Below, one piece after another: positions 1 to 64,000 of a stretch of DNA of 64,000 nucleotides. The stretch is from the NCBI GenBank assembly GCA_001940825.1, contig MSGT01000012.1, forward strand, positions 1 to 64,000, given 5' to 3'. The first letter of the stretch is position 1, and every line of letters starts with the position of its first letter. Made by a program: the position numbers and the translations under genes. The DNA comes from Sphaerochaeta sp. Phil3 (lineage in GTDB: Bacteria > Spirochaetota > Spirochaetia > Sphaerochaetales > Sphaerochaetaceae). The notes under the pieces were generated by a model. The model was given only the letters and a program-made list of their open reading frames with translations, did not search any database and was not told where the DNA came from.

Positions 1-39
1 CCCCCAACTTTCCGTGAAGAACCTCTCTTTTTGTCAGAA

Positions 40-1680
40 TCACTTGTACCTGTAAGTTCTGGCAACTTCATTGGCGCTCTTCCACAGTCTCCTTTCCACT
101 CGATTTCTCAGCCGCTTCGCCGACGGTTTCCTGAACCTCTCAGGAGCTGTTCCGTCGGGGGCAGTCCAGTACTTCACCTTCAATCCCTTCTCGGAATAAC
201 GAAGGAACTTCCTGATGTTGTAGCCCAGGGCTGTAAGCATGAATTCGCATCTGACCTGTTCGATTCCAACCCTCCGGAACCTGTCATAGGACATGTCCCG
301 CTTGAGGATGCCGAACCCGCCTTCGGCCTGACAGCTTCTGTTCACCCTCATCTCAATGCCCTCCACTGAAAGCAGGCGATCCCTTGCCTCCTGTTTGAGC
401 ACCTGGAACTCAGGGTTGATCTCGAATACTTTGGACTCTCCATGCCGTTCCTTCATGAACATCCTGCAGTAGGGCATGAACTCACAGCATGTACAGCCAT
501 CGACAAGATAGAACACCGAACCCTTGAACCTGTGATGGCGTTCTGGAATCGAAACCCGTCTCCCTGTCCTCATGCCAAGGCATGTGATCGTATCATCCGG
601 ATTGAGTTCGTACAGAGAAGGTCTCCTTCCGCAGCATTCACCCTGCCATGACTGGTACTTGATGAAGGCCTTGATTCCCATGTCCCTGCAGAAACGATGG
701 TTCTCAAGACATCCGCAACCGGAGTCTGCACATACCCTTTTCGGATATCCTCCATACATCTCCCTGACCTTCTCCATGGCGGGAATGAATGTGTAAAGGT
801 CTGTCCTGTCTTGAGATACATAGTACGAGACCATTGTTCCGGAGGATATCGTCAGCTGAACCTGATATGCAGGGTGCATGTTGCTGCCAGGTCCGCTGTA
901 GTAATCCCTCTTCAGACACATGGCAGTGGCGTCATGGTCGGTCTTGTAGTATGAGTTCCTGTCAGGACCGCAGATCCGTTCCTTATCCTCATACTCAAGG
1001 GTCTTCTCCATGTACGAGACGAGGTTTGCAAGCATCTTGGAGTACGCCTTTCTCAGAGGCTCGTCCTTCCTTTCGAGCTCCAGGGAGGCCTGCGTGACCT
1101 TATCCGCCAGCAGCGCAGAGGGGATCAACCCTTTTGCAGGAACTCCTCGGGAGAGCTCCATCACGGAAAGAAGGTTCCTGGTCTTCTCCGCCAGTGAGGT
1201 GTGGAAAGAGGTCGGTTTCCATACGAACCTGTACCGGTTCGCTGCAGCTTCGATCTTGGTCCCATCGATGAAGCAGTCCGATATGTCGGCGTTGAAATGC
1301 CTGGGCATTGTGGATGTGACGAGCGAGAAGATCCTCTCATGTCTTGGTTTGACCACCTTGTTTATGTATCTGCCGAATGAGATGTGCGAAGGGGTCTCCT
1401 GTTCCATGATGTACATGAATCTGACATCATACCGACAGCTCGACTCGAGCTCCCTCAGACTTGATCGGCCCATGGCGAAGCCGTAGACGATGCAGGCGAA
1501 CATCCTGACAGGATCGAATTCCGGTCTTCCAAGAGGCCGGCCCTTCGTCGGTTCTCTCAGAACCGATGCGACACCTGATCTGTCCAGAAGCGACAGCATT
1601 CTGTCAATCTTCGACGTCTGCTCCACATCCAAGGTGTAGTTGTAGAACAAAACGCCCTGTTTTGTGTTAAAATCGTTCAT
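40..1680 (-). CDS. IS1182-family DDE transposase
   Basis: This 546-residue protein catalyses cut-and-paste or copy-type movement of the surrounding insertion sequence. Three features identify it. The N-terminal half carries the IS1182/IS5-like signature with a first acidic motif CFIDGTKIEAAANRY near residue 137. A second motif, VCADSGCGCLENH, lies near 318. A C-terminal glutamate block, CQAEGGFGILKRDMSYDRF, lies near 455, giving a plausible D-D-E triad. A Cys-rich insert before the last motif is usual for the family. The reading frame is uninterrupted, so the element may be active. The start ATG at 1680 has a short upstream region before the inverted repeat. Confidence 0.88.
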   Translation of the reverse strand: MNDFNTKQGVLFYNYTLDVEQTSKIDRMLSLLDRSGVASVLREPTKGRPLGRPEFDPVRMFACIVYGFAMGRSSLRELESSCRYDVRFMYIMEQETPSHISFGRYINKVVKPRHERIFSLVTSTMPRHFNADISDCFIDGTKIEAAANRYRFVWKPTSFHTSLAEKTRNLLSVMELSRGVPAKGLIPSALLADKVTQASLELERKDEPLRKAYSKMLANLVSYMEKTLEYEDKERICGPDRNSYYKTDHDATAMCLKRDYYSGPGSNMHPAYQVQLTISSGTMVSYYVSQDRTDLYTFIPAMEKVREMYGGYPKRVCADSGCGCLENHRFCRDMGIKAFIKYQSWQGECCGRRPSLYELNPDDTITCLGMRTGRRVSIPERHHRFKGSVFYLVDGCTCCEFMPYCRMFMKERHGESKVFEINPEFQVLKQEARDRLLSVEGIEMRVNRSCQAEGGFGILKRDMSYDRFRRVGIEQVRCEFMLTALGYNIRKFLRYSEKGLKVKYWTAPDGTAPERFRKPSAKRLRNRVERRLWKSANEVARTYRYK

Positions 1681-1715
1681 GGTAAATGTTCCTTAGCAGT
1701 TGCATTCTACCATGC

Positions 1716-1752
1716 ATGCCCTGGGTTCGAGTCCCCGGGCATCTTTTTTTTT
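1716..1752 (+). terminator. Subterminal hairpin with T-run inside the IS element
   Basis: The arms at 1716-1725 and 1733-1742 pair as 6 bp plus 3 bp around one T-C mismatch. The 7-nt loop is TTCGAGT and nine T follow. It points away from the transposase and looks like a rho-independent terminator. The loop and closing pairs also match the tRNA T-arm consensus, but no tRNA body precedes it. Confidence 0.6.
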
Positions 1753-1829
1753 CAAGGATTTGGACAAAAAGAGAGGCTGCAACCTCCCATCAGTAAAACC
1801 TGACTTTTGTTACAGCCCCTTTGAAATGG

Positions 1830-2882
1830 TTACTTTGGTTGGACGAGAGTAATATCATTTGCATCCATAGAATCTTTTACATAAAGCCTTGGGGTGCTAT
1901 CTTCTGGGATACCTTCCAACATGAGCTGGGCAAGTGCTTGATTAAACGAAGTTTGCAATGAGCGACCAAAGCCAATGGATGAATATAGCTGAGATGCAAA
2001 TACACATGCCGCTTCATCGCCTATGGAAGTTGACATTCCTATTGCGGAGTCAATATGTTCAACAACACTCTCGGCTTGAGGCTCTGAAAAGCAAGCATTA
2101 AAAACAACAAGCCTAATAGTGTCTGACGCAGTTGCCATTGCCATTGAAATTGCTTCTTTGCTAACCAGTTTAGCACTACCATCTGGATTTAGTAAAACAA
2201 GATCGCCGTCGGTCGTTCCATGACCGCTAAAATGAACAATAGTGGGATTTGTTTCATTGATTGCTTGCAGTATATCACCAGCGCGAGTAGCCCATCTACT
2301 TTCAAAGCGGATAGAATCGCGGTAATCGGCCATACGAATTTTTTGCTGGATAGATCGTGCTTCTTCATCAAGTTGCAAGGAAGTTGTTCCTATAGGATTA
2401 GCAGCAAGGAATAAAACGGTTATGACTTCTGGTACAGTCTGTAATTGCTCAATATCTTGTTGCATCTGTCTTTGTATCCTTTCGTTTTCTCGGAGCCGCT
2501 GTTCCAACTGCCGTGCTTGGCGATTAGCCTCCTGCATACGTTTTTTATCTTCGGCTTCTTGTTTCTTTTGAACTCGAGCTTCTTCGTTCCGGTAGTTTTT
2601 TTCGGCTGTGGCTACCTCTTTTTCCTTGGCGGCTATTTTCTTTTGAATGTCACCAATCTTTTTTTGTACATCGGCGATTGACTTTGTAGCGCGATCAATG
2701 TCGCCGAGACGAGATTTTATTGTAGATTGATTTTTTGTTCTGCTTATTGCACTTTTAGCGGATATGATTTTACTTTGCAGCGGTGCTAACTTCGCTTGCT
2801 CTTTTGCCAAGTCCTGGCTCAGTTTTGTTAGTTCTTCTTTTTTTCGCAAAAGAGTATTGCGATAGCTATCAAGTTGGGACAT
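1830..2882 (-). CDS. Coiled-coil CHAT-domain (caspase-like) protease
   Basis: This 350-residue protein has two parts. Residues 1-150 are almost entirely charged and Gln-rich heptad sequence, a long predicted coiled coil. Residues 152-345 form a CHAT domain, a caspase-HetF-type cysteine peptidase. The catalytic dyad is visible: His221 in HFSGHG and Cys264 in NACFS. CHAT proteases act as effectors in several bacterial immune and cell-death pathways, where they cleave partner proteins. No partner such as a gasdermin, TPR sensor or CRISPR gene is adjacent, so the target is unknown. The gene is clearly AT-richer than both flanks and lies between an IS and conjugative-element debris, which suggests separate acquisition. 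A GGGTGA Shine-Dalgarno and a promoter (2913-2940) support this start. Confidence 0.85.
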   Translation of the reverse strand: MSQLDSYRNTLLRKKEELTKLSQDLAKEQAKLAPLQSKIISAKSAISRTKNQSTIKSRLGDIDRATKSIADVQKKIGDIQKKIAAKEKEVATAEKNYRNEEARVQKKQEAEDKKRMQEANRQARQLEQRLRENERIQRQMQQDIEQLQTVPEVITVLFLAANPIGTTSLQLDEEARSIQQKIRMADYRDSIRFESRWATRAGDILQAINETNPTIVHFSGHGTTDGDLVLLNPDGSAKLVSKEAISMAMATASDTIRLVVFNACFSEPQAESVVEHIDSAIGMSTSIGDEAACVFASQLYSSIGFGRSLQTSFNQALAQLMLEGIPEDSTPRLYVKDSMDANDITLVQPK

Positions 2883-2912
2883 TTAATCACCCTTTTCTCT
2901 TAGAATAATTAA

Positions 2913-2940
2913 ATTATATCACAAAATGACAGCAAATCAA
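2913..2940 (-). promoter_or_regulatory. Sigma-70-type promoter of the CHAT gene
   Basis: On the minus strand a -35 box TTGATT (2940-2935) is followed after 16 bp by a perfect -10 box TATAAT (2918-2913). This gives a leader of about 25 nt with its own Shine-Dalgarno before the ATG at 2882. Confidence 0.6.
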
Positions 2941-2956
2941 TGTTAGGAGGAATCGA

Positions 2957-3445
2957 ATGAGTAAACTGATTATTGCAGAAAAACCGAGTGTAGCAAAATC
3001 TATTGCGTCGGCCCTGGGTGCTTCATCCAGGGCCGATGGCTTTTATGAGGGCATCGGCCTTCTCGTATCCTGGTGCGTGGGACACCTGGTATCCCCGATG
3101 GATGCGGGCGGATACGGTTTTCATCACGCCTCTGAGGATGGAAAATATCTCATTATGGCAAATGGGACCCAGGCGTATGCGGTCAGAGCTGATGCGCCGG
3201 AAAAGGACAATCCCCTCCGTACCGCTGAAATGACGCTGGAGGACGACTACGGTATGATCGACGGCGTTATCAACAACGGCCGGCGAGGCGAGGAGCTGGA
3301 GAAGGCCAAGGAGCACGCGGAGCGGACGCAGCCGGAGAAAAAGCCCTCCATCCGGGAACGGCTGGCGGCGGCAAAGCAGGAGTGCGCGAAGCAGCAGCCC
3401 AGGCCTGCCCCGGAGAAGAAGCCCCCGGAGCTGGGGGAACGATGA
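2957..3445 (+). pseudogene. Chimera: topoisomerase III N-terminus fused in frame to a conjugative-element protein tail
   Basis: The first 45 or so residues (KLIIAEKPSVAKSIA through VSWCVGHLV) are the start of a TopB-type topoisomerase, including the toprim glutamate. The protein then leaves the family abruptly. From about residue 90 the tail (DDYGMIDGVINNGRRGEELE, then KKPSIRERLAAAK) resembles the C-terminus of DUF4316/YodL-type proteins of Clostridia integrative elements. The toprim DxD and the catalytic tyrosine are absent, so topoisomerase activity is not possible. The likely origin is an in-frame deletion joining two neighbouring genes. A good ribosome site (GGAGG) remains upstream, so the hybrid may still be translated. 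The region is far GC-richer than the host genes. The family assignment of the tail is from memory. Confidence 0.65.
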
Positions 3446-3639
3446 GCCGGGGCGTGAAGTGGCGGCTGGAATGGGCCTTCTTCCTGGGGGAAAACGGCAG
3501 GCGGCAGTACAACCGGCTCTGCAAGGGCTGTGTCCATCACTGCAAGCAGAGCTTCCGGGCGGTGGTTCTGGACTGCCCGCACTTCCAGTCCCAGCGTGTG
3601 AAAAAAGGCATGGATAAGGGTGGGAAACAGGCAAAATAG
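3442..3639 (+). CDS. Small Cys-rich conjugative-element protein
   Basis: This is a 65-residue protein starting at the ATG that overlaps the stop of the preceding chimera (ATGA), which is typical translational coupling. It carries a compact cysteine group, CKGCVHHCKQSF followed by LDCPHF, suggesting a small metal-binding fold. Similar short ORFs follow DUF4316-type genes in Clostridia conjugative transposons (family memory). No function is known to me. It is GC-rich like the rest of the remnant and is followed by a strong terminator. Confidence 0.5.
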   Translation: MSRGVKWRLEWAFFLGENGRRQYNRLCKGCVHHCKQSFRAVVLDCPHFQSQRVKKGMDKGGKQAK

Positions 3640-3758
3640 TCCTCCGTGGCGGCGTTTTCAGACCATGCCCTTATGATTTCCCATCCGCGCTTTTCTCCGC
3701 GCTCCTGCGGCAAGAAAGCAGCGGTTTTCGACACTTTCCCATCCGCACCCATAGCGAA

Positions 3759-3811
3759 AGCGGGGACGCGGCCTTCGGTATATCCGTTGGCTGCGTCCCC
3801 GCTTCTTTTTT
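3759..3811 (+). terminator. Rho-independent terminator after the element remnant ORFs
   Basis: An 11-bp perfect GC-rich stem (3759-3769 with 3793-3803) and a 23-nt loop are followed by a T-rich tract with one C (3803-3811). It separates the plus-strand ORFs from the convergent BRO gene that ends at 3814. Confidence 0.7.
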
Positions 3812-3813
3812 GC

Positions 3814-4689
3814 TTATTTCTCGTCCCCGTTGGGCTTGTCCGCTTCCGCCACGCCCTCGATCACATCCGTCACCACGGCGTTGAGCTGGGCGGCGTTCTG
3901 CGCTGTGACGGCGGGCCTCCCGGTGTCCGCTTCGATGGCGCGCCGCGCGTCTCCCGCCACCTTGCCGCCGCGCCGGGCGACGATCCGGCTTTCCTCAAAG
4001 CCCTCCGGCCGGTGGGCCTTGGAAAGCTCCGTGGTCGTGGTTTCGGCCAGCATATTCAGCACGATCTCCAATGTGCTCATGTTGTCCCGGAGGTTTTCCT
4101 TTTTGAGCCCTTTCAGGTTTTTGTATTGCCGGGTGGTCATGCCGGACCAGGCCTTTGTGATCTCGTCAGTGAGGATGGCGTATTCCCGGCCCTGCTCCAC
4201 GCCCCGCGCCTGCCATTCGGCGGTGAGCTCGTTGCGGACGCGGATGGAGAGGATGCGCTGGTGGATCCAGTCGGCGTCATAGCCCTTCTTCTGATAGGTC
4301 TCCAGCGCCCGGTCGATGGCCTGCTCCGGGTCGATGGTCTCCTCGATGCGCTCCCGGCCTACGGCGGCGAGCCAGAGCCGGAAGGGTTCAGCCTTGGGCG
4401 AGGGGATGGACTGGATGATGCGCAGGATGCCCTCGGTATTGGCGGCAAGCACCTTTCGTTTTTTGCCTGTGGAGCCGGTCATTTCTACCTGGGGACAATT
4501 TGTCCCCAGGTAGCTTGCGAGCTGTTCGTCCCGCTTGCGCATTTTTTTGAGATAATCCGTGGGATTGGCGCTGTCTGACAGCACCGCCACCACATCCACC
4601 ACGGAGAAATACCATTCTTCCTTTTCCTCGTCCCAGGCGGTACGGATCTTTCTATCTTCAAAAAGCTGTATGGAATTGTTTTCGTCCAT
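3814..4689 (-). CDS. BRO-N domain phage-type antirepressor
   Basis: This 291-residue protein has an N-terminal Bro-N domain. Residues 1-90 hold the IQLFEDRKIRTAWDEE and WYFSVVDVVAVLSDSANP signatures found in phage and mobile-element antirepressors, which bind DNA and relieve repression of element genes. The middle (near 95-150) is the helical RIIQSIPSPKAEPFRLWLA segment usual in the family. The rest matches the long C-terminal extension seen in Clostridia integrative elements. I chose the ATG at 4689 over an in-frame ATG at 4722 because GGAGGG lies 6 nt upstream of it. The frame is complete, so this is the best-preserved gene of the remnant. It is GC-rich and foreign in composition. Confidence 0.8.
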   Translation of the reverse strand: MDENNSIQLFEDRKIRTAWDEEKEEWYFSVVDVVAVLSDSANPTDYLKKMRKRDEQLASYLGTNCPQVEMTGSTGKKRKVLAANTEGILRIIQSIPSPKAEPFRLWLAAVGRERIEETIDPEQAIDRALETYQKKGYDADWIHQRILSIRVRNELTAEWQARGVEQGREYAILTDEITKAWSGMTTRQYKNLKGLKKENLRDNMSTLEIVLNMLAETTTTELSKAHRPEGFEESRIVARRGGKVAGDARRAIEADTGRPAVTAQNAAQLNAVVTDVIEGVAEADKPNGDEK

Positions 4690-4941
4690 GGGCTTTTCCC
4701 TCCTTCGATGGGCTGTCCCCATTCTACCATGAAATGATGATTTTTTCTATCAGGGAACGCGATTTTTGCGGCAGCAGCAGTCGTAGGCGCTGTGGGACTG
4801 TGGGCAAACGGCCAAGCCGGGCGGCGCTGTGGGAAAGCGGTTTGCCGTCCTGTGGGAAAGGCCTGTCCTTTTCCATTAGAGGGGGTGAATGGCTTTTCCA
4901 TCGGCAAAGCGGCCGTTTTCCATAGTTCCATGGCGCAGCTT
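4690..4941. other. Intergenic stretch of the element remnant, no gene seen
   Basis: About 250 bp of GC-rich sequence between the BRO and DUF6050 genes. It contains several copies of a short CTGTGGGA-like motif on the plus strand (around 4789-4858) but no convincing coding region, RNA or terminator. Confidence 0.4.
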
Positions 4942-5301
4942 TCAGTCCTCCGTGACGACACACTCACAGCCTGCCGTCAGCAGGCGGTACAGCGTCAGCG
5001 GCACATACCACGCCGCCACCAGCAGCCGCCAGACAAGGACGCAGCCGCCGATAAGGCCGGCAAAGACGAAGTTCAGAAGGAACAGGGCGATCCCGCCGCC
5101 CAGAGAGCCGCCGCCCGGTATGATCCAGAGCCGCAGCCGCCAGATCCCAAACGGCAGCCCGCAGAGGATCCAGAGCCAGAGATAGTCCAGCTCCCCGTTC
5201 TTTACACAGGCGGAGCGGAAGATGCAGTACAGCAGTGCGGCCGACGCCACCGGCAGGATGGTCTTGCGGAAAAAGTCTTTTAAGGCCTCGCCTCTTGTCA
5301 T
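4942..5301 (-). CDS. DUF6050-like small membrane protein of conjugative elements
   Basis: This is a 119-residue protein with three or four hydrophobic segments: roughly residues 15-29, 37-55, 68-88 and 90-107. The motif LWILCGLPFGIWRL followed by GGGSLGGGIALFLLNF resembles DUF6050 proteins encoded in Clostridia Tn1549-like elements. Its role there is unknown. Its start lies at the broken end of a MobC fragment whose frame runs straight into it, so the native N-terminus or translation signals may be lost. No good Shine-Dalgarno is visible. Treat it as possibly non-expressed debris. Confidence 0.55.
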   Translation of the reverse strand: MTRGEALKDFFRKTILPVASAALLYCIFRSACVKNGELDYLWLWILCGLPFGIWRLRLWIIPGGGSLGGGIALFLLNFVFAGLIGGCVLVWRLLVAAWYVPLTLYRLLTAGCECVVTED

Positions 5302-5434
5302 ACCCGTCTATCGCCATCTTCCGCAGATACGCCCCGTACCGCCGTGTGGGGAGCTGCGCCATTTTCCCGTCAATGAGCCGCTTTTCCTCCTCCGTCACAT
5401 AGAACTTCATCTGAATATTCCGCTTTCGGTTCGC
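5302..5434 (-). pseudogene. MobC relaxosome protein, N-terminal fragment
   Basis: The translated strand reads KRNIQMKFYVTEEEKRLI and continues through LPTRRYGAYLRKMAIDGY. This is the N-terminal part of MobC-type plasmid/ICE mobilisation proteins, which help the relaxase at oriT. The match ends at DGY, where the DUF6050 start codon follows within a few bases. Upstream, the match stops at about 5434, where an unrelated recombinase fragment on the other strand begins. Both ends are therefore broken. Confidence 0.6.
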
Positions 5435-5436
5435 CT

Positions 5437-5571
5437 TACACCTGCGGCCGTTACCGCAACCGCATCCGGACCGGTGAGGTCTGTACCACCCACTATATCC
5501 GCAAAAGCGTTCTGAAAGAGTTGGTGCTGGGCGATATCCAACGGGTCCTCTCCTATGTGAAAGTGCCGTGA
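5437..5571 (+). pseudogene. Large serine recombinase, zinc-ribbon fragment
   Basis: On the plus strand the frame reads YTCGRYRNRIRTGEVCTTHY and then IRKSVLKELVLGDIQRVLSYV. This is the zinc-beta-ribbon region of TnpX/Tn4451-like large serine recombinases, with the CxxC half seen as CGRY and the later EVCTTHYI. It starts without a start codon. It departs from the family after LSYVK and stops three codons later. It is inserted between the MobC fragment and the IS110 fragment in opposite orientation. Confidence 0.65.
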
Positions 5572-6295
5572 GCGGACCGATTCCTGGAAGGGACATCCAG
5601 ATCAGCGTCTCGCGAGGCCTTGAAAGCAACGCCTTCCTGACAAGCTCATCGTAGGCGTCTGCGTGAAGTTCGATGCTGTCGATGCCATGGAGCATCAGCC
5701 TGGCCTGAAGGCCTGCGATGGAACCGTTGTCGTCGAAGTGGCGGGAGACGAGTGCATGCCTCTTCTCCGACCTTTTCAGATCGCTTCTCTTCAGGAACGA
5801 GATTCCGTTCAGGTTGAAGACTGCGTGCATCTGGTTGACGTCCCTTGTCCATTCCCTCCCGTTCGAGATGTAGCCGTTCATCAGACTTCTGAGCGAAGTC
5901 TCCTCGTATGTTGGGATTGGAATCAGACACCAGTTCGAGGGGTGTGTGTCCCTGATGTATCCGGCGATCTTGATGCAGTCCTGCTTGTCCGTCTTGCAGG
6001 AGGACTTGAAGATGATGTGCAGCTTGCAGGGGTTCAGCACGAACACTTCGGCTTCCGTGTGCTCCATCAGGTACCTTGCCAGAAACGAGGTCGAGGAACC
6101 TCCCTCCATAGCTACATAGTCCCCCTTTCGGAAACGCCTTGCGAGACGCAGACGACCCTCGTCGTTCATCCTTTCGTCGAAGATGTGCGTCTTCTCGAAA
6201 CATGTCTCCTCGTCCAGGAAGCACGCCTTCAACGCCTTCTTGGAGAGGTCAAGGCCGAAGATCCTTCTGGCCTCGAATCTGCTTGGTCTGTCCAT
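5562..6295 (-). pseudogene. IS110-family transposase, 3'-truncated
   Basis: About 245 N-terminal residues of an IS110-type DEDD transposase remain. The RuvC-like motifs are FGLDLSKK (first Asp), YVAMEGGSSTSFLARYL (Glu) and CKTDKQDCIKIAGYIRDTH (DxxD). The helical middle region and the start of the C-terminal domain (SLPGIGPLTAL) follow. The protein then runs into unrelated sequence, so the Tnp20 domain with the catalytic serine is missing and the copy cannot transpose alone. I chose the ATG at 6295 rather than 6310 because GGAGG sits 8 nt before it. The upstream non-coding end is retained. Confidence 0.8.
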
Positions 6296-6545
6296 GGTCC
6301 GGACCTCCATCCTATGGAATCGGCTTCGGAAGACTCTCTACAAAAGGTTCGCTCGACGAGCCCCTCACTTTTATTATCGGGGTAAGGTACCGGCGGCTTG
6401 CCGCCGGAGACCATCCCCACCGTAGGTATTCGATGACCGGATAGGAATACTTTTTTTAAAGAGGTACAGCTCAGAGACCGTCCTTCACGTGGCCGCCAAC
6501 TCCTGTCACCGGCTTCCGACATCCGTCAATGTCAGAATAGCATCG
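6296..6545 (-). ncRNA. IS110 non-coding end, candidate bridge-RNA region
   Basis: In the IS110 subgroup a long non-coding end upstream of the transposase encodes a bridge RNA that pairs with donor and target DNA. Here about 250 bp upstream of the transposase start lack a credible gene. They contain a perfect 8-bp GC-rich hairpin (6390-6397 with 6400-6407) plus further short complementary blocks. The RNA call is inference from family knowledge and position. The exact ends and binding loops cannot be read here. Confidence 0.35.
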
Positions 6546-6650
6546 TCTGCCGTAGCTGTGGACATCCTACTTTTTTTGTACTTTTGCAGGCTTACTGGGC
6601 TCGCTATGGCGCACTGATTTACTCTTAGAATGCAATGCTTGTGTTGTAAC

Positions 6651-6704
6651 ACTTGCGACAGATGCTACACTTGCGACAGATGCTACAACTGCGACAGATG
6701 CTAC
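6651..6704. repeat. Three 18-bp tandem units (period 9)
   Basis: Three tandem copies of an 18-bp unit ACTTGCGACAGATGCTAC lie at 6651-6668, 6669-6686 and 6687-6704; the third differs at its 5' end. Each unit is itself two diverged 9-mers. The two exact copies of the core CTTGCGACAGATG recur once more, inverted, upstream of tRNA-Thr at 59960-59972. Confidence 0.85.
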
Positions 6705-6805
6705 AGAATCGCTACAGTTTCACAATCTCACCACACTCACCATGCGCACCAACACTACGAAACGCTCACAATCACAACGTTATGATTCTACAACAGTGCG
6801 TTTTG

Positions 6806-6877
6806 GTGCGTGCAGTGCGTGATGTGCGTGAAGTACGTGCAGTCCGTGCAGTGCGTGATGTGCGTGAAGCGCGAGTT
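6806..6877. repeat. Degenerate 9-bp tandem array
   Basis: Eight consecutive 9-mers follow the consensus GTGCGTGNA, including an exact 25-bp direct repeat at 6809-6833 and 6845-6869. The stretch 6546-6977 contains this array, the 18-bp array and no credible gene; small ORFs across it only translate the repeat. Confidence 0.8.
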
Positions 6878-6977
6878 GTTGGTTCTAGATCAAATTGATG
6901 CGTCCTTATGCGTCCTTATATGCCATAGTTCACCACAGTGCACCCTCAGGAAACAAACACAAAGGTATAGGTTTTTG

Positions 6978-7005
6978 TTGCAATTTGTTGCGTTTGGGGT
7001 ATACT
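6978..7005 (+). promoter_or_regulatory. Promoter of arcC
   Basis: A -35 box TTGCAA (6978-6983), a 16-bp spacer and a -10 box TATACT (7000-7005) lie about 100 nt before the arcC start. This predicts a leader of roughly 98 nt. Confidence 0.5.
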
Positions 7006-7109
7006 ATCGTCATGCATAGCGGCGATGGACTTGGGAGGGTTCAAGGATATCGGACTGGGACGTTGTCGTGAATAGCGTGAACGAAGATATTTCAGGAGAG
7101 GATTAGGAT

Positions 7110-8045
7110 ATGTCTAAGATTGTCATTGCACTTGGTGGAAATGCGTTGGGAAGCACCCCGTATGAGCAGCTTGAGTTGGTCAGGGAGACCGCAAAGCCCA
7201 TCGTGGACCTTATCGCTGCAGGCAACGAGGTCGTGATCGCCCATGGAAACGGACCTCAGGTTGGAATGATAAACCTTGGCATGGCCACCGCTGCAGAGGC
7301 AAAGGCCATCAAGAGTGATATGCCGTTCCCGGAGTGCGGTGCAATGAGCCAGGGCTACATTGGCTATCACCTCCAGAACGCAATTGGCAACGAGCTTGCC
7401 TCCCGTGGCATGGACAAGGAAGTTGCAACCGTCGTGACTCAGGTTCTTGTCGATGAGAACGACCAGGCCTTTTCACATCCTACAAAGCCAGTTGGGGCCT
7501 TCTACGATAAGGAGACCGCCAACAGGATTGCAAAGGAGAAGGGCTACACCATGGTGGAGGATGCAGGCCGTGGCTACAGACAGGTCGTTCCATCTCCAAA
7601 GCCAATCGATGTCATTGAAAAGAAGGCCGTCGAGGGCCTTATCGCTCAGGGCTGCGTCGTCATCACGGTTGGCGGCGGCGGAATCCCTGTAGTGCGCAAG
7701 GACGGAAAGCTCTACGGAACCCCTGCCGTCATAGACAAGGACTTTGCATCGGAGAAGCTTGCAGAGCTCATAGATGCAGACCAGCTCGTAATCCTCACCG
7801 CCGTGGAGAAGGTTGCAATCAACTTCAGAAAGGAGAACGAACAGTGGCTTTCCCAGCTTACGACCTCCAAGGCCAAGGAGCTTGCAGCACAGGGCCACTT
7901 CGCACCGGGCTCCATGCTTCCAAAGGTCCAGGCCTGCGTGCAGTTCGCAGAGAGCAAGAAGGGAAGGGTGGCAATCATCACTTCCCTTGACAAGGCCCTC
8001 CAAGCACTCAAGGGCGAGACTGGAACCAGGGTCGTCTTGGGTTGA
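7110..8045 (+). CDS. arcC: Carbamate kinase
   Basis: This 311-residue enzyme interconverts carbamoyl phosphate plus ADP with carbamate (NH3 + CO2) plus ATP, usually the last, ATP-yielding step of arginine deiminase or allantoin catabolism. The amino-acid kinase fold is plain: IVIALGGNALG at the N-terminus, AHGNGPQVGMI near residue 44, VVITVGGGGIPVV near 195, and the C-terminal GSMLPKVQACVQFAE. The length is normal. No arcA or arcB is adjacent, so the pathway is not defined by context. AGGAGAGG lies 10-17 nt upstream of the ATG. It is followed closely by rnhB. Confidence 0.95.
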   Translation: MSKIVIALGGNALGSTPYEQLELVRETAKPIVDLIAAGNEVVIAHGNGPQVGMINLGMATAAEAKAIKSDMPFPECGAMSQGYIGYHLQNAIGNELASRGMDKEVATVVTQVLVDENDQAFSHPTKPVGAFYDKETANRIAKEKGYTMVEDAGRGYRQVVPSPKPIDVIEKKAVEGLIAQGCVVITVGGGGIPVVRKDGKLYGTPAVIDKDFASEKLAELIDADQLVILTAVEKVAINFRKENEQWLSQLTTSKAKELAAQGHFAPGSMLPKVQACVQFAESKKGRVAIITSLDKALQALKGETGTRVVLG

Positions 8046-8080
8046 TATCAGGCTTTAGGCCGATATCCTTGAGGTTTTCA

Positions 8081-8707
8081 ATGGAAGAGCAATGTCTTCT
8101 ATTTGATGAATCTAGGTTTATTGATGACACTGCAGAGGACTATGCACTTGTAATTGGTGCTGACGAGGCGGGCCGCGGACCGCTGGCCGGTCCCGTCTGC
8201 GCATCTGCGGTGGCGCTTCCACGTGATTTCCCTTTCGAGATATTGAACGACTCCAAGAAGATGACTGAGAAGAAGCGTCTTTTGGCTGAGCCTGTCATAA
8301 AAAAGAAGGCCCTTGCCTGGGCTGTGTGCTGGGCCACTCCAAAAGAGATTGATGAGATCAATATACTCCAAGCCTCGCTTCTTGCAATGAAAAGGGCCTT
8401 TGAAAAGGTTCGCTCGCAGTTGGCAGGGTTGGGCTTGGATGCTGACATACTCCTTGTCGATGGCAACAAGACACCTCAGGTCGATTTCCCATGCAGGGCG
8501 ATAGTGAAGGGAGATTCCAAGATTCCTGCCATAATGGCGGCCTCAATCCTTGCCAAGAACGCAAGGGACAGGTTCATGGTATGCGCCGCTTCAAAATGGC
8601 CTGAATACGGCTTTGAGAAGCACAAGGGGTATCCGTGTCCGCTGCATAAGGAAATGCTCTATAAATATGGGCCGTGTCCAATACACAGGAAGACGTTCAA
8701 ATATTGA
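8081..8707 (+). CDS. rnhB: Ribonuclease HII
   Basis: This 208-residue enzyme cleaves RNA in RNA/DNA hybrids and removes misincorporated ribonucleotides. Active-site residues are visible in GADEAGRGPLAGPV (Asp, Glu), LVDGNK (Asp) and KGDSKIPAIMAASILAKNARD (Asp). The C-terminal Y.F..HKGY.C..H motif is present as YGFEKHKGYPCPLHKE. I chose the ATG at 8081, with GAGG at 8071-8074, over an in-frame TTG at 8042 that would add a non-conserved leader and overlap arcC. It probably shares a transcript with arcC. Confidence 0.93.
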   Translation: MEEQCLLFDESRFIDDTAEDYALVIGADEAGRGPLAGPVCASAVALPRDFPFEILNDSKKMTEKKRLLAEPVIKKKALAWAVCWATPKEIDEINILQASLLAMKRAFEKVRSQLAGLGLDADILLVDGNKTPQVDFPCRAIVKGDSKIPAIMAASILAKNARDRFMVCAASKWPEYGFEKHKGYPCPLHKEMLYKYGPCPIHRKTFKY

Positions 8708-8720
8708 TTCTTTCCAGTCC

Positions 8721-8972
8721 TTACTGGGAATCCCTCTTGTTTGCGTGTACCTTCATGAAGTCAACTGATTTCTGGAACTCACGGATGAACTCTCCAAGGT
8801 CCTCTGGGTAGACGATTACGCTCTGGCGGATGAAGCGGCCTTCGTCTGATGTGACCTTGCTCTCAACGATGTTCAGGTACATGTCACCCTTGTAGTTCTC
8901 CTTGACATTGAAGAAATAGGTTCTGTCGTTAGTAACGAACTTGGTCGAGAAAACTTCACCGCGCTGACCCAT
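8721..8972 (-). CDS. PUR-alpha-like nucleic-acid-binding protein (DUF3276)
   Basis: This 83-residue protein belongs to the DUF3276/PUR domain family. The motifs FSTKFVTNDRTYFFNVKE and RFIRQSVIVYPEDLGEFIREF match the beta-beta-beta-alpha PUR repeat. The best-known spirochaete member, BpuR of Borrelia, binds single-stranded DNA and RNA and represses its own and other genes; a similar regulatory role here is inference. The gene is convergent with rnhB (13 bp apart). Its start has GGAGG upstream. A perfect 6-bp inverted repeat (9011-9024) lies just upstream. Confidence 0.85.
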   Translation of the reverse strand: MGQRGEVFSTKFVTNDRTYFFNVKENYKGDMYLNIVESKVTSDEGRFIRQSVIVYPEDLGEFIREFQKSVDFMKVHANKRDSQ

Positions 8973-9032
8973 AGGAAAACCCCTCCGCTATGATAGTGTA
9001 TCCGCAATCCGTGCATTGATGCACGAGCTTGG

Positions 9033-9060
9033 AAAACAAAAAACCACGCATGAGCGTGGT
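9033..9060 (-). terminator. Terminator of tRNA-Gly
   Basis: A perfect 7-bp stem (9043-9049 with 9054-9060) with a 4-nt loop is followed on the minus strand by a T-rich run, immediately downstream of the tRNA. Confidence 0.85.
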
Positions 9061-9064
9061 CTTA

Positions 9065-9135
9065 AGCGCCCGACGGGAGTCGAACCCGCTTCTTCAGCTT
9101 GGAAGGCTGAGGTAATACCATTATACCACAAGCGC
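9065..9135 (-). tRNA. tRNA-Gly (anticodon TCC)
   Basis: This 71-nt sequence folds as a full cloverleaf: 7-bp acceptor stem with G-U pairs, anticodon loop CTTCCAA giving TCC, and T-arm GGGTTCGACTCCC. No CCA is encoded, so the CCA enzyme at 19206-20558 is needed. A promoter (9149-9178) and a terminator flank it. Confidence 0.96.
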
Positions 9136-9148
9136 ACGTACGAACGTA

Positions 9149-9178
9149 TTTATACCCAATAAGGTGGGAAAACGTCAA
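9149..9178 (-). promoter_or_regulatory. Promoter of tRNA-Gly
   Basis: On the minus strand, TTGACG (9178-9173), an 18-bp spacer and TATAAA (9154-9149) place the transcription start a few bases before the tRNA 5' end. Confidence 0.6.
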
Positions 9179-9258
9179 GTAGGGCCTGACAAAAAACGAA
9201 TCCTTATGCTATATTTCTCCTGTTCTAGTATTCCAGACAAGTTCTTTGTGAGGTGAAC

Positions 9259-12060
9259 GTGTTTTTAAAATCTGTGGAGCTTTATGGTTTCAAATCCTTT
9301 GCGGATAGGACCAAATTCGAATTCTCGGACGGCATAACGTCGTTGCTTGGGCCGAACGGCAGTGGAAAGAGCAATGTAGTTGACTCCATAAAGTGGGTTC
9401 TTGGAACCCAGGCTTCAAGCGCAATAAGGGCTGCGAAGAGAGAGGACGTCATCTTCAACGGCACGGACTTCAGAAAGCCAATGCCCATGTGCGAGGTCAT
9501 CCTCACGTTGAACAACGAAGAGCATCAGCTGAACATAGACGCCACAGAGGTTGAGATAAAAAGAAGGCTGTTCCGCAACGGCGACAACGAATACTATATA
9601 AACCGCAACAGGGTGCTCCTTAGGAACGTCAAGGAGCTTTTCATGGACACCGGCGTTGGAAAGGCCTCATACAGCATACTTGAACAGGGAAAGATAGACC
9701 AGATCCTCTCACTCAAACCTGAAGACAGGCGCTACATATTCGAGGAGGCCTCTGGAATAAGCCGTTTCAAACAACAGAGCGACGAGGCTGCCAAGAAGCT
9801 TCAGAAGACGGATGAGAACATGGCTCAGGTCGAGCTTCTTCTAAGGGAGGCCGAGAAGGTCTACAACTCAAGGAAGGGACAGCTGGACAAGGTGCTCAAG
9901 CACAGAGAGCTTTCTGCAAGGAAGGAGACCTTGGAGGTTGAGCTTCAGCTGTCGTACCTTCAGTCCCTTACCAAGCTCAAGGACTTCAGACAGGAGCAGC
10001 AGACAAAGCTTGAGGACGAAGCCGCCGCAATAGACGCCGTCATGGACACTGCAAGGGAAGGCCTTGACAGACAGCGGAACGAACTTGAGGGGCTTAGGCT
10101 CAAGCGCGACGACATAAGCGCGAACGTCCATAGAAACGAGGAGAAGGTCAACTCGATAAACACAGAGCTTGACTTCTACAACGAAAGGTTCAACGAAGTG
10201 TCACAGCGCACCAGAGATGCCAAGGCAAAGGCACAGCAGGTGCAGGAAAGGATCGAAAAGGACCGCCAGAGGCTTGAGGAGAAGCAGGCGTCGTTGGATT
10301 CCACTTTGGAGAACATCCGTCTTACGGACCAAAGCATCGAAAGGGCCACCGAGGAGATAGAGAAGCTCAAGGCCGATAGGATCAGGCACCAGCTTGACAT
10401 AGACGACCTCAACCATGAGATAGAGGCTCTGTCTCAGGAGAGGGTTGGGATAACCCAGCAGATAAGCGACCTTGCAAACGATATAGCCAACAGACTTGAG
10501 GAGAACATAAAGGGAAGCGGCTACAGCTCCGCGCTGAGGGCAAAGGCTGAGAAGAAGCTCTTCGAAGAGCTCGGCAAGGCCAAGAAGATCCTTGGAGAGA
10601 GGATGGAGTTCCTTAGGAACCTAGCTACCGTGGACTTCGACCCAAAGGTGTTCCAGCAGGCTCTGGACGATGCGGACGAGTCCCTTCTGGCGGAGCTTGA
10701 CGAGATAAAGGGTCTTTTCCAGGAGTACAGCGGTACCATCCCAACGTTCCTTGATGAGTTCGTATCCCCACAGGGAACGCTTGCAAAGAAGGTTGAGCTT
10801 GACAACAGGCTTGAGAGTTCGTATGCAAGGGAGACGGACTGCCGCAATAGAATCCAGGACTTCAATGCGGAGATCGAAAGGCTTTCAAGAATGCTGATTC
10901 TGAAGGAATCGGACTTGAAAGACCTTGAGATGGATCGCGTCCAGTTCAAGGCGCAGGCGGATTCCACGAAGAACTACATAATGGACCTCAAGCAGAGCCT
11001 TCAGCAGATGGAGTTCGATTTTTCGGATGCGTCCCATTCGTTGGAGGCCGAGCAGAGCAAGGTCAATGAGGTACTTGAGAAGATAGACGATGCCAAGAAC
11101 CGCAAGAAGGAGATGTTCGACGACATAAGGGCCCTCAAGGACGAGGTGGATGCCCTTAATGCCACCATTGAAGAGAAGTATTCCCAAATGCAGGCACAGA
11201 ACTCCCAGTTCCAGGACAAGTTCAACCGCAGGCAGCAGCTCATTGGAGAGATTGCAACCGGGCGCGAGAACATAAGGAGCCTTGGCGAGCAGATCCAGAA
11301 GATATACACGGACTTCTTCGACAGCACGGGAAAGAGCCTCAAGGAGTTCAACGACCATGAGATAACGGAGGCCGTGGAGGACCTCAAGAACGAGCTTGAG
11401 ACTGTAAAGAAGAGGATTCAGGACCTTGGCTACATAAACTATATGGCTGAGGACGAATACAACGAGGCCAAGAAGAACTTCGACTTCTACAGCAAGAACA
11501 TGGACGACCTTACGAAGGCCAAGGACGATCTTGAAGAGGTCATAGCCGAGATAAAGAGGCGCAGCGAGGAGATGTTCCTCGATACGTACAAGCAGATAGC
11601 CGACAATTTCCAGGAGATGTACACCACGCTATTTGGAGGTGGAAGGGCTGAACTTAGGCTCACTGACGATGACAATGTGCTTGAATCAGGTATAGACATA
11701 TTCGCACAGCCGCCAGGAAAGAAGCTTTTGAACATGCAGCTGCTTTCTGGTGGAGAGCGTTCGATGACGGCCGTTGCGCTTCTATTTGCAACGTATATGG
11801 TCAAGCCGTCGCCTTTCTGTATCCTTGACGAGATAGACGCTGCACTGGATGCAAGGAACATTGGTGCTTTCCTGCGTGTTCTGGAGAAGTTCGATGATAA
11901 GAGCCAGTTCATCATAATCACCCACAACAAGAACACCGTCATGGGTTCCAACAGCCTCCTTGGTGTGACGCAGCAGGAGCTTGGGGTCTCCAAGATGATA
12001 GGCTACAGGATTGAGGACATCAAGGACATAAACAAGACGTACGATGAGCTCAAAGGCTGA
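9259..12060 (+). CDS. smc: Chromosome segregation ATPase SMC, short form
   Basis: SMC forms a DNA-entrapping ring that compacts and segregates chromosomes with ScpA/ScpB. The N-terminal Walker A (GPNGSGKSNVVDSIKW, near residue 32) and the C-terminal signature QLLSGGERSMTAVALLF with Walker B FCILDEIDAALD are intact. Long coiled coils run between them. The protein is 933 residues, against about 1,180 for typical bacterial SMC. The centre (about 415-530) lacks the usual hinge motifs and instead holds a helical segment with PTFLDEFVSPQGTL. I chose GTG 9259, whose residues VFLKSVELYGFKSF match family starts and which has GAGGTGA correctly placed, over GTG 9253. Confidence 0.93.
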   Translation: MFLKSVELYGFKSFADRTKFEFSDGITSLLGPNGSGKSNVVDSIKWVLGTQASSAIRAAKREDVIFNGTDFRKPMPMCEVILTLNNEEHQLNIDATEVEIKRRLFRNGDNEYYINRNRVLLRNVKELFMDTGVGKASYSILEQGKIDQILSLKPEDRRYIFEEASGISRFKQQSDEAAKKLQKTDENMAQVELLLREAEKVYNSRKGQLDKVLKHRELSARKETLEVELQLSYLQSLTKLKDFRQEQQTKLEDEAAAIDAVMDTAREGLDRQRNELEGLRLKRDDISANVHRNEEKVNSINTELDFYNERFNEVSQRTRDAKAKAQQVQERIEKDRQRLEEKQASLDSTLENIRLTDQSIERATEEIEKLKADRIRHQLDIDDLNHEIEALSQERVGITQQISDLANDIANRLEENIKGSGYSSALRAKAEKKLFEELGKAKKILGERMEFLRNLATVDFDPKVFQQALDDADESLLAELDEIKGLFQEYSGTIPTFLDEFVSPQGTLAKKVELDNRLESSYARETDCRNRIQDFNAEIERLSRMLILKESDLKDLEMDRVQFKAQADSTKNYIMDLKQSLQQMEFDFSDASHSLEAEQSKVNEVLEKIDDAKNRKKEMFDDIRALKDEVDALNATIEEKYSQMQAQNSQFQDKFNRRQQLIGEIATGRENIRSLGEQIQKIYTDFFDSTGKSLKEFNDHEITEAVEDLKNELETVKKRIQDLGYINYMAEDEYNEAKKNFDFYSKNMDDLTKAKDDLEEVIAEIKRRSEEMFLDTYKQIADNFQEMYTTLFGGGRAELRLTDDDNVLESGIDIFAQPPGKKLLNMQLLSGGERSMTAVALLFATYMVKPSPFCILDEIDAALDARNIGAFLRVLEKFDDKSQFIIITHNKNTVMGSNSLLGVTQQELGVSKMIGYRIEDIKDINKTYDELKG

Positions 12061-12119
12061 TAAGGACCTGTAAGGGATTGACGAAAAGGTCTGATGAAGG
12101 GATCTGCGAGGAGGTGGAT

Positions 12120-13154
12120 ATGAACGAAGGATATGCAAGTCTTGCAATTGATTATACGAAGGAGCTTCTTGCCATAGACAGCCCCACTGGAATGACCGCC
12201 AAGGCGGAGCAGTACGTCGTGGACAAGCTCTCTGATATGGGCTATTCAGTGAAGCACACGAACAAGGGCGGTGTGCTGGCTGACCTTGGAGGCGAAGGGG
12301 CGGGTCTTCTTTTCTCCGCCCACATAGACACATTGGGTGCAATGGTTTGCGAGATAAAGGGCAGCGGGGCGCTTAGGGCCACCAACATAGGGGGGCTCAA
12401 CGCCAACAACATTGAAACGGAGACCTGTAGGGTCTACACTCGTTCCAATGGGGTCCTTGAAGGGACATTCCAGCTTTGCAACGCATCCATACACGTGAAC
12501 AAGTCCTACAACGACACCAAGAGGGATTTCTCAAGCATAGAGGTCCTCCTTGATTCCAAGACCAAGAACGCTGCAGACACCAAAGCGCTAGGTGTTGATG
12601 TTGGTGACTTCATTTGCGTTGAGCCTAGGACGATCGTAACAAGCGAAGGGTTCATAAAGAGCCGCTTTTTGGACGACAAGCTCTCTGCCGGTATGCTTCT
12701 TGCCTATGCAAGGTTCGTAAAGGACGAGAAGGTCTCCCTTCGTCACCATGTATATCTCTATTTCACTGTATACGAAGAGGTTGGACATGGTGCGGCATCA
12801 AACATCCCTGACGATGTCATGGAGATGGTCGCCGTTGACATGGGCTGCGTTGGGGATGGTCTCAACTGCAGGGAGACCCAGGTTTCGATATGCGCCAAGG
12901 ATTCGAGCGGTCCTTACAACAAGGCTGTGGTTGACAAGTTGGTTGAGGCTGCAAAGGCAAGCGGCAGCGACTATGCCATAGACATATATCCGTTCTACGG
13001 TTCCGACTGCGGGGCCATGCTTGGAAGCGGTAGGGACGTGCGGCACGGTCTCATTGGAAGCGGCGTGTATGCCTCCCACGGCTACGAGAGAAGCCACCGC
13101 GATGGGGTGCTCAATACCTTGAAGACCATTGAGGCCTACGAAAGGCTAAATTGA
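12120..13154 (+). CDS. M42-family metallo-aminopeptidase
   Basis: This 344-residue M42 peptidase (glutamyl aminopeptidase/PepA-type, dodecameric tetrahedral family) trims peptides in the cytosol. Metal ligands are visible in order: FSAHIDTLG (His, Asp), FLDDKLSAG (bridging Asp), VYEEVGHGA (catalytic and ligand Glu), VAVDMGCVG (Asp) and the late YASHGYERSH (His). I chose ATG 12120 because GAGGAGGTGG directly precedes it; an upstream in-frame start at 12078 adds a non-conserved leader. The substrate is not predictable from sequence. It is followed by the ffh promoter. Confidence 0.88.
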   Translation: MNEGYASLAIDYTKELLAIDSPTGMTAKAEQYVVDKLSDMGYSVKHTNKGGVLADLGGEGAGLLFSAHIDTLGAMVCEIKGSGALRATNIGGLNANNIETETCRVYTRSNGVLEGTFQLCNASIHVNKSYNDTKRDFSSIEVLLDSKTKNAADTKALGVDVGDFICVEPRTIVTSEGFIKSRFLDDKLSAGMLLAYARFVKDEKVSLRHHVYLYFTVYEEVGHGAASNIPDDVMEMVAVDMGCVGDGLNCRETQVSICAKDSSGPYNKAVVDKLVEAAKASGSDYAIDIYPFYGSDCGAMLGSGRDVRHGLIGSGVYASHGYERSHRDGVLNTLKTIEAYERLN

Positions 13155-13179
13155 CATGATGAATTAAAATAGGGATAAT
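13151..13179 (+). promoter_or_regulatory. Consensus promoter of ffh
   Basis: A perfect -35 box TTGACA (13151-13156), a 17-bp spacer and GATAAT (13174-13179) lie so that transcription should start about 2-4 nt before the ffh ATG at 13189. The mRNA would be nearly leaderless, although AAAGG lies in the gap. Confidence 0.7.
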
Positions 13180-13188
13180 CCAAAGGTT

Positions 13189-14526
13189 ATGTTCGATTCA
13201 ATCAGCGATAAGTTTTCATCGATAATACGCTCTATCTCGGGAAAGTCGAAGATAAGCGAGAAGAACATCCAAGATGCAATGGAGGAGATAAAGGTCGCCC
13301 TCCTTGATGCGGATGTGAACCTTCGCGTCGTAAGGCGCTTTGTGAACAGGACCATGGAGGAGGCTCTTGGAGACAAGGTCCTCAAGTCCGTCGATCCAGG
13401 TCAGCAGTTCGTCAAGATCGTCTATGACAAGATGGTCCAGCTCCTTGGAGATCCTGACAACCAGGCCCTCAAGCTAAAGGGTCCGGACACCGTGACCGTC
13501 ATCCTCATGATGGGTCTACAGGGCTCCGGTAAGACCACGACCAGCGCAAAACTGGCCCTCAGCCTCAAGAAGCAGGGTAGACGGGTCATGTTGGCTGCAT
13601 GCGACTTGGTAAGGCCTGCTGCAATCACGCAGCTTCAGGTCCTGGGAGAGCAGGTCGATGTCCCTGTGTATGCAGAGCTTGATACCAAGAACGCCGTGCA
13701 GGTGGCCCAGAACGCCCTCAAGAAGGCAAAGCGCGAGCAGTATGACGTGCTCATCGTAGATACATCAGGCAGAATGCACCTCGACGAGGGCATGATGCAG
13801 GAGATCCAGGACATAAACAAGGCTCTGCAGCCGGATGAGACGCTCTTCGTCGCAGACGCCATGACAGGCCAGAACGCCGTGACAATCGCCCAGGAGTTCG
13901 AGAGCAAGGTTGGAATCACGGGCGTCGTGCTTACGAAGTTCGACTCCGACACACGTGGCGGTGCCGCCCTGTCACTCAGGGAGGTCGTTGGAAAGCCAAT
14001 CAAGTTCATAGGCGTTGGCGAGAAGATGGACAACCTTGAGCCGTTCTATCCTGACAGAATGGCGAGTCGCATCCTTGGCATGGGAGACATAGTGACCCTT
14101 GTCGAGAAGGCTCAGGAGACGTACGACCTCAAACAGGCTGAGAAACTGCAGGAGAAGATGGCCAAGAACACCTTTGACCTGCAGGACTATCTTGAGCAGC
14201 TTGAGAACATGACCAAGATGGGTGGAGTGGGCAAACTCATAGACATGCTGCCTGGTGCGAAGGGAAATATATCGGAAGATGACATAAATACGGACGAATT
14301 GCGAAAAGAAAAGGCGATTATCCAGTCTATGACCTTCCAAGAAAGACAAAATATCTATATAATTGGTCCGGCCCGTAAGAAAAGGATTGCAAAGGGCAGT
14401 GGGACGTCGGTAGGTGAGGTAGGTCATCTATTGAAGAAGTTTGAAAAGATGCGGCTGAACATGAAGAAGCTCGCTAAGAATAAAAAGTACCAGGCTGCTT
14501 TGATGAAGCAGATGGGGATGAACTGA
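13189..14526 (+). CDS. ffh: Signal recognition particle GTPase
   Basis: Ffh binds signal peptides and SRP RNA and docks with FtsY to deliver membrane proteins co-translationally. The 445 residues show an N domain, the G domain with P-loop [15 protein letters not shown] (near 106), DTSGRMH and [10 protein letters not shown], and a C-terminal M domain. The M domain has [16 protein letters not shown] and the RNA-binding [16 protein letters not shown] block. The length is normal. Its receptor gene ftsY is in the same window at 46421. The next gene is rpsP, 22 nt downstream, as in many bacteria. Confidence 0.97.
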
Positions 14527-14548
14527 GATTCGTTTAGGAGGAATTGAC

Positions 14549-14818
14549 GTGAGCGTTGGTATCAGATTGAAGAGATTCGGTACGAAGAAGAGACCCTACT
14601 ACAGAGTAGTCGTCATGGATTCAAGAGAGTCCAACAAGGGCAGACCACTTGAGGAGATTGGATACTATCATCCAGTCGAATCGGAGAACCAGGTCAAGAT
14701 CGATGCTGAGAGAGTCGCCTACTGGATTGGCGTTGGTGCAAAGCCATCGGATACCGTGAAGATGCTTTTGGCAAAGCAGGGTATCCCAACCACAGCAAAG
14801 GCTCCTGTAAAGGACTGA
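14549..14818 (+). CDS. rpsP: 30S ribosomal protein S16
   Basis: This 89-residue ribosomal protein assembles early in the 30S body. It has the family start [25 protein letters not shown] and the later EEIGYYHPV. Translation begins at GTG 14549 behind AGGAGG. It opens the operon rpsP-khpA-rimM-trmD-rplS. Confidence 0.96.
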
Positions 14819-14822
14819 GCCC

Positions 14823-15056
14823 GTGGAAAAGGAACTGGTCGAATACATCGTCAGATCGCTCGTTGATCATCCGGACTGCGTAGAGGTCAATGTCGTGGAG
14901 GGCGAAAAGTCCACCATACTTGAGCTTAGGGTTTCGCAGGATGATCTGGGCAAGGTCATAGGCAAGCAGGGAAGGATAGCCAAAGCCCTCAGAACCATTC
15001 TGAGCGCAACGGCGACCAAGACCGGAAAGCATGCCAGCCTTGAAATTCTGGACTGA
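14823..15056 (+). CDS. khpA: KH-domain RNA-binding protein KhpA
   Basis: This 77-residue protein is a single KH domain with the nucleic-acid-binding loop [17 protein letters not shown]. KhpA acts as a small RNA chaperone, often with KhpB, and affects cell size and division in Gram-positive bacteria; the role in spirochaetes is less clear. It starts at a GTG four bases after the rpsP stop and occupies the standard place between rpsP and rimM. Confidence 0.93.
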
Positions 15057-15062
15057 CTGGGT

Positions 15063-15569
15063 ATGAAACAGGTCCTTGCAACCGGAATAGTGAGATCCCC
15101 TCATGGTGTGAAAGGCTATGTCAAGGTCAGACCGTTTTCGGATGACTTCGAGCATTTCTTTTCATTGAAGGAAGTTGTCCTTCAGCGTGATGGGAAGAGC
15201 AGAAAAGTTGAGATTGAGCAGGTCCAAAGCCATGCCGGTGAGCTTCTCGTGAAGTTCCGTGGCATAGACAGTCCTGAGGACGCTCGTTTCATTTCTGGCT
15301 GGGACATTCTGGTACCCAGGGAGCAGGCCAGCAAACTAGGCGAGGGAGAGGTATACACAGCTGACCTTCCGGGTATGAAGCTGGTATATGGAGACGAAGA
15401 GGTTGGAGAGGTGGTGTCCACCATCGAAGGTGCTCAGGCGCTTTTGCTTGAGGTTCTTGCCTTGGATGGAAGGAAATACATGGTTCCGTACATGAAAGGC
15501 GTGTTCGTGGACGATGTGGATCCTGAAGAGGGTACCATGACGCTTCTTGTGAGAGAGCTGTTGGGATGA
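15063..15569 (+). CDS. rimM: 16S rRNA-processing protein RimM
   Basis: This 168-residue ribosome maturation factor helps process 16S rRNA and assemble the 30S head by binding S19. The N-terminal RimM domain begins VLATGIVRSPHGVKGYVKV and the PRC-barrel domain contains LVPREQASKL and MVPYMKGVFVDDVDPEEG. Its stop overlaps the trmD start by 4 nt (ATGA), showing translational coupling. Confidence 0.95.
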   Translation: MKQVLATGIVRSPHGVKGYVKVRPFSDDFEHFFSLKEVVLQRDGKSRKVEIEQVQSHAGELLVKFRGIDSPEDARFISGWDILVPREQASKLGEGEVYTADLPGMKLVYGDEEVGEVVSTIEGAQALLLEVLALDGRKYMVPYMKGVFVDDVDPEEGTMTLLVRELLG

Positions 15570-16297
15570 AGATCGAAGTCCTTACGCTTTTTCCACAGAT
15601 GCTGGAAGGCTTCTTCACGAATTCTATCATGGCACGTGCCGTCAAGGCTGGGATAATATCCTATGACCTCCTGGATTGGAGGCAGTTCGCGCTTGACAGG
15701 CATCACAAATGTGACGATTCACCCTTTGGTGGGGGTGCAGGCATGGTCATCAAACCTGAACCGCTCTTCAAAGCTCTGGATAGCGTTGATGCCATGAACA
15801 AGCGTGTTGTCTACGCTTCGCCGTCAGGCAGACGATTGACGCAGGACTATGCAAGGGACCTGAGCCGGGAACCTGAGCTGGTCTTCATCTGCGGCCATTA
15901 CGAAGGTATTGACCAGCGGATCATAGATCGTTATGTGGACGATGAGATAAGCATAGGCGACTACGTGGTTTCTTCAGGGGAAGTAGCCACCCTGGTGATA
16001 ATCGATGCGCTCTATAGGCTCATAGACGGCGTTATCACGGATTCCTCGCTCGACGAGGAGAGCTTCACCGGCCCGTTGCTGGAATACCCACAGTATACGC
16101 GTCCGGAAACCTATTGCGGAATGTCTGTTCCTGATATATTATTGTCAGGTCATCATGCCAACATAGAGAAGTGGAGGCTGCAAAAAAGGCTTGAGAAGAC
16201 TTTGTCCAACAGGCCCGACCTGCTGGAGTCTGCATCGTTTGACGAGAGGACCAGCAAGTTGCTACAAGAAATCAAATTGACCAAGGGGTTAGATTAA
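15566..16297 (+). CDS. trmD: tRNA (guanine-37-N1)-methyltransferase
   Basis: TrmD methylates G37 next to the anticodon using S-adenosylmethionine and prevents +1 frameshifting. The 243 residues contain the SPOUT trefoil-knot motifs [15 protein letters not shown] and [12 protein letters not shown], the N-terminal [13 protein letters not shown], and the conserved [28 protein letters not shown]. The length is typical. It lies in the rimM-trmD-rplS operon. Confidence 0.97.
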
Positions 16298-16298
16298 A

Positions 16299-16658
16299 AT
16301 GGACTTGATTAAGGCTATTGAACAGGAACAGATGAAGCAGGATGCCGAGAACTTCCACGTTGGAGACACCGTCAAGGTTTACTTCAAGATCGTAGAAGGT
16401 GCAAACGAGAGAATACAGGCCTATGAGGGCACTGTCATTGCAAAGAACAACTCCGGCATCAGACGTACATTCGTCGTGAGAAAGATTTCCTACGGTGTTG
16501 GCGTTGAGAGGATTTTCCCTCTCCACTCACCAAGAGTTGAGAAGATCGAGGTCATCAGACGCGGTCGTGTCAGAAGGGCCAAGCTCTACTACCTCAGAGA
16601 CAAGGTTGGTAAGGCAGCCAAGGTTCCTGAGCAGATCCGCGGACACAAGGGAATCTGA
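16299..16658 (+). CDS. rplS: 50S ribosomal protein L19
   Basis: This 119-residue protein sits at the 30S-50S interface. It is recognised by [41 protein letters not shown] and the C-terminal [11 protein letters not shown]. The Shine-Dalgarno is inside the end of trmD. A terminator follows. Confidence 0.97.
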
Positions 16659-16681
16659 GTTCTATAGGTTTTCTTATACAG

Positions 16682-16717
16682 GACGGAAAAGACCGTTTGG
16701 TCTTCTCCGTCTTTTTT
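16682..16717 (+). terminator. Terminator of the rpsP-rplS operon
   Basis: A long stem (16682-16694 with 16699-16711, one A-C mismatch) with a GTTT loop is followed by TTTTTT at 16712-16717, just after rplS. Confidence 0.9.
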
Positions 16718-16730
16718 GTTTTAGGGGTGT

Positions 16731-17069
16731 ATGGATAAAGGAAAGCAGTCCGAGCAAGTGGTATCGGCCTATTTGGAGAATTTGGGATATTCTGTCTTGG
16801 AAAGGAACTACAGGTGCAGGCTTGGTGAGATAGACATCATTGCAGCCAAGGGTGGCGTGCTTTGCTTCGTGGAGGTCAAGTCCCTCACGGCAAGATGGGA
16901 TGAAAGTGAGATTTCAAGTATGGTGGGCCCTGCCAAGATGAGGCGCATAAGGTTGACTGCAATTGATTATTTGAATACTGTTGACCACAAGGGACGTTTT
17001 GCGAGCATGAGGTTCGACATTGCCGCTGTGACAAATGGATGCGTCTCCTACTACGAAGGAGTTTTCTGA
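16731..17069 (+). CDS. YraN/UPF0102 nuclease-like protein
   Basis: This 112-residue member of the UPF0102 family has an endonuclease-like (PD-(D/E)XK/Holliday-resolvase type) fold. Motifs are GKQSEQVVSAYLENLGYSVLERNYRCRLGEIDII and CFVEVKSL, giving the D...ExK pattern. Its cellular role is uncertain; links to recombination or peptidoglycan release have been proposed elsewhere. It follows the rplS terminator and starts at ATG 16731 with AGGGGTG upstream. Its stop overlaps the start of the next gene. Confidence 0.88.
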   Translation: MDKGKQSEQVVSAYLENLGYSVLERNYRCRLGEIDIIAAKGGVLCFVEVKSLTARWDESEISSMVGPAKMRRIRLTAIDYLNTVDHKGRFASMRFDIAAVTNGCVSYYEGVF

Positions 17070-17464
17070 TGGATAGCAGAAAGAGAAGAAAGCCAAAGAA
17101 CAAGAGACCGGCTGCCACTCCCCAACAGAGGCCTAGGTCCAGAATGATATTCGATGACGTGGAGGTGCCTCAGGTAGTCGAGCCAAGGCCCAACTGCAGT
17201 ATATGCGGCCAGCCAATCGAGTCGATAATAGAGGCCATAAGCGAGCCTGACGGAGGTCTCAGCCATTTCGACTGCGTGCTTGAGAGGCTTAGGGAGCGTG
17301 AACATGTCCAGGAGCCGGATTCCGTATCGTACGTAGGTCATGGGAATTTCGCTGTAGTGACGAAGGACGAAGAGGGTAGGTATTCTATAAAGTACAGGAT
17401 CCAATACGAGAGCAACGATGACTATGCCAACGTCAAGAGGCAGGTCGAGGAGTCCAAGAAATGA
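17069..17464 (+). CDS. Conserved hypothetical protein with a zinc-ribbon-like motif
   Basis: I do not recognise a named family. The 131-residue protein begins with a highly basic, Pro/Arg-rich 30-residue tail. It then has a compact putative metal site (CSICGQ near residue 49, followed by SHFDC, i.e. C-x2-C plus H-x2-C). The C-terminal half is a small mixed alpha/beta domain (VGHGNFAVVTKDEEGRYSIKYRI). The start ATG overlaps the yraN stop by one base and its stop overlaps coaD by 4 nt, so the three genes are translationally coupled. The basic tail suggests nucleic-acid binding, but this is inference. Confidence 0.75.
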   Translation: MDSRKRRKPKNKRPAATPQQRPRSRMIFDDVEVPQVVEPRPNCSICGQPIESIIEAISEPDGGLSHFDCVLERLREREHVQEPDSVSYVGHGNFAVVTKDEEGRYSIKYRIQYESNDDYANVKRQVEESKK

Positions 17465-17946
17465 GGAAGAACTGCGCAATGCTCCCAGGGACGTTCGACC
17501 CTCCAACCCTTGGACATTTGGACATCATTACACGCAGTGCAGCGTTGTACGATGAGCTCTATGTCGTGATTGCAGACAATATTTCAAAGAAGACGTTGTT
17601 CTCTGCTTTGGAGCGAAAGGCAATGCTTGAGGAGATTCTAAAGGATTATGATAATATCCAAGTCCTTTGCTGGCAAGGGCTTGTCGTTGACTTTGCACGC
17701 AAGTACGACGTTGGTGTCATGATTCGTGGCGTGCGTGCTTTGGTGGATTTTGGCTATGAGTTCGAGCTTGCTGAGACCAACAAGCAGCTGTGCCCAGAAG
17801 TGGAGATCCTCTTCATGCCAACGAATCCAAACTTCTTCCTTCTAAGGAGCTCCGCCATAAAGGAGATGGCCGCTTTTGGTGCAGACATCTCTTCAATGGT
17901 GCCGCAGGTCGTGATAGATGCCCTTAAGGACAAGTTGGATAAATAA
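17461..17946 (+). CDS. coaD: Phosphopantetheine adenylyltransferase
   Basis: CoaD converts 4'-phosphopantetheine plus ATP to dephospho-CoA, the penultimate step of CoA synthesis. The 161-residue sequence has the nucleotidyltransferase motif GTFDPPTLGHLDII and the second motif LRSSAIKEMAAFGADI, with IRGVRALVDFGYEFELAETN between. The length is normal. The stop codon lies in a small 12-nt tandem duplication (TGGATAAATAAG twice, 17935-17960). The gene precedes the rpmF-acpP unit, whose product ACP needs the CoA-derived prosthetic group. Confidence 0.95.
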   Translation: MRKNCAMLPGTFDPPTLGHLDIITRSAALYDELYVVIADNISKKTLFSALERKAMLEEILKDYDNIQVLCWQGLVVDFARKYDVGVMIRGVRALVDFGYEFELAETNKQLCPEVEILFMPTNPNFFLLRSSAIKEMAAFGADISSMVPQVVIDALKDKLDK

Positions 17947-17972
17947 GCTGGATAAATAAGTATTGTGCACTG

Positions 17973-18001
17973 TTGACTTAAACAATGTTTTTCTATATGC
18001 T
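17973..18001 (+). promoter_or_regulatory. Promoter of rpmF-acpP-rnc
   Basis: TTGACT (17973-17978), a 17-bp spacer and TATGCT (17996-18001) lie 35 bp upstream of the rpmF ATG. Confidence 0.6.
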
Positions 18002-18036
18002 CACAATGTTGTTAAAATAAGACTAAGAGGTAGAAT

Positions 18037-18219
18037 ATGGCGACACCAAAATATAAGACATCAAAGGCTAAGGCTGCTGCAAGGAAATCCGCTAACATGA
18101 AGCTTCAGGCTCCTACACTTTCAAAGTGCACCAAGTGCGGCCAGCTCATTCTCCCACACCGCGTATGTCCACAGTGCGGATACTACAAGGGTGTTCAGAT
18201 CATCAATCCGGAGGACTAA
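18037..18219 (+). CDS. rpmF: 50S ribosomal protein L32
   Basis: This 60-residue zinc-binding form of L32 has the cysteine pairs CTKCGQ and CPQCGY near residues 31 and 44. The N-terminus ATPKYKTSKAKAAARKS is typical. GAGGT precedes the ATG. It is followed after 3 nt by acpP, whose ribosome site GGAGG is inside the rpmF end. Confidence 0.95.
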   Translation: MATPKYKTSKAKAAARKSANMKLQAPTLSKCTKCGQLILPHRVCPQCGYYKGVQIINPED

Positions 18220-18222
18220 TCA

Positions 18223-18462
18223 ATGGATAAGAACGTTGTTTTTGACAAAGTCAAGGCAATCATCGCTGATAAGCTTGCTATAGATGAGGATTCCATCACT
18301 CTTGATTCCTCTTTCGTCAACGACCTCAAGGCTGACAGCATGGACATCCTTGATCTTGTGAGCGGCTTTGAAGAGGAGTTCGACCTCACAGTTCCAGACG
18401 AGAAGGGAAGAACCTTCGAGACGGTCAGGGACGCTGTCGATTACTTGGCAAAAGTGCTTTGA
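18223..18462 (+). CDS. acpP: Acyl carrier protein
   Basis: This 79-residue acidic four-helix carrier protein for fatty-acid synthesis has the phosphopantetheine attachment serine at Ser39 in ADSMDILDLV. The length and charge are typical. It lies between rpmF and rnc, an arrangement shared with many bacteria (rpmF/acpP/rnc), and is probably cotranscribed with both. Confidence 0.96.
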   Translation: MDKNVVFDKVKAIIADKLAIDEDSITLDSSFVNDLKADSMDILDLVSGFEEEFDLTVPDEKGRTFETVRDAVDYLAKVL

Positions 18463-18464
18463 GC

Positions 18465-19199
18465 ATGTCTGACAAAAAGACAATTGAAGCTCCTGCAATC
18501 CCCCAAGAGAGGATGAAGGAGCTTTTGCTTTTTCAGGAGAACGCAGGTCTCCATTTCAATGACATATCCATTTTGGATAATGCCTTCATACATTCCTCCT
18601 ATGCAAACGAATGCAGGGGCTCGGGCATCAAGGACAACGAAAGGCTTGAATTCCTTGGTGACAGTGTCCTTTCCATAGTTGTTTCCCAGTGGCTCTACAG
18701 AAACCTTGAGGGCGATGAGGGGGAATGTACGAGGGTGCGAAGCGCTGTCGTAAGCGAGGACTCGCTTTCGATCGTTGCAAAGAAGCTTGAACTTGACAGA
18801 TACCTCATAATTGGACGAGGCGAAGAGATGACAGGTGGCCGTTTCAAGAAGGCTATCCTTGCAGACTGCACAGAGGCCGTCTTCGCCGCCATTTTCCTTG
18901 ACCAAGGCTTTGATGTCGTAAGTGATTTCATCCTTAGGAATCTCATGCCAATAATGCAGGATGTGATAGACTACAGGTTCAAGCGCGACTACAAGACTCT
19001 TCTGCAGGAGTATGTGCAGAAACGTTACAAGAAGGTTCCTACATATACCCTTGTCAAATCCACAGGTCCTGAGCATAACCAAATGTTCTACTATACCGTT
19101 TCGTTCCACGGAAAGACGTTTGGACCTGAAGGCGGCCACAACAAGAAGGATGCCGAGCAGAACGTTGCAAAGCTTGCCTGGACACAGGTGGCGCACTAG
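18465..19199 (+). CDS. rnc: Ribonuclease III
   Basis: RNase III cuts double-stranded RNA in rRNA processing and mRNA decay. The 244-residue protein has the catalytic signature NERLEFLGDSVLSIV near residue 56 and the second acidic motif DCTEAVFAAIFLDQGF. The C-terminal dsRNA-binding domain ends GPEGGHNKKDAEQNVAKLAW. I chose ATG 18465; an in-frame TTG at 18459 would overlap acpP and adds only two residues. The gene is convergent with cca, with only 6 bp between the stops. Confidence 0.95.
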   Translation: MSDKKTIEAPAIPQERMKELLLFQENAGLHFNDISILDNAFIHSSYANECRGSGIKDNERLEFLGDSVLSIVVSQWLYRNLEGDEGECTRVRSAVVSEDSLSIVAKKLELDRYLIIGRGEEMTGGRFKKAILADCTEAVFAAIFLDQGFDVVSDFILRNLMPIMQDVIDYRFKRDYKTLLQEYVQKRYKKVPTYTLVKSTGPEHNQMFYYTVSFHGKTFGPEGGHNKKDAEQNVAKLAWTQVAH

Positions 19200-19205
19200 G
19201 ACGCA

Positions 19206-20558
19206 TCAAACGGCGGTCATTTGATTGTAAATTACAAGTGCTTGCTTTATAAGTGTTTCCTTGTCGTTTAGAGTGGGATAGTCCACCACCATTTCAAGAA
19301 GCTTTCCAAGAACTTCCCCCATGGTTTTTGATTTTGGTATGCCTGCCTTTGCAAGGTCTTCCCCTGTTACAGCAAGGTCCTTGAGATTCATTGGCTGGTT
19401 TTCAAGCTCCGTTATCCTTTTCATGAAGGCCTCGTATTCCTCTGCATTTGGTGCACCCGTGGAGGCTATCTGGTCGCAGCGCTGCAGTTCAAACAGCATA
19501 TCCAGATTCTGTCTGCCAACTCTTCGTATGAAGCGCTTTACGGCACCATCGGTCCAATTTGGAGTGTAGTGGGTCATGTGCTCTGCAATGACAAGGCCTA
19601 CGTCGTCTATGGTTCTGTTGGAGCATTTGAGGCGGCGTAGTACGTCCTTGGCCATTTTGGAACCTTGGACATCGTGGCCGTGGAAGCGCATGATTCCGTA
19701 TTGGTTGAAGGCCATCGTGGATGGTTTTCCAATGTCGTGGAGAAGGGCTGCAAGCCTTACGGTTAGGCTGTAGCCGTTGGCGGCCGCTGCGTCAACACAG
19801 TTGTAGGTATGTTCAAGGACATCGCAGGCTCCAACTTTGTTCTGCTTTATGGCCCTGCATGCGGTGAGTTCAGGGAGTACGATGGCAAGGATTCCTGTAT
19901 TCTCGAGAATTGAAAGCCCAACGGATGGCACCTTTGTCATGAGTATCTTTGACAGCTCGTCATATATCCTTTCCTGCGATACATTTGCAATCGTTGGAGC
20001 AAGCTCTTTGGCAGCTTGGAAAGTCTCCGCTTCAGGTTTGAAGTCTAGCTTTGAGCAGAATCGTGCCAGCCTCATGAGCCTTAGGGCGTCCTCCTTGAAG
20101 CGTTCCCGAGGGTTTCCTATGGCACGGACAAGGCCTTTTCCAAGGTCCCCAAGTCCATCGAAGTCGTCTGTCACGTTGCCTTGGATGCAGTCTGCGGCAA
20201 GGGCGTTTATCGTGAAGTCTCGCCTTGAAAGATCTTCGTGGAGGTTCGTTATGTATGTGACGTTGTCAGGATGGCGGCCGTCCGAGTAGTCAGACTCGCT
20301 GCGGAACGTTGTGACTTCGTAGCTTGCACCCCGTAAGAGTACCGTAACCGTTCCGTGCTTTATGCCTGTGGGGATGACCTTCCTGAACATTTCGACCACC
20401 TGCTGCGGCTGTGCATCGGTGCAGAAGTCGTAGTCACTGTTCGCCGTTCCAAGGAAATGGTCGCGCACGGCTCCTCCCACTATGTACAGGCTGTAGCCGT
20501 TTTCAGCGAAGACCTTTGCAAAGGCCTTGATCTCATCTGGAACAGGGTATCTCTTCAT
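19206..20558 (-). CDS. cca: CCA-adding tRNA nucleotidyltransferase with HD domain
   Basis: This 450-residue class II enzyme adds or repairs the 3' CCA of tRNAs. Motifs are YIVGGAVRDHFLG (motif A), SDYDFCTDAQP with the DxD metal site, the RRDFTINALA block, and ERFKEDALRLMRLARF. A C-terminal HD phosphohydrolase domain follows (LAALLHDIGKP and HGHDVQGSKMA), as in bacterial CCA/HD proteins. None of the three tRNAs in this window encodes CCA, so the enzyme should be essential. I chose ATG 20558 (KRYPVPDEI). It has no Shine-Dalgarno, and TATATT lies 7 nt upstream, suggesting a leaderless mRNA. Confidence 0.9.
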   Translation of the reverse strand: MKRYPVPDEIKAFAKVFAENGYSLYIVGGAVRDHFLGTANSDYDFCTDAQPQQVVEMFRKVIPTGIKHGTVTVLLRGASYEVTTFRSESDYSDGRHPDNVTYITNLHEDLSRRDFTINALAADCIQGNVTDDFDGLGDLGKGLVRAIGNPRERFKEDALRLMRLARFCSKLDFKPEAETFQAAKELAPTIANVSQERIYDELSKILMTKVPSVGLSILENTGILAIVLPELTACRAIKQNKVGACDVLEHTYNCVDAAAANGYSLTVRLAALLHDIGKPSTMAFNQYGIMRFHGHDVQGSKMAKDVLRRLKCSNRTIDDVGLVIAEHMTHYTPNWTDGAVKRFIRRVGRQNLDMLFELQRCDQIASTGAPNAEEYEAFMKRITELENQPMNLKDLAVTGEDLAKAGIPKSKTMGEVLGKLLEMVVDYPTLNDKETLIKQALVIYNQMTAV

Positions 20559-20638
20559 GGTTTTGAATATAGCAGAAAACATGGAAAAGATATATAATCT
20601 TCCAAAATCGCATACACTGTATCCTATGGAGAAGAAAA

Positions 20639-23600
20639 ATGTTCAAAAGCGTTGATCCAAGACAGGATTTCCCAAAGATGGAGGAGAGGATCCTCGATTT
20701 TTGGAAGGAGAACGACATCTTCAAGAAGTCGATTGAAAGCCGCCCTGAGGACAATGAGTTCTCGTTCTACGACGGCCCTCCGTTCGCAACAGGTCTGCCT
20801 CACTACGGGCACCTCGTTCCGGGAACGATCAAGGACATTATTCCAAGATACAAGACTATGAAAGGCCAAAGGGTCGTCAGGAACTGGGGCTGGGACTGCC
20901 ACGGTCTTCCTGTAGAGAACCTCATGAAGAAGAAGCTTGGAATCTCAAGTGCAAAGGAGATCCAGGAATATGGGGTTGAGAACTACAACAACCAGTGCCG
21001 CGCAAGCGTCCTGCAGTTCACAAACGAGTGGAAGCATACCATAACCAGAATGGGAAGGTGGGTTGACTTCGACCACGGCTACAAGACCATGGACAAGTCC
21101 TTCATGGAAAGCATCTGGTGGGTGTTCAAGACCCTCTACGACAAGGGTCTCATATACAAAGGCTACAACATCCTTCCATACAGCCCAGGTCTTGGATGTC
21201 CTCTTTCGAACATGGAGGTCAACCTTGGCGGCTACAAGGATGTGACGGACCCTGCTATAACAGTAAGATTCAAGGTCAAGGGTACTGAGAATACGTATTT
21301 CCTTGCATGGACTACAACTCCGTGGACGCTTCCTTCCAACTTGGCGTTGGCTTTGGGACCTGAGATAGACTATGTACTCATCCTTGACAAGGCCACTGGC
21401 GACAAGTACTACCTTGGCCAGTCTAGACTTGAGTCCTACTACAAGGATCCTTCCGCCTACGAAGTCCTTGAACATCACAAGGGAAGCGAGCTTGCCGGTA
21501 TGCGCTATGAGCCGCTTTTCGACTACTTTGCAGACCTCTATGACAAAGGCGCATTCGTAACTGTCCTTGGCGACTATGTCACCACTGTTGATGGCTGCGG
21601 AATCGTACACACCGCTCCAGGTTTTGGAGAGGACGACTACAATGTTCTCAAGGGAACCGGAATCCCTGTCGTGTGTCCTATAGACGATGAGTGCAAGTTC
21701 ACGGACGAGGTTCCTGACTACAAGGGCATATTCGTCAAGGATGCGGACAAGGCCATAATCGCAAGGCTCAAGGAGGAGGGTAAGCTTGTAAAGAAGGAGA
21801 ACTACCTCCATAGCTATCCGTTCTGCTGGAGAACTGGAACTCCTCTCATCTACAGGGCAATGGACTGCTGGTATGTAGATGTCCAGAAGATAAAGGGAAG
21901 GATGGTTGCGAACAACCAGAAGATAACCTGGATACCTGAACACCTCAAGGACGGCCGCTTTGGAAAGTGGCTTGAGGGTGCAAGGGACTGGGCCATCTCT
22001 AGAAACAGGTTCTGGGGAAATCCAATTCCTGTATGGAAATGCGATGGATCGGACTACGTTGAGGTCATTGGCTCAATAGCTGAGCTTGAAGAGAAGTGCG
22101 GCCAAAAGGTTGACGACATTCACAAGCACAACGTGGACAAGCTTACATGGCCCAGCCCAGACGGAAAGGGAACCATGAGAAGGGTCCCTGATGTACTTGA
22201 CTGCTGGTTCGAGAGCGGAAGTATGCCATACGCACAGCTTCACTATCCGTTTGAGAACAAGGAGAGATTCGCCCGCACGTTCCCTGCAGACTTCATCTGC
22301 GAAGGCCTTGACCAGACGCGTGGCTGGTTCTATACGCTCACAATCATGGCAAGCGCCCTTTTCGACGAGCCTGCGTTCAAGCACTGCGTCGTCAACGGAA
22401 TAATCCTTGCAGAGGACGGTGAGAAGATGTCCAAGAGCAAGGGCAACTTCACTGACCCTATGCTTCTTGTGAACCAGTATGGTGCGGACGCCCTCAGGTT
22501 CGCCCTCATGAACAGCGCAGCTGTGCATGCAGACGACCTCAAGTTCTCCGACCAAATGGTCAAGGACGTGCTCAAGTCCATAATCCTTCCTCTATGGAAT
22601 GCCTATTCGTTCTTCGTGACATACGCCAACATAGACGGTTACACTCCAAGCGAGACTCCTTTCGAGCAGCTTAGGAACCCGTTGGATAGGTGGATGATAT
22701 CCACACTTGAGGCTTTGACCTGCGAGATAGACGACGCTTTGGACAAGTACGACATCCAAAGGGCCTGCACGAGTCTTCTCAGATTCATGGACAGCCTCAA
22801 CAACTGGTACATAAGAAGAAGCAGAAGAAGATTCTGGAAGAGCGAGAACGATGGCGACAAGAAGATGGCCTACGATACACTGTACAAGGTGCTTGTGACC
22901 TTCGTGAAGCTTGCATGTCCTATTCTTCCTTTCATTTGCGAGGAGATATACCAGAACCTGAAGTCTGAAGGAGACCCTGAAAGCGTGCATCTTTGCACCT
23001 ATCCAAAGTACGATGCCTCCCACAGGGACTATGCCCTTGAGAGGATGATGGAGCTTACCGTCCAGGCAATCACGATGGGAAGGTCCCTGAGGAGTGCAAA
23101 CAACCTCAAGAACAGGCAGCCCCTCAAAAAGCTCTTCCTTGTCGATAGGAACGACCAGGACAGGAAGATCCTCAACGACATGGCCGCAATCATAGCCGAG
23201 GAGCTCAACGTCAAGGCTGTGGAGATACACGGAGACGAATCCTCCCTTGTCGATTACACTGCAAAGGCCAACTTCAAGGTGCTTGGCTCCAAGCTTGGAA
23301 AGGCCATGAAGGACGTGGCATCCAAGATACAGGCCTTCAGGTCTGACAGCATCGCGACCATACTTGAAGGCATGAAGCACAAGGTCGAGTACGGAGACGG
23401 ACAGGCCATAGAGATTGGCAAGGACGACCTTGTCATACAGCGCAACGAGAAGGAGAACCTCAAGATCCTCAACGAAGGAGAGCTCACCGTTGGATTCGAC
23501 ACCGAGGTCACAGAGAGCCTGCTTCATGAAGGGATCGCAAGGGATGTCGTAAGAAGCATCCAGACCATGAGAAAGGACATGGGGCTTGATGTAAGCGACA

Positions 23601-23767
23601 GAATAGTCCTTGTCATTGGAGGAGACGAGATCATGGAGAAGGTCTACGACCAGTTCAGGTCCTTCATAGAATCCGAGACCCTTGCAGTCTCTTCGTCGTT
23701 CAATCCTGAGCTGGATGCTCCAGAAACGGAGTCCGGTGCAAGGATAAGGATAGAGAAGAGCATCTGA
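20639..23767 (+). CDS. ileS: Isoleucyl-tRNA synthetase
   Basis: This 1,042-residue class Ia synthetase charges tRNA-Ile. The HIGH motif appears as PPFATGLPHYGHLVPGTIKD (HYGH) near residue 48 and the KMSKS motif as DGEKMSKSKGNFTDP near residue 598. The editing CP1 domain and GRWVDFDHGYKTMDKSFME lie between. The overall sequence resembles the eukaryote-like (type 2) IleRS branch common in spirochaetes, a branch often naturally mupirocin-insensitive; that property is inference. TGGAG precedes the ATG. It starts a plus-strand run ileS, lipoprotein, trpS, gpsA. Confidence 0.96.
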   Translation: MFKSVDPRQDFPKMEERILDFWKENDIFKKSIESRPEDNEFSFYDGPPFATGLPHYGHLVPGTIKDIIPRYKTMKGQRVVRNWGWDCHGLPVENLMKKKLGISSAKEIQEYGVENYNNQCRASVLQFTNEWKHTITRMGRWVDFDHGYKTMDKSFMESIWWVFKTLYDKGLIYKGYNILPYSPGLGCPLSNMEVNLGGYKDVTDPAITVRFKVKGTENTYFLAWTTTPWTLPSNLALALGPEIDYVLILDKATGDKYYLGQSRLESYYKDPSAYEVLEHHKGSELAGMRYEPLFDYFADLYDKGAFVTVLGDYVTTVDGCGIVHTAPGFGEDDYNVLKGTGIPVVCPIDDECKFTDEVPDYKGIFVKDADKAIIARLKEEGKLVKKENYLHSYPFCWRTGTPLIYRAMDCWYVDVQKIKGRMVANNQKITWIPEHLKDGRFGKWLEGARDWAISRNRFWGNPIPVWKCDGSDYVEVIGSIAELEEKCGQKVDDIHKHNVDKLTWPSPDGKGTMRRVPDVLDCWFESGSMPYAQLHYPFENKERFARTFPADFICEGLDQTRGWFYTLTIMASALFDEPAFKHCVVNGIILAEDGEKMSKSKGNFTDPMLLVNQYGADALRFALMNSAAVHADDLKFSDQMVKDVLKSIILPLWNAYSFFVTYANIDGYTPSETPFEQLRNPLDRWMISTLEALTCEIDDALDKYDIQRACTSLLRFMDSLNNWYIRRSRRRFWKSENDGDKKMAYDTLYKVLVTFVKLACPILPFICEEIYQNLKSEGDPESVHLCTYPKYDASHRDYALERMMELTVQAITMGRSLRSANNLKNRQPLKKLFLVDRNDQDRKILNDMAAIIAEELNVKAVEIHGDESSLVDYTAKANFKVLGSKLGKAMKDVASKIQAFRSDSIATILEGMKHKVEYGDGQAIEIGKDDLVIQRNEKENLKILNEGELTVGFDTEVTESLLHEGIARDVVRSIQTMRKDMGLDVSDRIVLVIGGDEIMEKVYDQFRSFIESETLAVSSSFNPELDAPETESGARIRIEKSI

Positions 23768-23787
23768 TGCTGCATTGGAGACTGTAG

Positions 23788-24726
23788 ATGGGAAAAGGCG
23801 TCCGTTACTCCATTCTGATTGCCCTGGCTTCGTTCGTCCTTGTACTGGCATCGTGTGCACACACGACGCCCTTCAAGGACAGGATGTACATACAGTCGTT
23901 TGGGACGGATGGACAGCTTGTCCTCACAGTCAATGCCCAAAGCTTTGATGTAGAGGAGTTTGCATCTGAAAACGATGTGACGCTCGACTCTCAGGTGCAG
24001 TACATCGCAGACAGGATGACAAGGCTTTCGATAGTCCTTTTCGATAGGACAGGGGAGTACAGGGATTATCCTGCAAACTACGGTGCCCTTGACTTCGATG
24101 GCGCAATAGAGGGCAACTACTCCAAGGCTCTTCTCAATACAGCTCTAAAGCTTGGTGGGGCTTTGACCGAGGAGAAGGGTGAAAGCGGCCTTAGGTTCTT
24201 TACGGACGAACAGTCAGGAATCCAGGCCGCTGTTCCAAAGAATGGTGTCATACTTTTCTCTTCAAGCGACATTGAGGCCAACTACGAGAAGGCTTTTGGC
24301 TCTGCGTATTCAGACAGGGATGCGGACAAGGTCATATCTGACGAGAAGGCCCAGAAGCTTGCTTCAAGCATGTTTGGGATATACGTATCCAATCCAAAGA
24401 CGATGCTTGACATAGGCCTTGATGTCCCTCTGAGCGCTTTGGAGAACATAGAGTACATTCTCATCATGATGGACACGGAGACCCTTTCAGTGGACTTCAA
24501 GCTCAAGAGCGAGTCCTTGGCCAAGAGCTTCTCCGTGATAGTGAAGGCCTCCTATGTGGGAGACCTCAGAAGGGATGGTCTTCCAATAGACTTCGAACAG
24601 CTGAAGAGCCAGTTCGTCCAGGAGCTCGATATGGTGTACATAAGGGACCTAGGACTTACGGACCAGCAGCGCGACGCCGTCAAGGCTGTGGCTTTGCAGC
24701 TTCTTGACGTATTCAAGGAGATATGA
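23788..24726 (+). CDS. Hypothetical lipoprotein
   Basis: The 312-residue protein starts with a classic lipoprotein signal: KGVRYSILIALASFVLVLASC, with the lipobox cysteine at about residue 23. The mature part is soluble and mixed alpha/beta with no motif I recognise. It sits 20 bp after ileS, with GGAG before the ATG, and runs into the trpS leader (3' end overlaps the trpS ribosome site region), so it is probably in the same transcript. Location: outer face of a membrane. The function is unknown. Confidence 0.8.
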   Translation: MGKGVRYSILIALASFVLVLASCAHTTPFKDRMYIQSFGTDGQLVLTVNAQSFDVEEFASENDVTLDSQVQYIADRMTRLSIVLFDRTGEYRDYPANYGALDFDGAIEGNYSKALLNTALKLGGALTEEKGESGLRFFTDEQSGIQAAVPKNGVILFSSSDIEANYEKAFGSAYSDRDADKVISDEKAQKLASSMFGIYVSNPKTMLDIGLDVPLSALENIEYILIMMDTETLSVDFKLKSESLAKSFSVIVKASYVGDLRRDGLPIDFEQLKSQFVQELDMVYIRDLGLTDQQRDAVKAVALQLLDVFKEI

Positions 24727-24727
24727 A

Positions 24728-25744
24728 ATGAAAAGGATACTAACAGGTGATAGGACTACGGGAAGGCTTCATCTTGGGCACTTCGTGGGCTCTCTCCAGA
24801 GCAGGGTTTCGCTTCAGAACGACTACGATACATTCATCCTGCTTGCTGACGTCCAGGCGCTTACAACGCACTTCCAGAACCCTGAACTCATAAACGACAG
24901 CATATACCAGGTTGCAATGGACAACCTTGCGGTGGGTCTCGACCCAGAGAAGATAACTCTTGTGCAGCAGTCCCAGATAACGGCGATAGCGGAGCTTACG
25001 GTCTTCTATTCCATGCTTACGACCGTGAACCACCTTCTTATCAACCCTACGATAAAGAGCGAGTCCAGAAACTACGGCTTTGGCGAGAACGACGGTGATT
25101 TCCAGTATGATTTTTCGAAGCTTACATACGGCTTTCTTGGATATCCAGTCTCCCAGACTGCTGACATAACGTTCTGCAACGCAGACTTGGTTCCTGTTGG
25201 CGAAGACCAGCTTCCACACATCGAGTTCTCAAGAAAGCTCGTGCGCCGCTTCAATGAGATGTATGGCACAAGCATAACGGAGCCTCAGGCAAAGCTCTCT
25301 TCCACGGGAAGGCTCTGCGGCCTTGATGGAAACGCAAAGATGGGAAAGAGCCTTGGAAATGCCATATACCTTTCGGACGATGCCAAGACGGTCTCCCAAA
25401 AGGTCATGCAGGCTGTGACGGATACCAACAGGATAAGCGTGAAGATTCCAGGAAATCCCGATGTCTGCACGGTCTATACCTACCATAAGACGTTCAACCC
25501 GGACGAAGCCGGCAACGTATGCTCCATGTGCAAGAACGCCCAGATTGGGTGCGTTGCATGCAAGAGGATGCTTGCAGAGAAGCTCAATGCAATCATGGAC
25601 CCAATAAGGGAGAAGCGTGCCTTCTACGAAAGCCATAGGAGCGACGTGAAGGACCTCATCGTATCCGGTACGGCAAAGGCCAACGCCATTGGAAACGAGA
25701 TGATCGCGGACGTGAAGGACCACATGCATGTGGCTTTGAAATAG
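24728..25744 (+). CDS. trpS: Tryptophanyl-tRNA synthetase with Fe-S-type cysteine motif
   Basis: This 338-residue class Ic synthetase charges tRNA-Trp. The ATP-binding HIGH motif is TGRLHLGHFVGSL (HLGH, residues 15-18) and KMSKS appears as GNAKMGKSLGN (205-209). A cysteine cluster C247-x20-C268-x6-C275-x2-C278 near the C-terminus resembles the [4Fe-4S] motif of the Thermotoga enzyme (C-x22-C-x6-C-x2-C), where the cluster helps recognise the anticodon. Cys265 is an extra. I chose ATG 24728, behind AAGGAG, over 24704. The upstream lipoprotein gene ends at 24726, one base before. Confidence 0.93.
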   Translation: MKRILTGDRTTGRLHLGHFVGSLQSRVSLQNDYDTFILLADVQALTTHFQNPELINDSIYQVAMDNLAVGLDPEKITLVQQSQITAIAELTVFYSMLTTVNHLLINPTIKSESRNYGFGENDGDFQYDFSKLTYGFLGYPVSQTADITFCNADLVPVGEDQLPHIEFSRKLVRRFNEMYGTSITEPQAKLSSTGRLCGLDGNAKMGKSLGNAIYLSDDAKTVSQKVMQAVTDTNRISVKIPGNPDVCTVYTYHKTFNPDEAGNVCSMCKNAQIGCVACKRMLAEKLNAIMDPIREKRAFYESHRSDVKDLIVSGTAKANAIGNEMIADVKDHMHVALK

Positions 25745-25755
25745 GCGGAATCTTT

Positions 25756-26766
25756 ATGACAGAAGGAAAGGCTTCAGTTGGCATTCTGGGTGCAGGTACC
25801 TGGGGCATGGCGTTGGCTAGGCTCCTTGCTAATTCCGGCAAGGATGTCGTCGTGTGGTCCGCATTGGAAAGCGAGATAGAGGAGCTTTCAAGGACGAATT
25901 CCTATCACAGGCTTCCAGAGATGAAGCTTCCTGACCATGGAATTAGGTACACGACATCTGTGCAGAATGCCTGCGAATGCAAGGACATAGTGCTGTTCGC
26001 TGTGCCATCGGTCTATGTAAGGGAGACTGCTCGCAAGGCCGCACCTTTCGTTCCAAGTGGCCAGATTGTGGTGGATGTCGCCAAGGGAATCGAGGACAAG
26101 ACCTTCAAGACCCTGTCCGAGGTGCTGTGCGACGAGCTTGGAGACGATGTGAAAATCGTCGTGCTGTCAGGGCCAACCCATGCAGAGGAGGTTGCAGTTG
26201 ACCTTCCAACGACAATAATGGCGGCTTCAAGCGATATGGCTGCGGCGGACTTCGTGAAGCGCACGTTCTCGACAGGCTGCATGAAGGTATACACCAGCAC
26301 GGATGTAAGGGGTACGGAGATATGCGGTGCCATAAAGAACATCTTTGCGCTGGCGGCGGGGATATCGGACGGGCTGGGCTTTGGAGACAACGCCAAGGCT
26401 GCGATAATGACGCTTGGCATCCATGAGATGAACAATCTTGGAAGGCATTTGGGATGCCAGCCTGAGACGTTCTTTGGCCTTGCTGGGCTTGGGGATCTTA
26501 TAGTCACCTGCATGAGTCCTCATAGCCGGAACAACAGATGCGGGCGTCTGATAGGGCAGGGCGTCCCCGTGGACGAGGCTGTAAAGCGCATTGGAATGGT
26601 CGTGGAGGGTATAAACGCCCTGACCCCCGTCGTGAGAATGGCCAAGAAGTATGATTTGGACATGCCAATGGTGCTTCTGCTGTTCAAGATAATCAAAGGC
26701 CAGATAACACCCCACAAGGCGGTGGATATAATCTTCTCCGAGAACATCGACAACGAGCTGGATTGA
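25756..26766 (+). CDS. gpsA: NAD(P)-dependent glycerol-3-phosphate dehydrogenase
   Basis: GpsA reduces dihydroxyacetone phosphate to sn-glycerol-3-phosphate, the start of phospholipid synthesis. The 336 residues have the Rossmann motif SVGILGAGTWGMALARLLA, the catalytic-lysine region TEICGAIKNIFALAAGISDGLGFGDNAKAA, and FFGLAGLGDLIVTCMSPHSRN. The length is typical. The end of the gene forms part of a terminator hairpin. Confidence 0.96.
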   Translation: MTEGKASVGILGAGTWGMALARLLANSGKDVVVWSALESEIEELSRTNSYHRLPEMKLPDHGIRYTTSVQNACECKDIVLFAVPSVYVRETARKAAPFVPSGQIVVDVAKGIEDKTFKTLSEVLCDELGDDVKIVVLSGPTHAEEVAVDLPTTIMAASSDMAAADFVKRTFSTGCMKVYTSTDVRGTEICGAIKNIFALAAGISDGLGFGDNAKAAIMTLGIHEMNNLGRHLGCQPETFFGLAGLGDLIVTCMSPHSRNNRCGRLIGQGVPVDEAVKRIGMVVEGINALTPVVRMAKKYDLDMPMVLLLFKIIKGQITPHKAVDIIFSENIDNELD

Positions 26767-26780
26767 AGCTCGTTGTTTTT
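26750..26780 (+). terminator. Terminator of gpsA
   Basis: A 9-bp stem (26750-26758 with 26768-26776) that starts inside the last gpsA codons is followed by TTTTT. Confidence 0.75.
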
Positions 26781-26798
26781 ATGATGAGTGGTGTGTGT

Positions 26799-26879
26799 GG
26801 GCTGTCTGGGCCGTTGGGGCTTACAAGGCGCTTGTGGCGGTTGAGACGCTTATGGCGCTTGTGGACGCTTGAATTCTGG
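26799..26879. repeat. Degenerate 9-bp tandem array between convergent genes
   Basis: Nine consecutive 9-mers can be laid out, with several close to the consensus TGGCGCTTG; the 11-mer GGCGCTTGTGG is exact at 26827-26837 and 26854-26864. It fills the space between gpsA and the convergent thpR, has no credible gene, and resembles in design the arrays at 6651-6877 and in the pcnB tail. Confidence 0.6.
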
Positions 26880-26902
26880 TCTGATTCCAAATGGTTTTGC
26901 GT

Positions 26903-27433
26903 TTAGGTAAATGGCTCGAACGCCAAGGTTTCGTACACCGGGCCTGTTGGGTGGAGCGTGCTTTTGTACAGGGTCACTCCTGAAACTGAAAAAGAAACGG
27001 GAGAGACTTCAATTGCATCAAGCCTTGTACCTCGTGTGTCTATTCTGCGTCCCAGCGTGATGTGGGCTCTGAACTTCTTTGCATCGAAGTCTATGCCACA
27101 GTCCCATGCAGCACGGTAGGTCAATGCTGCAAGCTGATCAAGCCTTGGCTCCTTTGCAGTCGAGCAGAACACCGTTGCACTTTCAGGCTGGGCGAAGTAC
27201 CCCAGTCTGCATAGAGTGAGATTGAAAGGTTCGTGCCCTTCAAGTTCTCCCTCAAGTACATCCCTGAGTGTGTCCGCTTCGTCCTGCGTTATCTCCCCCA
27301 GGAACGCAAGCGTCATATGGTATGACTGCGGGGTGCAGAACGAGCCGTGGCAACTGGCCTTGAGCACTCCTGAGAGCCTTGAAAGCTCGGCTTTGGCCTC
27401 CTGCGATACATCCAAGGCCAAGAACGTCCTCAT
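26903..27433 (-). CDS. thpR: RNA 2',3'-cyclic phosphodiesterase (2H family)
   Basis: This 176-residue 2H phosphoesterase hydrolyses 2',3'-cyclic phosphates on RNA ends. Both HxTx motifs are present: YHMTLAFLGE near residue 40 and AHITLGRR near residue 127, on a typical RTFLALDVSQEAKAEL start. I chose the conserved ATG at 27433; an upstream ATG (27475) would overlap thiI and add a non-conserved 14-residue extension. It ends the minus-strand operon nifS-thiI-thpR. Confidence 0.88.
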   Translation of the reverse strand: MRTFLALDVSQEAKAELSRLSGVLKASCHGSFCTPQSYHMTLAFLGEITQDEADTLRDVLEGELEGHEPFNLTLCRLGYFAQPESATVFCSTAKEPRLDQLAALTYRAAWDCGIDFDAKKFRAHITLGRRIDTRGTRLDAIEVSPVSFSVSGVTLYKSTLHPTGPVYETLAFEPFT

Positions 27434-27467
27434 GGTCTGTGGTTCTTGGGGCCAAAAGGAGGCTTTC

Positions 27468-28670
27468 CTACGCATTGTATCCCATTGGAAACTCCTCTAC
27501 GGAGTCTATGGCCTTTGCAAGGAGCTCCTCTATGCCCATCTCCCTGTAGGAAACGGTCTGCGCCTGTACGTCTGGACGTACAAGGGGGTGCTTTGGACTG
27601 AACACCACGCAGCAGTCGTCGTAGGGGAGGATGCTCGTCTCGTATGTGCCAATGGCACGTGCCGTGTCTATGATCTCACCTTTGTCCATTGCCACAAGTG
27701 GGCGCAGTACCGGAAGCTCCGACATGCTGTTTGTGAAGCATATACTCTCGAGCGTCTGTGATGCCACCTGTCCCAAGGCCTCTCCAGTGACGAGTACCTT
27801 GCAGTCGCGCTTCTTTGCAATGGCGTTTGCGACCTTCATCATGCAGGCGCGCATCATGAGGGTGTGCTCCTCCTCCTTGGAATGCTCCTTTATCCAAAGC
27901 TCGCACTCTGTGAAGTTGACTACGACAAGGTTCGTCCCCATGTTGTATGGAGCAATGAGGCGTGCAAGGTCCTTGACCTTCTGAAGCGCCTGCTCGGATG
28001 TATAAGGATATGCATGGAAGTAGAGGCAATCCTGTTTGAGGCCACGTTTTGCCATCCTCCAGCCAGCTACAGGAGAGTCTATTCCCCCTGACAGCAGCAG
28101 AAGTCCCTTTCCAGCAGTGCCTACTGGAAGTCCTCCAGGTCCGTCCACAGGGGATGTGTACATGTACACCTTGTCACGTACCTCCACCATGAGCTCCTTC
28201 TGAGGCTTGTGGACATCAACCTTCATGGATGGGTGGCGGTCAAGCACTATGCCGCCAAGGTTGGCCTCTATCTGGTAGCTGTTCATTGGAAACGACTTGT
28301 CCCCACGCCTTGCTTCGACCTTGAACGTTCCTTCCCCGCACGCAAACGGCTCCTTTTCGATGAGCGTCTTTGCACAGGCGCACATCTCGTCCCAGTCCTT
28401 GTTGCAGACAAGTGCCCTTGAGAACCCCACGACGCCAAACGTAGTCTTGAGAGTCCTCTCTACATGCTCGTCAGGGCACGACGGATCCACATAGAGGTAG
28501 AAACGCCCCTTTTCCCGTGTAAGGACGCTTCTGTACGGATGTATCTTGAGCTTTATGTTGTTCTTGAGCTTCTTCTCGAAGAAACCTCTGTTCAGTCCCT
28601 TGAGGCTTATCTCCCCAAGCTTTATGAGATAGAGAGCCATGCCCTCCGTTTCGCTTTTCCTACCTTCCAT
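27468..28670 (-). CDS. thiI: tRNA 4-thiouridine synthetase ThiI (short form)
   Basis: ThiI activates U8 of tRNA with ATP and inserts sulfur delivered by a cysteine desulfurase. The 400 residues comprise the N-terminal ferredoxin-like/THUMP region (LIKLGEISLKGLNRGFFEKKL, near residue 15) and the PP-loop adenylation domain with LLLSGGIDSPVAGWRMAKRG. The C-terminal rhodanese domain found in enterobacterial ThiI is absent. I chose ATG 28670 because AAGGAG lies 7 nt upstream; the next ATG (28640) starts at the conserved ALYLIKLGE. It overlaps the 3' end of the cysteine desulfurase gene, its likely sulfur donor. Confidence 0.92.
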   Translation of the reverse strand: MEGRKSETEGMALYLIKLGEISLKGLNRGFFEKKLKNNIKLKIHPYRSVLTREKGRFYLYVDPSCPDEHVERTLKTTFGVVGFSRALVCNKDWDEMCACAKTLIEKEPFACGEGTFKVEARRGDKSFPMNSYQIEANLGGIVLDRHPSMKVDVHKPQKELMVEVRDKVYMYTSPVDGPGGLPVGTAGKGLLLLSGGIDSPVAGWRMAKRGLKQDCLYFHAYPYTSEQALQKVKDLARLIAPYNMGTNLVVVNFTECELWIKEHSKEEEHTLMMRACMMKVANAIAKKRDCKVLVTGEALGQVASQTLESICFTNSMSELPVLRPLVAMDKGEIIDTARAIGTYETSILPYDDCCVVFSPKHPLVRPDVQAQTVSYREMGIEELLAKAIDSVEEFPMGYNA

Positions 28671-29814
28671 ATCCAAGCTCCTTGTAGGTCGTCCTGAGCG
28701 CCTCGCACAAAAGGTCGACTTCCTCCTCTGTCGTGCCGCTTCCACAGGATATCCTTATGCTAGACCTCCTGTCCATAGGCTCCACGTTCATTCCCGCAAG
28801 CACACCCTCGGCCTTGCCCTTCGCATTGGACGAGCACGCACTTCCCGCAGACAGGCAGAACCCCTTGTCCGCCATAACCCGCAGGAACACCTCTGACGGC
28901 ACGGGCTTCACGGATGCGCACACTATGTACGGGGAGAAATCATTTTCCGTCCCGCTTTCAGGTGACAGCATCTTTAGGCCGATATCCTTAAGCGTTGTCT
29001 GAATTTTGCATCTAAATGCCAAAATTTGGCTGTATCTTTCGTCCAAGGAGGCCAAGGCATCTTCAAGCGCCCTGTTCATCGCACATATCCCAGCAAGGTT
29101 CTCCGTCCCAGGCCTCAGCCCTTTCTCCTGCCCGCCGCCTCTTGAAAGTGCGGTTACTGAGGGGTTGCGGTTGTATAGTATCCCAACACCCCGTGGCCCA
29201 TTGAACTTGTGGGCGCTGAAGGCTGCTGAGTCAATGTCCTCCTCTTCAAGCCTGAATGGAACCTTTCCAAGGGCCTGGACCGCATCGCAGTGGAAGTGTA
29301 TTGGACGACCGTACTGCATGGCTTTGCTTCGTATGAGCTTTGCTATGGCCTTGGTGTCCTGAACCGTTCCTGTGACGTTGTTGACCTTCATGACGCATAC
29401 CATCCTGACCTTTTCGTTCATGGCGTTTTCCAGGGTTTCGAGGGACAGATATCCGTTGGGGCAGGGAAGGGTGATGAACTTCCACCCCGCCGATTCAAGG
29501 GTCTTTCTCCATTCAAGGACTGCAGAATGCTCTATGGCCGTCGTGACGATTTCCCCAGGCGTTGGGCTTTTGAGAAGGGATGCAAGCACTATGGAGTCGC
29601 TCTCGGTTCCTCCGGAGGTGAAGAACACGTTCTGGGGCTTTGTTCCAAGAAGCGATGCGGTTTTTCTCCGCTCTTGGTCAAGCCTTTGGCCTGCAGCAAG
29701 TCCAAGCGGGTGCGTTGACGATGGGTTTCCTGTATATTCCCTGGCGCAGCGCGCATATTCGTCTATTGCGCTTTGGCTCATGGGAGACGTCGCCGTCCAA
29801 TCAAAGTAATGCAT
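28660..29814 (-). CDS. Cysteine desulfurase (NifS/IscS type)
   Basis: This 384-residue PLP enzyme releases sulfur from cysteine as a persulfide. The PLP lysine is in SAHKFNGPRGVGILY, and the persulfide cysteine is in CLSAGSACSSNAKG near residue 320. The N-terminus reads HYFDWTATSPMSQSAIDEY. Its gene overlaps thiI, so it most likely supplies sulfur for tRNA thiolation, perhaps also for Fe-S clusters. No Shine-Dalgarno is present; a perfect TATAAT (29827-29822) stands exactly 7 nt upstream of the ATG, which suggests a leaderless transcript. Confidence 0.93.
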   Translation of the reverse strand: MHYFDWTATSPMSQSAIDEYARCAREYTGNPSSTHPLGLAAGQRLDQERRKTASLLGTKPQNVFFTSGGTESDSIVLASLLKSPTPGEIVTTAIEHSAVLEWRKTLESAGWKFITLPCPNGYLSLETLENAMNEKVRMVCVMKVNNVTGTVQDTKAIAKLIRSKAMQYGRPIHFHCDAVQALGKVPFRLEEEDIDSAAFSAHKFNGPRGVGILYNRNPSVTALSRGGGQEKGLRPGTENLAGICAMNRALEDALASLDERYSQILAFRCKIQTTLKDIGLKMLSPESGTENDFSPYIVCASVKPVPSEVFLRVMADKGFCLSAGSACSSNAKGKAEGVLAGMNVEPMDRRSSIRISCGSGTTEEEVDLLCEALRTTYKELGYGR

Positions 29815-29821
29815 GACAAGG

Positions 29822-29827
29822 ATTATA
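29822..29827 (-). promoter_or_regulatory. -10 box of the cysteine desulfurase gene
   Basis: TATAAT on the minus strand ends 7 nt before the ATG at 29814; transcription would start at or next to the start codon. The -35 region is weak (TTTATC with a 17-bp spacer). Confidence 0.55.
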
Positions 29828-29901
29828 GTTGAAAAGAAGGGAATGATAAAGTTGCAGGACGTTTAAAATATGGGTTCCAGTGCAAGTCGATTGCCAATGC
29901 G

Positions 29902-30945
29902 TCAGAACGACGGCATCATGACAAGCTTCTTTATGAGGTCGTCCCCAAGCTCCGTCTGTTTTATCTCACCTTGGCCTGTCAGTAGCACGAACTTGACTAC
30001 GTTCATGACGGCCTTCTTGTCCCGTTGAAGATGTCGCCTGTAGTCCATCCAGTCGCTGCGGCTTATGCGGTACTTTGTGTCATAGCCGTAGAACTGTATT
30101 AGCTTCTCGACGCCTTGGGCGAACTGTGCCTGGCAGAGTCCAAGTTCAAGGCTTGCCTGCATTGCCCTGCATATACCCCAGGCTACGGCCTGTCCATGCG
30201 TCCACTGCAGCCTTGAAAGGCTTTCAAGTGCATGTGCAAAGGTATGTCCAAGGTTGAGGGCGGCCCTGATTCCAAGCCTGTCGTATGGATCTGGCTCCAC
30301 GTATGAACGTTTGACCTCAAGGGACAACCTTACAAGCTCTCCAAGGACTTGGGAGTCCTTCTCAAGGATCCTCTGCTTTGATGTTGCAAGCAGGTTGAAA
30401 AGATCATCGTCCTTTGCCAAAAGGCTGTGTTTTATCACCTCCGCAAGTCCATTTGCTAGGTCCTTGTTGGGGAGGGACTTGAGGCAGTCTGCGCATATCA
30501 GGACCTCGTTTGCAGGAAAGAACGTTCCAATGAGGTTCTTCGTGTATCTGAAGTCCACGCATGTCTTGCCTCCAATGGAGGCGTCCGTCATGGCTATGAG
30601 CGTAGTTGGTATGAGCACGACCCTGCACCCTCTCATGTAGATGGATGCGGCGAAAGCGGTTATGTCGCTTACGACTCCTCCTCCAAGGGCTATGAACGTG
30701 CAGTCTCGTCCAAGGGAGTTCTCCACGGCGGTGCTGATTATCCTTTCCACCGATGCATAGTTCTTGGAGCCTTCACCGCTTTCCATGACAACGTTTGGAA
30801 CTGGAAGTGGCCTCACCATCTTGGATGTGTTGGTGTCGCAGACCCAAAGGGTGTTGCGACCAAGGGCTCCCACGTGGTATGAGAGGTCCTTGAAATCGGA
30901 TGCAACGAGCACTTTGGTCCCTAGACAAGTCAACATTTCCTGCAT
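29902..30945 (-). CDS. aroB: 3-dehydroquinate synthase
   Basis: AroB converts DAHP to 3-dehydroquinate in the shikimate pathway. The 347 residues contain the NAD-binding ESGEGSKNYASVERII and the block GGGVVSDITAFAASIYMRGC. The metal-site motifs are GLAEVIKHSLL, NLGHTFAHALE and WTHGQAVAWG. The length is normal. The start is uncertain: ATG 30945 and ATG 30936 are both possible and neither has a strong ribosome site. The related pathway gene aroH is at 54580 in this window. Confidence 0.94.
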   Translation of the reverse strand: MQEMLTCLGTKVLVASDFKDLSYHVGALGRNTLWVCDTNTSKMVRPLPVPNVVMESGEGSKNYASVERIISTAVENSLGRDCTFIALGGGVVSDITAFAASIYMRGCRVVLIPTTLIAMTDASIGGKTCVDFRYTKNLIGTFFPANEVLICADCLKSLPNKDLANGLAEVIKHSLLAKDDDLFNLLATSKQRILEKDSQVLGELVRLSLEVKRSYVEPDPYDRLGIRAALNLGHTFAHALESLSRLQWTHGQAVAWGICRAMQASLELGLCQAQFAQGVEKLIQFYGYDTKYRISRSDWMDYRRHLQRDKKAVMNVVKFVLLTGQGEIKQTELGDDLIKKLVMMPSF

Positions 30946-30977
30946 GGCTATGTTGTATCATTATTGGCGGATTTCAA

Positions 30978-33533
30978 TCAATCCAGCATCCTAAGTATTC
31001 TGTTGTACGCCTTTTTGAAGTCCTTGCATTCAGGTCTTTCGTCGCCTGCTACGAGAAGGGAGTACGCTGTGTTGTTGAGCGCCTCCGTAAAGCTTGCGTT
31101 CACATGGAGGAACATGCTGTTTCTGTTTGCAAGAAGCTCTATGAACCCAAGACGGGACCTGTCCTTCATTGGTGACAGCTTCATGAGCTGCCCAAGGTAG
31201 GGAACAAGGGACTCCAGGTTCTCAAGAGTGAATACGTCCTGGCATGGCTTTTCCACAAAGCCGCTTTCCGTAAGGTCCATCCTTCCATTGAGCCCCACAA
31301 GTTCCTGGAGCCTTGCACCAAGGCATACGTAGCAGCCATTGAAGAGAATCGTTGCATAGACACCCTTTGGATGCCTTGATGCCTTCCTGTACGAAGATGC
31401 AAGGCGCGGCAGGTCCTTTGCAGGAACCACGACGACAGGCTTTGGTTTCTTCTTTCCAATGTCAATGACATCAAGCTCCAAGCCGTAGAGGTTGTAGGTC
31501 CTTGGCCTTTCTGCATTCTTCCTTGACCTTGGGTTCTCGTCGTTTGGGGTCCTTTCGCGTCTTTCTATGTCCTTTTGGATCCTTCCTATCTTCGACGACA
31601 GGGAAGGGGATATCTCTTCAAGCCACTCCTTCCTTAGCGGGGATACCGTCCTTGCGTACATCTTCGTCGTGAACACAATCTCTCCTGCGAGGAGGAACTG
31701 AGGTGCGTTTCTGAACCATGCGGAACCGGGGTGTATGAAGACTTCGTTGGCCGTTATGGTCCTGTATTCGGACCCTCTTGCCTTGGTCTTCATGCATACG
31801 TACTGCAAAAGCCCAGATCCCAAGCACAGCATGAGCCTGTGGGTGAGCTCTTCGTGCGTAAGCCCAGGTTCCTTGTCCGGTACGGGAACCCCAATGTCCC
31901 GTGTTATCTGCGCAAGCTGTTCGACGACATGAACTATCTCCTCCATGCTCTGCATGTCAAGGTAGCTGTTTCCGCAGAACACCTCCTTGTCTTCCTTCGT
32001 CCTGATTCCAACATAGCGCTTGTACAGCTTCTGGTAGCTCAGAAAATCCCCATATTCGTCGAAGAAGGCCCTATGTGCGCTTCGTGCAAGGTCCTCCTCT
32101 CCAGGTGGCAGTAAAAAAGGTGTCTTGCATGAAAGGAAGCTCACCGCTATGAACACAGGCATGAGCATCTCAGGATGCTTTGCAATTGCTTCGTATATGC
32201 ATCTTGAGTGGCGAGGAAGAAGAGGGTAGCGGACCATGACCTCTCCAATCCTGGTAAGGTGCCTGTCCTCGTCTATGGCCCCTATGAGGCGCAGGGTGTC
32301 CTCTCCGCTTCCAAGGGCATCGGAATCGGGTTTTGTTATGAACGGGAAGTTCTCGAAATCGTATATCCCAAGGTCCACCATTCTGAGAACGACCTCCGAA
32401 AGGTCCGTCCTTAGGATCTCCTCCTGCGTCCAGCGTGGACGGGATGCAAAGTCCTCCTTTGTGTAGAGCCTGTAGCATGTGCCGTTGGACGTCCTTCCCG
32501 CACGGCCCTTGCGCTGCTCCGCGGATGCCTTGCTTACCGGCCTTTGGACCAGGGCAGATGTGAAGTCCTTTTGGTTGTAGTAGTTTATCTTTGCATAGCC
32601 TGAGTCTATTACGACCTTTATGTTGTCTATCGTAAGGCTCGTCTCCGCTATGTTGGTGGCAAGCACCACCTTCATCTTTTCAGGCTGGGTCTCTTCGAAC
32701 ACCTGCTCCTGCTCCTCTTTGTTGAGCCTTCCATAAAGAGGGTATATCTGAAGGTGCCTTCTGTCGCACTGGGCGTACAATGCGTTCATGCATGTGACTA
32801 TGGCAAGTTCTCCAGGGAGGAATACAAGCGTGTCTTCGTTGTCCTTGTACCCTCCTGATCTGAAGCGCTTGAGAAGATGCGTGACGATCTGGCACACGGC
32901 ATAGGCCGTTTCGTCCACGTTTCCTGCATGCTGGATGGGGAAGTACTTGACCTGTACGTCATAGACGCGCGCCTTTATGCTTATGATTGGTGCAGGCTCG
33001 CCGTCCTTGGATGAGAAGAACCTTGCGAACGAGGATGTGTTTATGGTAGCCGACGATACTATGACCCTAAGGTCGTCCCTGTGCTGGAGGATCTGCTTGA
33101 GAAGTCCAAGGATGAGGTCTATGTTGAGGCTCCTTTCATGCGCCTCGTCAACCATTATGACGCTGTAGCGCGAAAGGTATGGATCCGTCTTGAGCTCCTG
33201 CAGGAGCATACCGTCTGTAAGTATCTTTATCCTTGTGTCTGCATTTGTAGTGTCGTAGAAGCGCATCTTGTAGCCGCAGTAGGAGGATGGCAGGCCTTTG
33301 CCTGAAATCTGCTCCTGTATGTAGGAGCACACCCCAATCGTGGCTATCCTGCGCGGCTGCGTTATTCCAATCACACCCTTTGATGCAAAGCCCGCTTCGT
33401 TGAGTATAAGAGGTATCTGCGTGGTCTTGCCTGATCCAGTCGGGCTTTCCACTATCACGACTTGGTTCTTGGAGACTGCGTCGAGTATCTCGTTTCTGTG
33501 CAGGTAGACCGGAAGAGTCCTGGGGTCGGTCAT
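30978..33533 (-). CDS. DEAH-box ATP-dependent RNA helicase (HrpA/HrpB-like)
   Basis: This 851-residue superfamily 2 helicase has motif I ESPTGSGKTTQIPLIL (near 30), Ia TQPRRIATI, motif II VDEAHERSLNIDL (DEAH), motif III SSATI, motif V ATNIAETSLTIDNIKVVIDSGYAK and motif VI SAEQRKGRAGR. HA2/ratchet and OB-like regions follow. It is shorter than HrpA (about 1,300) and close to HrpB length, but the N-terminal half reads more like HrpA, so the subtype is open. It probably acts in RNA or ribosome remodelling. I chose ATG 33533, behind AGGAG. It follows hisS by 7 bp. Confidence 0.9.
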   Translation of the reverse strand: MTDPRTLPVYLHRNEILDAVSKNQVVIVESPTGSGKTTQIPLILNEAGFASKGVIGITQPRRIATIGVCSYIQEQISGKGLPSSYCGYKMRFYDTTNADTRIKILTDGMLLQELKTDPYLSRYSVIMVDEAHERSLNIDLILGLLKQILQHRDDLRVIVSSATINTSSFARFFSSKDGEPAPIISIKARVYDVQVKYFPIQHAGNVDETAYAVCQIVTHLLKRFRSGGYKDNEDTLVFLPGELAIVTCMNALYAQCDRRHLQIYPLYGRLNKEEQEQVFEETQPEKMKVVLATNIAETSLTIDNIKVVIDSGYAKINYYNQKDFTSALVQRPVSKASAEQRKGRAGRTSNGTCYRLYTKEDFASRPRWTQEEILRTDLSEVVLRMVDLGIYDFENFPFITKPDSDALGSGEDTLRLIGAIDEDRHLTRIGEVMVRYPLLPRHSRCIYEAIAKHPEMLMPVFIAVSFLSCKTPFLLPPGEEDLARSAHRAFFDEYGDFLSYQKLYKRYVGIRTKEDKEVFCGNSYLDMQSMEEIVHVVEQLAQITRDIGVPVPDKEPGLTHEELTHRLMLCLGSGLLQYVCMKTKARGSEYRTITANEVFIHPGSAWFRNAPQFLLAGEIVFTTKMYARTVSPLRKEWLEEISPSLSSKIGRIQKDIERRERTPNDENPRSRKNAERPRTYNLYGLELDVIDIGKKKPKPVVVVPAKDLPRLASSYRKASRHPKGVYATILFNGCYVCLGARLQELVGLNGRMDLTESGFVEKPCQDVFTLENLESLVPYLGQLMKLSPMKDRSRLGFIELLANRNSMFLHVNASFTEALNNTAYSLLVAGDERPECKDFKKAYNRILRMLD

Positions 33534-33540
33534 CTTTCTC

Positions 33541-34836
33541 CTATCTTTCCTCTTTGGATCCAAGCGCCAAGGCTGCAAGCTCGTCAATGGTTATGTTCTC
33601 GAGCATCTTCCTTGTGGCTATCTCCTTGGCTGTGAGCCTGTCGCCGTCCTTGGCTGTGACCACGTATGCTATACCGTTCTTCTGTGCGTATGCATATTGC
33701 TGTCCCATGGATTTCTCACCCACGTAGCAATCGGTCTTGACGTTGCGGCTTCTGAGGTCCATTGCGACTTTCTGCGACCAACCGGAGTCGTCTTCTGTCT
33801 TGGCCACCATGACATCGGCATAGGAGGAGTCCATGACAAGAGGGCTTCCAAGCTCCTCAAGGGCTGCGATGAGTCTGTCGAGTCCTATGCACGAGCCCAC
33901 GCCGGGAAGGTTCTCCTTCGTGTAGAGGCCGGCCAGGTTGTTGTAGCGGCCGCCTGAGCATATGGACCCTATCTGGGGCATGTCGAGAAGAAGAGTCTCA
34001 TATACGATCCCCGTGTAGTAGTCGAGCCCTCGTGTGATTGATGTGTCAAGGATGAAGTCCCCGTCTATTTCGCACGATTTCATCATGGCATAGATGGCCT
34101 TGAGCCTTTCCATTTCAGGGCAGTTTCCAAACATGCCTTCAAGGGTGGAGAGCGTCCTTCCAAAGTCGTCCTTCTCAATGGATATGAACTTCACTATTCC
34201 GTCTATGGCCTCTTCGGAAAGCCCTTCGTCCCTAAGGCACTGCTTGACGCCTTCGCTTCCAATCTTGGACAGCTTGTCTATGGCCCTTAGGACCTGGGGG
34301 CATGTGGATTCAAGGCCCATGGTTGCAAGGAACCTATTGAGGAGGCCTCTGTGGGATACTCTTACCTTGAAGGCTCCAACATTCATCTGGCTAAGGCATG
34401 TGTGTATGAGAAGCAGGATCTCGAAGTCGCTCTGGGCGTTGTCGGCTCCAACTATGTCGAAGTCGCACTGAATGAACTCGCGGAACCTTCCTTTCTGTGG
34501 CTTCTCTCCGCGCCATACCTTGCTTATGTGGTATCTCTTGAAAGGGAAGGAGAGGCTTGCGTAGTTTGCGGACACATAGCGTGCAAGAGGGACGGTGAGG
34601 TCGAACCTTAGGGCTACATCCCTTCCTCCGTTGTCGGTGAAGCGGAACATCTGCTTGTCCGTCTCGCCGCCGCCTTTGCCAAGAAGCACCTCTGTGTACT
34701 CCAGCGCCGGGGTGTCTATGGGTACGAATCCAAACGACCTGAATATGCTTTGGACCTTGCCTATGAGCTTCTGTCTTGCTATCTCCTGGCTTGGAAGGCT
34801 GTCCCTGAATCCTTTGAGTACCTTTGGTTCTATCAT
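33541..34836 (-). CDS. hisS: Histidyl-tRNA synthetase
   Basis: This 431-residue class II synthetase charges tRNA-His. Motifs are the N-terminal KGFRDSLPSQEIAR, motif 2 FRFTDNGGRDVALRFDLTVPLARYV, the histidine-binding RGLDYYTGIVYET and CSGGRYNNLAGLY, and a C-terminal anticodon-binding domain. I chose ATG 34836 because AGGAG precedes it and it matches family starts; the longer frame upstream is not conserved. A promoter lies at 34928-34955, giving a leader of about 85 nt. Confidence 0.96.
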   Translation of the reverse strand: MIEPKVLKGFRDSLPSQEIARQKLIGKVQSIFRSFGFVPIDTPALEYTEVLLGKGGGETDKQMFRFTDNGGRDVALRFDLTVPLARYVSANYASLSFPFKRYHISKVWRGEKPQKGRFREFIQCDFDIVGADNAQSDFEILLLIHTCLSQMNVGAFKVRVSHRGLLNRFLATMGLESTCPQVLRAIDKLSKIGSEGVKQCLRDEGLSEEAIDGIVKFISIEKDDFGRTLSTLEGMFGNCPEMERLKAIYAMMKSCEIDGDFILDTSITRGLDYYTGIVYETLLLDMPQIGSICSGGRYNNLAGLYTKENLPGVGSCIGLDRLIAALEELGSPLVMDSSYADVMVAKTEDDSGWSQKVAMDLRSRNVKTDCYVGEKSMGQQYAYAQKNGIAYVVTAKDGDRLTAKEIATRKMLENITIDELAALALGSKEER

Positions 34837-34927
34837 GTTGTCTCCTGCATCGTCTTCCATGCTGCTCCTGTGCGGAGAACCGGATCGTCGCCCGGTGTTG
34901 TTTTTTTGTGGAAAATCTGCATAATCA

Positions 34928-34955
34928 ATTATATAGAAAAAAAACGATTGTTCAA
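34928..34955 (-). promoter_or_regulatory. Promoter of hisS
   Basis: TTGAAC (34955-34950), a 16-bp spacer and a perfect TATAAT (34933-34928) on the minus strand. It would drive hisS and probably the helicase gene. Confidence 0.65.
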
Positions 34956-35008
34956 CGGAGGGGTCTGCAAAACCTTGGAGACTCCCCAATGGCTGGCGAA
35001 TACTTGAT

Positions 35009-36202
35009 ATGTTTACTAGATATAAGAAAAAGGCCGGCGCACTTGAAGCTGTAGCAAAGGTTTATTCTCGGCAGGAGCACGGAATCGACCCAACTCTGAT
35101 TGACAGTGACGCCGTTAGCGTGATCGAAAGGCTCGTCTCAAGGGGCTACGAGTCGTATATAGTGGGTGGGGCAGTAAGGGACCTTCTTCTTGGCCGTGTT
35201 CCAAAGGACTTCGATGTGGCTACAGCTGCGTCTCCGCGTGTTGTACACAACATGTTCGGCCGTCAGTCCATGATAATAGGGCGAAGATTCAAGATCGTCC
35301 ACGTCATGTTTGGCAAGAAGATAATAGAGGTCACCACATTCCGCAGCCTTGAGGATCATGCAGACGACAACGACAATGTCTTTGGCACCATAGAGGAGGA
35401 CTGCAGGCGCCGCGACTATTCCATAAACAGCCTGTACTACGATCCACTCACTTGTACCGTGATAGATTTCACAGGTGCCATGGACGATTTCAGGAAAAAG
35501 CGCCTTGTATCCCTCATCCCCCTGAACAAGACCTTCGTAGAGGATCCCGTGCGTATGGTCCGTGGTATAAAGTACTCCGTCACCACCGGCTTCTTCATGT
35601 CCCTTGCCCTACGGCATTCCATAAGGAAGTATGCCCCTCTTCTTCAGAACGTAAGCACCTCCCGCATGACTGAGGAGATAAACAAGATACTGGCCTGTGG
35701 CATGAGCTCTCCAATCTTCAAGGCTCTGTTCGATTACGGACTTCTTTCCTACATGCTTCCGTGCCTAGCTGTGTATGGCAGGTACCCGCAGCTGTACGAA
35801 TCCCTTGGAAAACTCGATGCAAAGGTCAACGAGGCGGCCGACGACACTCGCCGCAAAAGCCTTCCCAAGGCCATCATGTACCTGTCGCTTGTAAACCCGT
35901 TCATAGCCGATAACCCCGATATTACCGATGTCCGAGAGGTCTTCCAGGACACTCTGCGACAGACCAAGGTCCTCTTGAGCCCCATGACACCACCTAGGTT
36001 CGAACTGGAATCCACAAGCGTCATGCATATGCGTATGCGTGGCATAAACGTTCCAAAGGGTTCTGTGAAGGGAAAGAAGCGCGAAGGTAAGGGAGCTTCA
36101 GAGCAGTCTGGACGCTCTGGTCAGTCCCGTCGTTCCAGACAATCCAGCCAATCTGGACAATCTAGGCAGTCTGGGCAATCTAGCCGCTCTAAAACGGTCT
36201 AG
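35009..36202 (+). CDS. pcnB: Poly(A) polymerase/PcnB-like nucleotidyltransferase with repeat tail
   Basis: This 397-residue class II nucleotidyltransferase has motif A YIVGGAVRDLLLGRVPKDFDVATAA with the DxD pair. EVTTFRSLED, RRRDYSINSLYYDP and FVEDPVRMVRGIKYS complete the head and neck domains. This pattern, with RRRDY and no HD domain, is PcnB-like, so it may add poly(A) tails to RNA while the separate gene at 19206 adds CCA. The last 33 or so residues are a low-complexity Ser/Arg/Gln/Gly tail encoded by a period-9 DNA repeat. No clear ribosome site precedes the ATG. Confidence 0.85.
   Translation: MFTRYKKKAGALEAVAKVYSRQEHGIDPTLIDSDAVSVIERLVSRGYESYIVGGAVRDLLLGRVPKDFDVATAASPRVVHNMFGRQSMIIGRRFKIVHVMFGKKIIEVTTFRSLEDHADDNDNVFGTIEEDCRRRDYSINSLYYDPLTCTVIDFTGAMDDFRKKRLVSLIPLNKTFVEDPVRMVRGIKYSVTTGFFMSLALRHSIRKYAPLLQNVSTSRMTEEINKILACGMSSPIFKALFDYGLLSYMLPCLAVYGRYPQLYESLGKLDAKVNEAADDTRRKSLPKAIMYLSLVNPFIADNPDITDVREVFQDTLRQTKVLLSPMTPPRFELESTSVMHMRMRGINVPKGSVKGKKREGKGASEQSGRSGQSRRSRQSSQSGQSRQSGQSSRSKTV
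36101..36199. repeat. Degenerate 9-bp tandem array in the pcnB 3' end
   Basis: About ten 9-mers of form C-A/G-N-TCY-NNN, consensus CAATCTGGN, encode repeated Q/R-S-X tripeptides. The array ends at the pcnB stop, between the convergent pcnB and P-loop genes. Confidence 0.75.
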
Positions 36203-36224
36203 TTTTGGTTTTGAAAGTTGCTCT

Positions 36225-37085
36225 CTACCACGCAAGGGCTATTACGGTTGCCTTGTGTATTAGGATGCCGCCGTACTTCTCAAGGGAATCTGATATGTAC
36301 TCCTCCAGCTCAAGCCTTGCCTGGATGGAAAGCTTCTGAGGCGTCTTTATCGTTATCTCAAGGTCATAGCCCTCGTCCCCCTTCGTGTAGGTGACCTTCT
36401 CCACCTTAAGTGTTGTTCCGTACTCGCTCAGGCAGTGGTTAACCATTTGGGTTATGGCCACTTCGCTTATGGAGGCGGCTTCCTGTTTGCTGAACTCTGG
36501 ACACACAAGGGTCTTCTCGACTGTCTGAAGCCTTGTCTTGAAAGGCAGGAACGGCAGCCGTTTCTTGAGCCCTACTAGTATGGAGTCGTAGACTATGGAG
36601 GGGTAGTTCCTCGTTATCTGAAGTGGAGGGACGGGGATGACGTGCTTGCCTTCCGTGTAGCGGATGCGCATTGCGGTGTCTATCTCCTCCTTGGTGGCTA
36701 TGTCCTCTATATGTATTATGGTGCTTGGATCCGGGAGGTTGAGCCTTCTTGCTATCTTCACGGCCATCTTATCCGACGTCCCTATGATCAGGATCTTCTT
36801 GAACTTCTCGTTCTGAAGCGCTGTGAGGACCTCCTGCAGGTGCTCTGGATCCTGGAACAGGGCCCTCTTGACGGCTGTGAGGAAGTTCGTCTCCTGCTTT
36901 GCGCTCTTTCCCGATATTATCCTATCGTTTCTTATGAGAAGCCCGTCGTCCACTATGAGCGGTATGTGGTATTTGTCCGCAACCAGCTGAGCCCTGAAGC
37001 TCTTGCCCGTACCGCTACGGCCAACCAGGGCGTATACCTTTATGGGTGAGGGTTTGAACAAAGCTGAAAGCGACGGCATTTTCAT
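36225..37085 (-). CDS. P-loop NTPase of unknown function
   Basis: I do not recognise a named family. The 286-residue protein opens with a clear Walker A, YALVGRSGTGKSFRAQLVA, near residue 18. Features of a small kinase-like P-loop fold follow (LIVDDGLLI, KKILIIGTSDKMAVKIA). The C-terminal 100 residues (VEKVTYTKGDEGYDLEITIK to LEKYGGILIHKATVIAL) form a separate alpha/beta domain reminiscent of Asp23/KH-type folds. It is divergent from the rnf operon. There is no Shine-Dalgarno, but a perfect TATAAT sits 7 nt before the ATG at 37085, so the mRNA may be leaderless. Confidence 0.75.
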   Translation of the reverse strand: MKMPSLSALFKPSPIKVYALVGRSGTGKSFRAQLVADKYHIPLIVDDGLLIRNDRIISGKSAKQETNFLTAVKRALFQDPEHLQEVLTALQNEKFKKILIIGTSDKMAVKIARRLNLPDPSTIIHIEDIATKEEIDTAMRIRYTEGKHVIPVPPLQITRNYPSIVYDSILVGLKKRLPFLPFKTRLQTVEKTLVCPEFSKQEAASISEVAITQMVNHCLSEYGTTLKVEKVTYTKGDEGYDLEITIKTPQKLSIQARLELEEYISDSLEKYGGILIHKATVIALAW

Positions 37086-37092
37086 GGTTAAC

Positions 37093-37098
37093 ATTATA
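37093..37098 (-). promoter_or_regulatory. -10 box of the P-loop NTPase gene
   Basis: TATAAT on the minus strand lies exactly 7 nt before the start codon, the same geometry as at the cysteine desulfurase gene (29822-29827) and, with TATATT, at cca (20566-20571). Confidence 0.55.
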
Positions 37099-37136
37099 GG
37101 GAAAGTGATATAGAATGAAAAGGATAGAACAAAAGG

Positions 37137-37159
37137 GAACCTGCAGGATATGCAGGTTC
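37137..37159 (+). promoter_or_regulatory. Perfect hairpin in the rnfC leader
   Basis: A 9-bp perfect inverted repeat (37137-37145 with 37151-37159, 5-nt loop) lies 23 bp before the rnfC start, with no T-run. It could be an operator or an mRNA stability/translation element. Confidence 0.45.
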
Positions 37160-37182
37160 TGACATAAACCGGAGGAGTAGAT

Positions 37183-38487
37183 TTGAATCTTTCAACATTT
37201 AGGAAGGGGGGAGTGCACCCTCCTGAGAGGAAGGAGTATGCCAACTCCAAGGCTTTGGTGCGCCTGCCCATTCCCTCTGAGCTTGTAGTTTCCATGTCCC
37301 AGCACCTGGGCGCTCCTGCAAAGCCAATCAAGGAGAAGGGCGACCACGTCGAGAAGGGCGAGAAGATAGCTCTGGCGTCCAGCTTCATATCAGCTGACGT
37401 CCACAGCCCCGTCTCTGGGACGATAAAGGACATAAGAAAGGTCACGATGGCCAACAGCGTCACCTGCGATGCGTTCGTCATTGAGCCGGATCCTCAGCAG
37501 CCTGAGGCGTTCACCAAGAAGGTGGACTATCAGGACTACAGCAAGGAGAAGCTCCTTGAGGAGATAAAGGACAAAGGCATAGTGGGTCTTGGCGGAGCCA
37601 CGTTTCCTCTTCACGTGAAGATAACGATCCCTGCAGGAAGGAAGGTCGATGCCCTTGTGATAAACGGGGTGGAGTGCGAACCGTACCTTACTGCGGACCA
37701 TAGGCTCATGCTTGAGAGGACCAAGGAGGTCCTTGAGGGCATAATGATATGCAACAGAATCCTCAATCCTGCAAGGACCATAATAGGGATAGAGGAGAAC
37801 AAGAAGGACGCTGCATTGGCGTTGGAGAAGGAGATAGAGCTCCGTTCCCTTCCAATAGAGGTGTGTCTTCTTAGGATGAAGTACCCCCAGGGAGATGAGA
37901 AACAGCTCATCAATGCAACGATAGGACGCGAGATTCCATCCGGCAAGCTTCCGTTGGACGTAGGTGCCGTAGTCGTGAACGTTGGGACCACGTACGCCGT
38001 ATATGAGGCTTTGGCCTACGGGAAGCCTTTGTATGAGAGGATCGTGACCGTTACAGGCGACTGCATAGCACAGCCCTGCAACGTCATAGCTCCAATAGGG
38101 GCCAAGGTGAAGAACCTCATTGCATTTGCAGGAGGGTTCTCCAAGGAGCCTGACAAACTCGTATCGGGAGGTCCCATGATGGGGTTCGCCTTCTATGACG
38201 AGGAGACTCCAATAGCAAAGGGTACAAGCGGAATCCTTGCCATAACGGACGAGAAGGACTATAGGAAGTCAGCATGCCTGAACTGCGGAAAATGCGTTGC
38301 GGCATGTCCAATAGGGCTTGTTCCAACAAAGCTCTATTCGCTCATAACCCATGCAAGGTACGAAGAGGCCATGGCCAACCACCTGATGGACTGCAAGGAA
38401 TGCGGCTGCTGTTCGTTCTCATGCCCGGCCCATCTCGACCTTGTCCATGCAATGAAGTTCGGAAAGAGAATGGGGAGGAAGAAATGA
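37183..38487 (+). CDS. rnfC: Rnf complex subunit C
   Basis: RnfC is the peripheral, NADH-binding and FMN-carrying subunit of the Rnf complex, which couples ferredoxin:NAD+ oxidoreduction to Na+ or H+ transport. The 434 residues have the glycine-rich NADH site GLGGATFPLHVKI and two [4Fe-4S] motifs, CLNCGKCVAACPIGL and CKECGCCSFSCPAHLDL. Translation starts at TTG 37183 behind GGAGGAG. It opens the operon rnfCDGEAB; most subunit genes overlap by 4 nt. Confidence 0.96.
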   Translation: MNLSTFRKGGVHPPERKEYANSKALVRLPIPSELVVSMSQHLGAPAKPIKEKGDHVEKGEKIALASSFISADVHSPVSGTIKDIRKVTMANSVTCDAFVIEPDPQQPEAFTKKVDYQDYSKEKLLEEIKDKGIVGLGGATFPLHVKITIPAGRKVDALVINGVECEPYLTADHRLMLERTKEVLEGIMICNRILNPARTIIGIEENKKDAALALEKEIELRSLPIEVCLLRMKYPQGDEKQLINATIGREIPSGKLPLDVGAVVVNVGTTYAVYEALAYGKPLYERIVTVTGDCIAQPCNVIAPIGAKVKNLIAFAGGFSKEPDKLVSGGPMMGFAFYDEETPIAKGTSGILAITDEKDYRKSACLNCGKCVAACPIGLVPTKLYSLITHARYEEAMANHLMDCKECGCCSFSCPAHLDLVHAMKFGKRMGRKK

Positions 38488-39548
38488 GGACCGTATCTAC
38501 ATCCCCGCACCTTCACAGCGGTGCGGATACCCAAAGGATAATGCTCTATGTGGTCTATGCCCTTCTGCCTTCCTGTGCATGGGGTGTGTTCGTGTTTGGA
38601 CTCAGGGCCGCCTTGGTTCTTGCCGTCTCGTTGGCGGCGGCTGTCCTTACGGAGTACCTTCTTGACCTTGTCTCCAAGGAAAGCACCCTTTGGGACTGCT
38701 CGGCCATAGTCACGGGTCTTTTGGTTGGCATGAACATGCCACCGGCAATTTCACTTTACATACCGGCAATAGCATCGGTCTTCGCCATAGCCGTCGTCAA
38801 ATGGACGTTTGGAGGGCTTGGTGCAAACTGGGCCAATCCAGCAATGGCTGGGCGTGTGTTCGTGTTCTTCTCGTTCACGTCGCAGATGAGCACATTCTCC
38901 CTTCCAAGGACGATCAAGGCCGTGGAGGTTGCAAGCCAGGCATCGCCTTTGTCCCTAGTCAAGACGGTTGCATCGTCGGGTCAGAGTGTGGGGCTTACGT
39001 CAATGCAGATACTTGCACAGCAGGGTGTAGCTACATCCTCGTTTGCTGACAGGGTTCAGGCTGCAACCGGTATAAGCGCCTACAACGTGGACGCGTTCTT
39101 TGGAAACATTCCGGGGTGCATAGGTGAAGTCTCCAAGCTGCTTTTGATACTTGGTGGCATATATCTTCTTATGAAGAAGGTCATTACATGGCATATCCCC
39201 GTATCGTTCATAGGATCTTTCGCAGTTCTTACATGGGTGTTCGGCGGCCTTCCTCTTGGTCTTGGATTCTTCCATGGAGAGGTCTTGGCCTCGATTCTCA
39301 GAGGCGGTCTCATCCTTGGTGCGTTCTTCATGGCCACGGACATGGTCACATCCCCTGTGACTCACAAGGGCATGCTGGTCTTTGGCTGCGGGTGCGGGGC
39401 CTTCACGTTCCTGTTCAGGACGTTTGGTTCCTTGCCTGAGGCTACGAGCGTCGCCATCCTCCTCATGAACATAGTGACGCCTACCATTGACAGGTTCATG
39501 AAGCCCAGGCTCTTCGGAGAGGTCAAAAAGGGAGGTGCGCAAGGATGA
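38484..39548 (+). CDS. rnfD: Rnf complex subunit D
   Basis: RnfD is an integral membrane subunit that normally carries covalent FMN. The 354 residues contain about nine hydrophobic segments, and the family block GGLGANWANPAMAGRVFVFF is clear. The usual flavinylation motif SGATPL appears here as SQASPL, with Ser in place of the FMN-bearing Thr and Gln in place of Gly. The ATG at 38484 overlaps the rnfC stop (ATGA). Confidence 0.94.
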   Translation: MRTVSTSPHLHSGADTQRIMLYVVYALLPSCAWGVFVFGLRAALVLAVSLAAAVLTEYLLDLVSKESTLWDCSAIVTGLLVGMNMPPAISLYIPAIASVFAIAVVKWTFGGLGANWANPAMAGRVFVFFSFTSQMSTFSLPRTIKAVEVASQASPLSLVKTVASSGQSVGLTSMQILAQQGVATSSFADRVQAATGISAYNVDAFFGNIPGCIGEVSKLLLILGGIYLLMKKVITWHIPVSFIGSFAVLTWVFGGLPLGLGFFHGEVLASILRGGLILGAFFMATDMVTSPVTHKGMLVFGCGCGAFTFLFRTFGSLPEATSVAILLMNIVTPTIDRFMKPRLFGEVKKGGAQG

Positions 39549-40105
39549 AAGGATACATAAGGACGGCGGTCGTCCTGGCCTGTATTTGCGCGGTTGCGGC
39601 CGTACTTCTTGCAGTCGTCAACTCAGTGACGACCCCATACATAGAAGCATACGAGAACGAAAAGGTGACGAGGGCCTTGGAAGAGGTATCGAACGGCCTT
39701 TCGATAGGTGAAAAGACTGTGGTGGAAGAGGGTTGCATAGATTACCTGCATCCTCTTTATGAAAACGGAAACCCTGCAGGCTATGTACTTGGCCTTACGA
39801 CAAGGGGCTATGGCGGCGACATAACGCTTCTTGCCGGATACGATGCAAGCGGAGCCGTAACGGCCGTCACGATTGTAAGCGACAGCGAGACCCCGGGCGT
39901 TGGAAAGAAGGCCCACAACGAAGGGTACATGGACAAGTTCATTGGTAAGGGCGGATCTGGAGAGGTCGTGCCTACATCCAAGAGCATGCTTTCAGAGACC
40001 GATTCCGCAGCCGTCAGCGGTGCTACCATGACGTTCTCCGGCATTTCGTCTGCACTCAAGGAAGGTGCGGACTACATCTATGCAATGAAGGAGGCTTCAA
40101 GATGA
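39545..40105 (+). CDS. rnfG: Rnf complex subunit G
   Basis: RnfG is a membrane-anchored flavoprotein subunit of Rnf. The 186 residues have one N-terminal transmembrane helix (about 7-28) and an FMN-binding domain exported to the outer side. The flavinylation motif AVSGATMTFSGI is intact, so Thr in SGAT should carry covalent FMN, attached by an ApbE enzyme not present in this window. It overlaps rnfD and rnfE by 4 nt each. Confidence 0.95.
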   Translation: MKGYIRTAVVLACICAVAAVLLAVVNSVTTPYIEAYENEKVTRALEEVSNGLSIGEKTVVEEGCIDYLHPLYENGNPAGYVLGLTTRGYGGDITLLAGYDASGAVTAVTIVSDSETPGVGKKAHNEGYMDKFIGKGGSGEVVPTSKSMLSETDSAAVSGATMTFSGISSALKEGADYIYAMKEASR

Positions 40106-40785
40106 GCAGGCATATCAAGGAACTTACCAAAGGACTGTTCAGGGAGAATCCAACCTTCATCATCATGCTTGGCATGTGTCCAACCCTTGCCGTCACCACT
40201 CAGCTGGTGAATGCATTGGGAATGGGGGCGGGCGTTCTCTTCGTTCTTCTTTTCAGCAACATATTCATATCCCTTCTGAAGAACATAATTCCAAACAGTG
40301 TAAGGATTCCGTGCTACGTCGTGGTCATTGCGTCGTTCGTGACCGTGGTCGAGATGGTGTTCCATGCATTCCTTCCAAGCGTCTATGAGGCTTTGGGTGT
40401 GTACCTTCCTCTAATAGTCGTCAACTGCATAATCCTTGGTAGAGCCGAGGCCTTTGCAAGCAAGAACTCCGTGCTCGATTCTGCATTGGATGCAATAGGG
40501 ATGGGTCTTGGCTTCACCATGTCACTCTCTCTTATATCCGTGATAAGGGAGGTCATTGGGGCTGGAACCATAACGTTCATACCAATAGGAGACTGGGACG
40601 GGGTGGTTCACATCCCGTTCATGGAAAGCTCTCCTGTAAGGGTCATGACGCTCGCAGCCGGGGCTCTGCTCCTCATGGGATATCTCAAGGCGTTCTTCCA
40701 GTGGGTCACCGAACGGAATGCTGCGAAAGCCAAGGCTTTGGAGAATCCCGTTCAGGAAGCCAAGACAGAGGAGGTGACTGAATGA
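40102..40785 (+). CDS. rnfE: Rnf complex subunit E
   Basis: This 227-residue integral membrane subunit has six predicted helices. The family motifs are GMCPTLAVTTQLVNALGMG and YLPLIVVNCIILGRAEAFASKN; cysteines in these two half-repeats hold the membrane-embedded Fe-S centre between RnfA and RnfE. It is 4-nt overlapped with both neighbours. Confidence 0.95.
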   Translation: MSRHIKELTKGLFRENPTFIIMLGMCPTLAVTTQLVNALGMGAGVLFVLLFSNIFISLLKNIIPNSVRIPCYVVVIASFVTVVEMVFHAFLPSVYEALGVYLPLIVVNCIILGRAEAFASKNSVLDSALDAIGMGLGFTMSLSLISVIREVIGAGTITFIPIGDWDGVVHIPFMESSPVRVMTLAAGALLLMGYLKAFFQWVTERNAAKAKALENPVQEAKTEEVTE

Positions 40786-41375
40786 GCTACATTGGAATAA
40801 TCGTGACGTATGTGTTCATAAGCAACTTCATACTCGTTCAGTTCATGGGCCTTTGCCCTTTCATTGGAGTTTCCAAAAACAGCGAGAGCGCCATTGGAAT
40901 GGGTCTTGCCGTAACGTTCGTAACCGGTGTTGCGTCCGTTGTGTGCTGGTGCGTCTACGAGGGGCTTCTTGTTCCGCTCAACCTTCAGTACCTCAAGACC
41001 ATAGCGTTCATACTAGTCATAGCCGCGCTTGTCCAGTTGGTCGAGATGGTTCTCAAGAAGATGAGCCCTGCGTTGTACAAGGCCCTTGGGATATTCCTTC
41101 CTCTCATAACGACCAACTGCGCTGTCCTGGGAATAGCCCTTATAAACGTTGACGAGTCGTTCAACCTGCTTGAGTCCTTCACTTCCGGAGTCTCTGCGGG
41201 TCTTGGCTTCACCATGGCCATAGTCCTTATGAGCAACATAAGGGAGCGCCTTGAACTCAAGCCTGTCAGAAGACTCTTCAAAGGCGTTCCAATAGCGTTC
41301 ATATCGGCGGGTCTCATGGCCCTTGCGTTCATGGCGTTCGACAAGACGCTTCTATACAACCTTGGTCTTGTGTGA
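40782..41375 (+). CDS. rnfA: Rnf complex subunit A
   Basis: This 197-residue integral membrane subunit is homologous to RnfE. It carries the paired motifs NFILVQFMGLCPFIGVSKN and FLPLITTNCAVLGIALIN, whose cysteines complete the intramembrane Fe-S centre. Six helices are expected. It is followed 12 bp downstream by rnfB. Confidence 0.96.
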   Translation: MSYIGIIVTYVFISNFILVQFMGLCPFIGVSKNSESAIGMGLAVTFVTGVASVVCWCVYEGLLVPLNLQYLKTIAFILVIAALVQLVEMVLKKMSPALYKALGIFLPLITTNCAVLGIALINVDESFNLLESFTSGVSAGLGFTMAIVLMSNIRERLELKPVRRLFKGVPIAFISAGLMALAFMAFDKTLLYNLGLV

Positions 41376-41387
41376 TAGGTGGATTTT

Positions 41388-42188
41388 ATGACAGCGATAC
41401 TTAATGCTTTTTTGATAATAGCCGGTCTTGGCGCCGTCCTTGGGCTTGGACTTGCAATAGCGGACCGCAAGCTTACTTCTCCAAAGGACAGCAAGCTTGA
41501 AGAGCTGGAAGGCATGATGCCTGGTGCCAACTGCGGAGGATGCGGTTTTGCAGGATGCTCGGCCTATGCCGATGCCGTATACCAAGGCAAGGTCCTTCCT
41601 GGCCTTTGCTCACCTGGTGGAGAAGAGCTTGCAAAGCGCATGGCCCAGGTCCTTGGCGTTGAAGTGAAGATGGCTCAGAAGAAGGTTGCGTACATATTCT
41701 GCAGCGGTGACTGCGAGAGCACTACGAAGGAGTTCGACTACAAAGGAATACCGGACTGCAACGCCGCCTCGATCCTCTTCAGGGGTGACAATGGATGCAA
41801 GTCAGGATGCCTTCATCTTGGCTCCTGTATGTCCGTTTGCACCACAGGTGCCATAAAGAGAAAGGAGAATGGAGCCCTTGAAGTGGATGCTTCGTTGTGC
41901 CAAGGCTGTGGAAGCTGCACGAAGGTATGTCCAAACGGAGTCATAAAGCTCATACCTGCGGACAGCCAGTACGTTGTGGCTTGCAACAGCCATGAAAAGG
42001 GCTCTGAAGTGAGGAAGGTCTGCAAAGTAGGGTGCATTGGATGCAGAATATGCGAAACAAAGTTCCCGGAGGCCGGTTTCACTGTTGACCAGAACCTCGC
42101 AACGTTGGATTATGATAAGGCATCCTTGGAAGAGGTGTGCAAAGCGGCCCAGGCCTGTCCTAGGCACATAATCAGAAAGAGAGTGTAG
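41388..42188 (+). CDS. rnfB: Rnf complex subunit B (ferredoxin-accepting)
   Basis: RnfB is the entry point for electrons from ferredoxin. The 266 residues comprise an N-terminal membrane helix and a 4Fe-4S domain with GANCGGCGFAGCSAYADAV near residue 47. Two further ferredoxin-type clusters appear as LGSCMSVCTTGAI and CQGCGSCTKVCPNGVI, and an extra Cys-rich stretch as CKVGCIGCRICETKF. I chose ATG 41388, with AGGTGG 5 nt upstream, over an in-frame GTG at 41379. It closes the rnf operon. Confidence 0.95.
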   Translation: MTAILNAFLIIAGLGAVLGLGLAIADRKLTSPKDSKLEELEGMMPGANCGGCGFAGCSAYADAVYQGKVLPGLCSPGGEELAKRMAQVLGVEVKMAQKKVAYIFCSGDCESTTKEFDYKGIPDCNAASILFRGDNGCKSGCLHLGSCMSVCTTGAIKRKENGALEVDASLCQGCGSCTKVCPNGVIKLIPADSQYVVACNSHEKGSEVRKVCKVGCIGCRICETKFPEAGFTVDQNLATLDYDKASLEEVCKAAQACPRHIIRKRV

Positions 42189-42247
42189 CCAACGCAATAG
42201 CGACCGCAATGGTGGTATAGCTTGGAAGGCACGAAAGGAACCATAAG

Positions 42248-44059
42248 ATGCAGTACATCCTTGGAGCATACAGCCAACTACCCTTTGGATCTTCGTCGGA
42301 GGAGTACGAGGTTCTGCTGTCATCCCAGCTCAAGCCTTTGCTTACGACCGTGTACCAGAATCCAGGGTACAAGCTGCTGTTCCACCTGAGCGCAAGTGAG
42401 TATGAATACTATGAGGCCAACCATCCGGAGATAAACATGCTCATCTGCGACCTTTGCCGCAAAGGTCAAATGGAGATATTGTCGTCTGGATACTACGATG
42501 TCGTGCTTTCCCTGCTTCCTGCACACGAGCGCTCCGCCCATGTGGAGAAGACCACGACCTATATCAGAAAAAGGTTTACCAAAAAGCCAAAGGGCCTTTG
42601 GTGCTACAACCAAATCTTCACACCATCGCTCATCCCAATGATGAGCGTAAGCGGTTTGGACTACATCCTGATTTCCTCATACAACCAAATGGTCAACGGA
42701 CAGCTCATGAACAAGCCGTTCTACATGGACGAGATGGGGAAGACATCGCTTGTGATTCCGTTCGACGATAGGTTCTCAAGGGAGACGTATGATTTCTCAA
42801 GGGGCATTTCGTCATTGGACAAGTACTTGGCTGATATGGAGAAGCTTGCACTTGGGGTTTCAGGTCTCATAAACACGATAATGATAAACCTTGACCAGCT
42901 TGCACCTTTGGAGGGTTCCAATGCGGTGTTCCCCTTGCTGTACTCCAAACTTGGTGCAAACAGCACACTTCCATCCATTTTCCTTTCCCAGAACGAGGTC
43001 AAGCGTTCGTTCTACCTGCCAGCCGGCGTCTATGGAAGGGACATCTCAATGGGGAAGGCCCTTTCCATCAACCAGTACATACTTGAAAATCCAGTGCTTT
43101 CCAGAAACCTTGGAATACTGAACCTCCTCAGGGAGGCCATGAGGGAGTGCAAGAAGAACACCGACGAAAGGAAGAATATGGAAAAGCTCTTCCTCAAGGC
43201 CAGTGCCTGTGGTCTCTATATCCCTGAGCAGGGAATGAGCCCAGCCATAAGGAGGGTCTCTAACCGTTGCCTGTGCGAGATAGAATCCATACTTGCAAAG
43301 ACCCAAGGGTCAATGATCCCCCAGATGGCGTATCTGGACTTTGCAAAGCACGGCGAGTACATAGTGGCGGGGAAAACCAATGTGTGCTACTTGAACACGA
43401 AGGGTGCGGTCATAAGCAGACTCAATATGTCTACGGTCTCGTATGATATGGCAATGCACACCGGCGAGGGCCTTTTTGCAGACAGTTTCATAGACTGCAG
43501 CACCGGCAAGGAGACAAGCCTTTCGTCGAAGATCTACGAGGTTACGCCTTTGGACAAAAGAAGGGTGGATTTCTTTGCAAAGGCTCCGGCATTGGAACTT
43601 GGAAAGATACCGGTGAACATCACCAAGCGCTTCAAGTTCAGGCAATCCACCGTAATGGTGGAGGTCGAGATAGAGAACCTTGACAACTCAAGGCTGGATG
43701 GCTTCGAGTACTGCTGCACCCTGGACCTTGCCTTGCCAAAGGCCTACGATGTGAAGGATGGAGACGGAGCTGTCATAAGCGAAAGCCCTGTTGAGACGAA
43801 CATGTTGGCCATTGCGGACAGAACGGCTCCTTTCAGCATATCAATTGCATTGAGCGAGGCTTCGTTTGTGTCCAGCGAGAATTACGAACAAAAAGTCAGA
43901 ACCTGTCTTGGAGACAAGTCCGTTTACGAGTATACTCAACTAAAGATTCGAAGAAGGCTTTCGTTGGAGCCTCTTCAGGATACCCGTTTGACGATTGGTC
44001 TACGGATGGAAAAAAGAAAGGAGAAGAACAATGACACTTCAGAACAGAGCTCTACTTGA
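42248..44059 (+). CDS. GH57-like 4-alpha-glucanotransferase homologue, probably inactive
   Basis: The 603-residue protein aligns along its length with GH57 4-alpha-glucanotransferases/amylases. Examples are CRKGQMEILSSGYYDVVLSLLP for the family RGQLEI..GFYEP.L..IP, then PKGLWCYNQIFTPSLIPMMS, and a C-terminal beta-sandwich domain. Catalytic positions look lost. The N-terminal HxHQP motif reads AYSQLP, and the nucleophile block WLTERVWEP reads WCYNQIFTP, placing Asn or Gln where Glu is needed (about residues 121-122). A non-catalytic role in glycan sensing or binding is inference. The 3' end overlaps prfB by 29 nt. The ribosome site is AAAGGA. Confidence 0.75.
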   Translation: MQYILGAYSQLPFGSSSEEYEVLLSSQLKPLLTTVYQNPGYKLLFHLSASEYEYYEANHPEINMLICDLCRKGQMEILSSGYYDVVLSLLPAHERSAHVEKTTTYIRKRFTKKPKGLWCYNQIFTPSLIPMMSVSGLDYILISSYNQMVNGQLMNKPFYMDEMGKTSLVIPFDDRFSRETYDFSRGISSLDKYLADMEKLALGVSGLINTIMINLDQLAPLEGSNAVFPLLYSKLGANSTLPSIFLSQNEVKRSFYLPAGVYGRDISMGKALSINQYILENPVLSRNLGILNLLREAMRECKKNTDERKNMEKLFLKASACGLYIPEQGMSPAIRRVSNRCLCEIESILAKTQGSMIPQMAYLDFAKHGEYIVAGKTNVCYLNTKGAVISRLNMSTVSYDMAMHTGEGLFADSFIDCSTGKETSLSSKIYEVTPLDKRRVDFFAKAPALELGKIPVNITKRFKFRQSTVMVEVEIENLDNSRLDGFEYCCTLDLALPKAYDVKDGDGAVISESPVETNMLAIADRTAPFSISIALSEASFVSSENYEQKVRTCLGDKSVYEYTQLKIRRRLSLEPLQDTRLTIGLRMEKRKEKNNDTSEQSST

Positions 44060-45135
44060 GCAGCTTAACGAAGACTCCCAAGCAATCTGGAGGGGACTTT
44101 GACCCGGAAGGGTTGAAATCTAAACTCTCTGAACTTGAAAAGCAGACCCTCGAGCCAGATTTCTGGGGCGACAAGCAGAAGGCCGATTCTGTCTTTTCCC
44201 AAATAAACGCAATAAAGGATACGATAAATCCTTTTGAAAAACTGCTCTCTGACATAGCCGAGGTCTATGACCTCATAGAACTCTACGAGGAAGAGGACGA
44301 CGGCAACGAAGAGTACGCCGCAGAGGTGGATGCAAAGATCCTTGAAATAGAAGCTGAGTACAAGCCTCTCAAGCTCAAGACCCTCCTCAATGGAAAGTAC
44401 GACAAAGGGGACATGTTCCTGACGATCCATGCCGGAGCAGGTGGAACAGAAGCCTGCGATTGGACATCCATGCTCATGAGGATGTACCTTAGATGGTGTG
44501 AAAGACACAGGTTCAAGACTGAGATCCTTGACACCCTGGAGGACGAAGGCGGCTACAAGAGCGTGACCATACAGGTCACGGGTCCGTATGCTTTTGGCTA
44601 CCTCAAAGGTGAGGCCGGTGTCCACAGACTTGTCAGAATATCCCCATTCGACTCCAATGCAAGACGTCACACATCGTTCTCGTCTGTGTACGCCTCGCCG
44701 GTTGTGGACGACAACATAGATATAGAAATCAAACCTGAGGACATAAGGATAGACACCTACAGGGCAGGAGGCGCCGGAGGACAGCACGTCAACAAGACCG
44801 ATTCCGCTGTGCGCATAACCCACTATCCAACCGGAATCGTGGTCCAGTGCCAGAATGAGCGTTCTCAGATAATGAACAAGGACAAATGCTTCAAGATGCT
44901 CAAGAGCCGTTTGTACGACTACTACAGCGAAAAGCTTGCAGAGGAGCACAAGGCCGAGGCCATTGAGAAGAAGGACATATCCTGGGGTTCACAGATTCGT
45001 AGCTATGTGTTCCAGCCGTACACAATGGTCAAGGATGCAAGGACCGGTGAGCAGACCGGAAACATCCAGGCCGTCATGGACGGAGACATAGACAACTTCA
45101 TAGAAGCCTACCTGAGGTGGAATCAGGAGAAGTAG
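44031..45135 (+). CDS. prfB: Peptide chain release factor 2, with programmed +1 frameshift
   Basis: RF2 releases peptides at UGA and UAA. Translation starts at ATG 44031 behind AAGGAG and reads 23 codons to an in-frame TGA at 44100-44102. A +1 shift at CTT TGA C (44097-44103), stimulated by the internal Shine-Dalgarno GGAGGGG (44089-44095), continues the frame to 45135. This is the classic autoregulatory site: scarce RF2 favours the shift. The main body has the RF2 recognition tripeptide SPF in RISPFDSNARRH and the catalytic GGQ in AGGAGGQHVNKTDSAVR. The coding parts are 44031-44099 and 44101-45135, about 367 residues. Confidence 0.96.
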
Positions 45136-46410
45136 GTGAAGAGGCCCTTTGCGCTTTTGGTGTTCCTTGCCTTGTCTCTGTGCGCCCTTGCACAGGTTTG
45201 GGCAAAGGACTATAGCGTTATGATTGTTCCTCAGAACCAAGTGTTGTCTTCATATATGGAGGCCTTCTTCACATCCATTCCGTACGACGATGCAGTAGTG
45301 CAGGACTGGGCCAATGATGACAGGCTCTCACAGCTCAAGACCCTTGGAGAAGCCTTGGACAAGGCGTATTCGAGTGAAGACGGAAATGCTGTTGAGAAGG
45401 CTCGTTCAGCGTATGAGGAGGCCTTGGGGAAGGATCTTTCCAATGCAGCCAACGCAGTGGATGAAGAGCGTGGAGATTTCTCCGTGAAATATGTAGGCGT
45501 CCCAAATTCATTGGGTGCGGACTTTGACATTGCAAAGGCCGTATCTGAAAACGACAGCCTTTCGCTTCAGCTTGCGTGCAGCCTTTCAGGTGCGGACATG
45601 CTGGTGGTACCTGTAACGGACAGTCTTGGTGGGTTCTGGCATACGGCTGTGTATGTCTATAGAAAGGCCTATGACTCTGTAGAGCTTTGCTTTGAGATCG
45701 TATCCCAGGAGCAGGGGACTCTTCCTGCAAAAGCGGTACTTTCGTTGGCAAGGTTCTTCTTTGCCTATCCTGTGTCGCTTCTGAGCCTTGATGGGATACC
45801 CCAAGGTTCAAATGTAGTGGTGGATGGTGTCGTGGCCCCAATGGTGGATGGATACATGCTGGTTTCGTCAGGCGATCATACGTTCGAGGTTTCAAAGCAA
45901 GGGTATGGGACGCGTCGTTTCAGGACCCAAATCCCTGAAAACGAGGTCTGCACCATAGAAACGAGCCTGAGCGTTCCTGAATACAGTCCTGTGAGCGTGG
46001 ATTCCCATCCTGCATCCAGAGTCTACTATGATGGACAGCTTCTTGGAGACACACCTCTTGTCGTTGAAGGTTACACGCTGCCTCTTGTTCTTAGGTTCTC
46101 TGCAGACGGGTACTCGAACAAGACGATAAGCCTTGCAGACCCAGTTGGCAGCTTGTTCGTGGAGCTCAAGCCTCAGTGGATGGACGATACGGGCCTCTAC
46201 GAGAAGGCGAAGGACGACTTCTACGGCTCGTTTGCACGAAGCCTCCTGATATTTGGTCTTAGGATAGCTGCTGGTTCCTTTGGAGGTTCAGGTAGCCAAT
46301 GGTATGAGGCTGCTGGCATTGCCCTTGACGGGGCTTTGGTCCTATCCTTGACCGACCTGGCTGCAAAGCTTATAGAATACTATAGATGTTCTGAATACAT
46401 CTCACCTTGA
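45136..46410 (+). CDS. Secreted PEGA-domain protein
   Basis: This 424-residue protein starts at GTG directly after the prfB stop. It has a signal peptide (KRPFALLVFLALSLCALAQVWA), then an unrecognised 200-residue domain. Two PEGA repeats follow, about residues 212-280 (LDGIPQGSNVVVDGVV with DHTFEVSKQGYGTRRF) and 285-345 (SHPASRVYYDGQLLGDTPL with LRFSADGYSNKTISL). PEGA modules are small beta-sandwich repeats of envelope proteins, frequent in spirochaetes. A C-terminal hydrophobic segment may anchor it. The function is unknown. It probably lies in the prfB-ftsY transcript. Confidence 0.8.
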   Translation: MKRPFALLVFLALSLCALAQVWAKDYSVMIVPQNQVLSSYMEAFFTSIPYDDAVVQDWANDDRLSQLKTLGEALDKAYSSEDGNAVEKARSAYEEALGKDLSNAANAVDEERGDFSVKYVGVPNSLGADFDIAKAVSENDSLSLQLACSLSGADMLVVPVTDSLGGFWHTAVYVYRKAYDSVELCFEIVSQEQGTLPAKAVLSLARFFFAYPVSLLSLDGIPQGSNVVVDGVVAPMVDGYMLVSSGDHTFEVSKQGYGTRRFRTQIPENEVCTIETSLSVPEYSPVSVDSHPASRVYYDGQLLGDTPLVVEGYTLPLVLRFSADGYSNKTISLADPVGSLFVELKPQWMDDTGLYEKAKDDFYGSFARSLLIFGLRIAAGSFGGSGSQWYEAAGIALDGALVLSLTDLAAKLIEYYRCSEYISP

Positions 46411-46420
46411 AGGAGCATAT

Positions 46421-47275
46421 ATGTTCAAATTTGGATTGGGAGCAAAGCTCAAGGCACTCTTTGGATTCAAGAAGACGCTTGATTCTCAGTTCTTCGAGGA
46501 CCTTGAGGATCTTCTCATAGAAGGCGATTTTGGCGCAAAGAACGCCATGATGATAAGCGACGAGGTCAAGGAGCGCAAGCCCCAGACGCAGGAGGAGTTC
46601 CTTGGTATTGTAAAGGAGCTTCTTGGCGACAAGGTGAGCGGCACTGAACTTGTCCCAAAAAAGGGTAAGCTCAACGTCTATCTCATACTTGGAGTCAACG
46701 GAGTTGGAAAGACAACTTCCATTGCAAAGATGGCTTCGTACTATGGAAAGAAGGGCTACAAGGTCGTGATGGCGGCGGCCGATACGTTCAGGGCTGCTGC
46801 AATAGACCAGCTTGACCTCCATGCGCAAAGGACTGGAACAAGGATCGTAAGGCAGGAGAACGGAAGCGATCCTGGAGCTGTAGTCTATGATGCAATATCC
46901 AGCGCTTTGGCCAAAGGTGATGACCTTATCCTGTGCGATACCGCTGGAAGGATGCACAACAAGGAGAACCTTGTAAAGGAGCTCCAGAAGATAGACAAGA
47001 TAATCAGAAACCGCATAGAGCCCGACTGCTACAAGAAAATCCTCGTTGTGGATGCCACTACAGGGCAGAACTCCATAAGCCAGGCTCAGATCTTCAACGA
47101 TGCGGTTGGCCTTGATGCCCTCATCCTTACCAAGTACGACTCCGCCTCCAAGGCAGGTGCTCTGGTTCAGATAGGCATTCCAATCGCATTCGTAGGAACC
47201 GGTGAGCACTATGAGGACATCCATGTATTCGACAAGGACGAGTTCCTCACCGGTCTTGCTGGTCTTGACAAGTAG
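46421..47275 (+). CDS. ftsY: SRP receptor FtsY
   Basis: FtsY is the membrane-associated GTPase that receives Ffh-ribosome complexes. The 284 residues contain the NG domain only, with the P-loop GVNGVGKTTSIAKMASYY, AAADTFRAAAIDQL, DTAGRMHNKENL and TKYDSASKAG. The long acidic A domain of E. coli FtsY is missing, as in many short FtsY proteins; membrane contact would use the N-terminal amphipathic FKFGLGAKLKALFGFKK. GGAG lies upstream. It precedes a secreted-protein gene and a Lol-type exporter. Confidence 0.96.
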   Translation: MFKFGLGAKLKALFGFKKTLDSQFFEDLEDLLIEGDFGAKNAMMISDEVKERKPQTQEEFLGIVKELLGDKVSGTELVPKKGKLNVYLILGVNGVGKTTSIAKMASYYGKKGYKVVMAAADTFRAAAIDQLDLHAQRTGTRIVRQENGSDPGAVVYDAISSALAKGDDLILCDTAGRMHNKENLVKELQKIDKIIRNRIEPDCYKKILVVDATTGQNSISQAQIFNDAVGLDALILTKYDSASKAGALVQIGIPIAFVGTGEHYEDIHVFDKDEFLTGLAGLDK

Positions 47276-47279
47276 CTTG

Positions 47280-48050
47280 ATGAGACGTTCGTTCCTTGTT
47301 CTGGTTGCATTCGTAGCTATGGGTCTCTTCGTTCAGTCCATGGCCTTTGCCGTTGGCCCAAGGGATGTCGTTGTCAAGGAGTATCCTGGCGAGACCCTGA
47401 CACTTGAGTATGAGGATGGCTACCTCGTCAAGGAGACAAGTTCAAGGGATGGGGTTGAGACGACGACTTCCTACCAGTACATAGATGGAAGGCTTGTCAT
47501 GTGCACGACTGTGGACTCGTCGTCAGGTGTATCCCACACTGTGTTCTTTCTAAGAAGTCCGTATGGCAACGAACTTGTCGCGGTCAAGAGGGACGGTGTT
47601 CTTACATATACAGAAGATTCCTTTGTAATCCAAAACGGGCAAAGGATAGACACCTCTTCGTTTGCAGAGCTGCTTGCTGGGAACTATGATACCAACGAGA
47701 ATGGAGACATAGTCATCGTCGATGGGGACTACATATACGAGTATTCAGTCGAAGGTGCTCTACTCAGGAAAATCGGTCTTGGTTCGACTGTGGAATACCT
47801 GTATGAAGACGATGTCTTGGTGGGTGTACGTACGACTTTTGATGACGGGGGTTTTTCGTATGGCGTGTACGAGCAAGGCGTGCTTTCTTCGTTGGAGGAG
47901 TTCGATGCCAGTGGGGCCATCTCTTCAAGGACGGTCTACGGAAAGGAAGGTACTGGCAAGGTCAGGACGCTGTACGATTCTGGAAGACCTGTCGCCAATG
48001 TCTATTACAGAGAAGACAACAGAAGGGTCGATAGGATAGAATACCTTTGA
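47280..48050 (+). CDS. Secreted protein with YD/MORN-like repeats
   Basis: This 256-residue protein has a signal peptide (RRSFLVLVAFVAMGLFVQSMAFA). The mature part is made of short aromatic-acidic repeats of the type YEDGYLV, YEYSVEGALL and YLYEDDVLVG, resembling YwqK/YD-like antiparallel beta repeats. I chose ATG 47280, four bases past the ftsY stop. No cofactor or active site is visible. Its position between ftsY and lolC suggests an envelope role; this is inference. Confidence 0.65.
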   Translation: MRRSFLVLVAFVAMGLFVQSMAFAVGPRDVVVKEYPGETLTLEYEDGYLVKETSSRDGVETTTSYQYIDGRLVMCTTVDSSSGVSHTVFFLRSPYGNELVAVKRDGVLTYTEDSFVIQNGQRIDTSSFAELLAGNYDTNENGDIVIVDGDYIYEYSVEGALLRKIGLGSTVEYLYEDDVLVGVRTTFDDGGFSYGVYEQGVLSSLEEFDASGAISSRTVYGKEGTGKVRTLYDSGRPVANVYYREDNRRVDRIEYL

Positions 48051-48063
48051 TCAGAGGGTTTTG

Positions 48064-49278
48064 ATGTTCATTTTGAGGACGGCTTTGAAATATGCATTCT
48101 CCAAAGGCAAGGGGCAAAGGACCTCGAGCGTGGTCATTGTCCTTGGCATTGCCTTGGGCCTTGCGGCTCTTCTTGTCATTTCGTCCGTGATGAACGGCCT
48201 TCAGACTGCGCAGTTGGACCAGCTCAGGGCTTTGGAGTCGTTCGATGTCTCCGTTGAGCCTTCCAGTGGAAACAACGGCTTCTCCCTTGGTTTGGACGAT
48301 GTCTCTGGGATTCCGGGCATTGATTTTGCATTCGAATACATAGAGACGTATGCCCTTGTCGTTGACAAAACGAGTGGCAAGAGCACGAGTGCAAGGGTTA
48401 GGGCGTACAGCAACGACGCCTATTACAGCGAGCGCATGGCACAAAGCCTTCATTTCATTGCAGGCGAACCAGTTGGAATGGATGGGGTTGCAGTTTCATA
48501 TACCATGATGAACACCCTTTCGCTGCATAGCGGAGACGATGTGGAGGTGACGTTCCTAAAACCTGGAAGGACTGCAACGGTTGTACCTTATTCCACAAGA
48601 ATGGCTATTGGTGCGCTTTTTGGATCATCAATGACGGAGTTCAGTTCAAGTACGATCTTCGTTGACTATCAGTGGCTTCTTTCGCTTATGGGTGAATCCT
48701 CCGTCAGAATTGGGATATACACGCAGAATTCCGAGTCCGTGGCTTCTCGTATAGCAGAGCTTTATCCAGACTCAAAGGCCGTTACTTGGAAGGAGTACAA
48801 CAGGGCTTTGTATTCCGCTCTTATGCTTGAGAAGGCCCTCATGTACATTTTCCTTGCATTCATGTTCTTGATAATATGCGTGAACCTCAAGAACAGCACG
48901 AGGAGGCTTTTGAGAAATAGGCAGCAAGAGGGGGCCATGCTTAGGGCTCTAGGGTGTACCAGGGCGACCGTAAATTCAATTTTCGTGCTGCAGGGCGTCC
49001 TCGTGTGCCTCATAGGAGAGGTCATTGGGGTTTTGCTTGGAATCCTTGCCGTGAACAACCTCCAGGCTCTTTTGGATTTTGCAGATACCGTGGCAAGGTT
49101 CTTCACCGGCAGTGCAACAGTCCTTGGATTCCTGCAGTTCCAAGCAAACACATCTCCTTTGGAGATAATGCTTTCCTGTGGATTCGTATTCATACTTGCC
49201 GTTGTCTTCACCTATATGGGGTGCAGAAGGACATATAGACATGAAATCATGGAGGTGATATTCAATGCATCCTACTGA
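48064..49278 (+). CDS. Lol-type ABC transporter permease (LolC/LolE family)
   Basis: The 404-residue permease has one N-terminal transmembrane helix (ALKYAFSKGKGQRTSSVVIVLG, about 20-42), a large periplasmic MacB-PCD domain, and three C-terminal helices. This is the FtsX/LolCE topology used to extract lipoproteins from the inner membrane. It overlaps the ATPase gene by 14 nt. Together with 49265-50029 and 50026-51228 it forms a complete ABC exporter with two different permeases, as in LolCDE. The window contains at least one lipoprotein gene as a possible substrate. Confidence 0.85.
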   Translation: MFILRTALKYAFSKGKGQRTSSVVIVLGIALGLAALLVISSVMNGLQTAQLDQLRALESFDVSVEPSSGNNGFSLGLDDVSGIPGIDFAFEYIETYALVVDKTSGKSTSARVRAYSNDAYYSERMAQSLHFIAGEPVGMDGVAVSYTMMNTLSLHSGDDVEVTFLKPGRTATVVPYSTRMAIGALFGSSMTEFSSSTIFVDYQWLLSLMGESSVRIGIYTQNSESVASRIAELYPDSKAVTWKEYNRALYSALMLEKALMYIFLAFMFLIICVNLKNSTRRLLRNRQQEGAMLRALGCTRATVNSIFVLQGVLVCLIGEVIGVLLGILAVNNLQALLDFADTVARFFTGSATVLGFLQFQANTSPLEIMLSCGFVFILAVVFTYMGCRRTYRHEIMEVIFNASY

Positions 49279-50029
49279 TAGACAGATTGGAGACCATATC
49301 GATAGGCCGTTTGCCAAGCAGTTCGATAGGCCCATCCAACTTTTGGATATAACCAAGCGTTTCAAAGCCGCTCAGGACGGAGAAGGGGAGATAACCATCC
49401 TTGAGGATGTTGACCTTTGCATTGCGCGCGGTGAGTCCACGGCAATAATAGGAAAGAGCGGAAGCGGCAAGAGTACGCTCCTTCATATTGCAGGTGGTCT
49501 GGACAGTCCTACGTCAGGAAAGGTCCTTTGCAATGGTGTTGATTTTGCAACTCTTGATGATAAAAGGAGATCCTCTCTTAGAAACCTCCATATTGGCTTC
49601 ATTTTCCAAGCCAACCTCCTTCTTGAGGATTTCACGGCTCTGGAGAATGTGATGGCTCCTGCCATGATAGCGGGCAGAACCGCTAGGGATTGTAGGCCAA
49701 GGGCACTTTCGCTTTTGGAGCGACTTGGCCTTGGCGATAGGACACATCATCTTCCAAGCCAGCTTTCCGGTGGCGAGAAGCAGCGCATCGCAATATGCAG
49801 GGCGCTTATGAACGAGCCCGATGTCATAATGGCGGACGAACCTACCGGAGCCTTGGACGAAGAGAACGCACAGGAGGTGGAGCGCCTCCTTCTTGATCTT
49901 GTGAAAGAGGAGGGCAGGAGTCTTCTTCTTGTGACCCACAACAACGACTTTGCATACAGGTGCGACAATGTCTACCTTCTAAAGAACCATGCTCTGAGCC
50001 TTGAAAAAGGTCTTGGTTTGGATGTATGA
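49265..50029 (+). CDS. lolD: Lol-type ABC transporter ATP-binding protein
   Basis: This 254-residue ATPase has Walker A IIGKSGSGKSTLLHIAGGLD, Q-loop FIFQANLLLEDFTALENV, the signature LSGGEKQRIAICRALMN, Walker B VIMADEPTGALDEEN and the switch histidine LLLVTHNN. These match the MacB/LolD subfamily. An N-terminal 30-residue extension precedes the usual start (LDITKRFKAA); the ATG at 49265 overlaps the upstream permease gene. It energises the exporter formed with the two flanking permeases. Confidence 0.88.
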   Translation: MHPTDRQIGDHIDRPFAKQFDRPIQLLDITKRFKAAQDGEGEITILEDVDLCIARGESTAIIGKSGSGKSTLLHIAGGLDSPTSGKVLCNGVDFATLDDKRRSSLRNLHIGFIFQANLLLEDFTALENVMAPAMIAGRTARDCRPRALSLLERLGLGDRTHHLPSQLSGGEKQRIAICRALMNEPDVIMADEPTGALDEENAQEVERLLLDLVKEEGRSLLLVTHNNDFAYRCDNVYLLKNHALSLEKGLGLDV

Positions 50030-51228
50030 ACGGGAGTGCTGTTGTGAACCCATTTGTCAAGTTCTGGAGTGCAAAGAGGATATTCAAGAAAGGCAGACTC
50101 CTTGGTTGTCTTGTCCTCATAGCCTTTGTCATGGCCCCGCTGGTATGCGCCCTCATCTTTTCAGAGAGCATGATAGCTGGTATCACCAATAAGTACATAT
50201 ACCTTTCAGACGGTCATTTGCAGATCCAAGGTGTTGCCTACGATGGCTTGGTAACAGACGATGCAATGGTTCTTCATGCCGATTCCGTTGTGTCAGGCTA
50301 TGCTTTGGTCTATTCTTCAAGTTCTACGTCTTCGTTGCTGGTGAAGGGTGTATCAAGCGACTACTTCAACGAAAGCCGTCTCTCCCAGGTGTCGTTCGAG
50401 ACCACTGACCTTGAACCGTCCAATCTAAAGGGAATTGCCCTAAGCCGTGCCACGGCCTCCAAGCTTGGAGTTTCAATTGGAGACAGGGTTGCGCTCATGA
50501 TAGTCCCAGACGATGCTTCAAGGTCCCCTAGACCTGTCCTTGTTAGGGTCGAGGCCATATTCCATAGCGGCTATGACCAGCTCGATTCAATGCTCTCCTT
50601 TGTGGACAGGGAATATGCACGAACGCTTTTCACGTCATCTTCCTCCGCGAGTGTTGAAGTCCTTGTAGACGACACCTACATTGAGCGCCTTGATGATGTG
50701 ATAGCCGACCTTGTTTTAAAGAACGAAGGGCTGTCCTTGCGGGAAATCTCGACTTGGAACGAACACAACGTATCGGTCTACAACAATTTCGTGACAAGCA
50801 AGCAGATGATCCTCATAATACTTTTGATTGTGATCATCGTGGCTGCGTTCTATACATCGTCTGTAGCCCAGCAGATGATACAGGACGATATGAAGCCAAT
50901 TTCCATTGCAAAGCTCATAGGAATGGCAGACTCCCAAGTCAGGCTTTCCGCTTTCATAAGCGTAAGCTCCGTGACGGTCGCAGGCATAGTCCTTGGTATA
51001 GGATTGGGAATTGGGATTGGATACGGGCTTGGACCCGTTTTGAGTGCACTGTCGAACAAAGGCCTTCAAAGCCTTTCGTTCTACCTCTTGGATTTCGTTG
51101 TCGATATTCCGTGGAAGTCCGTTCTTCTCATATCCGTATGCCTTATGGTCCTTTCAACTGCATCGGTTTGGATTGCATTGGGAAAGACTCGTCGCATAAC
51201 ACCAATGCGCCTTTTCACCTCTTTGTAA
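50026..51228 (+). CDS. Lol-type ABC transporter permease (second subunit)
   Basis: This 400-residue permease has the same topology as the gene at 48064: an N-terminal helix (LGCLVLIAFVMAPLVCALIF), a periplasmic domain, and C-terminal helices including QMILIILLIVIIVAAFYTSSV and a Gly-rich helix (VLGIGLGIGIGYGLG). It ends with a helix and a positive tail. It overlaps the ATPase gene by 4 nt. Two unlike permeases and one ATPase fit a LolCDE-like lipoprotein-release system. Confidence 0.83.
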   Translation: MNGSAVVNPFVKFWSAKRIFKKGRLLGCLVLIAFVMAPLVCALIFSESMIAGITNKYIYLSDGHLQIQGVAYDGLVTDDAMVLHADSVVSGYALVYSSSSTSSLLVKGVSSDYFNESRLSQVSFETTDLEPSNLKGIALSRATASKLGVSIGDRVALMIVPDDASRSPRPVLVRVEAIFHSGYDQLDSMLSFVDREYARTLFTSSSSASVEVLVDDTYIERLDDVIADLVLKNEGLSLREISTWNEHNVSVYNNFVTSKQMILIILLIVIIVAAFYTSSVAQQMIQDDMKPISIAKLIGMADSQVRLSAFISVSSVTVAGIVLGIGLGIGIGYGLGPVLSALSNKGLQSLSFYLLDFVVDIPWKSVLLISVCLMVLSTASVWIALGKTRRITPMRLFTSL

Positions 51229-51247
51229 AACTGATAGTATTGTCACC

Positions 51248-52171
51248 ATGAGTCTGGAAGTTTTCGTACTTGGTACAAGCGGAATGCAACCCCTACCTGG
51301 GAGGTTCCTTACATCGGCAATGGTCAGAAGAAACGGTGAGCTTATGCTTTTTGACTGCGGCGAAGGCACACAGGTATCGCTCAAGATGCTCAACCTGCAT
51401 TGGAAGCGCATAAACCGCATCTTCATAAGCCACATGCATGCAGACCACGTGACTGGGCTTCCAGGGCTTCTTATGCTTTCGTCCCAGGTGGATAGAACCG
51501 AGCCCCTCTATATCTATGGTCCTGATATGCTGAAGGAGTACATAGATGCAAACAGGCGAATCCTCGATATGTACATAAACTATGAGATACGGTTCGTTCC
51601 TGTAAAGCCTGGCCTGATAATAGACGACGAGGACTTTACTGTCGAAGCCGTGCCTCTGCTTCATACAAAGCCATGCTTTGGCTATGTGCTTACGGAAAAG
51701 GACAGGGCGGGGGAGTTCAGCGTTGAGAATGCAAAGGCCCTTGGGATTCCATGCGGTCCAATGTGGGGTCAGCTCCAAAGAGGCATGTCCGTTGAACTCG
51801 ATGACGGTAGGGTCATAGAGCCATCGCAGGTCCTGGGCAATCCTAGAAGAGGAGTGAAGTTCGCATACATCACCGACACCATGTACCTAGGGTACATAGC
51901 TGACCATGTGAAGGATGCAGACCTTCTTCTATGCGAAGGTATGTTCACCAGAGATTTGGCTCAGGATGCATACGAGAAGAAGCACATGACCAGCTCGCAG
52001 GCTGCAACCATTGCCCTGAATGCGGGTGCAAAAAAACTGGGGCTGATCCATTACAGCCCCAGATACACTGACAAGGAATTGAATCTTCTTAAAGACGAAG
52101 CCCACGAGATCTTCGAGAACACTGTCCTTTGCAGAGACCGCTACTCCTTTGAAATAAACAACCCGGATTGA
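51248..52171 (+). CDS. rnz: Ribonuclease Z
   Basis: tRNase Z trims 3' trailers from tRNA precursors, creating the end to which CCA is added. The 307-residue metallo-beta-lactamase fold has the signature SHMHADHVTGLPGLL and the N-terminal LGTSGMQPLPGRFLTS. VPLLHTKPCFGYVL and AYITDTMYLG follow, and HMTSSQAATIAL and LIHYSPRY lie near the C-terminus. This fits a genome whose tRNA genes lack CCA. A terminator follows. Confidence 0.93.
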   Translation: MSLEVFVLGTSGMQPLPGRFLTSAMVRRNGELMLFDCGEGTQVSLKMLNLHWKRINRIFISHMHADHVTGLPGLLMLSSQVDRTEPLYIYGPDMLKEYIDANRRILDMYINYEIRFVPVKPGLIIDDEDFTVEAVPLLHTKPCFGYVLTEKDRAGEFSVENAKALGIPCGPMWGQLQRGMSVELDDGRVIEPSQVLGNPRRGVKFAYITDTMYLGYIADHVKDADLLLCEGMFTRDLAQDAYEKKHMTSSQAATIALNAGAKKLGLIHYSPRYTDKELNLLKDEAHEIFENTVLCRDRYSFEINNPD

Positions 52172-52197
52172 TTTCTCTCTCCGGGTTGCTTTTTTTA
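52159..52197 (+). terminator. Terminator of rnz
   Basis: An 8-bp perfect stem (52159-52166 with 52181-52188), a 14-nt loop and a long T-run; the stem begins inside the last rnz codons. Confidence 0.88.
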
Positions 52198-52212
52198 ATT
52201 CCACTTTTTTCC

Positions 52213-53484
52213 TTATTCTACTATTCCGCTTGCAAGTTCCTCGAAGCTAATGTCGCTTCCTGCTGTGTAGGTGCTTGACTTGTACGTAGCTTCAAGCTTG
52301 TCTAGCTCAGCCTTCGCTTCATCTTCGTTCGAGAAAGGTATGATCACAAGGGTCTTGCCTTCTACGTCAACGAAGTCGCCTATCTCTCCAAGTGCAAGGG
52401 CGACCTGCGAAAGCGAGAGGTCAACGAGTGCTACTGTGAGGTCATAGCCAAATTCCTTTGCGCTGTCGTACTCAGCCATGGCCTTCTGCCTTGCCTCGCT
52501 TCCTTCGTAGTTCCTGTAGAGCATGCTGCCCGTGTTGTCTTTTGAAACCGCTATAGGCTGTACATGTTCGACAGGCTTCGCTGGCTCTATCGTTCCTTCT
52601 TCCTTGGTTTCTTCAACCGCATTTGGTTCTTCCTCGACTTCAGCTTCCTCTGGCTGGGCTGACTCTACAGGTGCGACCGGCTGAGGCGCAACGACAATGT
52701 TTCCATGGAGGTTGTCCGCCATCTGGGAGATTGCCTGCGTAAGCTTTTCAAGCTGGACTTCTATTCTGTCGAGTCCTTCGTAGATTGGATCTTCCTCTTC
52801 CTCCCCGTCGTAGTACTCTTCATCGTCTTCTTCGCTGTCTTCCGTTCCATAGACGACCGCTGCGGCGAAGTCGTCTATCTTGTCGGACAAGGCCTTGATT
52901 GCATCGATAAGGGGCTTGTTGGCATCCTCGTTTGGCTGCTCTTCTACAGCCTTTTCTTCGGCCTCAGATGCAGGTTCCTCAACGGCTTCAGTTTCTACAG
53001 GTTCTTCAGCAGGCTTTTCTTCAGGCTCTGAGGCTCCTTCTGTGGTGACTTCCTCTTGAGGTTCTACGTTCTTCGAAGAGCCATCCTCGTCCGAATACGT
53101 CTCGAATACCGATACGAACGGTGCCTCTTCCTGCTTGCCTGTCTCTGTTGGTTCGTTGTCCTGAGCAGACCCAGAGTCAACGTCTTTTGCCGTTGGGTCG
53201 TCCTTTGGCTCGTCGAAGAGAGTGGAGTCGTAGGCGTTTGGAGGGAGCTTGTCGTCTTCGTCCTCCTCATCATCCTTTCCTCCTGCGAGTACAGATGCTA
53301 TGGCTATGAGTGTGATTCCCAGAATGAGAGGGAACACTTTGACCGCAACCTGATATATCTTGTTCTGATTAAGCTGGTAGGCAGGTGCAATGTACTTGAG
53401 TGTGGCGTATGAAAGAGCCGCTAGTACCACAAGCGTGACGATGACCGTTGCAACCACAGTCCTAAAACCTTTTTTCTTGCTCAT
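52213..53484 (-). CDS. Acidic membrane-anchored protein of unknown function
   Basis: The 423-residue protein has two N-terminal transmembrane helices (about 8-30 and 46-66). A 250-residue extremely acidic, Glu/Pro/Ala-rich linker follows, with one helical stretch (GLDRIEVQLEKLTQAISQMADNL). The C-terminal globular domain of about 100 residues (SAKEFGYDLTVALVDLSLSQV and KTLVIIPFSNEDEAKAELDKLE) looks like a small response-domain-like alpha/beta fold, possibly a GAF- or GGDEF-related signalling module. I do not recognise the family. GGGAGG precedes ATG 53484. It is divergently transcribed from the next gene. Confidence 0.7.
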   Translation of the reverse strand: MSKKKGFRTVVATVIVTLVVLAALSYATLKYIAPAYQLNQNKIYQVAVKVFPLILGITLIAIASVLAGGKDDEEDEDDKLPPNAYDSTLFDEPKDDPTAKDVDSGSAQDNEPTETGKQEEAPFVSVFETYSDEDGSSKNVEPQEEVTTEGASEPEEKPAEEPVETEAVEEPASEAEEKAVEEQPNEDANKPLIDAIKALSDKIDDFAAAVVYGTEDSEEDDEEYYDGEEEEDPIYEGLDRIEVQLEKLTQAISQMADNLHGNIVVAPQPVAPVESAQPEEAEVEEEPNAVEETKEEGTIEPAKPVEHVQPIAVSKDNTGSMLYRNYEGSEARQKAMAEYDSAKEFGYDLTVALVDLSLSQVALALGEIGDFVDVEGKTLVIIPFSNEDEAKAELDKLEATYKSSTYTAGSDISFEELASGIVE

Positions 53485-53593
53485 TGAGGACCTCCCAATA
53501 GGCCTTGCGTTTCTTTGTTTGCCCGAGGAAACTGGAAAAGCTTCCTTTTGCATTTTCCTCGATTAATCGCTATTATATTCGAAAGGATGTGAG

Positions 53594-54088
53594 ATGGCAA
53601 GGAAATACGTGGTCCTATTTATAGTGATAACCCTATGTTTGTTCAGTTTAATGTCCGCATTCATGGGTGAACGAGGTTTTTTTGCCAATAAAGAGCTCGA
53701 GAGGCAATTGAAGGCCAATGAATACCGTCTTGACAGGGACAGGGTCGAATTGGAAAATCTAAAAATCCAGGAAGAGGAGCTTTCCACTGAGGATGGCATA
53801 CGTTCTGCCGCCATGAACCTAGGCTATAAGGTGGATGGCGACGATGTCTATAGGTTCGAGACACAGGATGCCGTTCCCTCTCGGGAAAAGGTTCTGGAGC
53901 AGACGGTTTCTTCGGATGCTGCAAAGCCGTTCACTCCATGGAGCCCTGCCGCTTGCCTAGGGCTTGCTGCTGGAGCCTCTCTTGTGGCGACGCTTCTTGT
54001 CTGGATAATTGGAAGGAAAGGGAAAGACAGCGATGATTCTGAACAAGACGAACCCGGAAACTTTGGAAACAATTTCAACTTTGATTAG
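53594..54088 (+). CDS. Septum-type membrane coiled-coil protein (FtsB/DivIC-like)
   Basis: The 164-residue protein has an N-terminal membrane helix (about 6-23) followed by a coiled coil (about 31-65) ending in a small conserved-looking block (STEDGIRSAAMNLGYKVDGDDVYRF). That is the layout of FtsB/DivIC divisome proteins. Unlike those, it has a second hydrophobic helix (about 121-140) and an acidic/Asn-rich tail, so the assignment is tentative. Its 3' end overlaps tsaC by 56 nt. Confidence 0.6.
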   Translation: MARKYVVLFIVITLCLFSLMSAFMGERGFFANKELERQLKANEYRLDRDRVELENLKIQEEELSTEDGIRSAAMNLGYKVDGDDVYRFETQDAVPSREKVLEQTVSSDAAKPFTPWSPAACLGLAAGASLVATLLVWIIGRKGKDSDDSEQDEPGNFGNNFNFD

Positions 54089-54602
54089 AGACGGAGGCGT
54101 CGTAGTCCTTCCCTGCGATACGATATATGGGCTGTGCGCAGCCTATCGCATTGGGGACAAGGCGCTCATGGATCTCAAGGGAAGGCCTGAGAACAAACCT
54201 TTTCTCATACTTGCGACGATAGAGCAGGCAAAGGATCTGTGCGTTTCCATCCCTTTGGATATCCTTGCTTCCTGGCCTGCTCCTCTTACGGTGATCCTTG
54301 GCACCAAGGATGGTAGGAAGACCGCAATAAGGGTCCCTGCAGACCCTTTTCTCCAAAAGCTTTTGAAACTTACAGGAATGCCCATCTATTCTACAAGTGT
54401 AAACATGGCTGGAGAACCATCCCTTCTGAATTTCACTGACATCTGCCGTCGCTTCGAGGCTATGGTCGATGGGCTTGTCCGTGACAAGGAGGTTCAGGGC
54501 ACCGTTCCATCCACATTGATCGACGCCACTGTAAAACCCTACGTCATGGTGAGACAGGGTGCATTCGATGCAACCTCCCTTATCGAGGGCTCCAAGGCAT
54601 AG
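54033..54602 (+). CDS. tsaC: Threonylcarbamoyl-AMP synthase (Sua5/YciO/YrdC family)
   Basis: This 189-residue YrdC-domain enzyme makes threonylcarbamoyl-AMP for t6A37 of ANN-decoding tRNAs. Motifs are VVVLPCDTIYGLCAAY, DLKGRPENKPFLILA, AIRVPADPFL and PIYSTSVNMAGEPS. I chose ATG 54033; an in-frame TTG at 54009 is less likely. It overlaps the upstream membrane-protein gene and its 3' end overlaps the convergent aroH by 23 nt. Confidence 0.87.
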   Translation: MILNKTNPETLETISTLIRDGGVVVLPCDTIYGLCAAYRIGDKALMDLKGRPENKPFLILATIEQAKDLCVSIPLDILASWPAPLTVILGTKDGRKTAIRVPADPFLQKLLKLTGMPIYSTSVNMAGEPSLLNFTDICRRFEAMVDGLVRDKEVQGTVPSTLIDATVKPYVMVRQGAFDATSLIEGSKA

Positions 54603-54960
54603 CTTCTTCATTCAAATCCGGTCTTAGCTTGGCGGTTTCACCTAGGTAGACATGTGAGACCGTAGACAACGATGGTTTTTCCACAAACATCATCATCCGT
54701 ATCACATGAGGCATTGAGCCTTCTATGTCCGCTTCCTGGACGCAGAAGAGGGGAACCTCCTTGCATTTCCCGGTGCGGCGCAGGGCGGTTGCACTGTTTA
54801 GGGAGCGTAGGTCCTTTGTATGTGAGATGATGAGGCCCACTATGTCCGCTTCCACCAAATCGTTGCAAGCCAGCATCTTGGAAAATAGCTCGTTCGCAGC
54901 AAGGGAGATGGACTCAGGGGTATCGGTCTTGACGGAGTTTGCACCGCGTATGGCCTTCAT
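54580..54960 (-). CDS. aroH: Chorismate mutase (AroH class)
   Basis: This 126-residue trimeric AroH-type chorismate mutase converts chorismate to prephenate for Phe/Tyr synthesis. It starts KAIRGANSVKTDTPESI, with the family Arg in RGA, and has IVGLIISHTKDLRSLNSATALRR and a C-terminal SHVYLGETAKLRPDL block holding the active-site Arg/Tyr region. I chose ATG 54960, with GAGG 7 nt upstream. It overlaps the upstream membrane-protein gene by 4 nt (ATGA) and converges with tsaC. Confidence 0.88.
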   Translation of the reverse strand: MKAIRGANSVKTDTPESISLAANELFSKMLACNDLVEADIVGLIISHTKDLRSLNSATALRRTGKCKEVPLFCVQEADIEGSMPHVIRMMMFVEKPSLSTVSHVYLGETAKLRPDLNEEAMPWSPR

Positions 54961-55301
54961 AGGCATACCTCAAGGCCTGTCGTGGTGACTGTGGCGAACG
55001 TGTAGACAGCGACCATTAGGGCCAGACAGATGGCTCCTCGTAGAAGCGACCATAGGGCGAGTCCTACGCGTGGGTGGCCGTCCAGGATCCAGAAGACGAC
55101 TGCAACGATGAATAGGGCCGCCGATGCAGCAGCCACCGAGCATGCAAGGACTCCGCTGGCGTTTACTATGAAGTCGAGGAAAACGGCGTCAAGGCTGAAC
55201 CAAAGCGATGCGGTGTAGAGTGCACATAGCAGTAGGCATACCATGAACGTGTAGTTGGTTATCATGTTGGTGATGTCGAAGATCCTTCTGCGTTGCAACA
55301 T
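54957..55301 (-). CDS. Small integral membrane protein
   Basis: The 114-residue protein contains three or four hydrophobic helices (about 17-35, 42-62, 62-75 and 84-104) separated by short basic loops (LDGHPRVGLALWSLL). No family is recognised. The chosen ATG at 55301 has no Shine-Dalgarno; TATTAT lies 6 nt upstream, so the message may be leaderless. The stop overlaps the aroH start, coupling the two. Confidence 0.6.
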   Translation of the reverse strand: MLQRRRIFDITNMITNYTFMVCLLLCALYTASLWFSLDAVFLDFIVNASGVLACSVAAASAALFIVAVVFWILDGHPRVGLALWSLLRGAICLALMVAVYTFATVTTTGLEVCL

Positions 55302-55430
55302 GATTTTATAATAACAAATCGGACACAAAAAAGGAACAATGTTGTTGCGATTCCTGGTTCTAAGACGTAGAATGGACTCCAGTGCGTTTTGTGGCACGCT
55401 GAAGTACAAAAAAGAACAAGAGGACGAAAA

Positions 55431-56735
55431 ATGAGCGACATCAATAGCAGACTCAAGCCAATGGGCCTGATGGCGGCCGATATCATGATTCCAAAGAAGG
55501 GGACGGACCTTTCCAAGTGGGCTGTCGTTGCATGCGACCAGTATACATCTGAAAAGAACTATTGGGAGGATGTCTCCAAACTTGTTGGGGATGCTCCTTC
55601 CACGCTGCGCCTTATCTTCCCTGAGTGCTATCTTGAAGACGGTGATTCCAAGGAGAGGATCGAGAACATAAACAAGACAATGAAGTCCTACGTGGACGCT
55701 GACCTCTTCGATACGTACGGAAGGACTTTCTTCCTTGAAAAGCGTACATGCTCTGGTGTTTCCAGATGGGGTCTCATGGTCGCCCTTGACCTTGAACGCT
55801 ACAGTTGGGAGAAGGATTCCAAGAGCCTCATAAGGGCTACAGAGGGTACCATCCTTTCCAGAATCCCGCCAAGAAAGGAGATAAGAAAGGACGCTCCTCT
55901 TGAGATCCCCCACATCATGGTCCTCATAAGCGATGAGAAGAGGTCTGTCATAGAGCCTCTTGCTGCAAAGACGAGCAACCTCAAGCAGGTGTACGATTTC
56001 GATCTCATGATGAACGGCGGACATCTTCAGGCTTGGGCTGTGAATTCTGATGCGGACATGGATGCCGTCGCCAATGCATTCGAGGCTCTCACGAACGGTT
56101 TGGACAAGTCCAATCCTCTTCTCTTTGCAATGGGTGATGGAAACCACAGCTTTGCAACCGCAAAGAGCTGTTGGGAGGACATAAAGGCGAATCTTACGGA
56201 AGAGGAGAGAAAGAACCACCCTGCAAGATTCTGTCTTGTGGAGCTTGAGAACATATTCGACCCAGGCCTTGTGTTCGAGCCAATCCATAGAGTCCTTTTC
56301 AACGTTCCTGAGGATGTGTTCATGGCTGAGCTTTCCAAGAACGCTGCAAAGGTGAATGTGGAGAAGGTGGGATGCCGCAACTGCATTGCAAAGAAGATAG
56401 AGAACCAGGATGTCCAGAGCTTTGGCTACTGCACCAAGGACAAGCATATCGTTGTGACACTTGAAAATCCATCTTCAAACATAGCCGCTGGAACCCTCCA
56501 GAAGGTCATAGACGCCCTCATTGCAAAGGGCTACGGCGTTGACTACATCCATGGTGCGGATGTTACTGACAAGCTTGGAAGCGAGGACGGCAACATTGGA
56601 CTGTTCCTTCCCGCAATAGACAAGGGGACTTTCTTTGAGACCATAATCAAGGACGGTGCTCTTCCAAGGAAGACTTTCAGCATGGGTGAAGCCAACGAGA
56701 AGCGCTTCTACATGGAAGCAAGGAAGATAAAGTAG
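55431..56735 (+). CDS. DUF1015-family protein
   Basis: This 434-residue member of the DUF1015 family is widespread in anaerobes and without a firmly assigned reaction. Typical blocks are PKKGTDLSKWAVVACDQYTSE near residue 22 and FAMGDGNHSFATAKSCWEDIK near residue 237. HPARFCLVELENIFDPGLVFEPIHRVLF and DYIHGADVTDKL follow. The second motif (GDGNHS) suggests a metal- or nucleotide-dependent active site. I chose ATG 55431 behind AGAGGA. It is divergent from the membrane-protein gene. Confidence 0.85.
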   Translation: MSDINSRLKPMGLMAADIMIPKKGTDLSKWAVVACDQYTSEKNYWEDVSKLVGDAPSTLRLIFPECYLEDGDSKERIENINKTMKSYVDADLFDTYGRTFFLEKRTCSGVSRWGLMVALDLERYSWEKDSKSLIRATEGTILSRIPPRKEIRKDAPLEIPHIMVLISDEKRSVIEPLAAKTSNLKQVYDFDLMMNGGHLQAWAVNSDADMDAVANAFEALTNGLDKSNPLLFAMGDGNHSFATAKSCWEDIKANLTEEERKNHPARFCLVELENIFDPGLVFEPIHRVLFNVPEDVFMAELSKNAAKVNVEKVGCRNCIAKKIENQDVQSFGYCTKDKHIVVTLENPSSNIAAGTLQKVIDALIAKGYGVDYIHGADVTDKLGSEDGNIGLFLPAIDKGTFFETIIKDGALPRKTFSMGEANEKRFYMEARKIK

Positions 56736-56786
56736 TTTTTTTGATTTGCATATCCATAGTTGATTGATAGATGGAGAAGTGACGCA

Positions 56787-58184
56787 ATGGACAACAGACT
56801 TGAAAAGAGATACGACCTGAAGACAGCCGTCTCAATGGTCATAGGCATCGTGATTGGCTCAGGGGTCTTCTTCAAGGCTGTGAAGGTCCTGAGCCTCACG
56901 GGCGGCAGCATGGGGCATAGCCTCCTTGTCATTGGAGCCGTTGGGCTTATATGTGTGGTGTGTTCCTGCGTATTTGCAGAGATGGGCACGAAATACGTAA
57001 AGTGCAACGGTATTGTGGACTACGCTGAAGCTTCCCTTGGACAGGGTTTTGCATACTGCATGGGTTGGTTCATGTCAACCATATACTATCCCGTCATTGG
57101 CTCGACGCTTGCGTATATATCCGCACGCTACACCTGCATGTTGCTTGGCCTTGAGTCCTTTGGTCAGGCCAATATGTCCATTGCAGTCCTCTATTTGGTC
57201 TTGGCCGTCGTCATAAACTCCCTTTCTCCAAAGATTGCAGGCAAGGTGCAGGTGAGCATGACGGTTGCAAAGCTTGTGCCTCTTGTCGTCATGGGCGTGG
57301 TGGGAACTATAGTTGGACTTGTCAACGGAAACGGAATACGCATATTCACGGATACATCGGCCGTTGGAATCTCGCAGGGCGGAGGCTTCTTCGCCGCTGT
57401 GTGCGCCTTTGCGTTCTCCTACGAAGGCTGGATCATAGCCACAACGATAAACTCAGAGCTCAAGAATCCAAAGAGGGACCTCCCATTGGCATTGGTGGGT
57501 GGAGCATTGTTCTGCACAATCATTTACATGTTCTACACTTATTCCATGAGCGCCACAATGAACGCCGCCCAGATCGTTGAAGCCGGTGACTGGCTTCCAA
57601 AGATTGCATTCTCAAGGCTTTTCCATAGCAACGCAGCGGGCACAATCGTGTTCGTCTTCATCATCGTCTCATGTCTTGGAACCACGAACGGAGTCATTCT
57701 TGGATGCATGAGAGGCTTCTATTCGATAGCCGTAAGAGGGCAGGGTCCAAAGCCTACCTTCGTTGCGGAGGTGGACAAATCAACCGGCATGCCATTGAAA
57801 TCATGTCTTCTTGGACTTTGTGTCTGTGCATTCTGGCTGTTCCAATGCGGAGCTCTCTTCTTCAACGGACCGCTTGTCATGAACACCACGGGCAATCCCC
57901 TTTGGCTCATGGCTTGGGAGGCCGATGAAATAGTAATCGTCACCCAATATGCGCTCTATATCCCCATCTTCGTGCACCTGATAGTCAGGGAAAGACAGTT
58001 CAGCCCGTTCAAGAGGTTCGTACTTCCCATTCTTGGAATAGCTGCGTGTCTTTTCATGTGCTTCTGCTGCTGGAAGTCGTATGGAACATACCTCACCGTT
58101 TCGTATCTTGTAGTGTTTGCCATAATCATGGGCATTGGAGCTTTCTTCTACAGAAAGAACCCTAGCATGGAGCTTTTGAAATAG
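56787..58184 (+). CDS. APC-superfamily amino-acid permease
   Basis: The 465-residue transporter has about 12 transmembrane helices and the APC signature at helix 1, SMVIGIVIGSGVFFK near residue 20. FAFSYEGWIIATTINSELKNPKRDLPLAL at helix 6 is typical of the LAT/APC amino-acid transporter group. The substrate cannot be told from sequence. I chose ATG 56787 with GGAG 13-16 nt upstream. It is followed by a 279-bp leader region and uraA. Confidence 0.88.
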   Translation: MDNRLEKRYDLKTAVSMVIGIVIGSGVFFKAVKVLSLTGGSMGHSLLVIGAVGLICVVCSCVFAEMGTKYVKCNGIVDYAEASLGQGFAYCMGWFMSTIYYPVIGSTLAYISARYTCMLLGLESFGQANMSIAVLYLVLAVVINSLSPKIAGKVQVSMTVAKLVPLVVMGVVGTIVGLVNGNGIRIFTDTSAVGISQGGGFFAAVCAFAFSYEGWIIATTINSELKNPKRDLPLALVGGALFCTIIYMFYTYSMSATMNAAQIVEAGDWLPKIAFSRLFHSNAAGTIVFVFIIVSCLGTTNGVILGCMRGFYSIAVRGQGPKPTFVAEVDKSTGMPLKSCLLGLCVCAFWLFQCGALFFNGPLVMNTTGNPLWLMAWEADEIVIVTQYALYIPIFVHLIVRERQFSPFKRFVLPILGIAACLFMCFCCWKSYGTYLTVSYLVVFAIIMGIGAFFYRKNPSMELLK

Positions 58185-58463
58185 AGGAGCGACTTTCAAA
58201 ACTGTTGCGCTTTGTTGTTTTTTACTGAAATTTCTAAAAAAAGTGTTTTGAGGGGTTTTCACTGTTGGAGTTTTCTGTTAGGCTCCATCAGAAAAGAAGA
58301 GCGGAGGTTCACCTATGAAGTGGGTTTTCTTGAATAGAATAAGGAAGTTCAAGACCATAGGGGTTCTTTTTCCCTTCAATCGTTTTTGTTTTGGAATCGT
58401 GTCAGCCATTTTTGGCTGACTTTTTTTTGACCTTTTGCCAAGGTATCGCCAAGGAGGATGACA
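58185..58463 (+). promoter_or_regulatory. Leader region of uraA with several hairpins
   Basis: The 279 bp between the APC permease and uraA contain no credible gene. A TGGAG/CTCCA hairpin (near 58264-58286), further short complementary segments and a strong terminator 36 bp before uraA are seen. Such an arrangement often means attenuation by pyrimidine- or purine-responsive factors, but I found no match to the PyrR site or known riboswitch cores. Confidence 0.35.
58401..58428 (+). terminator. Terminator/attenuator before uraA
   Basis: A perfect 7-bp stem (58401-58407 with 58414-58420) with an ATTTTT loop and eight T. It either ends the permease transcript or attenuates uraA, whose ribosome site begins 23 bp later. 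Confidence 0.85.
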
Positions 58464-59858
58464 ATGGGCAATCAGGAAAGACAACAGGGCAATCAGAAAG
58501 CAATCAGGGACGCACGGCAGCTTGGAACTCCAAAGATGCTGGTTCTTGGGTTGCAGCACATGTTCGCAATGTTTGGAGCAACGGTGCTTGTACCAATTCT
58601 CGTAAACGGATACGGACTTCCGCTATCCATTCAGACAACGCTTTTCATGGCCGGTCTTGGAACACTCATGTTCCATTTCATAACCAAGTGGAAGGTCCCA
58701 GCCTTCTTGGGTTCGTCGTTCGCCTTCCTTGGCGGATATGCAGCTGTGGCAGCCTTGTCCGTTGGAAAGTACGCAGGTATGAGCGGTGCCGAGAAACTCC
58801 AGTATGCAGGAGGTGGAATAGTTGTTGCTGGAATCCTCTACATGATTCTGGCCCTAGTGATAAAGGTTGTAGGGGTCAAGAAGGTCATGAGGTTCCTACC
58901 TCCAATCGTTACAGGTCCAATCATCATACTCATAGGTCTCAACCTTGCACCTTCTGCGGTCTCCAACGCATCCACATGCTGGCCTCTTGCGCTTGCTGCA
59001 ATGGCGATAGTGGTAGTTGCAAACATATGGGGCAAGGGGATGGTCAAGATAATCCCAATCCTTCTTGGTGTAGTAGGGTCATACGTGATAGCCGTGATAG
59101 CCAACGCATTGGGTGCCACGACGGCATCGGGCTCTCCTTTGGTTGACTTCAGCGCCCTTGCAGGAGCAAAGCTCATAGGACTGCAGCCGTTTGTGACCAA
59201 CTTTGCAGGCAGCGTATGCAAGTTCGACCTCACCACAATCCTCGTCATGGCTCCAATCTCCATAGCTTCCATGATGGAGCACATAGGTGACATCTCAGCT
59301 ATATCGGCAACGGTTGGAGAGAACTTCGTCGAGGATCCGGGCCTTCACAGAACCCTGATAGGAGATGGCCTTGCAACGTCGTTCGCAGCTGCCTTTGGAG
59401 GTCCAGCCAACACGACATACGGTGAGAACACCGGTGTCCTGGTCCTTTCCGGAGTATACGATCCAAGGGTCATACGCCTAGCTGCAATCTATGCAATAGT
59501 GCTTTCCTTCTCACCGGCCTTCGCAGCCCTTGTAAACTCCATGCCGGCTGCAATCATAGGCGGTGTCTCCTTCATACTGTATGGAATGATATCCGCAATA
59601 GGAATCAGGAACGTTGTCGAGAACAGGGTTGACTTCACGCAGTCCAGAAACCTCATCATAGGAGCCGTCATTCTGGTGTGCGGCCTTGGCTTCACCAACG
59701 GCATCACGTTCAGCATTGGAAGCGCCCACGTCACGCTTACATCCCTTGCAATCGCCTCCATAGTCGGAATCCTCCTCAACGCTATCCTTCCTGGCAGGGA
59801 CTATGAGTTTGGTTCCGATATCTCTGAGGGCAGGTCGGGGGACTTTGGCAGGTATTGA
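58464..59858 (+). CDS. uraA: Uracil/xanthine permease (NCS2 family)
   Basis: The 464-residue nucleobase:cation symporter has 14 expected helices. The NCS2 signature is clear: GLQHMFAMFGATVLVPILV near residue 30, FLGSSFAFLGGY, MMEHIGDISAISATVGENF and the substrate-site AAFGGPANTTYGENTGVL. The last motif is closer to uracil permeases (UraA) than to xanthine permeases, but uracil is not certain. I chose ATG 58464, with GGAGG 6 nt upstream, over ATG 58458, which abuts the ribosome site. Confidence 0.9.
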   Translation: MGNQERQQGNQKAIRDARQLGTPKMLVLGLQHMFAMFGATVLVPILVNGYGLPLSIQTTLFMAGLGTLMFHFITKWKVPAFLGSSFAFLGGYAAVAALSVGKYAGMSGAEKLQYAGGGIVVAGILYMILALVIKVVGVKKVMRFLPPIVTGPIIILIGLNLAPSAVSNASTCWPLALAAMAIVVVANIWGKGMVKIIPILLGVVGSYVIAVIANALGATTASGSPLVDFSALAGAKLIGLQPFVTNFAGSVCKFDLTTILVMAPISIASMMEHIGDISAISATVGENFVEDPGLHRTLIGDGLATSFAAAFGGPANTTYGENTGVLVLSGVYDPRVIRLAAIYAIVLSFSPAFAALVNSMPAAIIGGVSFILYGMISAIGIRNVVENRVDFTQSRNLIIGAVILVCGLGFTNGITFSIGSAHVTLTSLAIASIVGILLNAILPGRDYEFGSDISEGRSGDFGRY

Positions 59859-59954
59859 TTGAGAAGCCATCCTAGGTTGGCAATTCTAGATGTCTTCCTG
59901 GAATGGCAAAAAAGTTTTCGTAGGTACTTGAAAAAGTCCATGAACTTTTGTACA

Positions 59955-59982
59955 GTGGCATCTGTCGCAAGACAAATGCCAC
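59955..59982 (+). repeat. Hairpin overlapping the tRNA-Thr 5' end, sharing a repeat motif
   Basis: A 7-bp stem (59955-59961 with 59976-59982) continues, past a C-A mismatch, into 4 bp capped by GCAA. The 3' arm includes tRNA-Thr residues 1-5. Positions 59955-59972 match the reverse complement of the 18-bp unit at 6651-6668 in 16 of 18 bases. Confidence 0.7.
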
Positions 59983-60051
59983 CTTAGCTCAGTTGGCCAG
60001 AGCACGTGACTTGTAATCTCGGGGTCGTCAGTTCGAATCCGACAGGTGGCT
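59978..60051 (+). tRNA. tRNA-Thr (anticodon TGT)
   Basis: This 74-nt sequence has a perfect 7-bp acceptor stem and an anticodon loop CTTGTAA giving TGT. The T-loop is TTCGAAT. The anticodon stem has a T-T mismatch and the T-stem an A-C mismatch. No CCA is encoded. A leader hairpin covers its first residues and a terminator follows. Confidence 0.94.
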
Positions 60052-60058
60052 AAGCACA

Positions 60059-60087
60059 GGGAACCTTTTCCAAGGTTCCCTTTTTTT
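60059..60087 (+). terminator. Terminator of tRNA-Thr
   Basis: A perfect 9-bp stem (60059-60067 with 60072-60080), TTCC loop and seven T, eight bases after the tRNA. Confidence 0.92.
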
Positions 60088-60100
60088 CTTGGTCTTTTGA

Positions 60101-60943
60101 TTACTTGATGTTGTTGACTTCCTCAACGCTCAGGTTCGCGGCCTTGGCGATAGCTTCAATGGGGAAACCTTGTTCCTTTAGGCTTTTTGCCATACGATTT
60201 GTGGCGTTGGCTTCACCTATTGAAATGCCCATGGCTTCACCCTCGTCGTATTTGTCCTTGAGAAGGAACTCAAGCTTCATGTACTCTTTCCTCCAGTCGT
60301 CGTCTCTGTTGTACTTCTGCACGTACTTGTCCAGAACAGCCACAAGCCCACTCCTGGTCTCCATGCCAATGGCTCCGACACCTCCGTTCAGATACCTGAA
60401 CAGCTCGTCCATGTCCGGATTGGAGACGCCCTTGGAGCCTCTGCTGTTCAGGAACATGATATATCTACGGTCCCCAAGTGGCAAGCCTTGTACGTCCTCG
60501 CACATCGTGGAGAACCTGTAGACCTTCTCGTCTTTTGCAAACGGATCGAACGTGCACAGGAATATCACATAGCTTGTCCTCATGCTCCCAAAGCCCTCGC
60601 CCTTGTCCAGCATGGCTATGTCCATGGAGGAGGAATACAGCCTTGCCCTCTCGGCAAGGTCGGTTATTGACGTCCTCTGCAGTTCGATGTCGTACACCGT
60701 CTTTCCATCGTCGAAGTAGACGTCCAGCCTCACGCCTCTTCTCATGGGATCCGAGAGTATGCTCTTCTCCGCCTCCGGATGCCTTGCGTACCTTATGTCG
60801 GCTATATGGTGTTCATCGCCGAATATGGCCTCCAGCAGCCTGATGCATGCCTTCTTGTTCTTCATGACCGTGGTGAACATGAAGTTGTTTTCCAGAGCCA
60901 CGTCGTTCCTGTTCCTTCCGACTGCGTTTTCCTTCATCTTCAT
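60101..60943 (-). CDS. PD-(D/E)XK nuclease family transposase (Rpn/PDDEXK_2 type)
   Basis: The 280-residue protein starts NDVALENNFMFTTVMKNKKACIRLLEAIFG and has the nuclease motif VRLDVYFDDGKTVYDIELQR near residue 72, i.e. D...E-x-Q of the PD-(D/E)XK fold. The C-terminus (KEQGFPIEAIAKAANLSVEEVNNI) is the helical tail usual in these multi-copy, transposase-like proteins. They are linked to RecA-independent DNA transfer (Rpn) and often vary at their tails. The start ATG 60943 has a GAGG-containing ribosome site. It lies between two tRNA genes, a common spot for mobile DNA. Confidence 0.85.
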   Translation of the reverse strand: MKMKENAVGRNRNDVALENNFMFTTVMKNKKACIRLLEAIFGDEHHIADIRYARHPEAEKSILSDPMRRGVRLDVYFDDGKTVYDIELQRTSITDLAERARLYSSSMDIAMLDKGEGFGSMRTSYVIFLCTFDPFAKDEKVYRFSTMCEDVQGLPLGDRRYIMFLNSRGSKGVSNPDMDELFRYLNGGVGAIGMETRSGLVAVLDKYVQKYNRDDDWRKEYMKLEFLLKDKYDEGEAMGISIGEANATNRMAKSLKEQGFPIEAIAKAANLSVEEVNNIK

Positions 60944-61196
60944 ATCTGACCTCTCTGAATTTGGATTGAAGGGCTTCCAGAGTCCTTCATAGTTTCAAAT
61001 ACGAGAAACCTGTACTTTCCATTCACGTTTTTTGAAAGATTTTCGAAAATTTTGACGTATCCAATATAACTCCAAACAACGAAATCAATTATACAAAGCA
61101 AAACGGAACCGTTCATTCGCCCTGAAACCTGCGTCAAAAAACATTTCAAAAGTATGTTGACTTTTTGGGTGAAATAATCTACATTTTGCAAGTCAT
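60944..61196. other. AT-rich spacer before tRNA-Tyr
   Basis: About 250 bp without a gene or obvious RNA. It should hold the divergent promoters of the nuclease gene and tRNA-Tyr; I see no clean consensus. Confidence 0.4.
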
Positions 61197-61278
61197 GGAG
61201 AGGTTCCCGAGCGGTCAAAGGGGGCAGACTGTAAATCTGTTGGCTCAGCCTTCGAAGGTCCGAATCCTTCTCTCTCCA
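61197..61278 (+). tRNA. tRNA-Tyr (anticodon GTA)
   Basis: This 82-nt class II tRNA has a long variable arm. The acceptor GGAGAGG pairs with TCTCTCC, the anticodon loop is CTGTAAA giving GTA, and the T-arm is GGTCCGAATCC. The discriminator is A and no CCA is encoded. Confidence 0.95.
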
Positions 61279-61282
61279 ACTT

Positions 61283-61312
61283 CAAGGTCTTCTTCGAAAG
61301 AGGAAGACCTTG
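61283..61312 (+). terminator. Hairpin after tRNA-Tyr
   Basis: A perfect 10-bp stem (61283-61292 with 61303-61312) with a 10-nt loop, but no T-run directly after it. It may be a terminator with a weak tail or an RNA-processing element upstream of the YkgJ-type gene. Confidence 0.5.
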
Positions 61313-61346
61313 ATTGTCTATAGACGTTTTTTATACAGGGACTGCC

Positions 61347-61787
61347 ATGAGTAGCTGTTTCTACGACAAAGGACTCCATTTCGAATGCCAATGCTGTAAC
61401 TACTGTTGCAGCACGGAGCCTGGCTATGTCCTTTTGGGTGAGGACGATGTCACACGAATGGCATCGTGCCTTGGCTTGGATAGGAAGAAATTCATAGATA
61501 CCTACTGCCGCTATGTGGACATGGGAGCATTCAAGATGCTGAGCCTAAAGGAGAAGGAGAACTACGACTGCATATTCCTTTGCGAAAAAGGCTGTACCGT
61601 GTACAAAGCACGCCCCAGACAGTGCATGACGTATCCGTTCTGGGCGCATGTGCTTGAAAGCGAAGAGACATGGAACGAAGAGGCCAAGGCCTGTCCTGGA
61701 ATAGGCAAGGGTAGACTGTACACCAAGAAGGAGATTGAAGAGAAGCTTCAATTCCGTATGGACAACAAACCTATCATGGTGCTGTAG
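61347..61787 (+). CDS. YkgJ-family cysteine-cluster protein
   Basis: The 146-residue protein has the YkgJ/UPF0153 cysteine pattern: FECQCCNYCC near residue 14, later CEKGCTVYKARPRQCMTYPFW near 85, and KACPGIGKG. These proteins bind a metal or Fe-S centre; the reaction is unknown. I chose ATG 61347, with weak AGGGA upstream; TATACA lies 9 nt before it. Its stop is immediately followed by the dnaG start, so the two are likely cotranscribed. Confidence 0.82.
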   Translation: MSSCFYDKGLHFECQCCNYCCSTEPGYVLLGEDDVTRMASCLGLDRKKFIDTYCRYVDMGAFKMLSLKEKENYDCIFLCEKGCTVYKARPRQCMTYPFWAHVLESEETWNEEAKACPGIGKGRLYTKKEIEEKLQFRMDNKPIMVL

Positions 61788-63584
61788 ATGGCAAAGTATT
61801 CAGAAGCGGTCATAGAGGACATAAAGAACAGACTTCCTGTAAGCGAAGTCGTATCCCAGTATGTAAAGCTCACAAGAAAGGGCGACAGGCATTGGGGGTT
61901 GTGTCCTTTCCATCATGAGAAGACCCCTTCGTTCACAGTCCTTGACAGCGGTGGGTTCTACAAGTGCTTTGGCTGCGGCAAAGGCGGAAGCATATTCGAC
62001 TTCGTCATGGAGATGGAGCATGTAAGCTTCCCAGAGGCCGTTGAGATACTTGCAAAGAAGGCCGGCATTGAGCTCAAGGAGGAATCTGAGGGTGAAAAGC
62101 GCCAATACAGCAAGCAAAAGGCCATTGGAGAGCTGTACGATAGGCTTTACAAGACTTACCACACGATACTTCTGGCCCATCCACAGGCGCAGGCTGCGCG
62201 CGATTACCTTGCAAAAAGGAAGGTGTCGGCTGATACCATAGAGAAGTTCCAGCTTGGATACTCCCCTGACGACCCAAAGTGGCTGTATGGGTTTCTAAGG
62301 AAGAACAACTACTCTGATGAAGTGCTCAAGGAAAGCGGGCTTTTCAGTCGAAACTACGAGACGCTTCCTCTTTTCAGAAACAGGATAATGTTCCCAATAA
62401 GGACATGGCAGGGCAACTGCGTGGCCTTTGGAGGAAGGGACCTTTCAGGTGAGAGCAGGGCAAAGTACATAAACACGCCTGATACTGCCATATACAGCAA
62501 GAGGAATGTCCTATTTGGTTTCTACGAAAGCCTTTCCACCATAAAGGAGAAGAAGGAGATTACGCTTTGCGAAGGCAATTTCGATGTCATCTCACTTCAT
62601 CAGGCCGGTCTTACGTACGCTGCGGCTCCACTTGGAACGGCGTTCACTGAGGAGCAGGCAAAGCTCATAAAGAGATACTGTGACAGGGTGAACCTTTTGT
62701 TCGATTCCGACTCCGCCGGTCAGAATGCAACGGCCAAAGCCCTGCTCATATGCCAGAAGCTTGACCTTTCGAACTTTGTGGTGAAGCTTGAAGGTGCAAA
62801 GGATGCATCCCAGATGCTTGAGGAGCAAGGGGAGCAAACGCTTGCAAAAAGCGCTGTAAATGCTGTTACAGGCTTTTCTTATCTTGTATCATCGGCCTTA
62901 AAAATGTATGATATACGGCAGCCTAAAGGCAAATCATCTGTTTTCAAGGAGGTTAGGCCTTACCTTGACGCAACGAGCTCAGACATCGAGCGCCAGGGAT
63001 ATATAAAATATCTTTCAGACGTCCTTCGCATTCCGGAGGAGAAGATATTGAGCGACTACATGAAGCAGCGGGGCACAGAGCCTGAACCCAAAGAGGAAGA
63101 GAAGGCAACGATAGGTATTGCGTACAATCCGCTCAAGGCTTCCACGGAACTCAATGCAATGCTCATTCTAATGAAGAACAGGGATCTTTTCGAACGCTTC
63201 AGAACGAAGGTTAAGGTATCGGACATGGTCGATCCTTTGGCTAGGAAGCTCTATACCGTTCTTGAGGATGCTTCGCGTCAGGATGTACGGACCCCTGAGA
63301 TTCTTCTTCAAATGATCGAGCAGCAGGAACTGAAGGATCTTACAGTTACCGCATTCGCCAGTCCAATGTACGACAGGTCCAATGCTGAGAAGGTCTTGGA
63401 GGACGCAGTGCTCCAGATAAGGCTTCGTCGCCTTGAGGAGAAGCGCAACAGAGTACTCAGACTTCTAAGCAGCGGGGAAATGGAGAATATGGACGCAAGT
63501 GAGGTTGGGCAGTATCTTTCAATGAAGGCTTCGTTGGACAAGGACATCGAAGAACTCAAGGAAGAGATGGAACACAGGGAATAG
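61788..63584 (+). CDS. dnaG: DNA primase
   Basis: DnaG makes RNA primers at replication forks. The 598 residues contain the N-terminal zinc finger (CPFHHEKTPSFTVLDSGGFYKCFGCGKGG near 39-67). The TOPRIM core follows with ITLCEGNFDVISLHQAGLTYAAAPLGTAFT near 257 and NLLFDSDSAGQNAT near 302. The C-terminal helical DnaB-interacting domain is last. The ATG directly follows the YkgJ-type gene. It is followed by rpoD, forming the dnaG-rpoD part of the macromolecular-synthesis operon. Confidence 0.96.
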   Translation: MAKYSEAVIEDIKNRLPVSEVVSQYVKLTRKGDRHWGLCPFHHEKTPSFTVLDSGGFYKCFGCGKGGSIFDFVMEMEHVSFPEAVEILAKKAGIELKEESEGEKRQYSKQKAIGELYDRLYKTYHTILLAHPQAQAARDYLAKRKVSADTIEKFQLGYSPDDPKWLYGFLRKNNYSDEVLKESGLFSRNYETLPLFRNRIMFPIRTWQGNCVAFGGRDLSGESRAKYINTPDTAIYSKRNVLFGFYESLSTIKEKKEITLCEGNFDVISLHQAGLTYAAAPLGTAFTEEQAKLIKRYCDRVNLLFDSDSAGQNATAKALLICQKLDLSNFVVKLEGAKDASQMLEEQGEQTLAKSAVNAVTGFSYLVSSALKMYDIRQPKGKSSVFKEVRPYLDATSSDIERQGYIKYLSDVLRIPEEKILSDYMKQRGTEPEPKEEEKATIGIAYNPLKASTELNAMLILMKNRDLFERFRTKVKVSDMVDPLARKLYTVLEDASRQDVRTPEILLQMIEQQELKDLTVTAFASPMYDRSNAEKVLEDAVLQIRLRRLEEKRNRVLRLLSSGEMENMDASEVGQYLSMKASLDKDIEELKEEMEHRE

Positions 63585-63586
63585 AG

Positions 63587-64000
63587 ATGACAGAGGAAAA
63601 CAAACAGGAAATACTGCAGAAGCTGATCTATTCAGCTCAGAACGAAAACAAATTCACCGTGTCGGACTTGAAGGAGTACCTTTTGTCCGAGCACGTCGAT
63701 GCCGATGAGGACATCGAATACTTCAGAAACCAACTTGAGAAGAAGAATCTGATAATCTCTGAGAGCGATGTGGAAACTCCGGATTTCATAGAGGAGCCTC
63801 CAACGGACGAGATGGAGGAAATCGAGGACGAAGAGGAGGACGATGCCCTTCTTGGTGGGGACGAAGACGATGAAATCCTCACTGACGACGTAGATGCATT
63901 GGACGTCCAGGAGCCTGCAGAGTCAGAGGACGAGACCGATGACGAAGACGATGATGATCTTGACGACGAGGACGACAGGATAGACGAAAAGGATTCGTAC
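63587..64000 (+). CDS. rpoD: RNA polymerase sigma factor RpoD (5' part, runs off the window)
   Basis: The frame is open from ATG 63587 to the window end, 138 codons. The first 55 residues (EILQKLIYSAQNENKFTVSDL to EKKNLIIS) look like sigma-70 region 1.1. A very acidic Glu/Asp stretch follows, as commonly seen before region 1.2 in spirochaete and proteobacterial RpoD. Its position two bases after the dnaG stop supports the call. Conserved regions 2-4 lie outside the window, so the identification rests on context and composition. Confidence 0.8.
   Translation, partial: MTEENKQEILQKLIYSAQNENKFTVSDLKEYLLSEHVDADEDIEYFRNQLEKKNLIISESDVETPDFIEEPPTDEMEEIEDEEEDDALLGGDEDDEILTDDVDALDVQEPAESEDETDDEDDDDLDDEDDRIDEKDSY

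Follow-up and report, generated by a model that had tools for sequence, protein, structure and literature searches.

What are the two adjacent tandem arrays with a common 9-bp period that lie ahead of arcC in this 64,000-nucleotide stretch of Sphaerochaeta sp. Phil3 DNA (the window), and does some general mechanism produce or keep 9-bp repeats in this genome? We tentatively read both arrays as parts of one copy of a dispersed, apparently species-specific, non-coding modular element whose modules would be putative multi-site recognition arrays, a reading to which we assign a probability of roughly 0.45.

Both arrays were present where the original prediction had placed them (6649-6705 and 6806-6873 by TRF), as was an exact 25-bp repeat in the second, with starts at 6809 and 6845, 36 bp apart. 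The observation was right but too small: the two arrays correspond to modules A and C in a larger mosaic between genes, of which modules B and D had been missed. All parts of this mosaic are on the plus strand. It is headed by a short module of CTGGGC type (GGCTTACTGGGCTCGCTATGGCGCACTG; 6595-6617) that is common to the copy at C46:109043-109161, which matches window positions 6595-6705 when used as a BLAST query. Module A (6647-6709) is a 9-bp array of the unit CTACARNNG, overlain here by an 18-bp higher-order repeat (period 18, 3.2 copies and 94% matches by TRF). Module B, a degenerate 9-bp array of the unit CTCACCANN, lies between A and C at about 6727-6763, and a conserved junction core, CAGTGCGTTTTGGTGCGTG (6794-6812), marks the start of module C (6806-6886). 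The unit of module C is GTGCGTGNN, and the array carries a 36-bp local duplication, 25 bp of it exact; TRF assigns it period 9, 7.6 copies and 81% matches and stops at 6873, the final one or two units being weak. Module D (6893-6947; TRF match 6898-6919) is a 10-bp array, ATGCGTCCTT.., of the same type as the 10-bp cluster naTnCGCCnT, and period-10 cluster 7 includes C12:6893. The stretch around the arrays is gene-free, as had been claimed, but its extent was not 430 bp: the whole gap between predicted genes spans about 800 bp (6311-7109), and the distance from the first array to arcC is about 460 bp.

In four relatives (G009, G006, G007 and G003) the stretch before arcC resembles window positions 6975-7010 (TTGTTGCGTTTTGTTGCA and TATACT), and arrays of this kind were not seen in the 420 bases upstream of arcC in these genomes. 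Positions 6400-6579 of the window match G007:C4:32586-32766 at 81%. Next to the gap, at 4964-6310, a reverse-strand ORF joins, in one frame, a DEDD transposase domain of IS110 type and a NikA-like match too weak to reach the Pfam cut-off; judged by these matches, it looks like a broken insertion sequence beside a mobilisation gene.

The two further period-9 arrays that had been reported in the window were confirmed by TRF at 26776-26871 and 36103-36196. The former contains a delta/epsilon family array (26795-26866, minus strand) between convergent genes. The latter contains an alpha family array (TCTRGNCNN; 36107-36187, plus strand) followed by the alpha end anchor TCTAAAACGGTCTAG (36188-36202, plus strand), and this array forms the in-frame C-terminal tail of a poly(A)-polymerase-like gene (35009-36202): positions 36107-36202 translate as SGRSGQSRRSRQ..SKTV, and the anchor supplies the last codons and the stop. 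In the relatives with a readable frame (L205, L206, L208, L210, L211 and L214), the tail of this gene is a different basic stretch, and the end of the protein appears to have been replaced by an array.

These arrays are accompanied by many others in the genome. A sample of 699,203 bases (41 pieces including the window, chosen without regard to matches) was scored for non-coding windows in which at least 22 of 36 lag-matches were identities, and gave 38 such windows at lag 9, with 31 and 25 at its multiples 18 and 27. Lags 10, 11 and 12 gave 17, 10 and 7 windows, and lags 5-8 gave 1-3 each; period 9 is therefore commoner than 6, 7, 8 or 10, in line with the original prediction. The excess is not due to chance, because at a threshold of 23/36 the 67 kb of non-coding blocks held 29 lag-9 windows, compared with a mean of 0.0 in 10 Markov-1 simulations. 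By the same lag-9 measure the relatives gave 3 windows in 35 kb of non-coding DNA (G007), 2 in 23 kb (G005), 1 in 15 kb (G004, G006 and G009 together) and 1 in 14 kb (G012 and G014 together), versus 38 in 67 kb in Phil3.

A process that makes 9-bp repeats anywhere does not by itself describe these arrays, most of which, in non-coding DNA, belong to about seven recurring unit families that keep a fixed order and are copied as modules. With window positions 6600-6930 as the BLAST query, 21 other rows, several of them sharing a locus, were returned from the Phil3 genome at E<1e-4, and two other copies returned 27 and 21 rows. The copies read at these loci consist of several degenerate arrays in a row, every one with a unit of its own, separated by short conserved linkers. 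A module comprises about 5-9 degenerate units in succession at a fixed pitch, which is 9 bp in alpha, A, B, C and delta (NGCCCCANN) and 10 bp in beta (NNTCAGGTAC) and gamma/D (ACANCGCCNT). Across 963 kb of the genome, part of it chosen for its matches, there are 167 lag-9 or lag-10 arrays; five main clusters take in 87 of the 122 period-9 arrays and three take in 32 of the 45 with period 10, and several smaller clusters sit in coding DNA. The unit sets were collected with the motif models themselves, and the count of 163 family arrays takes some arrays twice, since "zeta" is for the most part family B read on the other strand. Among 65 intergenic gaps, the neighbour orders A+B+ (12), alpha+beta+ (11), B+C+ (10) and beta+delta+ (7) were recorded, and none of these four pairs is listed in reverse. 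Modules in a fixed order (A-B-C; alpha-beta-delta), with a subset that varies by locus, are a trait shared with BOX elements.

This organization bears on whether each array could be an ordinary minisatellite, grown in place by slippage or unequal crossing-over. The arrays do resemble VNTRs and minisatellites in their tandem units and in some recent local duplications, namely in the A array (18-bp) and C array (36-bp) of the window and at C5:6708, and whole-unit gaps separate homologous copies, as such growth would predict. However, an exact internal repeat of at least 18 bp occurs in only 9 of the 167 arrays, the same unit families are found at many unlinked loci with anchors and order conserved, and the fixed positions of the units are better conserved than the linkers. 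Growth in place is thus very unlikely as the sole origin of the family.

The array family looks species-specific in our searches. Exact matches to the alpha pattern number 32 in the Phil3 genome and 0 in 147 other genomes of the class; with one mismatch allowed Phil3 has 78, and 10 other genomes of the genus have 4 between them, compared with 14 for the backward control in those genomes. The C core, with up to 1 mismatch, has 11 matches in Phil3 and 0 in these 10 relatives, most of which are incomplete (63-93%). BLAST with three copies against 30 relatives gave no array match, the matches lying only in the outer parts of the queries. The A pattern was also met in one distant genome, as a single perfect CCACAGCCA array. 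No match was found by blastn with one copy (L017) in the plasmid collection or with another (L056) in the phage collection, and the core pattern occurred in 0 viral contigs and, with the Phil3 records excluded, once among genome contigs, in a Phycisphaerae contig (L110) that we take as a chance match. G007, a member of the genus, has two 9-bp arrays built of different units (AGATGCCCT; TTGGAAGAT type) that begin directly at or after a stop codon (L144:12985 and L143:2213), and this relative may have a tendency to 9-bp arrays at gene ends on a small scale.

Alpha unit columns are bimodal, with T1, C2, G5 and C7 at 95-98% and positions 4, 6, 8 and 9 at 39-64%, and the bimodal pattern repeats when the units come from arrays that were detected only by their periodicity. 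Homologous copies (43 pairs of array regions aligned at at least 78% identity over at least 80 columns, at least 20 of them linker columns) differ at 44 of 973 fixed positions (4.5%), 385 of 2855 linker positions (13.5%) and 285 of 1294 variable positions (22%), so that the rate of change at conserved unit positions is about one third of that in linkers; this contrast is partly circular, as the fixed class was defined from the same unit pool, although an 85% cut would also admit positions diverging like linkers, and the linkers can only approximate neutral sequence. Rates for linker, fixed and variable positions were.174,.053 and.306 at 72% identity (95 pairs) and.088,.045 and.167 at 84% (13 pairs). 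When only disjoint pairs were drawn (200 draws of about 12.5 pairs each), the rates were.050 for fixed,.160 for linker and.263 for variable positions, and the difference between fixed and linker positions gave a median Fisher p of 8.5e-7 and a worst of 0.006. The variable positions may differ more than the linkers because units are exchanged or misaligned. Indels of 1-3 nt numbered 27 over 5014 array columns versus 38 over 2909 linker columns (p 4e-4, with pairs not independent), a contrast that lost significance in the disjoint draws (median p 0.066), while gaps of exactly 9 nt between homologous copies numbered 7 in arrays and 0 in linkers.

Taken at the level of sequence comparison, these differences suggest that the fixed unit positions and their spacing are under constraint, the spacing being more weakly supported. 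The proposed general mechanism would accordingly survive in one of its two halves: 9-bp repeats may be kept, through constraint on motif positions and less clearly on spacing, while their production by such a mechanism would be conjecture, with 9 of 167 arrays holding an exact internal repeat of 18 bp or more. Multi-site recognition would be expected to hold a motif at a fixed step between homologous copies and to let units come and go whole, which is the pattern seen. The conserved positions and the pitch would then be putative recognition sites, the array a multi-site platform for a sequence-specific binder of DNA or of the 3' portion of transcripts, and the mosaic as a whole would spread by duplication and be tolerated mainly near gene 3' ends. 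A more elaborate version holds that the several motif types of these phased arrays each have their own member of a putative binding-protein family, and that the arrays serve as ordered punctuation near gene 3' ends, having arisen within the species and being held by selection; we consider this version doubtful.

Alternatively, the mosaic may be neutral or selfish, its modules spread by duplication and ectopic recombination, its units exchanged genome-wide and its conserved core a by-product, for example of unit copying. This is a close rival to recognition arrays and a real possibility. A shared unit pool predicts that units should be no more alike within arrays than between them, as was found for alpha (.648 within,.657 between), A (.610,.606) and B (.631,.664). 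Adjacent units compared with units of different loci gave similar values (alpha.650 versus.657, A.602 versus.606, B.624 versus.664, beta.643 versus.636). In C (.673,.623), delta (.664,.598) and gamma (.631,.600), identity was slightly higher within arrays; that these units are slightly more like their neighbours than like units elsewhere is as local turnover would give, and counts against recognition. When arrays were compared from their anchors, units in register were more alike than units shifted by one in A (.534 versus.456), B (.628 versus.555) and beta (.626 versus.574), as copying by descent would give; C showed hardly any descent (.545 versus.533), and alpha no signal of it (.663 versus.647, and.667 at two units). 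Variable neighbours inside units are correlated, so unit types recur, and this too is in keeping with a neutral mosaic, as are the absence of the family from the relatives searched and the distribution of arrays among gaps, commonest in convergent and rarest in divergent ones. What speaks against neutrality is that, in the same pairs, the rate of change at fixed positions is about a third of the linker rate.

Template-copying or A-specific mutagenesis was rejected by reasoning as a source of the pattern: the strand on which a family lacks A at its fixed positions is not the same throughout one mosaic.

The position of arrays relative to genes was counted only in DNA taken without regard to matches. 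Genes were predicted with a simple finder based on hexamers, and the gap counts leave out the 11 family arrays, of 174, that overlapped a predicted gene. Of the 172 gaps of at least 100 bp, 24 contained family arrays: 11 of the 36 where genes converge, 9 of the 84 where they run the same way and 4 of the 52 where they diverge. The suggestion that arrays prefer the 3' ends of genes is moderately supported by these counts, since convergent and divergent gaps differ overall (p=0.008) but not significantly among gaps of 200-900 bp (p=0.15). Several arrays, read by eye, come directly after terminator-like hairpins or RNA genes. Small ORFs stand beside module A at L014, L019 and L026, each upstream of an A-B-C mosaic; they look like putative type I (holin-like) toxins.

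Another alternative is that the arrays are Rho-utilisation sites, C-rich, G-poor and unstructured in RNA, with a C at every step of 9-10 nt, at which transcripts would be ended. A near-invariant C is indeed present on the C-rich strand of every family, and most arrays are without excess structure. Of 27 co-directional gaps with arrays, 17 have the C-rich strand in sense with respect to the upstream gene, compared with 17 among 101 array-free gaps that are C-rich in sense; for alpha the figure is 13 of 14. However, 17 versus 10 does not depart from random orientation, sense orientation accounts for 9 of 18 B arrays and 7 of 13 C arrays, and in A, B and C the fixed C is preceded by A, which gives AC instead of YC. 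In PMC9160355, rut sites are C-rich, G-poor unstructured stretches, and the descriptor sets 9-13 bases between YC dimers, which gives a pitch of 11-15 versus 9-10 in the arrays. The arrays are similar to rut sites in composition, length and lack of structure, but their pitch, YC content and orientation fit poorly, and a role in Rho-dependent termination seems unlikely.

Structured RNA, a CRISPR-like array or a coding repeat is the least credible account, and we give it almost no weight. Twelve elements were folded on both strands, with 60 dinucleotide shuffles each, and although two of the 24 strands had z-scores of -3.3 (L014, minus) and -3.0 (L016, minus), the remainder ranged from -1.4 to +2.6, with no consistent structural excess. 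A candidate hairpin formed by an inverted repeat at the end of B and the start of C (AAAACGC..GCGTTTT), convincing on inspection, was rejected, changes in its left arm being uncompensated in about half of the rows. An Rfam search of the window returned three tRNAs only and no match in the array region. The alpha array of the window is translated in frame, as a coding repeat would be, but 10-bp families cannot keep frame, and their presence rules out coding for the mosaic as a whole; the ORF that runs over the window arrays (6653-6898) has no Pfam match. A CRISPR array was rejected because the units abut head to tail at a pitch of 9-10 bp and there are no unique spacers.

The element belongs with the modular intergenic repeats, a kind already known. 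BOX elements of Streptococcus have a modular boxA-boxB-boxC build and form stable stem-loops. The present element is likewise intergenic, modular and present in many copies, but its modules are phased 9-10 bp arrays and are unstructured (z -3.3 to +2.6, most near 0). For BOX elements, PMC2828477 gives 103 copies in S. mitis B6, with expansion or reduction at corresponding positions. The STRR of filamentous cyanobacteria, described in PMC2670836 and named also in the title of a reference cited in PMC2858038, are short-unit tandem arrays of unknown function in non-coding DNA, with hairpin-capable units that are usually 7 bp long. Arrays in Phil3 are also short, tandem and dispersed in non-coding DNA, whereas their units are of 9 or 10 bp, fall into seven families, make up ordered modules and form no hairpin. 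A literature search, with most subscription journals outside it, found no description of such arrays, STRR and BOX being nearest.

If the constraint is real, one species would have evolved and spread modular, phased arrays of short motifs in a genus otherwise without them, which would clearly exemplify how a dispersed repeat can acquire a use, and the step of 9-10 bp would be a handle on its reader. If the mosaic is neutral, it would still be an unusual one, with an influence on the 3' ends of genes and, in one case, on the tail of a protein.

Other repeats were also seen. Tandem arrays of 11 bp that fall outside the families occur in non-coding DNA at G000:C36:34982 (TTTAGTCCGCG) and C8:7341 (GGTTTAATGTC). 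A further repeat of about 100 bp (..AAAGACCAAGAA..GGTATTTGAGCCGTATTCAAGGA..GGATAGTACT..TGTACAGCC..) is found at L074, L076, L077, L022 and L023, where it is tandem in places and adjoins the stop of a convergent gene.
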